Below, one piece after another: positions 1 to 34,205 of a stretch of 34,205 bases of DNA. The position numbers and the translations under genes were made by a program. Below the pieces are notes generated by a model, which did not search any database, was not told the origin of the DNA, and saw only the letters and a list, made by a program, of their open reading frames with translations. Positions within the stretch are counted from its first letter, which is position 1. Each line of letters starts with the position of its first letter. Source of the DNA: Chitinophaga pinensis (lineage in GTDB: Bacteria > Bacteroidota > Bacteroidia > UKL13-3); NCBI GenBank assembly GCA_945873755.1, contig CAMCEM010000015.1, forward strand, positions 1 to 34,205. The letters are read 5' to 3'.

Positions 1-1056
1 CAAAAAAACAAACTTACAGGAGTATTAATTGACAATGCGGTTGATTTGGTTGAAAATGTATTGCCAGAAATATCGATAGCTGATAAAATAAAAGCATTAA
101 AAATAGCTGAGAAACATTGCTTTGAATATGGTTTAACCTCAGTTTGCGATGCAGGCTTGGAGTTACCAATAATACATTTAATTGATAGCTTGCAACAACA
201 GAATTTGTTAAATATGCGTATTTACGCAATGGTGAGTTTAAATAATCAAAACTTAAAAGAAGCATTAAAAATTGGTGTTTATAAAACCGAAAAATTGAAT
301 GTATCGAGTTTTAAAATGTATGCTGATGGTGCTTTAGGTTCAAGAGGCGCTTGTTTATTAGCTCCTTATGCTGACGATATTCACAACAAAGGTTTTCTGT
401 TAACCGATATTAATAAAATGAAAGCGTATATTTTACAAATTGCAACAAGCAAGTTTCAATTAAACACACATTGCATTGGAGATTCAAGCAACAGATTGAT
501 TTTAAATTTGTATAGTAAAGTATTGGCCAAAAACAACGATAGAAGATGGAGAATAGAACATGCACAAGTGGTAAACCCCCAAGATTTTAAGTTTTTTGGT
601 GATTATAAAATTATTCCTTCAGTTCAACCAACCCATGCCACTAGCGATATGGTTTGGGCTAAAGATAGATTAGGTAAAAACAGAATAGAACATGCTTATG
701 CTTACCAAGAATTACTTAAACAAAATAGTTGGTTGCCATTAGGAACTGATTTTCCTGTCGAACATGTTTCACCATTTTATACTTTTTATGCAGCCATAGC
801 TCGAAAAGACAGTGAAGGAAACCCAACTCCAGGTTTTAATATTGAAAATAGTTTAACACGAGAACAAGCCTTAAAAGGAATTAGCATTTGGGCTGCAAAA
901 GCTGCTTTTGAAGAAAATGAAAAAGGGAGCATTGAGGCAAAAAAAATGGCTGATTTTATAGTAACTAACATTGATTTATTAAACGAAAAAGACTTATTAA
1001 AAATAAGAAACTTAAAACCAAATGAAGTTTATTTGAACGGGAAAAGGGTAAAGTAA
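1..1056 (+). CDS. Amidohydrolase family 3 (YtcJ-like), 5' truncated by window edge
   Basis: The frame is open from base 1, so the true start lies upstream; 351 C-terminal codons are visible. The product resembles YtcJ-type metal-dependent amidohydrolases (TIM-barrel, usually about 530-560 residues), so about the last two thirds is present. Visible family landmarks are the segment TGVLIDNAVDLV, the metal-site motif LNTHCIGDSSN, the RIEHAQV motif carrying another metal-ligand His, and LPLGTDFPVEHVSPF with the conserved Asp near the C-terminal end. It ends with a typical small domain (ADFIVTNIDLL ... VYLNGKRVK). The family hydrolyses C-N bonds of amide-like substrates; the substrate cannot be told from sequence. 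I saw no signal peptide because the N-terminus is missing. No convincing hairpin terminator follows it, and mutL begins 131 bp downstream. Confidence 0.88.
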   Translation, partial: QKNKLTGVLIDNAVDLVENVLPEISIADKIKALKIAEKHCFEYGLTSVCDAGLELPIIHLIDSLQQQNLLNMRIYAMVSLNNQNLKEALKIGVYKTEKLNVSSFKMYADGALGSRGACLLAPYADDIHNKGFLLTDINKMKAYILQIATSKFQLNTHCIGDSSNRLILNLYSKVLAKNNDRRWRIEHAQVVNPQDFKFFGDYKIIPSVQPTHATSDMVWAKDRLGKNRIEHAYAYQELLKQNSWLPLGTDFPVEHVSPFYTFYAAIARKDSEGNPTPGFNIENSLTREQALKGISIWAAKAAFEENEKGSIEAKKMADFIVTNIDLLNEKDLLKIRNLKPNEVYLNGKRVK

Positions 1057-1187
1057 AAAACATAAACCTAATTCATATTTTTAGTATTTATTTTATAAAT
1101 AAATGTTTTTATAATAGATAAATTGAATTTGTAAATAACTAAATTTTCTTTTGTGCTAAAATTATCGGTTTTTTGTGTTTCGCAATT

Positions 1188-3035
1188 ATGTCAGATATTA
1201 TTAAGCTTTTACCCGAACATGTGGCCAACCAAATTGCTGCAGGTGAAGTTATTCAAAGGCCTTCAAGCATTGTAAAAGAATTACTCGATAATAGTATAGA
1301 TTCGGGAGCTACACAAATAAAACTTATTTTAAAAGATGCTGGTAAAGCCCTTGTTCAAGTAATTGACAATGGAAAAGGAATGAGTGAAACCGATGCACGT
1401 ATGTGCTGGGAGCGCCATGCTACATCAAAAATTCAAACCATTGAAGATGTTTTTAAAATTAAAACAATGGGTTTTAGGGGCGAGGCTTTGGCATCAATAG
1501 CTTCAGTAGCGCAGGTGGAATTAAAAACCAAACGCAACGAAGACAATTTAGGCACTTGTATATTAATTGAAGGCAGTAAAACCCTGAAACAAGAAGCCAT
1601 TTCGTGGCAAACAGGAACAAGTATTTCGGTTAAAAATTTATTTTTTAATATACCTGCTCGCAGAAATTTTTTAAAATCGAACCCAGTTGAGTTACGCCAT
1701 ATTATTGATGAATTTACCCGAGCTGCTTTGGCTAATCCCAATATTGGTTTCGAAATGTATCACAACGATGATGCTTTGCATATATTAAAACCAGCCGATT
1801 TAGCCTTTAGAATTTGTAATTTATTTGACGAAAAAAAACCAGATAGTTTATTGCTTTTTGAAGAAGATACTACCATTATAAATGTAACTGGTTTTATAGG
1901 AAAACCTCAAATAGCTAAGAAAACCCGGGGCGACCAATTTATTTTTGTAAATAACCGCTTTATAAAAGACGCTTATTTAAATCATGCCATAGTTAGCGGT
2001 TTTGAAGGCATTATTGCCAAAGATCAATATCCATTTTATTGTATAAATATTGAAATTGATCCAAGTAAAGTAGATGTAAATATTCACCCAACAAAAACAG
2101 AAATAAAATTTGAAGATGAACGCAATATTTATCAAATATTAAGGGCTGTGACACGTAAAGTATTGGGCGAAAATTTTAATACTCCAACACTGAATAAAAG
2201 CTATGACGATAACCAATTTTTAACGGCTGATTTAAACCAAAATAGCAGTCAAATTAATAACAATATAAAATTTAATACTAGCCAAACATTAGGAAAACCG
2301 AGCAACGATAAAAACGATTGGTTAAAAACAGAATATGCTAGTAATAGAAATTTTAAAAAACAACAAACCACCAATTGGGAAGATTTATTTAAAATAGCGG
2401 CAACCGATTTACCATCTGAAATACCAAAATCGAGTGAAAATGCGCAACAAACTTTAATTGAAAACAATAAGCAAACCAGCCAACAGTTTTTACAAATACA
2501 AAAAACTTACATTGCCACACAAATAAAAAGCGGCATGCTTTTAATAAGTCAGCAGGCTGCGCATGAGCGCATTTTATTTGAAAAATATTTAATTGCAATA
2601 AAACAACAACCTATTGCTAGTCAGCAAAAATTATTTCCTAAAGCAATTACTTTAAATGCTACCGATGAAAGTATTTTACTTGAAATATTGCCTGAAATAA
2701 AAGCATTGGGTTTTGATGTAAATGAATTTGGTAAAAACACGTTTGTAGTTAATGGCGTGCCTGCCGAAATGCAGTATAACAATGAACAAGATTTATTAAT
2801 AGACTTAATAAATAATTATAAAAACAATAAAAACTTAAGCGATAGTAAACACGAATTAATTGCTAAAATTTTAGCCAAAAAGGCAGCAATAAAGGCTGGC
2901 ACTTTGCTTGCAACCGATGAAATGAATCGCATAGTTGATGAGCTTTTTGCTTGTAGCGAACCCAAATACTCGCCCGATGGAAAACCAAGCTTACTTACTT
3001 TAAGCATGGCAGAGTTGGCAAATATGTTTAAATAA
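1188..3035 (+). CDS. mutL: DNA mismatch repair protein MutL
   Basis: A 615-residue MutL. I chose ATG 1188 because the product then begins MSDIIKLLPEHVANQIAAGE, the conserved family N-terminus; a TTG five codons earlier would only add an unconserved leader. The N-terminal GHKL ATPase is complete: E31 in KELLDNSIDSGA, DNGKGM (60-65), RHATSK (76-81) and GFRGEAL (95-101). A low-complexity Asn/Lys/Gln linker lies roughly at 350-430 before the C-terminal dimerisation domain. MutL couples MutS mismatch recognition to strand removal. Species lacking MutH usually have a MutL endonuclease motif DQHA(x)2E(x)4E. Here the matching segment, about 454-465, reads SQQAAHERILFE, so the leading Asp and the His are replaced while both Glu remain. 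Whether nicking activity survives is uncertain. A rhomboid gene follows after 10 bp, so co-transcription is likely. Confidence 0.97.
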   Translation: MSDIIKLLPEHVANQIAAGEVIQRPSSIVKELLDNSIDSGATQIKLILKDAGKALVQVIDNGKGMSETDARMCWERHATSKIQTIEDVFKIKTMGFRGEALASIASVAQVELKTKRNEDNLGTCILIEGSKTLKQEAISWQTGTSISVKNLFFNIPARRNFLKSNPVELRHIIDEFTRAALANPNIGFEMYHNDDALHILKPADLAFRICNLFDEKKPDSLLLFEEDTTIINVTGFIGKPQIAKKTRGDQFIFVNNRFIKDAYLNHAIVSGFEGIIAKDQYPFYCINIEIDPSKVDVNIHPTKTEIKFEDERNIYQILRAVTRKVLGENFNTPTLNKSYDDNQFLTADLNQNSSQINNNIKFNTSQTLGKPSNDKNDWLKTEYASNRNFKKQQTTNWEDLFKIAATDLPSEIPKSSENAQQTLIENNKQTSQQFLQIQKTYIATQIKSGMLLISQQAAHERILFEKYLIAIKQQPIASQQKLFPKAITLNATDESILLEILPEIKALGFDVNEFGKNTFVVNGVPAEMQYNNEQDLLIDLINNYKNNKNLSDSKHELIAKILAKKAAIKAGTLLATDEMNRIVDELFACSEPKYSPDGKPSLLTLSMAELANMFK

Positions 3036-3045
3036 AAAAAATAAA

Positions 3046-3801
3046 ATGTACCAAAAATATAGACCACCAAGTGCTAATGTATTGCCACCGGCTGTTAAAA
3101 ACTTACTAATAATTAATGGGCTGTTTTTTTTAGCTACCATTGTTTTAAACGATAGGAAAATATTGGATTTAACAAAAATATTTGGCTTGTTTTATCCAGC
3201 AAGCGAATATTTTAAACCCTATCAGTTTTTTACTTATATGTTTATGCATGGCGATTTTTACCATATATTTTTTAATATGGTAAGTTTATGGATGTTTGGT
3301 TCAACCATTGAAAACTATTGGGGTTGGAAACGCTTTAGTATATTTTATGTAGTAACAGCTTTAGGTGGAGCCATTATTTATTTAATTGTAAAATACTTTG
3401 AAATTAACCAGCTTAAACAACAACTTCCAATTGATTTATATAATTCTGTTATAAACGAAGGGGTACAAATTTTTAAAGGTGGACAAATGTACTCGAATAG
3501 TAAAGCCAACGATTTGTATTACATGATAAATGCGCCAGTAATTGGAGCTAGTGGCGCTGTTTACGGTGTTTTATTGGCTTTTGGAATGATGTTTCCTAAT
3601 ACCGAAATTATGATGCTTTTTTTACCCATTCCTATCAAAGCAAAATACTTGGTTTTAATTATGGGTGCTATGGAATTATTGCTTGGCATAAATAACCGCG
3701 CAGGCGATAATGTAGCTCACTTTGCTCATTTGGGTGGAATGTTATTTGGGTTTATTTTGGTTAAGTATTGGAACAAAAACAATAGAAAAACTTTGTATTA
3801 G
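3046..3801 (+). CDS. Rhomboid family intramembrane serine protease (first of a tandem pair)
   Basis: A 251-residue polytopic membrane protein that cleaves transmembrane substrates within the bilayer. The first membrane segment is near 18-35. The family HxxxFNM element appears as HGDFYHIFFNM (68-78). The catalytic serine is S169 in GASGAVYG, and the partner histidine is H228 in AHFAHLGGMLFG, so the Ser/His dyad is intact. A soluble insertion of about 45 residues (roughly 118-162) sits before the catalytic serine helix. The gene starts 10 bp after mutL, and a second rhomboid gene follows after 28 bp on the same strand. The mutL-rhomboid-rhomboid order is a recurrent Bacteroidota arrangement (recalled knowledge, not searched). 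Substrates are unknown. Confidence 0.93.
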   Translation: MYQKYRPPSANVLPPAVKNLLIINGLFFLATIVLNDRKILDLTKIFGLFYPASEYFKPYQFFTYMFMHGDFYHIFFNMVSLWMFGSTIENYWGWKRFSIFYVVTALGGAIIYLIVKYFEINQLKQQLPIDLYNSVINEGVQIFKGGQMYSNSKANDLYYMINAPVIGASGAVYGVLLAFGMMFPNTEIMMLFLPIPIKAKYLVLIMGAMELLLGINNRAGDNVAHFAHLGGMLFGFILVKYWNKNNRKTLY

Positions 3802-3829
3802 TATTTTCGCTTTTTTATAAATAGTAATT

Positions 3830-4714
3830 ATGGCACTAATTGATGATTTGAAATTTAAACTGGCTCAGAATAATGCAGTTATTAAACTAATAGCATTAAA
3901 TACAATTGTGTATTTAGTATTTGCATTAGCACATGTTTTTTTCTGGCTTTTTCAAGCCAATGATGTAATTAGTGCGGTTGAAAAACTTTTTGTTTTGTAT
4001 GCATCGCCAAGTAATTTTATAACTCAACCTTGGGGCATTATTACTTACATGTTTTTGCATTCGGGTTTTTTTCATGTACTTTTTAATATGCTTTGGTTGT
4101 ACTGGTTAGGTTTGCTTTTACACGAATACTTAGGTAACATTCGTGTGTATCAAGTATACTTTTTAGGTGGTATTTTTGGTGGAATATTATACATGTTTGC
4201 CTATAATGTATTTCCTGTATTTAGTTCCGATTTAAACACTTCTTTTGCCTTAGGTGCTTCGGCAGGTGTATTGGCAATTGTGGCTGCTGCTGCTACTTTA
4301 TTGCCAACTTATACTGTTATGCTTTTTGGTGTATTTTCGGTTCAGTTACGTTACATAGCCATTTTTTCTGTATTAGTCGATTTACTAAACATTCCAAGTA
4401 GCAATGCAGGAGGAAGAATAGCACATTTAGGAGGTGCTTTGGCGGGCTTTTTATTTATAAAATACTTGTATACCAACAATACTTTTACCAATTTCATTCA
4501 TTCGGTAAGTTCTTTTTTTAAAAATATATTTAAACAGAAACCTACATTAACAGTTCACCACAAATCGGATTTTAGAATTAAACAACAGCCCGTAAATACT
4601 TCGAAACCCAACCAAGCCGATGTAGATGCAATACTTGAAAAAATAAGCAAAAGTGGTTACGAAAGTTTAACCGCAAAAGAAAAAGAATTGCTTTTTAGGG
4701 CAAGTAAAGATTAA
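3830..4714 (+). CDS. Rhomboid family intramembrane serine protease with C-terminal cytosolic domain (second of pair)
   Basis: A 294-residue rhomboid. Membrane segments start near 18-42. The HSGFFHVLFNM loop is at 77-87, the catalytic serine S144 is in LGASAGVLA, and H199 in RIAHLGGALAGF completes the dyad. After the last membrane helix (to about 213), a hydrophilic linker leads to a compact helical tail, about 261-294 (DVDAILEKISKSGYESLTAK and following). This tail is a conserved C-terminal module of Bacteroidota rhomboids; I recall it as DUF6576, with moderate certainty. The first rhomboid lacks this tail, so the two paralogues are not interchangeable copies. It is followed by 91 bp of AT-rich spacer before the convergent asd gene; I saw no clear hairpin there. 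Confidence 0.93.
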   Translation: MALIDDLKFKLAQNNAVIKLIALNTIVYLVFALAHVFFWLFQANDVISAVEKLFVLYASPSNFITQPWGIITYMFLHSGFFHVLFNMLWLYWLGLLLHEYLGNIRVYQVYFLGGIFGGILYMFAYNVFPVFSSDLNTSFALGASAGVLAIVAAAATLLPTYTVMLFGVFSVQLRYIAIFSVLVDLLNIPSSNAGGRIAHLGGALAGFLFIKYLYTNNTFTNFIHSVSSFFKNIFKQKPTLTVHHKSDFRIKQQPVNTSKPNQADVDAILEKISKSGYESLTAKEKELLFRASKD

Positions 4715-4805
4715 AAAAATGCGAAATTAGGAATGACAAAAATGCGAAGTAATTTTTATACTAAACTTTGTTTTCAATACCTGTCTTTTTAAATAATCAA
4801 CTCTC

Positions 4806-5798
4806 TTAACCAATCAACCCTTTTCCCAATAAATATTCAGCAATTTGAACAGTATTGGTAGCTGCACCTTTGCGTAAATTATCTGCCACTATCCAAAGGT
4901 TTAATGAGTTGGGTTGGCTTTCATCTCGTCTAATTCTACCTACAAAAACATCATCTTTTCCATCGGCAAATAAGGGCATTGGGTATTCAAAATTTGCAAT
5001 GTCGTTTTGTAAAATAACGCCAGCTGTATTGGTTAAAATATCATGCACTTCTTGTAAATCAAAATCGTTTTCAAATTCAATATTTACACTTTCGCTGTGG
5101 CCACCAGTGGTTGGAATTCGAACACATGTTGCAGTAACATTGATAGAATCATCGCCCATTATTTTTTTAGTTTCTTTTACCATTTTCATTTCCTCTTTGG
5201 TATAGCCATTTTCTAAAAAAACATCAATTTGTGGAATTGCATTTTTATCAATTTGATATTTATAAGCCATTTCGCCAACTATTCCGTTGCGTTCGTTTTC
5301 CATTTGTTGCACTGCCTTAACACCTGTGCCAGTAACCGATTGATAGGTAGATACCACCACCCTTTTTATTTTATATTTTAGGTGCAATGGCTGCAATACC
5401 AACACCATTTGAATGGTGGAACAATTAGGATTCGCTATAATTTTATCGTTGGTAGTTAAAACATGCGCATTTACTTCGGGCACTATTAGTTTTTTGGTTT
5501 CATCCATGCGCCAAGCCGAAGAATTGTCAATAACAAAACAACCAACTGCTGCAAACTTAGGCGCCCACTCTAGCGATACACTTCCACCAGCTGAAAACAA
5601 GGCTATATGCGGTTTTTTATCAATGGCTTGTTGCATGGAATGTATCACATAATCTTGTTGGTTAAATTGTATTTTATTCCCAACCGATTTTTCGGAAGCA
5701 ACAGGAATTAATTCCGAAACTGGAAAGTTTTTTTCCTCCAATACCTTTAACATTACCGAACCCACCAAGCCTGTGGCACCCACAACTGCAACTTTCAT
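4806..5798 (-). CDS. asd: Aspartate-semialdehyde dehydrogenase
   Basis: A 330-residue cytosolic enzyme of the aspartate family pathway. It reduces L-aspartyl-4-phosphate to aspartate semialdehyde with NADPH, feeding lysine/diaminopimelate, threonine and methionine synthesis. The Rossmann nucleotide motif GATGLVG is at 7-13. The nucleophile is C126 in NPNCSTIQ, and the acid/base histidine is H234 in PTTGGHSESV. The Gln-rich substrate segment TYQSVTGTG is at about 151-159. Length and motif order match the family. ATG at 5798 is the natural start. The upstream gene on the same strand (the ComM ATPase) ends 42 bp before it, so read-through transcription is possible. A TATTTTCG element in the gap could be a weak promoter of its own. 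Confidence 0.97.
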   Translation of the reverse strand: MKVAVVGATGLVGSVMLKVLEEKNFPVSELIPVASEKSVGNKIQFNQQDYVIHSMQQAIDKKPHIALFSAGGSVSLEWAPKFAAVGCFVIDNSSAWRMDETKKLIVPEVNAHVLTTNDKIIANPNCSTIQMVLVLQPLHLKYKIKRVVVSTYQSVTGTGVKAVQQMENERNGIVGEMAYKYQIDKNAIPQIDVFLENGYTKEEMKMVKETKKIMGDDSINVTATCVRIPTTGGHSESVNIEFENDFDLQEVHDILTNTAGVILQNDIANFEYPMPLFADGKDDVFVGRIRRDESQPNSLNLWIVADNLRKGAATNTVQIAEYLLGKGLIG

Positions 5799-5840
5799 AT
5801 ATTTTAGTAAAATTTGAGGTTCGAAAATAATAAAATATTA

Positions 5841-7394
5841 TTAACTATTCCCTGCCCAAGTTTCTCTATCTAAACTGCGGTATTGAATGGCTTCAGCCAA
5901 ATGTTCCGTTTTTATTTCTTCGCTTCCAGCTAAGTCGCTAATGGTGCGCGCTACTTTTAAAATCCTATCGTAGGCCCTGGCCGAAAGTTGTAATTTATTC
6001 ATAGCAGTTTTTAAAAGTGTTTGGCCTATATTGCTTATTTGGCATAACTCGCGCACTTGTGTGCTGCTCATTTGAGCATTGCAATAAATACTCGGATTAT
6101 TTTCAAATCTAGCACTTTGAATCAGTCGAGCTTTTATCACTCTTTCTCTTATATTTTCGCTTTTTTCTGCCTTTCGGGTATCAGCTAACTGATCAAAATT
6201 AACGGGTGTAACTTCTATGTGAATATCAATCCTATCTAATAATGGTCCAGAAACTTTGCTTAAGTATTTTTGAACCACAGTAGTGCCGCATACACAATCT
6301 TTTTCAGGATGGTTAAAATAACCACACGGACAAGGGTTCATGCTAGCTACCAACATAAAACTAGCAGGGTATTCAATGCTAAATTTAGCCCTAGAAATGG
6401 TTACTCTCCTTTCCTCCAATGGTTGGCGCATTACTTCCAAAACGGTCCGTTTAAACTCGGGCAATTCATCTAAAAATAAAACCCCATTATGCGCTAAACT
6501 TATTTCTCCTGGCTGCGGTACATTGCCACCTCCAACTAAAGCAATATCAGAAATGGTGTGATGTGGCGAACGAAACGGACGCATATACAACAAGGAGGAG
6601 CCACCTTTTAACCTGCCGGCAACGGAATGTATTTTGGTAGTTTCTAGTGCTTCGTGTAAATTTAATGGAGGTAAAATACTAGGTAAACGTTTGGCAAGCA
6701 TTGTTTTTCCTGCACCTGGCGGGCCAATTAATATAACATTATGTCCACCGGCTGCTGCAATTTCCAAAGCTCGTTTTATATTTTCCTGTCCTTTTACGTC
6801 TGAAAAATCTTCTTCGTTTAAAGCTAAATTATCTTCAAATTCCTTTCGTGTATCAATTTCGTAGCGAGTTAAATGGCTTTCGTCACCATTAAAAAACTCA
6901 ATAATTTCGCGAATATGAGTGGCTCCATAAACTTTTAAATTATTAACTATTGCGGCTTCTTTGGCATTTTCAACAGGTAAAATAAACCCTTCAAAACCTT
7001 CCTGACGGGCTTTAATAGCTATAGGCAAAGCACCTTTAATGGGTTTTAAATAACCATCTAAACTTAGCTCACCCATTATAATATACTTTTCAATATTATC
7101 GGATACCAATTGGTCGGATGCTGCAAGGTAACCAATGGCAATTGTTGCATCGTACGATGAACCTTCTTTCCTTATATCAGCCGGAGCCATGTTTATAACT
7201 ACTTTTTGCCTCGGTATTTTATAGTAATTATTTTTTAAAGCAGTTTCTATTCTATGCTGACTTTCTTTTACTGCATTGTCGGGCAAACCGACTAAAAAAT
7301 AACCTACGCCATTGCCTTCACTTACATTAACTTCAACTGTAATTGTTACAGCATCTACTCCATAAACGGCACTTCCAAAGGTTCTTACAAGCAT
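5841..7394 (-). CDS. comM: YifB/ComM family Mg-chelatase-like AAA+ ATPase
   Basis: A 517-residue ATPase with the three parts of ComM/YifB. The N-terminal Lon-protease-like domain (about 20-170) contains [12 protein letters not shown]. The AAA+ core has Walker A GPPGAGKT (224-231) and Walker B VLFLDE (305-310). The C-terminal Mg-chelatase subunit ChlI-type domain ends [10 protein letters not shown] four-cysteine cluster (C355, C357, C367, C369 in NPCPCG...DCVCG) is typical of the family. Characterised ComM is a hexameric helicase that promotes branch migration of incoming DNA during natural transformation; a similar role here is inferred by homology. ATG 7394 is supported by the conserved N-terminus [16 protein letters not shown] weak promoter-like pair (TTG, 20 nt, TATAATTG) may lie in the upstream gap. 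Confidence 0.95.
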
Positions 7395-7511
7395 ATTTTA
7401 TATTACTTAACATTAACAAAAGCAATTATAAGTGTAAACTGAATTTAATACAAGCAAAAACTTAAATACAAACGTTTAGGAGTATTTATGTGAAACCCAT
7501 TTTAAATATAC

Positions 7512-7542
7512 TTTGAATAAACTAAAGGGAAAAGTGTATTTG
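7512..7542 (+). promoter_or_regulatory. Bacteroidota-type promoter of the UPF0175 antitoxin gene
   Basis: TTTG (7512-7515), then exactly 19 nt, then TGTATTTG (7535-7542). This is the Bacteroidota -33/-7 arrangement (consensus TTTG, 19-21 nt, TAnnTTTG) with one mismatch in the -7 element. The ATG at 7556 is only 13 nt downstream, so the mRNA leader would be very short. The prediction rests on motif and spacing only. Confidence 0.55.
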
Positions 7543-7555
7543 TAAAAAGAAATGT

Positions 7556-7783
7556 ATGAGAACTATACAATTAACCATACCTGACGAAATAGAATTAAAG
7601 GAGTTTGACTTTACTATGATAGTTGCAACTAAGCTTTATGAAGATGGTTTGCTTTCAGCTGGACAAGCAGCTCAAATGACTGGTTTATCAAAAAGGGCGT
7701 TTATAGAAATACTTGGAAAATATGGTGTTTCTTTATTTAGTCAATCAATTGAAGATTTGCATTTAGATATTTCAAATGCATGA
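7556..7783 (+). CDS. UPF0175 family small protein, putative antitoxin
   Basis: A 75-residue protein of the UPF0175 family, small DNA-binding-like proteins commonly encoded just upstream of a DUF3368 PIN-like toxin. The N-terminal part is a short strand region (MRTIQLTIPDEIEL). The middle, about 33-58, has the family signature LSAGQAAQMTGLSKRAF, a likely helix-turn-helix. I chose ATG 7556 because it keeps the conserved N-terminus; an ATG at 7552 is out of frame. The stop codon overlaps the start of the downstream DUF3368 reading frame (ATG 7776), the usual translational coupling of toxin-antitoxin pairs. Here that toxin frame is broken, so this gene appears to be an orphaned but intact antitoxin. 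The role is inferred from family and context. Confidence 0.8.
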   Translation: MRTIQLTIPDEIELKEFDFTMIVATKLYEDGLLSAGQAAQMTGLSKRAFIEILGKYGVSLFSQSIEDLHLDISNA

Positions 7784-8233
7784 CATTGTAATTTCAGATA
7801 CAAGTTGTTTAATTTTATTTGATAAAATTGGCGAAATTGAATTATTAAAAAGTGTTTATGATACTATCATTACTACTCCTGAAATAGCAGAAGAATTTGG
7901 TGAGGTGCTTCCAATTTGGATAAAAATAGAAACTGTTTAAGATAAAAAGTATCAACTTTTTTTAGAAACGCAAGTTGATAAAGGGGAAGCAAGTGCAATG
8001 GCATTAGCTAAAGAAATTGATAATACACTTATTTATTAGATGATTTAAAAGCACGTAAATTGGCTAGAAAACTTCATTTGAATTATACAGGTTCATTGGG
8101 TGTTATTAATAAAGCAAAACAACTTGGAATTATTAATAGTGTAAAACCATTTATAAAAAAGCTATTGGAAACAGATTTTAGAATTTCTGATAATGTGGTT
8201 TTAGAGTTCCTAAAAATTAACAATGAACTATAA
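7776..8233 (+). pseudogene. DUF3368 (PIN-like) toxin gene, disrupted by a nonsense codon and a frameshift
   Basis: Translation from ATG 7776, overlapping the antitoxin stop, gives MHDIVISDTSCLILFDKIGE, the DUF3368 N-terminus with its acidic D9. An in-frame TAA at 7938-7940 stops it after 54 codons. Reading past that, the same frame continues as a recognisable domain (DKGEASAMALAKEID) until a second stop at 8037-8039. From about 8033 the -1 frame carries the rest (LLDDLKARKLARKLHLNYTG, then LGVINKAKQLGIIN) and ends at TAA 8231-8233. The frame change fits a single missing base in the T/A run near 8030-8036. DUF3368 proteins are probable PIN-fold nucleases paired with UPF0175 antitoxins. With two independent lesions a functional toxin is unlikely, although assembly error cannot be excluded from one sequence. 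Confidence 0.85.
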
Positions 8234-8261
8234 TTTTAGGGTTAATTTAAAAAATCTATTT

Positions 8262-8693
8262 TTACTTTTTCCCCCAACCTTTTGGTCCAAAACCTTGTAA
8301 AGCCAGTGCTTGCCAATATTCGCGGCCATAAGCTACAAATACTTCATCGCCAGGTTTTAGGTTTCTGCTTGCTATAATATATACCCTACCTTTTATTATT
8401 TCGAAGCGGGCATTGTTTTTTAAACCAGGTATTTTTGTAAAACCATTGGCATCGTTGCAATAGCGTGCCATACTATCTAAATGGTTTTGAGCATCAATAC
8501 ATTTTTTTTCGTTAATATAAAAATAGTAAGCGCCTATTCCATCAGTAAATTCGTTGTTCCTTCGTTCGCACTCTTTCCAGGTTATTATATCTCCAGTATA
8601 CTCCACTACCTTTTCACCTCGTTTTATCAAGGTATTTACGAATAAACCTTTTCCTGCTCCTTTAATTTTACTTTCGGCTATGTATAATGACAT
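8262..8693 (-). CDS. Small SET-domain protein (putative protein-lysine methyltransferase)
   Basis: A 143-residue protein consisting almost entirely of a SET domain. GAGKGLFV (12-19) is the SAM-contact loop and EYTGDII (31-37) the first core strand. ARYCNDANG (76-84) followed by NNARF (93-97) corresponds to the pseudoknot motif, usually written RxxNHxxxPN. GDEVFVAYG (115-123) holds the catalytic Tyr122. Only a short tail follows the core; there is no obvious post-SET cysteine cluster. SET proteins transfer methyl groups from SAM to protein lysines. Small stand-alone versions occur in diverse bacteria and their substrates are mostly unknown. Upstream lies a repeat-rich spacer rather than a tightly linked gene, so it is probably its own transcription unit. 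There is no sign of unusual codon use. Confidence 0.88.
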   Translation of the reverse strand: MSLYIAESKIKGAGKGLFVNTLIKRGEKVVEYTGDIITWKECERRNNEFTDGIGAYYFYINEKKCIDAQNHLDSMARYCNDANGFTKIPGLKNNARFEIIKGRVYIIASRNLKPGDEVFVAYGREYWQALALQGFGPKGWGKK

Positions 8694-8700
8694 TTTTGTT

Positions 8701-8861
8701 TTGTTAAATTGTTGTATTGTTTAATTGTTGTATTGTTAAATTGTTAAATTGATTAATTGTTGTGGTTCGACAAGCTCACCATGAGATTGTTGAATTGTTA
8801 AATTGTTTAATTGTTGTGGTTCGAAAAGCTTACCATGACATTGTTAAATTGTTTAATTTTT
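8701..8861. repeat. AT-rich intergenic repeat cluster with two 54-bp direct repeats
   Basis: The spacer between the SET gene and menA is built from short variants of attgttaaattg / attgtttaattg. It includes two 54-bp direct units starting at 8754 and 8808. Each unit begins taattgttgtggttcg, followed by acaagctcaccatgag in the first and aaaagcttaccatgac in the second, then an attgtt-rich tail. Just beyond, 8867-8897 contains a second repeat style (ctatcaactgacaactatca). It looks like a dispersed intergenic repeat family rather than coding sequence; all frames are stop-rich. Confidence 0.75.
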
Positions 8862-8896
8862 TTATTTGCTATCAACTGACAACTATCAACCATCAA

Positions 8897-9799
8897 CTAA
8901 AAAGCATTCCCAAAACCAAATAATAAAACAAATAGCAAAGTTGATATGGCTAATTGTTTTAAAAGGGGATCGAGTAATAGTTTATTTTGAGTTTTTTTAA
9001 CAGTAAATAATTGCTTTAAAAAAAATGGATAACATGCTACAAATGATAAGTTTTTTAGAGTTGGAAATTCTTTGTAGAACATAACAAAAACCAGTGAACT
9101 TATTAAACCTATAACTACAATGATGTAATGGTATTTTTTACTTTTTTCAAATCCTAAACGAGCAGGAATACTTTTTTTACCTGCTAGTAAGTCGGAATCA
9201 ATATCGCGCATGTTGTTTAAATTTAAAACCCCAACTGCAAACAAACCGCAGCTAATTGCTGGTAATATTATCATTGCATTTATGCTTCCAGTTAACAAAT
9301 AAAAAGTTCCAACTACTGATACAATTCCAAAGAAAATAAAAACAGAAATATCGCCAAGGCCTAAATAGCCATAAGGTTTTTTACCATTGGTGTATGTTAT
9401 AGCAGCAATAATTGAAACTATTCCAAATACAAACAATGTTATAACTCCTGTTAAACCAATAATATTGGAACAAGTATACAATAAAAAAATACCCGAAACC
9501 AAACTCAATAAAGTAAATACTATAATAGCAGTTAGCATTTGTTTTGCAGTAATTTTTCCAGACTGTACTGCTCTTTGAGGCCCTTTTCTTTCACTATTGT
9601 CAGCGCCATGTTTACTGTCGCCATAGTCGTTAGCTAAGTTCGATAGTATTTGCAAAAACAATGCTGTTAGCAGCGTTAAGCAAACTGATAACACAGAAAT
9701 ATTCTGCACATATATTTTTGCTAAAAACACGCCCATTAAAATACATGCCAACGAAAGGAATAAAGTTCTTAGTCTAAATGCTTGTAACCAAATTTTCAT
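8897..9799 (-). CDS. menA: 1,4-dihydroxy-2-naphthoate polyprenyltransferase
   Basis: A 300-residue UbiA-superfamily membrane prenyltransferase of menaquinone synthesis. It attaches the polyprenyl tail to 1,4-dihydroxy-2-naphthoate with decarboxylation. The first aspartate-rich motif is NDYGDSKHGAD (57-67), and the second is NNMRDIDSD (195-203); both bind Mg-diphosphate. Eight or so hydrophobic segments span the chain. ATG 9799 gives the conserved start MKIWLQAFRLRTL. It begins 4 bp after the stop of the outer-membrane protein gene, so it is likely the last gene of a subtilase / outer-membrane protein / menA transcript. A menE-like gene lies far away at 29889, so the menaquinone genes are scattered. 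Confidence 0.95.
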   Translation of the reverse strand: MKIWLQAFRLRTLFLSLACILMGVFLAKIYVQNISVLSVCLTLLTALFLQILSNLANDYGDSKHGADNSERKGPQRAVQSGKITAKQMLTAIIVFTLLSLVSGIFLLYTCSNIIGLTGVITLFVFGIVSIIAAITYTNGKKPYGYLGLGDISVFIFFGIVSVVGTFYLLTGSINAMIILPAISCGLFAVGVLNLNNMRDIDSDLLAGKKSIPARLGFEKSKKYHYIIVVIGLISSLVFVMFYKEFPTLKNLSFVACYPFFLKQLFTVKKTQNKLLLDPLLKQLAISTLLFVLLFGFGNAF

Positions 9800-9803
9800 T
9801 TAC

Positions 9804-10496
9804 CTACAAACCAAAACTAATACCTAAACGCAAACGAGGAACTTCATAAACGGCAGGTGTATAACTCACTTTTTGAAACATATCGTTTAGTCTGTAATAA
9901 CCTACAAAATTAATTACATTATATCCAATTCTAACATACGCTTCGTGGTTAAAATCTTTAATATAATCAAGGTCGTGAACATATACTTCCATTAATTTAT
10001 TGTTTACATCTTTGGTTTGGTAGTAGTGCACTTTCGAAAAATTATACTTGCTCATAACTCCTATTTCGGTATACAGTTTTTTGTAAATATTTATCCTTGT
10101 TCCTAAACTTAATACAAAAGCACTAACAGTAAAATTTTCCATATCGTTTTTAATAATTGAAGGGAAAACAGTGTTTGTATCCGACTTTTTAAATGCATAC
10201 GATTCTAAGTTAAAACCCGATTGACTTACAATAGTAAATGTATTGTTTAATTTGTATTTTAAATTAAAATAAAAATTAACTCCTAACGAATTTTCTAATG
10301 TGCCTTTAAATCCTTTTTCGTCACCGCCACCATAAAAAGTAAAATCTATCATAAAGTCTGATCTTAATTTATCTTCATTAGTTACTTTTGTTGAGTCAAT
10401 AGTCTTACTTACTTCTTCTTCTAATACTACAGTTTGTGCTTTTAAATTGCAAAATCCTGCAATAATAATTGCTATTGTTAAAATTGTTTTATTCAT
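9804..10496 (-). CDS. Predicted outer-membrane beta-barrel protein, function unknown
   Basis: A 230-residue protein with a clear Sec signal peptide (MNKTILTIAIIIAGFCNLKA, cleavage likely near AQ). The mature part is rich in alternating polar/aromatic strands (for example FYFNLKYKLNN and YVRIGYNVINFVGYY) and ends in a strand RLRLGISFGL, consistent with a small outer-membrane barrel. I recognise no specific family. It starts 2 bp after the subtilase stop and ends 4 bp before menA, so the three are probably co-transcribed. There are no catalytic motifs, and no type IX secretion C-terminal signal is visible. It could be a membrane-integrity or assembly protein, but this is not shown. Confidence 0.7.
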   Translation of the reverse strand: MNKTILTIAIIIAGFCNLKAQTVVLEEEVSKTIDSTKVTNEDKLRSDFMIDFTFYGGGDEKGFKGTLENSLGVNFYFNLKYKLNNTFTIVSQSGFNLESYAFKKSDTNTVFPSIIKNDMENFTVSAFVLSLGTRINIYKKLYTEIGVMSKYNFSKVHYYQTKDVNNKLMEVYVHDLDYIKDFNHEAYVRIGYNVINFVGYYRLNDMFQKVSYTPAVYEVPRLRLGISFGL

Positions 10497-10498
10497 GT

Positions 10499-12130
10499 TT
10501 ATTTTATTGTTTTAGTAAATGTATATCCTTCAAAATGCAGGGTAATGGTATTGCCTTTTATTAAGTAATCGTCTTCTATTTCAAATGGTTCTTTCTCGGT
10601 TATATCAATTACTTTATAATTCAGTATGTTTCCTTGATTATTTTTTATGTTATAGTACAAGTTTAAACTTAAATTTTTTAGGTATTTAGGTAAATTGTCA
10701 TTGTATTTTTCAATAAGATTATATCGATTAATAATTGTTGAATCAATAATCTGAAATGTAATTTTGTTTTCATTCATTGAATCTAAAATATTAAAAGTCG
10801 GTAAAACTACAGCTTTGTTTGGCATTGTAAAATAGCCTGCTTGCGGAATTCCATAACCATGCGTATAGTCGTAATAAGGATATAAATGGCCTGATTTTTC
10901 TATTTCTTTAAACAATTGCATATTGGTTAAACTCCGGTTGTTTTGCCAAGCACATGCAGCAAAGCCAGCCACTAATGGACACGAAAACGAAGTGCCCGAT
11001 ATTTTTCCAAATGAACCATTTGGGTAAGCGGCAATAACTTGACCGGGTGCACATACATTTGGTTTTAATCTGCCATCTGCACTTGGCCCAATACTCGAAA
11101 AGTCAATTTGCCTGTCGGTATATGGGTTTGTACCTGCAATACATAAAACACTGTCAGCATCCGAAGGAGTAATGATGGTTTTCCAGGTTTCATCTTGGTA
11201 TTCGTTGCCGGCAGAATTAATTACTAAAATTCCTTTTTGCGCAGCAACAGTTGCAGCAAAAGCTACTACACTTTTTTTGCCATCCATGTCTTTTACCTTA
11301 TACCAGTTGCCGCCATATCCCAGCGAACTACTAATTATATTTACTCCATTTTTATCGGCCCATTCGGCTGCTGCCAACCAAAAATACTCTTCTTGTTTGT
11401 TTTCTTTTAAATTCCATTCGGTTCGGGCTAACAGAAAATCTGCATCCGTTGCCATACCCATTTTTATATTCAAATACATTCCTGCAATGCAGCTCAAAGT
11501 ATTGGTTCCGTGCGAACCACTATGATACACATTTTCTTTTTTGCTTACAAAATCGTAGGTTAATTTTATTTGATTATTTTTTCGCAGGTGTGCAAAAGCT
11601 TTATGGGTATCAGTACCTGTAAAACCTACATCAAAAACAGCAATGCGAATGCCTTTACCTGTTAAATTATTTTTGGCAAATTGGCTGGCTTGCAGTCTTT
11701 CTGTTTGGTAATTTAATAAATTCAATTTACTATAATCTAACTCCTTTTCAGAGCTAATGTATTTAAAGGTTGGCGGTATGTATTCATCTACCCATTTTAC
11801 AAAAGGCAATTTTGTAATTCTTTCTATTTCGGCACAATTTGTTTGTAAAAACAAGGCATTTAACCAACGGCTTTCCACCAATATGTTTACATTTTCGGTT
11901 TTAATTTGATTAACGAAATCGTTGTTTAAAGGCAAATCTCTTTCATCGTACAAGGGAAGATTAGCCAATAGTTTGCGTTCTATATTTTTTGCATCAAAAT
12001 ATTGGTAAGGGTTAAATGGTAAAGCAGATTTGGTTTTTAAATAAACAACATAGGTTTTATTTTGTGCAAATGAGTTTAAACTAACAAATAGCAAAACACC
12101 TATAACTATTACTTTATAAAAATTAAGCAT
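10499..12130 (-). CDS. Secreted S8 (subtilisin-like) serine peptidase
   Basis: A 543-residue exported protease. ATG 12130 is preferred to an in-frame TTG two codons upstream because it directly begins the signal peptide MLNFYKVIVIGVLLFVSL, with cleavage near SFAQ. A propeptide-like region (about 25-155) precedes the S8 domain. The triad is complete: D167 in AVFDVGFTGT, H207 in GSHGTNTLS and S381 in SGTSFSCPLVAG, with the oxyanion Asn309 in NSAGNE. About 100 residues follow the domain and may form a beta-sandwich. The last residues do not look like a classical type IX sorting domain, so the protein may be periplasmic or membrane-associated. It heads the tightly packed run with the outer-membrane protein gene (2-bp gap) and menA. 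The substrate is unknown. Confidence 0.93.
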   Translation of the reverse strand: MLNFYKVIVIGVLLFVSLNSFAQNKTYVVYLKTKSALPFNPYQYFDAKNIERKLLANLPLYDERDLPLNNDFVNQIKTENVNILVESRWLNALFLQTNCAEIERITKLPFVKWVDEYIPPTFKYISSEKELDYSKLNLLNYQTERLQASQFAKNNLTGKGIRIAVFDVGFTGTDTHKAFAHLRKNNQIKLTYDFVSKKENVYHSGSHGTNTLSCIAGMYLNIKMGMATDADFLLARTEWNLKENKQEEYFWLAAAEWADKNGVNIISSSLGYGGNWYKVKDMDGKKSVVAFAATVAAQKGILVINSAGNEYQDETWKTIITPSDADSVLCIAGTNPYTDRQIDFSSIGPSADGRLKPNVCAPGQVIAAYPNGSFGKISGTSFSCPLVAGFAACAWQNNRSLTNMQLFKEIEKSGHLYPYYDYTHGYGIPQAGYFTMPNKAVVLPTFNILDSMNENKITFQIIDSTIINRYNLIEKYNDNLPKYLKNLSLNLYYNIKNNQGNILNYKVIDITEKEPFEIEDDYLIKGNTITLHFEGYTFTKTIK

Positions 12131-12252
12131 GGGCAATAATACTTATAGGATTAATTTAAACAAAATTTATAGTAAAAAATTAAAAGGTTTTGAATTTGCC
12201 CGAGATTGGCACTTTTGAATAACTAATAGAAACTAGCTGTTGAAAATACAAT

Positions 12253-12351
12253 TCATAGGCAAGGATTGTAGCCTAAATCATGCAACATATTTTTTAGATT
12301 GCTAGCTATAATAAATTCATCTTCTACTATTAAAATTCTAAGTGCTTGCAT
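12253..12351 (-). pseudogene. Remnant of a response-regulator receiver domain
   Basis: A 32-codon frame reads MQALRILIVEDEFIIASNLK then NMLHDLGYN and stops. This is the start of a CheY-like receiver domain, including the acidic pair (E10, D11) that binds Mg, of the type found in LytTR-class regulators. The rest of the domain, including the phospho-acceptor Asp, is absent; no continuation is recognisable in either remaining frame down to 12137. It sits alone between the subtilase and ndk terminator with no histidine kinase nearby. It is most simply a decayed gene fragment. Confidence 0.65.
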
Positions 12352-12423
12352 TGTAAATAGTTTTTTGCAAAATAATTAAATTTATCATTAATTATTTAAT
12401 TGAAAAATTTTGAAATTTTCTCA

Positions 12424-12464
12424 AAAAAAAGCCCAATTAACTTTTAGTTAATCGGGCTTTTTTT
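12424..12464 (-). terminator. Rho-independent terminator downstream of ndk
   Basis: A long hairpin (AAAAAGCCC-A-ATTAACT against AGTTAAT-C-GGGCTTTTT, one internal mismatch) lies 17 bp beyond the ndk stop. Its arms are A- and T-tailed, so it can act in either direction; on the minus strand it would end the ndk transcript. Confidence 0.85.
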
Positions 12465-12480
12465 AAAATTGATTGTTTAA

Positions 12481-12897
12481 TTAAAATCTTTCTAAGTTTG
12501 AAAAGAAGAATGATGCTTCAATAGCAGCATTTTCATCACTGTCGCTTCCATGAACTGCGTTGGCGTCAATCGATTTTGCGTATAAATTTCTAATAGTTCC
12601 AACATCAGCTTTAGTAGGATCTGTAGCACCAATTAAAGTTCTGTAATCAGCAACTGCATTTTCTTTTTGTAAAACTGCAGCTACTATTGGCCCACTGCTC
12701 ATAAATTTAACTAAATCGTTGTAAAACGGACGACCGTTATGTACTGCATAAAATTCGCCTGCTGTTTTTTCTGTTAGGTGCAGGTATTTCATAGCTACTA
12801 TTTTGTAACCTGCTGTAGTTATTTGGTCTAAAATTTTTCCGATATAACCATTGGCAACGCCATCAGGTTTAATCATTGTAAATGTAATATTGCTCAT
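12481..12897 (-). CDS. ndk: Nucleoside diphosphate kinase
   Basis: A 138-residue NDP kinase, exchanging gamma-phosphates between nucleoside tri- and diphosphates through a phosphohistidine. The catalytic histidine is H116 in NAVHGSDS. Other family landmarks are TMIKPDGV (7-14), [10 protein letters not shown] (54-63), and the nucleotide-site segment [16 protein letters not shown] (92-107). Length and order match typical bacterial and eukaryotic enzymes. It has a consensus-like promoter upstream and a strong hairpin terminator downstream, so it forms a single-gene unit. ATG 12897 is unambiguous. Confidence 0.98.
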
Positions 12898-12919
12898 TTG
12901 TTGTTATTATTTTGCAGCG

Positions 12920-12950
12920 CAAAAGTATTGCTATTATATCTAATGGGCAA
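12920..12950 (-). promoter_or_regulatory. Bacteroidota-type promoter of ndk
   Basis: On the minus strand TTG (12950-12948) is followed by 20 nt and TACTTTTG (12927-12920), matching the TTTG/TAnnTTTG arrangement. The ndk ATG is 22 nt downstream of the -7 element. Confidence 0.6.
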
Positions 12951-12975
12951 GGTTATTTTTATGTTAATACAATGA

Positions 12976-14271
12976 TTAATCTTTACGTTTTAAATTTTTC
13001 TTTTGTTTGGTAGGCATTTTGTTTATGCGCTTGTAATATCCTGATTTGCTTGCAGCAACAAAAAGTGTTAGTTTTTTTCCTTTTTGTACTTGGTTCGATT
13101 TTAACTTGTTCCACTTTTTTATATCGCCAATACCACAATCAAACCAATCGGCAATATCACTAATAACATCACCTCGTTTTACAACATAAAAAACTTTAGT
13201 TAATTTTACTTTTGGTGGGTTTAGTTCTTCTGCTTCCTTTTTTTGTTTTTTGTTTTTAGGTGTTACATTTTCAGGAATATTTGTAACAACTCCTGTGTGG
13301 TCTTGTTCATTTTGTGGGTCATCTTTTTGTATTAAAATTGGAGCTACATCAGTATTTATTGGTTTATAAACACTGTCGTTTAACAAATAAAATAGTTTCG
13401 ATTTATTTTTAGGTATTTTTATGTAATAGCCATCTACATTCAAAGGGATTATATCTTTTTTAAATATGGGATTTAACTTCCTAAGCTCATCTAAATCAGC
13501 ATTTAGGGTATTTGCAATTTGAGAAAGTGAAAGCCATTTATTAACCAAAACACTATCAGTATCGTAAAAAATTTCTGGTGCTGTTGCTTTTATTCCATGT
13601 TCTTTATAATAATTTAAAATATAGGTGGCAGCTACAAATTGGGGATATAAATCGCGGCAGTTAGAGGGTAAAAAAGGAAATATATCCCAATAATACAAAC
13701 TGTTTCCAGCCATTCTTATACATTTATTCATTGAAATGGGCGAGCAACCATAAGCACCAATTACCAATGGCCATTGCTTATAAATACTAAATAAATCTTT
13801 AAAATGTTGGGTAAAAACAGCTGATGATTTATTTACATCTCTTCTTTCATCCACATAAGTATTTACTTTTAACTTATACATTTTCGATACGGTGTAACTC
13901 ATGGTCCAAACTCCGCTTGCCCCATTTCCATTTGAAAATGTAGGATTTAATTCAGAGGAAGAAACAGCTAAATATTTTAAATCGGTTGGTAAACCTTTTG
14001 CTTTTAAATGTTTTTCTAAAATAGGAAAATAATATTTACTTAAACTTATCAATTCTCGCACTTTAGCAGGGTTTAATAAGTAATCATCTATGTGTTTTTT
14101 TACTTCAGTATTATAAATTAACTCCGTTTGCGAGCGCAATGATGATAGCCTTTGCGCATACAATTGGTCTTGTGCAAAAGATACAACAGGCCAAGTGATA
14201 ACAGTTAATAACAGAAGTGTTTTAACTGTTTTTAAAAAAAGTATAAATTTATTTGATATAGTAAAATTCAT
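12976..14271 (-). CDS. MltD-like lytic transglycosylase fold with LysM repeats, catalytic site altered
   Basis: A 431-residue exported protein. A signal/anchor segment is at about 8-34 (ends VVSFAQ). A lysozyme-like transglycosylase domain is at about 75-215, and LysM modules are at about 247-287 and 359-405. It ends in a basic tail. The fold is recognisable from GASGVW, KMYKLKVNTYVDERRD and AATYIL. The active-site consensus ESxxNPxA...GLWQFM is here SSELNP...GVWTMS. The Glu position (five before the Pro, residue 105) is Ser, although E107 is nearby. The AYNAG motif is AYGCS (173-177). It may therefore bind rather than cleave peptidoglycan. It lies 78 bp upstream of ndk and downstream of gatA on the same strand. 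Confidence 0.82.
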   Translation of the reverse strand: MNFTISNKFILFLKTVKTLLLLTVITWPVVSFAQDQLYAQRLSSLRSQTELIYNTEVKKHIDDYLLNPAKVRELISLSKYYFPILEKHLKAKGLPTDLKYLAVSSSELNPTFSNGNGASGVWTMSYTVSKMYKLKVNTYVDERRDVNKSSAVFTQHFKDLFSIYKQWPLVIGAYGCSPISMNKCIRMAGNSLYYWDIFPFLPSNCRDLYPQFVAATYILNYYKEHGIKATAPEIFYDTDSVLVNKWLSLSQIANTLNADLDELRKLNPIFKKDIIPLNVDGYYIKIPKNKSKLFYLLNDSVYKPINTDVAPILIQKDDPQNEQDHTGVVTNIPENVTPKNKKQKKEAEELNPPKVKLTKVFYVVKRGDVISDIADWFDCGIGDIKKWNKLKSNQVQKGKKLTLFVAASKSGYYKRINKMPTKQKKNLKRKD

Positions 14272-14362
14272 TAAGTGAAAAGCAAAGGGTTACTATTGAA
14301 CGTATGCAATTGTAACTTTATTATTATTAAAAAATTAAATAAGTAATTAAGATTTAAACACC

Positions 14363-15790
14363 TTAAAGGTTGTTTGGTCTTATATAGTCTACCATTGCTA
14401 AAAGCTTAGCATCTTCTTTATTATTGGCCATTAATTGCAAGCCTATTGGCATTTTTTCGTTGTCTATTCCATATGGAAATGAAATAGCTGGAATACCAAC
14501 AATATTGGCATGTACAGTAAAAATATCAGCTAAATACATTTGAATTGGATCATTGCTTTTTTCTCCAATTTTAAATGCAGTTGTAGGTGTAGTAGGGGAT
14601 AATATAAAATCGAACTGATTAAAAATTTCTTGTGTTTTGTTAGCAACCAATCTTCTTACTTTTTGTGCTTTGGTATAATAAGCATCGTAATATCCAGCAC
14701 TTAAAACAAATGTGCCTAACATAATTCTTCGTTTAACTTCAGGTCCAAATCCTTCAGTTCTCGATTTACGAATAGTTGTTTCTAAATCAACGGCATTTTT
14801 ACTTCGTAAACCATAATGCATACCTGCAAAACGGGCTAAATTACTACTTGCTTCCGCAGTTGTTAAAGTGTAATAAATTGGAATTACATAGTTCAATTCA
14901 GGAAAACTGATTGGTTCTACTGTATGACCATCGTTTTTTAATTTTTCAATTAATTTAAAAGTAGCCTCTTTTACTTCAGGCTGAACGCCTTCCATATCGA
15001 TGGTTTCTTGAATGTAAGCTATTTTTTGTTTTTTATTTTCTAAATCAAATTTAAAATCTGTTGATGGTTCTTGAATAGATGTAGCATCGTTTTCATCTAT
15101 TCCAGCCATTATTGAAAGTAACAAACGGGTATCTTCAACCGATTTGGCAACAGTACCAATAATATCGAAACTGCTTGCATAAGCTATTAAACCCCAACGC
15201 GAAATTAATCCATAAGTAGGTTTGTAACCAAAATTTCCTGTAAATGCTGCTGGCTGACGAATAGAACCTCCAGTATCGCTGCCTAATGCGGCATGGCACA
15301 AATTAGCTTGAACCGAAACTGCTGAACCTCCCGAACTTCCGCCCGAAACTTTAGTATTGTCAAAATCGTTTAATACAGTTCCAAATGCTGAGTTTTCGTT
15401 CGATGCTCCCATTGCAAATTCATCGCAATTTAATCTACCAATTACAATAACATCTTCGTTTAAAAGTCTATCTAAAGCAGTTGCTGTGTATAGCGAAGTA
15501 AAGTTATCTAATATTTTTGATGATGCGGAAACTTTGTGGTTTTTATAACAAATATTGTCCTTTATGCCTATAACCATTCCTGCTACTTTACCAGCAGTTC
15601 CATTTGCAATCTTTTCATCAATTAATTGTGCTTGTGCTATAGCTTCATCAGCCCAAACCTCTAAAAAAGCGTTCAGATGTTTTTTGCTTTCAATGTTTTG
15701 TAAGTAATTAGTTACAATTTGAACAACGGAAGTTTTTTTGCTTTTTAGGGCATCGTTAATTTGGGTATATGAATTAAAATTTTCCAACAA
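14363..15790 (-). CDS. gatA: Glutamyl-tRNA(Gln)/aspartyl-tRNA(Asn) amidotransferase subunit A
   Basis: A 475-residue amidase-signature enzyme, the glutaminase subunit of GatCAB, which converts misacylated Glu-tRNA(Gln) to Gln-tRNA(Gln). The Ser-cisSer-Lys triad is visible: K77 in VIGIKDNI, the cis-Ser in SGGSSGGSAV (149-158) and nucleophile S176 in GSDTGGSIRQPA. The start is odd. There is no in-frame ATG near the conserved N-terminus, and an in-frame TAA lies 15 bp upstream of tandem TTG codons at 15790 and 15787, so translation must begin at a TTG. Homologues begin close to the YTQINDALKS segment, which supports this. It lies 101 bp downstream of tatA, from which it is separated by a hairpin terminator. 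Confidence 0.95.
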   Translation of the reverse strand: MLENFNSYTQINDALKSKKTSVVQIVTNYLQNIESKKHLNAFLEVWADEAIAQAQLIDEKIANGTAGKVAGMVIGIKDNICYKNHKVSASSKILDNFTSLYTATALDRLLNEDVIVIGRLNCDEFAMGASNENSAFGTVLNDFDNTKVSGGSSGGSAVSVQANLCHAALGSDTGGSIRQPAAFTGNFGYKPTYGLISRWGLIAYASSFDIIGTVAKSVEDTRLLLSIMAGIDENDATSIQEPSTDFKFDLENKKQKIAYIQETIDMEGVQPEVKEATFKLIEKLKNDGHTVEPISFPELNYVIPIYYTLTTAEASSNLARFAGMHYGLRSKNAVDLETTIRKSRTEGFGPEVKRRIMLGTFVLSAGYYDAYYTKAQKVRRLVANKTQEIFNQFDFILSPTTPTTAFKIGEKSNDPIQMYLADIFTVHANIVGIPAISFPYGIDNEKMPIGLQLMANNKEDAKLLAMVDYIRPNNL

Positions 15791-15832
15791 TTTTTTATTT
15801 TTTTAAAACTAAAATAGCTTTAATTATTAAAC

Positions 15833-15866
15833 AAAAAAATTCCTCTAAACGAAGAGGAATTTTTAA
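15833..15866 (-). terminator. Rho-independent terminator downstream of tatA
   Basis: The hairpin AAAATTCCTC-taaac-GAAGAGGAATTTT has A/T-rich flanks and lies about 26 bp past the tatA stop. It is placed between tatA and gatA on the minus strand, so gatA probably has a promoter of its own or depends on read-through. Confidence 0.75.
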
Positions 15867-15891
15867 AATTATTTTTGTAAAGAAAGAATAA

Positions 15892-16104
15892 TTATTCTGC
15901 TTCTTTTTTATCTTTAGCTTTCATACCATCTTCTATTTGGTCTTTCACACTTTTTTTGGCATCGTTAAATTCGCGCATACCAGTTCCTATACCGCGCATT
16001 AGTTCTGGAATTTTTTTTCCACCAAATAATAATAAAATAGCCAATAAAATTAATATCCATTCGCCACCACCTAAGTTTCCTATAAATAATAATGTGTAAT
16101 TCAT
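15892..16104 (-). CDS. tatA: Sec-independent translocase subunit TatA/TatE
   Basis: A 70-residue protein with classic TatA architecture. One transmembrane helix (about 15-28, WILILLAILLLFGG) is followed by the hinge GGKKIPELMRGIGTGMREF, an amphipathic helix, and a charged Lys/Glu-rich tail. TatA oligomers form the passage for folded proteins exported by the twin-arginine pathway with TatC. No tatC is in the window. ATG 16104 is well placed. A TACATTCG element about 20 bp upstream could be its -7 box, but the -33 partner is poor. Its own terminator follows, so it is likely monocistronic. Confidence 0.95.
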   Translation of the reverse strand: MNYTLLFIGNLGGGEWILILLAILLLFGGKKIPELMRGIGTGMREFNDAKKSVKDQIEDGMKAKDKKEAE

Positions 16105-16337
16105 AATGTATTGATTTTGGGCTACGAATGTACGTTATATTATTGGTTATGAAAATATTTTTTATCATTTAGTAAAGCCTATTTTTACTTTCATTTCATT
16201 TACTTAGTAAAATATCATTTCAGATTCTACAAATTCAAATAAAATTACTAGAATCAGTTGCAATAAAAACAGCACAAAAAAATCATACAAATAACCATTT
16301 CTATTTGTGTAAAATTGCATTTTAATAAACTAATTCA

Positions 16338-17741
16338 TTGACAACACAACTTCGTAACCGTTACACCGACTTAATTCATCAAACTTTCTTTTTTCCTCGC
16401 CATGGTTTTGAGGTAATTGACAATCATTTGCATTTTAACGGCATTGATTTAATGGGCTTGGTTAAAGAGTATGGAACTCCTTTAAAATTTAGTTATTTAC
16501 CCAAAATAGGAAGTCAAATTCAAAAAGCTAACGATTTGTTTAATAAAGCAATTGCAAAGCATAATTACGATGGTAAATACTTTTTTTGTTACTGTACTAA
16601 AAGCTCTCATTTTAGTTTTGTATTAAACGAAGCGTTGAAAAACAATGTAGATATTGAAACATCTTCAGCCTTTGATTTAGAAATACTAAGTAAACTGCAC
16701 ACTGAAGGAAAGTTTAGTACCGAAAAATATATTATTTGCAATGGTTTTAAAAACGAACCTTATGCAACCAACATTGCTTCTATGGTAAATAAAGGGTTCG
16801 AAAACCTAATTTGTGTGTTGGATAATGTAGAAGAATTTGATTTATTAGCAAGTAAAACGACCAATTTAACCAAGCTTGGAATTAGAATTGCAACTGAAGA
16901 AGAACCTAATTTTTCTGTATACACCTCTCGTTTAGGAATGAGCTACAAAAAAGTAGTGGATTTATACCATTCTAAAATTAAAGAAAATGAGTTGTTTAAA
17001 TTAAAAATGGTTCACTTTTTTGTAAATTCAGGCATAAAAGATACTACCTATTTTTGGAGTGAATTAACCCGTTTGGTTCATGTTTATTGCGATTTAAAAA
17101 CTGTTTGCCCCGAGCTTGATACCATTGATGTTGGTGGAGGAATGCCAATTTATACATCACTAGGAGTAGAGTACGATTATGAATACATGATTGATCAAAT
17201 AGTGTTTTATATTAAAACCATTTGCGATAACAGAAATATTCAAGTTCCTAATATTTTTACAGAGTTTGGTTCGTTTACAGTTGGTGAAAGTGGGGGAGTG
17301 CTTTACTCGGTAATTGGGGAAAAAGAACAGAACGACAAGGAAAAATGGTTTATGATTGACAGCTCGTTTATTACTACTTTGCCCGACACTTGGGGCATTG
17401 GTCAAAAATTTATTTTGCTTGCAGTAAATAATTGGGATAAAGAATTTCAACGTATAAACTTAGGCGGATTAACCTGCGATAGCCAAGATTTTTATAACAG
17501 CGATACCAACACCAACCAAGTATTTATGCCCAAAACCGAAAATGCTGATCCTTTGGTTTTAGGTTTTTTCCATACAGGTGCATACCAAGAAAGTTTGGGA
17601 GGTTATGGTGGCATTCAGCATTGTTTAATTCCTGCACCAAAACACATTATTATAGATAAAAACGAAGATGGAACTTTAAAATACGAAGTGTTTGCCGAGC
17701 AACAATCTCCTGAATCCATGCTTAAATTATTGGGTTATTAA
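16338..17741 (+). CDS. Fold-III PLP-dependent decarboxylase (arginine decarboxylase-like)
   Basis: A 467-residue member of the Orn/Lys/Arg/DAP decarboxylase 2 family, resembling the short SpeA-like proteins of Bacteroidota. The PLP-binding lysine is probably K88 in FFCYCTKSSHFSF. The phosphate-binding Gly-rich segment DVGGGMPIYTS lies mid-protein, and the C-terminal beta-domain includes FHTGAYQES, the usual place of the catalytic Tyr/Asp loop. The start is TTG 16338: an in-frame TAA sits only 12 bp upstream, and the next ATG would remove the conserved N-terminal segment. Predicted reaction: arginine to agmatine for polyamines, though ornithine or another basic amino acid remains possible. A HAD phosphatase gene follows after 5 bp. 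The 233-bp upstream spacer holds only weak elements. Confidence 0.85.
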   Translation: MTTQLRNRYTDLIHQTFFFPRHGFEVIDNHLHFNGIDLMGLVKEYGTPLKFSYLPKIGSQIQKANDLFNKAIAKHNYDGKYFFCYCTKSSHFSFVLNEALKNNVDIETSSAFDLEILSKLHTEGKFSTEKYIICNGFKNEPYATNIASMVNKGFENLICVLDNVEEFDLLASKTTNLTKLGIRIATEEEPNFSVYTSRLGMSYKKVVDLYHSKIKENELFKLKMVHFFVNSGIKDTTYFWSELTRLVHVYCDLKTVCPELDTIDVGGGMPIYTSLGVEYDYEYMIDQIVFYIKTICDNRNIQVPNIFTEFGSFTVGESGGVLYSVIGEKEQNDKEKWFMIDSSFITTLPDTWGIGQKFILLAVNNWDKEFQRINLGGLTCDSQDFYNSDTNTNQVFMPKTENADPLVLGFFHTGAYQESLGGYGGIQHCLIPAPKHIIIDKNEDGTLKYEVFAEQQSPESMLKLLGY

Positions 17742-17746
17742 TAGCA

Positions 17747-18394
17747 ATGATTAAAGCAATAATTTTCGACATGGATGGCCTTTTGGTCGATTCGGAACCT
17801 TATTGGAAAATTGCCGAAAAAATATGTTTTGGTAGATTAGGGTTGGACCTAAACGATGAACTATTGCGCCAAGTAATGGGTTTTAGGCTGAGTGAAGTAG
17901 TAGAACATTGGTACAATTACCAACCTTGGGGTGAAAAAAATTTTGAAGCAGTGGAAGCCGATGTGTTACAAACAGTAAAACAATTAATTATGGAAAATGC
18001 TGATGCTTTGCCAGGAGTTATTCAAACTTTGGAGCTTTGTAAAACCAATGGTCATAAAATTGCATTGGCATCATCGAGTGCCATGAGTTTAATAAATGTG
18101 GTGGTTGATAAACTGAACATTCGCCATTACTTTGATTTATTAGTAAGTGCAGAATTTGAACCTTACGGAAAGCCACACCCAAGTGTATTTTTAACTACTG
18201 CACAAAAATTAAATGTGTTGCCCACTGAGTGTTTGGTTTTTGAAGATTCGGTAAATGGAATGATAGCCGCAAAAGCTGCTCGTATGAAATGCATTGTAGT
18301 GCCTGAAGCAGAAAAACAACAAGAACTTTATTGGCAATTAGCCAATTTTCAGTTAAATAGTTTATTAGATTTTAAAATTGAAATGGCAGTTTAA
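17747..18394 (+). CDS. HAD-superfamily sugar-phosphatase-like hydrolase (HxpB/YniC-like)
   Basis: A 215-residue HAD subfamily IA phosphatase. Motif I DMDGLLVDSE (8-17) has nucleophile D8 and acid/base D10. Motif II is LASSS (107-111), motif III K142 in YGKPHP, and motif IV VFEDSVNG (164-171). The helical cap lies between residues 15 and 85. The best likeness is to 2-deoxyglucose-6-phosphatase/hexitol phosphatase and beta-phosphoglucomutase-like proteins; the exact substrate is unknown. It starts 5 bp after the decarboxylase gene and is probably co-transcribed with it. Its last 4 bp overlap the end of the convergent esterase gene, leaving no room for an intergenic terminator. Confidence 0.92.
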   Translation: MIKAIIFDMDGLLVDSEPYWKIAEKICFGRLGLDLNDELLRQVMGFRLSEVVEHWYNYQPWGEKNFEAVEADVLQTVKQLIMENADALPGVIQTLELCKTNGHKIALASSSAMSLINVVVDKLNIRHYFDLLVSAEFEPYGKPHPSVFLTTAQKLNVLPTECLVFEDSVNGMIAAKAARMKCIVVPEAEKQQELYWQLANFQLNSLLDFKIEMAV

Positions 18395-19032
18395 TCGTTT
18401 AGCCATAATAAAATTTCATCAATAGCACTTTTATTTACTTCATGTTTTCCTTCAAAGGTTTGGAATACACAATTGGCATTTTGAAATAATAATTTATGCG
18501 CTTCAATTTTTTCGGGTTTTAAAATACTTTCATTGTCTCCTACCAAATACAAACTGTTAGTTTCATTTATTTTGGAAGGCAATTTTTCCTGAAACTCTTT
18601 TCCAATTTCTCCTGCAATCATTACTGAATAGTCAAACTTAATATTGCTAGCATTTAAAAAACGTGTTTGAGTTGATACTCCTTGACTAAAACCCAACACA
18701 ATTTGTTTGGCATTTGAATAGGAACTTAAATTTAAGCTATCAGATAATTGGTTCAAATAGTTAGTATAATCAGCAATTTCATTTTCGCGTTCTAGGCTTG
18801 TCATCCAACTAGCTACAGGGCTGCCACTAAAGCCGCGTGAGTAAAATTTATTTAATCCTTCAGGAGCAATTACAAAATGTTCGCTCCCTAAACTTTCAAA
18901 ACTATTTAAAAACGCATCGGCTGTTTGTGCATAACCGTGTATTACAATCCAAATGTATTGGGTGTTATTATCTAAATTTCCTAGTGTAAAATAGCGTGCT
19001 GTTTTAGGAACAGTTAAATAGTGTTTTTGCAT
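18391..19032 (-). CDS. Alpha/beta-hydrolase, phospholipase/carboxylesterase type
   Basis: A 213-residue cytosolic hydrolase. The family N-terminal strand starts at MQKHYLTVPKTARYFTLG, so I use ATG 19032; the frame also extends to an ATG at 19113, but the extra 27 residues look unlike the family. The oxyanion region is VIHGYAQTADAF (30-41), the nucleophile elbow GFSQG has S116, and the acid and His are likely in LVGDNES and GKHEVNKS near the C-terminus. It probably cleaves carboxyl esters of small or acyl substrates; the substrate is not determinable. It is transcribed toward the HAD gene and overlaps it by 4 bp. Confidence 0.82.
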   Translation of the reverse strand: MQKHYLTVPKTARYFTLGNLDNNTQYIWIVIHGYAQTADAFLNSFESLGSEHFVIAPEGLNKFYSRGFSGSPVASWMTSLERENEIADYTNYLNQLSDSLNLSSYSNAKQIVLGFSQGVSTQTRFLNASNIKFDYSVMIAGEIGKEFQEKLPSKINETNSLYLVGDNESILKPEKIEAHKLLFQNANCVFQTFEGKHEVNKSAIDEILLWLND

Positions 19033-19108
19033 AATTGAATTCGTGTACAAATTAAGTTGTTTTTTATACAATACTTTTGCTTTATTGAACAACATAAATT
19101 TTAAAACA

Positions 19109-19140
19109 ACCAAGTAAATCGGAAATTAGATTTACTTGGT
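19109..19140. repeat. Perfect 12-bp inverted repeat upstream of the esterase gene
   Basis: ACCAAGTAAATC (19109-19120) and GATTTACTTGGT (19129-19140) form a perfect 12-bp stem with an 8-nt loop. It sits 77 bp upstream of the esterase ATG. There is no T-run after either arm, so it is more likely an operator or mRNA-leader hairpin than a terminator. The role is unknown. Confidence 0.6.
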
Positions 19141-19216
19141 AAATGCATTTCTCAAATCTTTTTTTTCGGCTTAATTTTGTACTAAATAATTTCAAAAAAA
19201 TCATTCGGTATTATTG

Positions 19217-19416
19217 TGGCTAAAGCCAATTTTATCGCATTTTTCTATTGTACCCCCATATAAATCTGGGGTCAATTCATCATTTGTTGTATAACCATCA
19301 ACAATGGATGAATTGCCACATGGCTTTAGCCTGTGGAATTATAAAAAAAGCCAATGAATTGAAATGGGTTTTAACCCATTTAATAAAAAATGCAAATACG
19401 GAATTGGCTTTAGCCA
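19217..19416. repeat. 200-bp palindrome-rich intergenic element (REP/MITE-like)
   Basis: The element is bounded by inverted copies of TGGCTAAAGCCAATT (19217) and AATTGGCTTTAGCCA (ending 19416). Their inner flanks, toward a gcatttttt-like tract, are also related. Between them are stacked palindromes: ACCCC...GGGGT (about 19252-19272), a long stem pairing GGTCAATTCATC with GGATGAATTGCC around 19270-19317, GGCTTTAGCC (about 19322-19331), and AAATGGGTTTTAACCCATTT (about 19363-19382). It has no plausible coding frame. The structure resembles non-autonomous palindromic repeat units mobilised by REP-type transposases, but no transposase is present, so mobility is inference. The rest of 19033-19563 holds the inverted repeat above and the lysS leader. 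Confidence 0.75.
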
Positions 19417-19563
19417 AAATGAACAATGATAGGTTTCCAGCTAACACAGGCTGTTCACGCCTTCAACCTTTCACATTTTCAATTTTATTTACCCAATTAT
19501 TCCTTTTTAAGCCCTCGAAATGTTATTTTCGCGCTCTTTTAGAAAAATAGCAATTATTTATTT

Positions 19564-21279
19564 ATGATTATTCAACACAGCGAACAAGAATTACTACGCA
19601 GACAAAAACTAGCAGACTTACGTGCTTTGGGCATTGATCCATTTCCTCCGGCTTTATTTCCTATTTCTCATTTGTCGACTGAGGCAACAGAAAAGTATAG
19701 CGCAGATAATGAAAGTGAAGAAATGAAACACGTAACATTTGCTGGCCGTGTAATGAGTGTACGCGATATGGGAAAAGCATGTTTTGTGTTATTGCAAGAC
19801 AGTGCAGGAAAATTACAAGTTTATGTGCGAAGAGATGATATTTGCCCTGATGAAGACAAAACTTTATACGATACCGTTTTTAAAAAATTGGTAGATATTG
19901 GAGATATTATTGGCATAACAGGTTATATGTTTACCACCAAAACTGGTGAAGTTTCGTTACATGCAAAAACTTTAGTAATGTTAAGCAAATCCATTAAGCC
20001 GCTTCCAATTGTTAAAGAAAAAGATGGTGAAACCTTTGATGCCGTTACAGATCCTGAGTTTCGTTACCGCCAACGTTATGCCGATTTAATTGTAAATCCG
20101 CACGTAAAAGATACGTTTGTAAAACGCAGTGTGATGATAAAAACCATTCGTGATTTTTTAAATAACAATGGCGCCATAGAAGTGGATACTCCGGTTTTAC
20201 AAAACATTCCTGGTGGTGCAGCTGCAAAGCCTTTTACTACGCATCATAATGCTTTAGATTCTCAATTTTATTTAAGAATAGCCAACGAATTATATTTAAA
20301 ACGCTTGATTGTTGGTGGCTTTGATTTTGTGTATGAATTCAGTCGTAATTTCCGTAACGAAGGAATGGACAGAACGCATAATCCTGAATTTACTGTGTTG
20401 GAATTTTATGTGGCATACAAAGATTACAACTGGATGATGGATTTTACGGAGCAATTATTGGAAAAAATTGCATTGGAAATGCATGGAACAACCGAAGTGA
20501 CGGTAGGCGAAAAAGTGTTGAATTTTAAAGCACCTTTCAAACGCATTCCAATTTATGATGCCATTAAAGATTTTACTGGTTTTGATGTAACCAATATGGA
20601 CGAAGCAGCATTAGTGGCTGCTTGTGCGCAAATGGATATCAAAACCGATAATAGCATGGGTAAAGGAAAATTAATTGATGAAATATTTGGCGCAAAATGC
20701 GAAGGCAATTTTGACCAACCTACTTTTATCATTGATTACCCCGTTGAGTTAAGTCCGTTAACCAAAAAACACAGAAGCAAAGAAGGCTTGGTGGAGCGTT
20801 TTGAATTAATGGTAAATGGCAAAGAAATAGCTAATGCTTATACCGAATTAAACGATCCAATTGACCAACGTGAACGCTTTGAAGAGCAAGTAAAACTAAT
20901 GGAACGTGGCGATGATGAAGCCATGTTTATTGACCATGATTTTTTACGCGCTTTGGAATATGGAATGCCACCAACTGCTGGTATCGGAATTGGTATTGAC
21001 CGTTTGGCCATGCTCATGACCAATCAACATTCAATTCAAGATGTGTTGTTTTTCCCTCAAATGCGTCCGGAGAAAAAACAGTTGGAATTAACAGAAGAAG
21101 AGAAACAAATTTTAGCTGTTTTAAAACCCAACGGAAGCATGCCTTTAGCCGATTTAAAACAAGCTGCAACTGGCTTAAGTGGCAAGCAATGGGACAAAGC
21201 CATGAAAGCTTTAGCTGCTTACAATTTAACAAAAGTAGAATTGGTGGGTGAAACCAAAATGGTTCATTTTTTAGGGTAA
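19564..21279 (+). CDS. lysS: Lysyl-tRNA synthetase, class II
   Basis: A 571-residue class II synthetase that charges tRNA(Lys). The N-terminal OB-fold anticodon-binding domain includes TFAGRVMSVRDMGKACF. The catalytic core has motif 2 FRNEGMDRTHNPEFTVLEFY and motif 3 GIGIGIDRLAMLMTN. The family core ends near FFPQMRPE; about 70 further residues (from KKQLELTEEEKQ) form a helical C-terminal extension, which I recall as usual in Bacteroidota LysS. ATG 19564 is the conserved start. A TATTTTCG element at 19524-19531 could be its -7 box (one mismatch); no good -33 partner is seen. A strong hairpin terminator follows at 21303-21338. Confidence 0.98.
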   Translation: MIIQHSEQELLRRQKLADLRALGIDPFPPALFPISHLSTEATEKYSADNESEEMKHVTFAGRVMSVRDMGKACFVLLQDSAGKLQVYVRRDDICPDEDKTLYDTVFKKLVDIGDIIGITGYMFTTKTGEVSLHAKTLVMLSKSIKPLPIVKEKDGETFDAVTDPEFRYRQRYADLIVNPHVKDTFVKRSVMIKTIRDFLNNNGAIEVDTPVLQNIPGGAAAKPFTTHHNALDSQFYLRIANELYLKRLIVGGFDFVYEFSRNFRNEGMDRTHNPEFTVLEFYVAYKDYNWMMDFTEQLLEKIALEMHGTTEVTVGEKVLNFKAPFKRIPIYDAIKDFTGFDVTNMDEAALVAACAQMDIKTDNSMGKGKLIDEIFGAKCEGNFDQPTFIIDYPVELSPLTKKHRSKEGLVERFELMVNGKEIANAYTELNDPIDQRERFEEQVKLMERGDDEAMFIDHDFLRALEYGMPPTAGIGIGIDRLAMLMTNQHSIQDVLFFPQMRPEKKQLELTEEEKQILAVLKPNGSMPLADLKQAATGLSGKQWDKAMKALAAYNLTKVELVGETKMVHFLG

Positions 21280-21302
21280 AAAAAAGAATTATTCACAGAT
21301 TT

Positions 21303-21338
21303 ATAAAACGAAAAAAGCCACGAAATTTCGTGGCTTTT
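21303..21338 (+). terminator. lysS terminator, left copy of a 36-bp direct repeat
   Basis: The segment contains a perfect 26-bp palindrome (21313-21338, core GCCACGAAATTTCGTGGC) flanked by A and T runs, a bidirectional intrinsic terminator between lysS and the convergent PIN-toxin gene. The 36-bp segment recurs at 22130-22165 with one mismatch (G against C). Confidence 0.9.
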
Positions 21339-21346
21339 CTTTTGAT

Positions 21347-21769
21347 TTAGTTTTTAGAAAATATTGCTAAATAATTGTCTGGAGACATAACTCCAATATT
21401 GCTATTTTTATAGTCTTTAATGTTTCTTGTTATTATTATATCAACTTCATTGTTTATTTCAGCAGTATAATTTTGTAATGCATCTTCAAAATCTTTGAAA
21501 GGGGAGTTTAGCGCATTCATAATTACATCTTTGTCAATTACTAAAACTTCAATTATTGACATCAAAATCTTAAGCTTATCAATTACTTTTTCATGAGTTG
21601 CGGTTTTCCTAAGTAGGTAATAAACATTGCTCAAAATTACCGGAGTTAAACAACCAATAATTTCTTTATATTCACACAAAGCAAGAACTCTTGATGAATT
21701 TTCCGAAAATGGTTTTCTGTCAAAAAAGAAGTCCAAAATCACATCAGTGTCTATTAGAATTTTGGTCAT
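21347..21769 (-). CDS. PIN-domain ribonuclease toxin (VapC-like)
   Basis: A 140-residue PIN-domain protein. The N-terminal acidic motif is ILIDTDVILDFFFDR (D7, D9). The middle-to-late acidic cluster is FKDFEDALQ (D93, E95, D96), and the C-terminal motif is IIITRNIKDY (Asp119). These are the expected Mg-binding carboxylates of a VapC-type RNase, so the toxin looks intact. The natural targets of such toxins are tRNA or rRNA in characterised cases; the target here is unknown. It starts 3 bp after the antitoxin stop, giving a two-gene operon with antitoxin first. It is on the strand opposite lysS and shares the terminator at 21303-21338. Confidence 0.88.
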   Translation of the reverse strand: MTKILIDTDVILDFFFDRKPFSENSSRVLALCEYKEIIGCLTPVILSNVYYLLRKTATHEKVIDKLKILMSIIEVLVIDKDVIMNALNSPFKDFEDALQNYTAEINNEVDIIITRNIKDYKNSNIGVMSPDNYLAIFSKN

Positions 21770-21772
21770 TTT

Positions 21773-22021
21773 TTATAAATATTTTTCTTCCAATGCTTTT
21801 GATAATTCTTTTTTGTAATCAAAGTTTTTTGGTTCAGTAAATGAACCTTTTAAAGATTTAATTATTGGCGTTAATTTAATCTCATCTTTGGTATTATCAT
21901 TTGTTATCATTTTCAAATAATTTTCTATTATATCCGATAAACTTCTTTCATTATTTTTAGCATACAGTTTAGCCTTCTTTATAATAGTATCCTCAATTGT
22001 TAAAGTTAATTTAGTATTCAT
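21773..22021 (-). CDS. Antitoxin partner of the PIN toxin (DUF6364-like)
   Basis: An 82-residue protein. The first 40 residues (MNTKLTLTIEDTIIKKAKLY, then AKNNERSLSDIIENYL) have the strand-helix-helix layout of a ribbon-helix-helix DNA-binding domain, like proteins annotated DUF6364. The hydrophilic tail (about 50-82, KSLKGSFTEPKNFDYKKELS) is the likely toxin-neutralising part. It precedes the PIN toxin by 3 bp. A consensus promoter with an overlapping inverted repeat lies just upstream, which fits autoregulation by the antitoxin or toxin-antitoxin complex. The antitoxin role is inferred from context and fold; direct proof is not in the sequence. Confidence 0.82.
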   Translation of the reverse strand: MNTKLTLTIEDTIIKKAKLYAKNNERSLSDIIENYLKMITNDNTKDEIKLTPIIKSLKGSFTEPKNFDYKKELSKALEEKYL

Positions 22022-22050
22022 AATTTGTATTTATAAAAAATTAATAATTA

Positions 22051-22082
22051 CAAATTTAATAAAAAGAATAACACGTACAAAA
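22051..22082 (-). promoter_or_regulatory. Consensus Bacteroidota promoter of the PIN toxin-antitoxin operon
   Basis: On the minus strand TTTTG (22082-22078), exactly 19 nt, then TAAATTTG (22058-22051). This is an exact match to TTTG, 19 nt, TAnnTTTG. The antitoxin ATG is at 22021, giving a leader of roughly 20-25 nt. Confidence 0.75.
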
Positions 22083-22104
22083 TAAATATTATTCGTACGT
22101 GTTA
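22069..22104. promoter_or_regulatory. Candidate operator: 10-bp inverted repeat overlapping the TA promoter
   Basis: TAACACGTAC (22069-22078) and GTACGTGTTA (22095-22104) are perfect inverted copies, 26 bp between arm starts. The proximal arm lies inside the spacer and touches the -33 element, so bound protein would block RNA polymerase. This is the layout expected of ribbon-helix-helix antitoxin autoregulation; binding itself is inference. Confidence 0.6.
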
Positions 22105-22129
22105 AATAAGAAATTATTTTATTATTTTA

Positions 22130-22165
22130 ATAAAACCAAAAAAGCCACGAAATTTCGTGGCTTTT
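22130..22165 (-). terminator. icd terminator, right copy of the 36-bp direct repeat
   Basis: It carries the same hairpin (core GCCACGAAATTTCGTGGC) and the same left flank ATAAAAC as the lysS terminator, with 35 of 36 positions identical. It lies 21 bp past the icd stop and would insulate the toxin-antitoxin promoter from icd transcription. Confidence 0.9.
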
Positions 22166-22186
22166 TCAATTACTAAAAGTGTTTTT

Positions 22187-23416
22187 TTAAGCTAATTTAG
22201 CTTTCAAGTTGTTATCAATTGCATCTAAGAAATCTTGAGTATTTAGGTAATGTTCGCCTAAAGTAACTTTGTTTCCATGAATACAAACTGCTAAATCTTT
22301 AGTCATTTTTCCACTTTCAACTGTTTCAATACATACAGCTTCTAATGCATGGCAAAAATTAACTAATTCTTGATTTTCATCTAACTTACCTCTAAACTCT
22401 AAACCACGAGTCCAAGCAAAAATACTTGCAATAGGATTGGTAGAAGTTGGTTTACCAGCTTGGTGGTCGCGAAAATGGCGAGTAACAGTTCCGTGAGCTG
22501 CTTCTGCTTCCATTACTTTTCCATCAGGAGTAATTAACACCGAAGTCATTAAACCCAATGAACCAAAACCTTGCGCAACAGTATCTGATTGCACATCGCC
22601 ATCATAGTTTTTACAAGCCCAAACAAAATTTCCGTTCCATTTTAAAGCCGAAGCCACCATGTCGTCAATTAAGCGGTGTTCGTAAACTATACCTGCTTCA
22701 GTAAATCTAGTTTTGTAATCTGCTTGATAAATTTCTTCAAAAATATCTTTAAATCTGCCATCATATTTTTTCAAAATGGTGTTTTTAGTTGAAAGATATA
22801 AAGGCCATTTTTTTGTCAATGCTTGGTTAAAACATGAATGAGCAAAACCACGAATACTCTCGTCAGTGTTATACATTGCTAACGCAACACCATCACTTTT
22901 AAAATTATAAACTTCAAAGTTTTGTGAAGCTGAACCATCTTCTGGTGTAAAAGTAATGGTTAATTTTCCTTTTCCTTTTGTTACAAAATCGGTAGCGCGG
23001 TATTGATCACCAAAAGCATGACGACCAATACAAATTGGAGCAGTCCAATTTGGAACTAAACGAGGTACATTTTTACAAACAATTGGCTCACGAAAAACAG
23101 TTCCATCTAATATATTACGAATAGTGCCGTTAGGGCTTTTCCACATTTGTTTTAATTTAAATTCTTCTACACGTTGTTCGTCAGGAGTAATAGTAGCGCA
23201 CTTTATACCAACACCATATTTTTTAATTGCTTCAGCAGCATCAATGGTAACTTGGTCGTTGGTTTCATCTCTATATTCCATTCCTAAATCGTAGTATTTA
23301 ATGTCTAAATCTAGGTAAGGTAAAATCAATTTATCTTTAATAAACTTCCAGATAATGCGAGTCATTTCATCACCATCTAATTCAACCACAGGGTTGGTTA
23401 CTTTTATTTTTGTCAT
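22187..23416 (-). CDS. icd: NADP-dependent isocitrate dehydrogenase
   Basis: A 409-residue enzyme of the TCA cycle, oxidatively decarboxylating isocitrate to 2-oxoglutarate. It is of the homodimeric eukaryote-like type rather than the E. coli type: substrate residues S94, N96, R100 and R109 (in [19 protein letters not shown]) and R132 (in [14 protein letters not shown]) fall at the same numbers as I recall for human IDH1. The metal-binding Asp region [20 protein letters not shown] and the NADP-site segment [14 protein letters not shown] are present. ATG 23416 starts the conserved [20 protein letters not shown]. It ends in the shared repeat-type terminator. A TAAATTTG element sits far upstream, but its -33 partner is poor. 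Confidence 0.98.
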
Positions 23417-23583
23417 TTTTATATATTCTTAAAGTTTATTGGGCGAAATTAAATAGATTTATCAACCTACCAAATAATTAAGTAGGATAAGTGAGAATTA
23501 AAGAATTAATCATAAAATCACATTCAAATTTAAGATTTTGATATGATTACCATTACTTTTGATTATTGAAAAAATAATTATTA

Positions 23584-24405
23584 ATGAAAAAAACCATTTT
23601 TATAACAGGAGCTAGTAGCGGAATAGGAAAAGCAACAGCTCAATTATTCCATAGCAAAGGTTGGAATGTAGTGGCTACCATGCGCAAACCAAACCATGAA
23701 ACTGAGCTAAAAACTGATTCAAGATTACTTATAATTGAATTAGATGTACAAGATAAAATGAGCATTGAAAATGCTGTTAGGTTAACTTTAAATAGTTTTG
23801 GAAAAATTGATGTATTATTAAATAATGCAGGTTATGGCGCATTTGGCCCACTAGAAGCAGGAAGTGATGTGCAAATAAGAAGACAATATGATGTAAACTT
23901 TTTTGGAGTTATTGATTGTATTAAAGCAATTTTGCCTCATTTTAAAAAAAATAATTTTGGAACCATAATTAATATAACATCAATTGGTGGTTTATTAACA
24001 ATACCATTATTTGGGGTTTATAATTCATCAAAATTTGCATTAGAAGGACTTTCAGAAGGTTTATGGTACGATTTAAAACCCTTTGGAATAAAAGTAAAAG
24101 TAATTGAGCCTGGCGGAATTAAAACTGATTTTGCAGGTCGTTCTTTAGATTCATTTAATATTGAAAATTTTAATGAGTACCACAATTTATCAGAAAAGGT
24201 AATTAAAAAATTTACAGATCCTAAATATTCAACTAATTTTAGTTCACCCCAATTGGTTGCTAATGTTATTTACAAAGCAGCAACCGATGGCAAAAGTACA
24301 TTGCGTTATTTAGCTGGTAAAGATGCTAAACTATTTTGGTTTATTAGAAGGTGGTTTGGCTATAAAATTCAAATGAAATTAGTAAAAAAATATTTTGGTA
24401 TTTAA
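23584..24405 (+). CDS. Short-chain dehydrogenase/reductase (classical SDR)
   Basis: A 273-residue SDR oxidoreductase. The cofactor motif TGASSGIG is at 8-15, and basic residues soon after the second strand (R34, K35) favour NADP(H). NNAG is at 80-83. The catalytic residues are S133, Y146 and K150 (YNSSK). The substrate loop after PGGIKTDF is long, and the C-terminus carries a basic helix (RRWFGYKIQMKLVKKYF). It reads like the common Bacteroidota 'SDR family oxidoreductase' acting on a carbonyl or hydroxyl group; the substrate is not known. A TACTTTTG element at 23554-23561, 22 bp upstream of the ATG, is a likely -7 box without a good -33. ettA follows after 59 bp. Confidence 0.93.
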   Translation: MKKTIFITGASSGIGKATAQLFHSKGWNVVATMRKPNHETELKTDSRLLIIELDVQDKMSIENAVRLTLNSFGKIDVLLNNAGYGAFGPLEAGSDVQIRRQYDVNFFGVIDCIKAILPHFKKNNFGTIINITSIGGLLTIPLFGVYNSSKFALEGLSEGLWYDLKPFGIKVKVIEPGGIKTDFAGRSLDSFNIENFNEYHNLSEKVIKKFTDPKYSTNFSSPQLVANVIYKAATDGKSTLRYLAGKDAKLFWFIRRWFGYKIQMKLVKKYFGI

Positions 24406-24431
24406 TTGAAAGCAAAAAACTTTTAAAAAAT

Positions 24432-24439
24432 TATATTTG
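24432..24439 (+). promoter_or_regulatory. Likely -7 element of the ettA promoter
   Basis: TATATTTG matches TAnnTTTG exactly and lies 25 bp upstream of the ettA ATG. The nearest TTG is 23 nt further upstream, longer than the usual 19-21, so the -33 box is uncertain. Confidence 0.4.
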
Positions 24440-24464
24440 CTGCTTATTATTTAATAAGAAAAGC

Positions 24465-26138
24465 ATGTCAGACCAAAAAATTATATTCTCAATGGCTGGA
24501 GTGAGTAAAACTCATCCGCCACAAAAACAAGTACTTAAAAATATTTATCTATCGTTTTTTTATGGAGCTAAAATTGGTGTTTTAGGTTTAAATGGATCAG
24601 GTAAATCAAGCTTATTAAAAATTATTGCTGGCATTGATAAAAGTTTTCAAGGCGAGGTGGTTTTTGATAAAGAATATAAAATTGGTTTTTTAGAACAAGA
24701 GCCTAATTTAGATGATACCAAAACTGTAATTGAGTGTGTAAAAGAAGGAGTAAAACACATTACCGATTTATTGGAAGAATTTGAGGAGATTAACAATAAG
24801 TTAGCCGATCCAAGTTTAGATGGTGATGAAATGATGAAGATTTTGGATAGACAAGCTGTTGTAATGGAACTACTCGACCATAATGACTCTTGGGAATTAG
24901 ACAACAAACTAGAAAAAGCAATGGATGCTTTGCGTTGTCCAGATCCTGATCAGAATGTAAATGTATTGTCAGGTGGTGAAAGAAGGCGTGTGGCTTTGTG
25001 TCGTTTATTATTAAGTAATCCAGATATTTTATTGTTAGATGAACCAACCAATCATTTAGATGCTGAAAGTGTAGATTGGTTGGAGCAATATTTGAAAAAC
25101 TTCCCAGGAACAGTAATTGCTGTTACCCACGACAGGTATTTTTTAGATAACGTAGCAGGTTGGATTTTAGAATTAGACCGTGGAGAAGGAATTCCATGGA
25201 AAGGTAATTACAGCAGTTGGTTAGAACAAAAAGCCAATAGATTAAAAGCCGAAGAAAAAGCCGAAGGCAAAAGAGCCAAGGCTTTGGAACGTGAGTTAGA
25301 TTGGGTTCGTCAAGGAGCCAAAGGTCGTCAAACTAAGCAAAAAGCACGTTTAAATGCTTATGATAAAATGCTTGGTGAAGATCAAAAAGAAAAAGAACAA
25401 GCATTGGAATTATTTATTCCTCCAGGACCTCGTTTGGGAGATGTAGTTATAGAAGCTCATGGTGTTAGCAAATCATTTGGCAATAAATTATTATACGAAA
25501 ACTTAAATTTTAGCTTACCAAAAGGTGGAATAGTAGGAATAATTGGTCCAAATGGTGTTGGTAAAACTACTTTATTCCGCATGATGATGGGGCTAGAACA
25601 GCCTGATAGTGGAACTTTTAAAGTGGGCGAAACTGTAAAAACGGCTTATGTTGATCAAAGCCATAAAGATTTATTACCCGATAAAACGGTGTATGAAGTA
25701 ATAAGCGGAGGTACTGATTTAATTCAAGTTGGAACCCAACAAGTAAACGCAAGGGCGTATGTTTCTAAATTTAATTTTGGTGGTAGCGATCAAGGTAAAA
25801 AAGTAAGTGTACTTTCGGGTGGAGAGCGTAATAGAGTTCATTTGGCTATAACTTTAAAAGAAGGCGGTAATGTACTTTTATTAGATGAACCTACTAACGA
25901 TATTGATGTTAATACTTTGCGTGCTTTGGAAGAAGCCATTGAAAATTTTGCTGGTTGTGTAGTTGTTATTTCCCACGATAGATGGTTTATAAACCGCATT
26001 GCTACGCATATTTTAGCGTTTGAAGGAAACTCGCAAGTGTATTTTTTTGAAGGTGATTACAGTGCATATGAAGAAAATAAAAAACAACGTTTAGGCGACT
26101 CTACTCCGCATAGAGTTAGGTTTAAAAATATTAATTAA
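24465..26138 (+). CDS. ettA: Energy-dependent translational throttle protein EttA (ABC-F ATPase)
   Basis: A 557-residue ABC-F protein with two ATPase domains and no membrane segment. Domain 1 has Walker A GLNGSGKSS (41-49), signature LSGGERRR (168-175) and Walker B LLLDEPTNHLD (189-199). Domain 2 has GPNGVGKTT (361-369), LSGGERNR (450-457) and LLLDEPTNDID (471-481). An acidic arm (about 95-140) lies in domain 1, and the linker helices (about 255-315) are rich in Lys and Arg. EttA binds the ribosomal E site and gates the first peptide bond according to the ATP/ADP ratio; length and arm fit EttA better than other ABC-F branches. A hairpin terminator follows. Confidence 0.95.
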   Translation: MSDQKIIFSMAGVSKTHPPQKQVLKNIYLSFFYGAKIGVLGLNGSGKSSLLKIIAGIDKSFQGEVVFDKEYKIGFLEQEPNLDDTKTVIECVKEGVKHITDLLEEFEEINNKLADPSLDGDEMMKILDRQAVVMELLDHNDSWELDNKLEKAMDALRCPDPDQNVNVLSGGERRRVALCRLLLSNPDILLLDEPTNHLDAESVDWLEQYLKNFPGTVIAVTHDRYFLDNVAGWILELDRGEGIPWKGNYSSWLEQKANRLKAEEKAEGKRAKALERELDWVRQGAKGRQTKQKARLNAYDKMLGEDQKEKEQALELFIPPGPRLGDVVIEAHGVSKSFGNKLLYENLNFSLPKGGIVGIIGPNGVGKTTLFRMMMGLEQPDSGTFKVGETVKTAYVDQSHKDLLPDKTVYEVISGGTDLIQVGTQQVNARAYVSKFNFGGSDQGKKVSVLSGGERNRVHLAITLKEGGNVLLLDEPTNDIDVNTLRALEEAIENFAGCVVVISHDRWFINRIATHILAFEGNSQVYFFEGDYSAYEENKKQRLGDSTPHRVRFKNIN

Positions 26139-26146
26139 AATTGAAC

Positions 26147-26181
26147 TAAAGCCTTTTTTAAAACCTAAAAAAGGCTTTTTC
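26147..26181 (+). terminator. Rho-independent terminator of ettA
   Basis: AAAGCCTTTTTT and AAAAAAGGCTTTTT form a 12-bp stem with a short loop, ending in a T-run 8 bp after the ettA stop. Confidence 0.88.
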
Positions 26182-26213
26182 GTTAAATATTATTATTGTT
26201 AAATGCTTTAATG

Positions 26214-26221
26214 TACTTTTG
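26214..26221 (+). promoter_or_regulatory. Likely -7 element upstream of the FemAB-like gene
   Basis: TACTTTTG (TAnnTTTG) follows the ettA terminator and lies 15 bp before the TTG start at 26237. No clear -33 TTTG is found at the right distance. Confidence 0.4.
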
Positions 26222-26236
26222 AATACAATTTAAAAT

Positions 26237-27133
26237 TTGATAAATTATTTAAAACATACTGAAATAGATAAAACAAAATGGGATAACTGTATTGCTAATG
26301 CTAATAATGGTTTAATTTATGCTTATTCGTGGTATTTAGATATTATTAGCCCTAATTGGGATGCTTTAATACTGGATGATTATGAGGCAATAATGCCTTT
26401 AACCCATAAAAGAAAATACTTTATCTCATACTTATCTCAACCCTTTTTTACTCAACAGTTAGGTGTTTTTTCAAAGTTTGAATCGCAAGCTATTTTAGTA
26501 AATGAATTTTTAAATTCAATTCCTGCTAAATTTAAATTAATAGACATTAACTTAAATGAAGACAATAGTACAGAGGGTTTAAAACAAAGAAAAAACTATG
26601 TTTTACCTATTGATGAAAATTACCATTCAATATTTGAAAACTATAAAAGCCAAGCAAAGAGAAATTTAAAAAAAGCAAAAGAAAACAATCTCTATTTTCA
26701 AGCATTGCCATATAAAAATGTAATTGATTATTACATAAAATTTAAAGGAAAAGAAACAAAAGGAGTAAAACTAAAAGATTATGACTCGTTAAAAAAATTA
26801 TATAAAGTTTGTAATAAAAATAATAATCTTTTGTCAATAGGAATTTATAGCAAACAGTATGGTTTAATGGCTTGTGCTGCATTTTTAATTTATAACGAAA
26901 GGGTAATTTTTCATTTAGGAACTTCAAATCCAAAAGGAAAAAAAATTGGCGCCATGCACTTTTTAATCGATTCAATTATCACTCAGCTTGCAGGTAAAAA
27001 TTTATTTATCGATTTTGAAGGTTCTGAAATTGATGGAATTGAAAGATTTTACAAATCGTTTGGTGCGTTTAAAAAACCATATTTTAAATACAAAGAAAAT
27101 AATCTTCCTATATTACTGTCATGGCTAAAATAA
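26237..27133 (+). CDS. FemAB/GNAT-fold acyltransferase-like protein
   Basis: A 298-residue protein with the two-lobed layout of FemAB/BioF2-type GNAT proteins. The first half (about 1-120) is degenerate, and the second (about 135-285) has SQAKRNLKKAKEN, GLMACAAFLIY and HLGTSNPKGKKIGAMHFLID, resembling aminoacyl-transferase and peptidoglycan-bridge enzymes. No substrate can be named. The start appears to be TTG 26237 (TTG-ATA-AAT, giving MINYLKH); no in-frame ATG precedes the conserved first lobe. The stop overlaps the next gene's start (TAATG at 27131-27135), so it is translationally coupled to the lipoprotein gene. Confidence 0.75.
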   Translation: MINYLKHTEIDKTKWDNCIANANNGLIYAYSWYLDIISPNWDALILDDYEAIMPLTHKRKYFISYLSQPFFTQQLGVFSKFESQAILVNEFLNSIPAKFKLIDINLNEDNSTEGLKQRKNYVLPIDENYHSIFENYKSQAKRNLKKAKENNLYFQALPYKNVIDYYIKFKGKETKGVKLKDYDSLKKLYKVCNKNNNLLSIGIYSKQYGLMACAAFLIYNERVIFHLGTSNPKGKKIGAMHFLIDSIITQLAGKNLFIDFEGSEIDGIERFYKSFGAFKKPYFKYKENNLPILLSWLK

Positions 27134-27585
27134 TGCTTAAAAAACACTTCTTTTTTATAGTTTTAATTTTATTTTTTGCTTGCGAAAAAGACAAAAGTGC
27201 AAATCAAAACAACGATTTTTTCCCACCAGTAAATATTGATATTTCATTAAATTTGGTTTTGCCCGATGCAGCACCATTGCAAAATATTGGTGGTTTTATA
27301 TACAGATCAGAAGGGTATAAAGGAATTGTTATTTACAATAATTTTGATGAATTTATAGCTTTCGATAGGGCATGTCCTTTTAAAGTTGATAGTGCATGTA
27401 GCAGAATTTATATGGCTGATAATAATTCAAAATTTCAATGCGGCAGTGGTAATACAAAATGCTGCGATAGTGAGTTTTTTTTAAGTACAGGCACGCCAAG
27501 TAAAGGCCCTGCTGATAGACCACTCAGACAATACATTGTAACCAGAAATGGAAACTATTTAAGAATTACTAGTTTTCCGCAATAA
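27133..27585 (+). CDS. Rieske-like fold lipoprotein lacking histidine ligands
   Basis: A 150-residue predicted lipoprotein. I chose ATG 27133, which overlaps the upstream stop as TAATG; an in-frame ATG at 27121 would add four residues. The signal peptide MLKKHFFFIVLILFFAC has a lipobox-like end at C17. The mature part resembles Rieske-fold proteins of Bacteroidota: FIAFDRACPF, then CGSGNTKCCDSEF, a GPADRPLRQY turn and a final RITSFPQ strand. A true 2Fe-2S Rieske site needs C-x-H and C-x-x-H. Here the segments are C81-P-F and C110-C111-D-S113, and the only histidine in the protein is H5 in the signal peptide. A canonical Rieske cluster therefore cannot form; cysteines 81, 89, 103, 110 and 111 may form disulfides or bind metal. 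Confidence 0.72.
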   Translation: MLKKHFFFIVLILFFACEKDKSANQNNDFFPPVNIDISLNLVLPDAAPLQNIGGFIYRSEGYKGIVIYNNFDEFIAFDRACPFKVDSACSRIYMADNNSKFQCGSGNTKCCDSEFFLSTGTPSKGPADRPLRQYIVTRNGNYLRITSFPQ

Positions 27586-27639
27586 AAAAATCATTTTAAA
27601 GTTACTATGTAGCCATTAAATCATTTAGTATAATTGCAC

Positions 27640-28899
27640 ATGCAATTTGAAAACACTTTAAGCTTTGCCAAACAGTTAGATACTAACGATAAACTTGCCC
27701 ATTTTAAAAATCAATTCCATTTATTAACTAACAATAATAAACACGTAGTTTATTTATGTGGTAATTCGTTGGGTTTGCAGCCAAAAACTGCTCGTGCTGC
27801 GATAGATCAAGAATTGAACGATTGGGCAAAATTTGGAGTGGAAGGTCATTTTAATGCAAAAAATCCATGGTTTGGTTACCATCATTTTTTAAATGAAAAT
27901 GCTGCAAAAGTAGTTGGAGCAAAACCGAGTGAAGTGGTTATAATGAATAACCTAACTGTAAACTTACATTTAATGATGGTTAGTTTTTACCAACCAACAA
28001 ATACCAAATATAAAATAATAATGGAAGCAGCTGCTTTTCCAAGCGATTTATATGCCATGGAAACGCAGGTTAAACACCACCATTTAAATCCAGATGAGGC
28101 CATAATAGAACTTAAACCTCGCGAAGGCGAATACACTTTAAGAACCGAAGATATAATAGCAACCATCAATGCAAATTCCGAAAGTTTGGCTTTAGTGATG
28201 TTAGGTGGAGTAAATTATTATACTGGTCAAGCTTTTGATATGAAAGCCATTAGTAAAGCTGCACATGAAGTTGGCGCTTTCGCTGGATTTGATTTGGCGC
28301 ATGCCGCTGGCAATTTGCATTTGCAATTACATGATTGGGATGTTGATTTTGCGGTTTGGTGTACTTACAAATATTTGAATAGTGGACCTGGAGGAACAAG
28401 CGGAGTTTTTGTTCACGAAAAACACGCAAATTCAGATTTAAACCGCTTTGCTGGCTGGTGGGGACATGATGAAGGTGAACGTTTTCAAATGAAAAAAGGC
28501 TTTAAAGCCATTCCAGGCGCTCAAGGTTGGCAGTTAAGCAATGCACAAATTTTTCCTATGGCCATTCATAAAGCTTCATTGGAAATGTTTGCGGAAGCAG
28601 GAATAGAAAATTTAAGAGCCAAAAGTGAAATGTTAACTGGTTATTTAGAATTTATTTTGAGCCAATATTCCGATCATTTAACTGTAATTACTCCTAAAAA
28701 TAAGGATGAAAGAGGTTGCCAACTTTCAATTATTGTGAAAGAAAATGGCAAACAATTATTCGACTTTTTAGAAATGGAAAACATCATGCCCGATTGGCGC
28801 GAACCTGACGTTATTCGAATGAGTCCAGTACCATTGTATAATAGTTTTGAAGATGTATACTTAATTGGCGAGGCATTAAAAAAATATTTTGTAAAATGA
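27640..28899 (+). CDS. kynU: Kynureninase
   Basis: A 419-residue fold-I PLP enzyme that cleaves L-kynurenine (or 3-hydroxykynurenine) to anthranilate (or 3-hydroxyanthranilate) and alanine. ATG 27640 is preferred over a TTG two codons upstream. The PLP lysine is K244 in [14 protein letters not shown], the PLP-ring Asp is D218 in GFDLAHAAG, and the phosphate region is near MNNLTVNLH. Length and motifs match bacterial and eukaryotic kynureninases closely. Its last 4 bp overlap the start of a GNAT gene (ATGA). No tryptophan dioxygenase, formamidase, monooxygenase or other NAD-synthesis gene is in the window. Confidence 0.95.
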
Positions 28900-29318
28900 T
28901 AAAAATTAAAAAAATAAACACACCTGAAATTCAACAAATAGTTTGGGATATTAGACACGAAGTTTTTGTAATTGGGCAAAATTGTCCAAAAGAATTAGAG
29001 TATGAGTTTGAAGAAGAAAGCATTCATTTTATAGCATATTATAACAATGAACCTGCTGGAACTGCCAGAATTCGTCAAACAGAAAATGGCTATAAATTAG
29101 AGCGATTTGCTGTTTTAGAAAAATTCAGAGGCAATGGAATTGGATCCGCTTTGGTTGAACATTTATTATTTGAAACCATTCCTTTTGGCAAAAAAATATA
29201 TTTACACGCACAATTAACTGCTGCACCTTTATATGCCAAACATAACTTTAAACCCGAAGGAGAAAACTTTTGGGAAGCCGACATTGAACATGTAAAAATG
29301 GTTTATAGTAAACCATAA
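28896..29318 (+). CDS. GNAT-family N-acetyltransferase
   Basis: A 140-residue single-domain GNAT protein, similar in layout to YjcF/ElaA-like acetyltransferases. The acetyl-CoA-binding motif A is [10 protein letters not shown] (78-87), preceded by the strand ERFAVLEKF. The late motif [16 protein letters not shown] forms the substrate side. The start ATG overlaps the kynU stop as ATGA, indicating translational coupling. The acceptor substrate is unknown. It ends 10 bp before pth, so kynU, this gene, pth and menE may share a transcript. Confidence 0.88.
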
Positions 29319-29328
29319 TTTTTAATAT

Positions 29329-29889
29329 ATGAAATACTTAATTGTAGGTTTAGGAAATATTGGTGTTGAATATGCACAAACCCGTCATAATATTGGGTTT
29401 GACATTGCGGAAGCATTGGTGAAAAAACATGCAGGAAATTTTACAGTTCAAAAACATGCACAATATGCGCAAGTGAATTTGCGTGGCCGACAAATACACG
29501 TAATTATGCCTACTACTTACATGAATTTAAGTGGAAAAGCAGTTCGCCATTGGATGACAGAATTGAAAATTCCTGTTGAAAATATATTTATTTTAGTAGA
29601 TGATTTAGCCATTGATTTTGGGAAATTACGCATCAGGGCAAATGGCAGCGATGCAGGACATAATGGACTAAAAAGTTTAAATGAATTGTTGCTAACTCAA
29701 AATTATCCAAGGCTTCGATTTGGTATTGGAAATAATTTTCCAAAAGGCAGGCAAGTGGATTATGTTCTAGGAAAATGGACAACAGATGAAATGAAAGAAA
29801 TGCCTTTTTTGATTCATAAATCGGTGGATGCCATTGAAAGTTTCGTAATAAAAGGGTTGCCGTTAACCATGAATGAGTTTAATAAATAA
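29329..29889 (+). CDS. pth: Peptidyl-tRNA hydrolase
   Basis: A 186-residue Pth1 enzyme that releases tRNA from stalled peptidyl-tRNA. Catalytic H20 is in TRHNIGF, N10 in GLGNIG, and the conserved Asp in VDDLAIDFGKLRIRANGS is followed by GHNGLKS. The lid and RFGIGNNFPKG segments are present. Length is typical. It starts 10 bp after the GNAT gene, and its stop overlaps the menE start (TAATG at 29887-29891), so the next gene is translationally coupled. ATG 29329 starts the conserved MKYLIVGLGN. Confidence 0.98.
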   Translation: MKYLIVGLGNIGVEYAQTRHNIGFDIAEALVKKHAGNFTVQKHAQYAQVNLRGRQIHVIMPTTYMNLSGKAVRHWMTELKIPVENIFILVDDLAIDFGKLRIRANGSDAGHNGLKSLNELLLTQNYPRLRFGIGNNFPKGRQVDYVLGKWTTDEMKEMPFLIHKSVDAIESFVIKGLPLTMNEFNK

Positions 29890-30956
29890 TGCAGCTATTT
29901 ATTAATCATATTCCGCATAAAATTGAATCAATTACTGATTTAAATAAAATAGATAAAAGCCTTTTGAACGAAAACGAAAAAAAGGCTTTTTCCTTTATTG
30001 AATCTTGGTTCAAAAACAATGATTTTGTATTTCAAAGTTCTGGAAGTACGGGGATTCCCAAACAATTTATATTTACAAAAGAAGAATTGATTTGGTCGGC
30101 TACACAAACTAATAATTACTTAAGTTTAAAGCAAAATTCACCACATTTTTTTATTTGTTTAGATATCAATTTAGTAGCCGGTGCAATGCTTTTGGCAAGG
30201 GCAGTTTTATTAAATGCAAAAGTTACCATTATTAATCCAAGTTCCAATCCATTTGAGAACTTAACTGAAAATCATCCATATACTTTTGCATCGTTAGTTC
30301 CCATGCAATTGCAAAGTATTTTGAATACAAAAAATGGTGAAAATATATTGAATCAATTTGAAAATATATTACTTGGTGGAGCACCAGCATCCAACAGTTT
30401 AATAAAACAAAGTGCTCATTTAAAAGTAAATATTTGGGCCACTTATGGCATGACAGAAACTTTAAGTCACATAGCTTTGCGTAATTTAAAAAAAGAAGAA
30501 TATTTTAAATTATTACCCAATAATGAAATAGCATTAAGTGAAGTAAACACCTTAAAAATAAAAAATATAGTTACCAAAAACCAATGGTTACAAACCAACG
30601 ATTTGGCAGAAATTTCTAAAGAAGGTTTTACTGTATTAGGTAGAACAGATTTTATAATAAACAGCGGTGCTTATAAAGTAAATGCTATAAAAGTTGAAGA
30701 GGAGATTGCCAACTATTTAGATTCAAAGAACATAGCATCTTTCCCTTATTTTGTTGGTAGTTTATCCGATGAACTATTGGGCGAAAAAGTGGTTTTATTC
30801 ATTGAAAAACAAAATAAGGATTCCATAAATTTTGAAGACCTAAAAATTTATTTATCAAAAAGTTTAATACAATTTGAAATACCTAAAAAGATTCAAATAA
30901 TTGATAAATTCTACTACACCCATAGCCAAAAAATTGATAGAAATAAAATTAAATAA
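29889..30956 (+). CDS. menE: AMP-dependent synthetase, likely O-succinylbenzoate-CoA ligase (short form)
   Basis: A 355-residue adenylate-forming enzyme. The P-loop is SSGSTGIPK (about 54-62), the core motif YGMTET, the hinge region LGRTDFIINSGAYKV, and the C-terminal lysine motif HSQKIDRNK. Most acyl-CoA synthetases exceed 450 residues; this short version matches the compact MenE-like proteins of Bacteroidota, which activate 2-succinylbenzoate for menaquinone synthesis. The expected TGDL motif reads TNDLAE, a Gly-to-Asn change. Its ATG overlaps the pth stop by one base. menA elsewhere in the window supports a menaquinone role, but another small-acid CoA ligase is possible. Confidence 0.75.
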   Translation: MQLFINHIPHKIESITDLNKIDKSLLNENEKKAFSFIESWFKNNDFVFQSSGSTGIPKQFIFTKEELIWSATQTNNYLSLKQNSPHFFICLDINLVAGAMLLARAVLLNAKVTIINPSSNPFENLTENHPYTFASLVPMQLQSILNTKNGENILNQFENILLGGAPASNSLIKQSAHLKVNIWATYGMTETLSHIALRNLKKEEYFKLLPNNEIALSEVNTLKIKNIVTKNQWLQTNDLAEISKEGFTVLGRTDFIINSGAYKVNAIKVEEEIANYLDSKNIASFPYFVGSLSDELLGEKVVLFIEKQNKDSINFEDLKIYLSKSLIQFEIPKKIQIIDKFYYTHSQKIDRNKIK

Positions 30957-30957
30957 A

Positions 30958-30986
30958 AAATGCTATTCGTTTAAAGAATAGCATTC
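30958..30986 (+). terminator. Convergent terminator between menE and accD
   Basis: AATGCTATTC and GAATAGCATT form a 10-bp stem with a 7-nt loop (gtttaaa), flanked by A and T runs, directly after the menE stop and 18 bp before the accD stop on the opposite strand. It can serve both genes. Confidence 0.8.
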
Positions 30987-31004
30987 ATTATTTAAAATAT
31001 TTTT

Positions 31005-31865
31005 TTATACTGCCATTGGCTTTTCAGCCCAAAGATGTAATAATGTACTTAATTTTTTTTTCAATTCCGTCCTAGGAACTATCATATCTACAAATCCATG
31101 TTCAAGTAAAAATTCTGAACTTTGAAAACCTTTAGGTAAGTCTTTGCCAATAGTTTCGCGAATTACTCGTGGACCAGCAAATCCAATTAAAGCTTCTGGT
31201 TCTGCTATATTTACATCACCAAGCATAGCAAACGATGCAGTAACACCACCAGTAGTTGGATCGGTAAGTAAGCTAATATAAGGAACGCCTGCTTGACCAA
31301 GCAACGCTAATTTAGCTGAAGTTTTAGCCATTTGCATTAAACTAAAAGCTGCTTCCATCATTCGTGCTCCGCCCGATTTTGATATTACCATAACAGGAAT
31401 TTTGTTTTCTCTGCCATAATCAATTGCACGAGCAATTTTTTCACCAACAACACTTCCCATGCTTCCACCAATAAAACCAAAATCCATACAAGCAATAACT
31501 AAAGGCATTAATTCTACTGTACCAACAGCTACTTTCATGGCATCATCCATTCCAGTTTTTTTAATGGTTTCGGTTAGCCTGTCTTTATAAGCTTTTGTGT
31601 CTTTAAATTCTAAAGGATCGTTAGGTTTAATATTGCTAAACAATTCTTTGTAACTTCCTTCATCAAAAATTACTTCAAAATATTCAATTGAACCAATTTT
31701 ATCGTGGTAATTACAATACATGCAAACATGTTTGTTTATTGCATGATCGGATGTTAAAGTTGCTTTTTTACATCTCGAACATTTATGCCACAATCCATCA
31801 GGTACCGATTTTTTATCGGAGGTAGATGTTGTAATACCTTCTTTTACTCTATTAAACCAACTCAT
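31005..31865 (-). CDS. accD: Acetyl-CoA carboxylase carboxyltransferase subunit beta
   Basis: A 286-residue beta subunit that transfers CO2 from carboxybiotin to acetyl-CoA, the first committed step of fatty-acid synthesis, in complex with AccA. The N-terminal zinc ribbon has four cysteines (C29, C32, C48, C51). The crotonase-like core contains ISKSGGARMMEAAFSLMQM, LLTDPTTGGVTASFAMLGD and IGFAGPRVIRET. Length and order match bacterial AccD. It is 82 bp downstream of the aldolase gene on the same strand, with a hairpin-like repeat between them. ATG 31865 is the conserved MSWFNR start. Confidence 0.98.
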   Translation of the reverse strand: MSWFNRVKEGITTSTSDKKSVPDGLWHKCSRCKKATLTSDHAINKHVCMYCNYHDKIGSIEYFEVIFDEGSYKELFSNIKPNDPLEFKDTKAYKDRLTETIKKTGMDDAMKVAVGTVELMPLVIACMDFGFIGGSMGSVVGEKIARAIDYGRENKIPVMVISKSGGARMMEAAFSLMQMAKTSAKLALLGQAGVPYISLLTDPTTGGVTASFAMLGDVNIAEPEALIGFAGPRVIRETIGKDLPKGFQSSEFLLEHGFVDMIVPRTELKKKLSTLLHLWAEKPMAV

Positions 31866-31870
31866 TTTTT

Positions 31871-31945
31871 TGTTGCTGGCTACTTGCTACTGGCTACTGG
31901 CTTACAGCAAAATGCTAGTAGCCAATAGCTAGAGGCTAGAAGCTT
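31871..31945. repeat. Inverted/tandem GCTACTGGC-type repeat between aldolase and accD genes
   Basis: The 75-bp spacer is made of tandem variants of gctactggctactggc (about 31876-31901), followed by an imperfect inverted copy (gctagtagccaatagc and aggctagaagc). It can fold into a long hairpin. It looks like a dispersed intergenic repeat; no coding frame is credible. It lies in the path of aldolase-accD transcription. Confidence 0.6.
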
Positions 31946-31947
31946 TT

Positions 31948-33000
31948 TTAAGCTATTGTAATACTATTATCTAAATATACGTTTTGAATGGTATTTAATA
32001 AATCAATACCTTCGTTCATTGGTTTTTGAAATGCTTTACGACCACTAATCAAACCTTGTCCACCTGCACGTTTATTAATTACTGCAGTTGTAACTGCTTC
32101 AGCTAAGTCGGTTGCACCTTTACTTTCACCACCCGAGTTAATTAAACCTTGGCGACCCATGTAACAATTGGCAACTTGGTAACGAGTTAAATCAATTGGA
32201 TGGTCAGTTGTTAATTCACTATAAACCTTTGGATGTGTTTTGCCATGTTTAGTAGCATTATAACCACCATTATTAGTAGGTAATTTTTGTTTAATAATAT
32301 CAGCTTGAATGGTTACACCTAAATGATTGGCTTGCCCTGTTAAATCAGCCGAAGTATGGTAATCAACACCATCTACTTTAAAACCATTATTTCGGGTGTA
32401 ACACCATAAAACAGTAGCCATACCTAATTCATGTGCACGTTCAAAAGCTGCAGCCACTTCTTGTATTTGTCTGCCCGATTCTGCCGAACCAAAGTATATA
32501 GTTGCTCCTACAGCAACAGCTCCTAAGTTCCAAGCTTCATCAACCGAACCAAACATAATTTGATCAAATTTATTTGGATAACTTAAAAATTCGTTGTGAT
32601 TAATTTTAACAATAAATGGAATTTTATGAGCGTATTTTCTTGAATTAGTTGCCAATACACCATATGTTGACGCCACAGCATTACAACCACCTTCTATAGC
32701 TAATTTTATAATATTTTCTGGATCAAAATAAATTGGATTAGGAGCAAAACTTGCACCAGCCGAATGTTCTATTCCTTGGTCTACTGGTAAAATAGACATG
32801 TAACCAGTGTTGGCTAAACGGCCAGTTCCATATAATTGACCAAGGCTACGCAATACTTGCGGGTTGCGGTTTGTGGTTAAAAAAGAACGGTCAATAAAAT
32901 CAGCTCCTGGTAAATGAATGTGATTTTTCGAAATTGTTTTACTTTCGTGGTTAAGTAGGTAATTGGCTTGATCGCCTAATAATTCAACTATTTTTGACAT
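31948..33000 (-). CDS. fbaB: Class I fructose-bisphosphate aldolase (FbaB/DhnA type)
   Basis: A 350-residue TIM-barrel aldolase of the archaeal/bacterial DhnA type, cleaving fructose 1,6-bisphosphate to dihydroxyacetone phosphate and glyceraldehyde 3-phosphate through a Schiff base. Family landmarks are [20 protein letters not shown], the barrel strand [24 protein letters not shown], and the phosphate-binding end [12 protein letters not shown] with [15 protein letters not shown] cannot assign the Schiff-base lysine with certainty. ATG 33000 starts [10 protein letters not shown]. accD follows 82 bp downstream on the same strand. The enzyme works in glycolysis or gluconeogenesis. Confidence 0.93.
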
Positions 33001-33104
33001 AAAATTTTTTAATATTATTGTTTGATTTGCTGCGCAATTTATATTTTTTTATCAATTTATCATTTTTTACCATATAAGTTTTAATCAAAAACTCATTATT
33101 ATAT

Positions 33105-33812
33105 TTAATTTCCTAAAATAAATATTGTTGGCTTTTTATGCAAATCAGGTTTTAGTTTGGCCCATTCTTTTATTGGTTTGGTTTTTATTAATTCATCAGT
33201 TGCCGATATATTACATGCAATACACAATAATACATTGGCGTTACAATTTTTAACCAAATCATCAAATAGGTGGTTATTTCTATATGGTGTTTCCATAAAA
33301 ATTTGTGCTTGCTGTTTAGTTGTTAGCTCTCTTTCTAATTCTTTTATACGTTTTATTCGTAAACTTTTATCAATTGGTAAATAACCAGTAAATGCAAAAT
33401 TTTGACCACTAAAGCCACTTGCCATTAAAGCCATGAAAATAGAAGAAGAACCAGGTAAAGGAATTACTGAAATATTTTTTTGATGTGCCAAAGCTACTAA
33501 TTGAAAACCCGGGTCAGCAACACAAGGAAGTCCCGCATCGCTAATTATTCCCGCATCTTGGTTGTTTTCTAATGACTTTAATAAATGATGATAAGTTTTT
33601 GCTTCGGTATGTTCGTTTAATATAAAAATTTGTAACTCATTTTGTGGAGTTGCCAATTGTAATTTTTTTATTAAAGCCCTAGCTTCTTTTTCGCTTTCTA
33701 CTACAAAATTTTTTAAATGATGGGTCATTCGTTTCACCATTTCAGGTAAAAAATCGTTTTGGCAATCATTTGCCAAAAAATTGGGAATTAAGTATAATTT
33801 TCCGTGTTCCAT
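33105..33812 (-). CDS. Tetrapyrrole-methylase-fold SAM methyltransferase (RsmI-like, divergent)
   Basis: A 235-residue protein with the tetrapyrrole (corrin/porphyrin) methylase fold. I use ATG 33812, where the conserved start MEHGKLYLIPN begins; an in-frame start further upstream at 33869 would add 19 hydrophobic residues that I doubt. The GISDAGLPCVADPGFQLV segment and VIPLPGSSSIFMALMASGFS match the core of RsmI, which 2'-O-methylates C1402 of 16S rRNA. However, the N-terminal segment lacks the usual TPIGN-type start, and the protein is shorter than typical RsmI (about 280). It may be a paralogue with a different target. It is divergent from the foldase gene at 33921. Confidence 0.8.
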   Translation of the reverse strand: MEHGKLYLIPNFLANDCQNDFLPEMVKRMTHHLKNFVVESEKEARALIKKLQLATPQNELQIFILNEHTEAKTYHHLLKSLENNQDAGIISDAGLPCVADPGFQLVALAHQKNISVIPLPGSSSIFMALMASGFSGQNFAFTGYLPIDKSLRIKRIKELERELTTKQQAQIFMETPYRNNHLFDDLVKNCNANVLLCIACNISATDELIKTKPIKEWAKLKPDLHKKPTIFILGN

Positions 33813-33868
33813 TTTTATGCTATTTATGTAATTAATTGATAGTAATACAAGTGTAAAAATAAATAACA

Positions 33869-33900
33869 TTTGCCTTGTATGGTCAATGCGCTTATTTTTG
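33869..33900 (+). promoter_or_regulatory. Bacteroidota-type promoter of the PpiD-like gene
   Basis: TTTG (33869-33872), 20 nt, TATTTTTG (33893-33900), an exact match to TTTG, 19-21 nt, TAnnTTTG. The ATG is 20 nt downstream. Confidence 0.7.
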
Positions 33901-33920
33901 CCACTCTTTTAAAAAACCGT

Positions 33921-34205
33921 ATGGCAATATTAACCAAAATAAGAAATAGAAGTGGCATAGCAATAGGATTTGTTGGATTAGCCTTAGTATTATTCCTAGT
34001 ATCAGACGCTTTAAGTAGCGGTAACAGCATTTTTAATGCACAGTCAACAAACGTAGGAAGTGTTGATGGAGACGGAATAAGTTACAAGCAATTAGAATTA
34101 GAAATTGCAAAGCAAGAAGAAAATTACAAAGAACGTAACCAAGGGCAACCTTTAGACGATAATACAAAAAATCAAATTAGAGAACAATCGTGGAATGTAT
34201 TGGTA
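33921..34205 (+). CDS. PpiD/SurA-type periplasmic foldase, 3' truncated by window edge
   Basis: Ninety-five codons are visible from ATG 33921 to the window end, with no stop. The start MAILTKIRNRSGIAIGFVGL then ALVLFLVSDALSSG is a single N-terminal membrane anchor, followed by a periplasmic segment with NVGSVDGDGISYKQLELEIA, the opening of a SurA N-terminal (SurA_N_3-like) chaperone domain. This is the layout of PpiD-like peptidyl-prolyl isomerases of Bacteroidota, anchored in the inner membrane and assisting folding of exported proteins. The PPIase domain lies beyond the window, so the enzymatic part is not seen. A strong promoter precedes it. Confidence 0.85.
   Translation, partial: MAILTKIRNRSGIAIGFVGLALVLFLVSDALSSGNSIFNAQSTNVGSVDGDGISYKQLELEIAKQEENYKERNQGQPLDDNTKNQIREQSWNVLV

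What the first reader, a model, noticed from the sequence alone, without database searches (positions are those of the whole stretch)
12976..14271. MltD-like protein with the catalytic glutamate position replaced by serine
The domain aligns well with MltD-type lytic transglycosylases, but the active-site ESxxNP motif reads S105-S-E-L-N-P, GLWQFM reads GVWTMS and AYNAG reads AYGCS. Three signature motifs have changed together while both LysM modules and the export signal are kept. This suggests a non-cleaving peptidoglycan-binding or scaffold protein, or use of E107, two positions away.
Basis: partly seen in the sequence, partly recalled or inferred. Interest (0 to 1): 0.58.

Follow-up and report, generated by a model that had tools for sequence, protein, structure and literature searches.

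The report
Conserved inactive cell-wall enzyme paralogue
A bacterial protein built like a cell-wall-cutting enzyme has lost its cutting residues, and its relatives across a whole bacterial order have lost them too while staying under strong selection, which suggests that it was kept for a job other than cutting.

Summary
The ORF at 12976-14271 (-) is an MltD-type protein (SLT domain, LysM) with Ser105 where E. coli MltD has catalytic Glu125. It is not a local mutation: in 50 of 50 genomes read from the window's family (14 of 14 genera; the only family held of its order) the position is never Glu. Of 63 distinct degenerate sequences, 60 keep none of five canonical active-site residues. Glu107 occurs in 24 of 63, so it is no general replacement. 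The gene sits in a tatA-gatA-mltD order that carries an intact MltD in other Bacteroidota families, and a second, Glu-bearing MltD was seen in 24 of 24 family genomes read. dN/dS of degenerate copies (median 0.055) matches intact ones (0.051). A C-terminal tail marks most degenerate copies and no intact one. Best reading: an old, selected pseudoenzyme that binds peptidoglycan and probably regulates or positions other hydrolases. Lack of activity is inferred; the regulatory role is untested.

The parts
12976..14271 (-). degenerate MltD-like protein, 431 aa (P0001)
   Evidence: ORF; Pfam SLT and LysM; orthologues
14173..14271 (-). N-terminal signal-like segment (residues 1-33, hydrophobic run then SFAQDQ); no lipobox Cys
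   Evidence: sequence; lipobox pattern in 2 of 63 degenerate rows; no signal-peptide program was run
13702..14016 (-). SLT (lytic transglycosylase) domain, residues 86-190
   Evidence: Pfam PF01464; AlphaFold2 model; P. aeruginosa MltD 8rhe_B Z 24.0, 252 aligned
13957..13959 (-). codon of Ser105 at the catalytic-glutamate position
   Evidence: aligned to E. coli MltD Glu125; A/L/S/V/I/M/N in 63 of 63 degenerate rows
   Evidence: Glu in 24 of 63 degenerate rows
13903..13905 (-). Thr123, canonical Gln of GLWQFM
   Evidence: Q in 2 of 63 degenerate rows, 121 of 123 Glu-bearing rows
13741..13749 (-). Gly175-Cys176-Ser177, canonical Asn-x-Gly of AYN(C/A)G
   Evidence: Asn175 in 0 of 63 degenerate rows, 123 of 123 Glu-bearing rows
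13648..13650 (-). Leu208, canonical Tyr of ETRGYVP
   Evidence: Tyr in 0 of 63 degenerate rows, 118 of 123 Glu-bearing rows
13063..13188 (-). LysM module, residues 362-403
   Evidence: Pfam PF01476
12979..13053 (-). C-terminal tail after LysM (residues 407-431, ending GYYKRINKMPTKQKKNLKRKD)
   Evidence: tail pattern in 49 of 63 degenerate rows (50 relaxed) and 0 of 123 Glu-bearing rows; found once in the own genome
14363..15790 (-). gatA, the adjacent upstream gene
   Evidence: Pfam Amidase 442 bits; conserved linkage
15892..16104 (-). tatA-like small protein, 70 aa
   Evidence: ORF; conserved upstream of gatA; named from its sequence (recalled) and from the finding, no family search was run on it

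Best explanation
An MltD paralogue at the tatA-gatA locus lost catalysis long ago and was retained as a secreted, peptidoglycan-binding pseudoenzyme. The SLT fold and LysM keep it on glycan strands without cutting. Its conserved remodelled groove (GxWxM, Y-x-x-S-P, R/K-D/E-x-Y-P) and, in the window's order, a conserved basic C-terminal tail probably bind a partner, most likely an active hydrolase such as the retained MltD paralogue. Shown by sequence: loss of residues, clade-wide conservation, purifying selection, co-occurrence with a Glu-bearing MltD. Inferred: no activity, export, glycan binding. Guess: the partner and the regulatory role.
For: Column 105 is never Glu in 50 of 50 family genomes read, 14 of 14 genera, nor in 63 distinct degenerate rows; 60 of 63 keep none of five canonical residues and 3 keep one, while 118 of 121 Glu-bearing MltD rows keep all five (two LysM-only rows dropped). 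E125A and E125K mutants of E. coli MltD are described as catalytically inactive (PMC10931528, passages), and Ala is the commonest residue here (18 of 63). dN/dS median 0.055 over 32 degenerate pairs against 0.051 over 10 Glu-bearing pairs; SLT domain of the 25 degenerate pairs printed 0.00-0.055. A second, Glu-bearing MltD was seen in 24 of 24 family genomes read and in 7 of 7 genomes with degenerate copies outside the family. SLT core pLDDT about 90-96, Z 24.0 to P. aeruginosa MltD. C-terminal tail 49 of 63 against 0 of 123. Precedent: DipM of Caulobacter, LysM plus an inactive LytM domain, activates the lytic transglycosylase SdpA (PMC10336132, passages).
Against: No activity, binding or partner was measured. 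The window protein has acids at 107 and 207, so a weak or altered activity is not excluded. The tail is missing in the five gatA-linked degenerate copies of families f38 and f53 and so is not essential to the wider group. The gene neighbours (tatA, gatA) name no cell-wall partner.
Confidence: 0.7

Rival explanations
1. Residual or altered catalysis with a migrated acid: Glu107, or Asp/Glu207 in motif IV, serves in place of the lost glutamate.
For: The window protein has both. Column 207 is acidic in 79% of degenerate rows against 2% of Glu-bearing rows. 52 of 63 degenerate rows have an acid at 107 or 207. Pseudoenzymes with migrated catalytic residues exist (PMC10211241, passages).
Against: 11 of 63 rows have neither. 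The Gln, Asn, Gly and Tyr of the other motifs are lost as well. In the model, helix 96-106 ends before residue 107; its distance to the groove was not measured.
Confidence: 0.1
2. Pure glycan-strand lectin or shield: it occupies glycan strands and protects them from active transglycosylases, with no protein partner.
For: SLT fold and LysM kept. Trp122, Asp141, Arg143 and mostly Tyr174 are unchanged from the intact enzymes. Inactive glycosidase-fold lectins are known (PMC3662789, search listing and start of abstract only).
Against: The conserved tail and the conserved new residues at motif positions suggest more than retained sugar binding.
Confidence: 0.15
3. Gene on the way to loss: a duplicate relieved of constraint because another MltD is active.
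For: Six of 64 family genomes show no full-length copy: G008 (fragment only), G034, G059, G068, G071, G080, all under 90% complete.
Against: dN/dS about 0.05 overall and 0.00-0.055 in the SLT domain of the pairs printed; open frames kept across 14 genera; a long orthologue in all family genomes of at least 90% completeness.
Confidence: 0.02
4. As to origin: repeated rather than single loss, several lineages having lost catalysis independently at the gatA locus.
For: Holding the degenerate and intact f38 copies together is not rejected (p-AU 0.14); one unlinked degenerate copy (L169, genome G131) falls apart from the rest.
Against: 25 of 26 degenerate rows lie on one side of a branch with support 90/96 on a tree without the motif columns; long branches limit trust.
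Confidence: 0.35

Closest known systems
MltD, family 1 (SLT) lytic transglycosylase of E. coli and P. aeruginosa (8rhe/8rhf/8rhi)
   Same: SLT fold, C-terminal LysM; Z 24.0 with 252 residues aligned; blastp E 1e-23 to E. coli MltD
   Different: Catalytic Glu and the Gln, Asn, Gly, Tyr of the other motifs replaced; no lipobox Cys; extra C-terminal tail
DipM and other degenerate LytM-domain regulators (EnvC, ActS)
   Same: PG-binding LysM joined to a dead hydrolase domain; DipM activates a lytic transglycosylase (PMC10336132, passages)
   Different: The dead domain here is SLT, not M23/LytM; no regulatory activity has been shown
GH18 chitinase-like lectins
   Same: glycosidase fold kept without catalysis (PMC3662789, listing and start of abstract only)
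   Different: unrelated fold (recalled); sugar binding not shown here
Intact gatA-linked MltD of other Bacteroidota families
   Same: same fold and same place downstream of tatA-gatA
   Different: catalytic motifs intact; the tail pattern is absent

Membership tests
Active MltD-type lytic transglycosylase | SLT domain over the Pfam cut-off | tested here: met
   36.2 bits against 21.3; 33 of 33 alignment members match at E up to 1
Active MltD-type lytic transglycosylase | catalytic glutamate | tested here: not met
   Ser105 at E. coli Glu125; never Glu in 63 degenerate rows
Active MltD-type lytic transglycosylase | Gln, Asn, Gly, Tyr of the further motifs | tested here: not met
   Thr123, Gly175, Ser177, Leu208; 60 of 63 degenerate rows keep none of the five canonical residues, 3 keep one
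Active MltD-type lytic transglycosylase | C-terminal LysM | tested here: met
   one LysM over cut-off; a second only by structural coverage
Active MltD-type lytic transglycosylase | NCBIfam equivalog cut-off NF008050 (murein transglycosylase D) | tested here: not met
   97.8 bits against 508; intact Bacteroidota MltDs were not scored, so this says little about activity
Active MltD-type lytic transglycosylase | 1,6-anhydro product formation | not testable with these tools
   needs an assay
Pseudoenzyme | conserved loss of catalytic motifs in a gene under purifying selection | tested here: met
Pseudoenzyme | a demonstrated non-catalytic function | not testable with these tools
LytM-factor regulators (DipM type) | degenerate M23/LytM domain | tested here: not met
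   no Peptidase_M23 among the Pfam matches of P0001 or of the 33 members

The most novel reading that the evidence does not exclude
An order-wide lytic transglycosylase pseudoenzyme: after duplication of MltD, the copy at tatA-gatA became a dedicated glycan-strand reader that, through its remodelled groove and a conserved basic C-terminal tail, recruits or gates the active MltD or another envelope machine. It would be the SLT counterpart of the dead LytM regulators.
Probability: 0.4. Interest if true: 0.68.

Novelty: new variant of a known kind. Interest (0 to 1): 0.52.

Why it matters
Dead peptidase-fold (LytM) proteins are known to control cell-wall hydrolases; my searches found no paper on a maintained dead lytic transglycosylase family (only openly licensed PMC texts are held). 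A clade with an active and a dead MltD side by side lets one ask what the SLT fold does without cutting. It also warns annotators: these genes match the SLT family over its cut-off and would be named transglycosylases.

Tried and rejected
Local mutation or sequencing error: rejected, since the change is in every family orthologue read (50 of 50 genomes). Pseudogene: rejected by open frames and dN/dS. Glu107 as a universal replacement: rejected (24 of 63 have Glu). Asp/Glu207 as a universal replacement: rejected (50 of 63 acidic, 11 of 63 with an acid at neither place), but not excluded for the window's own protein. Degenerate copy made anew inside each family: disfavoured by the tree, but for f38 not rejected (p-AU 0.14; the group was chosen after seeing the tree; the first run had not finished). 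Tail as a shared signal in the own genome: the 23-residue tail matched only the window gene. Distances in the structure model could not be measured because no coordinates are given. NCBIfam, the PDB sequence search and papers gave no name for the dead subfamily. The organisms behind families f38, f53, f60 and f28 could not be named.

Rows dropped before counts: L005 and L007, LysM-repeat proteins without an SLT domain that fell among the 123 'Glu-bearing' rows by alignment chance; 121 remain. Counts quoted as of 123 still hold these two. The gatA survey is selective: the 20 stretches were chosen because one search had already shown an MltD there. dN/dS pairs share sequences and are not independent. 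The enrichment of degeneracy at the gatA locus (Fisher test) is not corrected for kinship and I do not lean on it.

Full report
What is there. The ORF 12976-14271 on the minus strand encodes 431 residues: a hydrophobic N-terminal segment ending in SFAQDQ, an SLT domain (residues 86-190, 36.2 bits, cut-off 21.3), and a LysM module (362-403). No signal-peptide program was available, so export is read from the sequence. The AlphaFold2 model, made from an alignment of 49 rows, has mean pLDDT 83, with the SLT core mostly at 90-96 and a loose linker at 311-353. Its best structural match is P. aeruginosa MltD (8rhe_B: Z 24.0, rmsd 3.2, 252 aligned, residues 45-300); Foldseek and the sequence search also rank that protein first.

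The catalytic position. E. coli K-12 MltD (fetched) aligns with blastp E 1e-23; its LPIVESAFDP stands over LAVSSSELNP, so Glu125 corresponds to Ser105. E125A and E125K mutants of E. coli MltD are described as catalytically inactive (PMC10931528, passages). The Gln of GLWQFM is Thr123, the Asn and Gly of AYNxG are Gly175 and Ser177, and the Tyr of ETRGYVP is Leu208. That these are the usual active-site motifs of the family is partly recalled; the conservation counts below come from calls.

It is a clade-wide feature. The search of the window's family (64 genomes; the order search returned the same 64 genomes, all of this family) found the long, high-scoring orthologue in 58. The six without a full-length one (G008, with a fragment; G034; G059; G068; G071; G080) are all under 90% complete. 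I read the motif in 50 of the 64 genomes, covering 14 of 14 genera: column 105 is Ser, Ala, Leu, Val or Ile, never Glu. Over all loci, 186 distinct rows were aligned: 63 without Glu and 123 with it, two of the latter not MltD at all. Of the 63, 60 keep none of five canonical residues (Glu105, Gln123, Asn175, Gly177, Tyr208) and 3 keep one. Of the 121 true Glu-bearing rows, 118 keep all five and 3 keep four. New states are themselves conserved: in 43 less-redundant family rows Met124 in 42 (Phe in the 19 intact rows compared), Ser177 in 38 (Gly in the 19), Lys135 in 43.

Glu107. It is Glu in 24 of 63 degenerate rows and Gly, Met, Ala or others elsewhere. Another acid, at column 207 next to the lost Tyr, is much commoner in degenerate rows (79%) than in Glu-bearing ones (2%). 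Fifty-two of 63 have an acid at 107 or 207 and 11 have neither. Neither can be the common catalyst, but the window protein has both, so a local residual activity is not excluded.

Selection. Over 32 pairs of degenerate copies with dS under 2 the median dN/dS is 0.055, and over 10 Glu-bearing pairs 0.051; in the SLT domain alone the 25 degenerate pairs printed lie at 0.00-0.055. Pairs share sequences and are not independent, but a decaying gene is out.

Neighbourhood and origin. The order tatA-gatA-this gene is kept in the family. Two loci show no gatA between tatA and this gene (L061, L065), and genus g14 has the gene away from gatA. In other Bacteroidota families the gene after gatA is often an intact MltD. 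In the 60 gatA stretches hold an MltD after gatA: 23 with the Glu, 2 degenerate; 35 hold none in the stretch (the 20 were picked because an MltD was known there). Overall 55 degenerate and 44 Glu-bearing rows are gatA-linked, 8 and 77 are not (two rows dropped). Degenerate gatA-linked copies also occur in G159 (f53), G191 (f60) and G172, G139, G100, G203 (f38); G131 (f28) has an unlinked one. On a tree of 94 of the 186 rows, built without the motif columns, 25 of 26 degenerate rows lie on one side of a branch with support 90/96; L169 of G131 falls elsewhere. The bootstrap had not settled, branches are long, and holding the f38 degenerate and intact copies together is not rejected (p-AU 0.14). 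So one old loss is the simplest reading, but repeated loss is open.

An active-looking MltD remains. In 24 of 24 family genomes where I read the second MltD-type copy it has the Glu: 21, and those of G074, G075 and G022. All 7 genomes outside the family with a degenerate copy also have a Glu-bearing one. In the window's own genome (91% complete) the SLT family has three members: the gatA-linked gene, the intact MltD on contig 44 and a 304-residue protein on contig 8.

A private tail. After the LysM most degenerate copies carry about 25 residues of the form GYYKRINKMxxxQKKxxKxKD. A strict pattern fits 49 of 63 degenerate rows and 0 of 123 Glu-bearing rows, a relaxed one 50 of 63 and 0 of 123. 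Of the 13 that fail the relaxed pattern, seven are near variants by eye; the other six, which lack the tail, are the four f38 copies, the f53 copy and L169. The f60 copy and genus g14 have it. The tail is found once in the own genome.

Mechanism. Shown: loss of the residues, their clade-wide absence, selection, predicted fold, coexistence with a Glu-bearing paralogue. Inferred: no cutting, export, peptidoglycan binding through LysM and possibly the groove. Guess: a regulator or positioner of active hydrolases. The nearest working precedent is DipM, which joins LysM to a dead LytM domain and stimulates the lytic transglycosylase SdpA (PMC10336132, passages). The name 'pseudoenzyme' and its usual modes of action (allostery, scaffolding, competition, migrated residues) follow PMC10211241 (passages).

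Known or new. Six literature searches for dead or degenerate lytic transglycosylases gave no such family; the library lacks most subscription journals. I therefore rate it a new variant of a known kind: an MltD fold kept without catalysis.

Noticed in passing
L169 3897-5279 (genome G131, family f28): A second, apparently separate degenerate MltD-like protein (LPLSLSAYSPTE, GGAGYWNLQY) not next to gatA, in a genome whose gatA-linked MltD (L148) has the Glu.
   Followed up: partly
window 14363-16104 and L233-L252: tatA-gatA-mltD is a gene order shared by many Bacteroidota families, usually with an intact MltD; why a tRNA amidation gene and a Tat component travel with a cell-wall gene is unexplained.
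   Followed up: partly
window 12979-13053: Conserved basic C-terminal tail (GYYKRINKMxxxQKKxxKxKD) in most degenerate copies and in no Glu-bearing copy.
   Followed up: partly
window 13651-13653 (residue 207): Asp/Glu at column 207, beside the lost motif-IV Tyr, in 79% of degenerate rows against 2% of Glu-bearing rows.
   Followed up: partly
L155, L157-L160 (genus g14): The most diverged family copies (VITGYINE, DERYNV) are not next to gatA but keep the tail.
   Followed up: no
L061 and L065: gatA was not found between tatA and the degenerate gene in these two loci, though tatA is still close by.
   Followed up: no
G000:C8:28915-29220 (L003, L304): A 304-residue SLT protein with the catalytic Glu (LIESGL), a third SLT member of the genome; its short frame suggests no LysM, which was not tested.
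   Followed up: no
window 9804-10496: A 230-aa ORF with no Pfam match between a UbiA-type prenyltransferase and an S8 peptidase.
   Followed up: no
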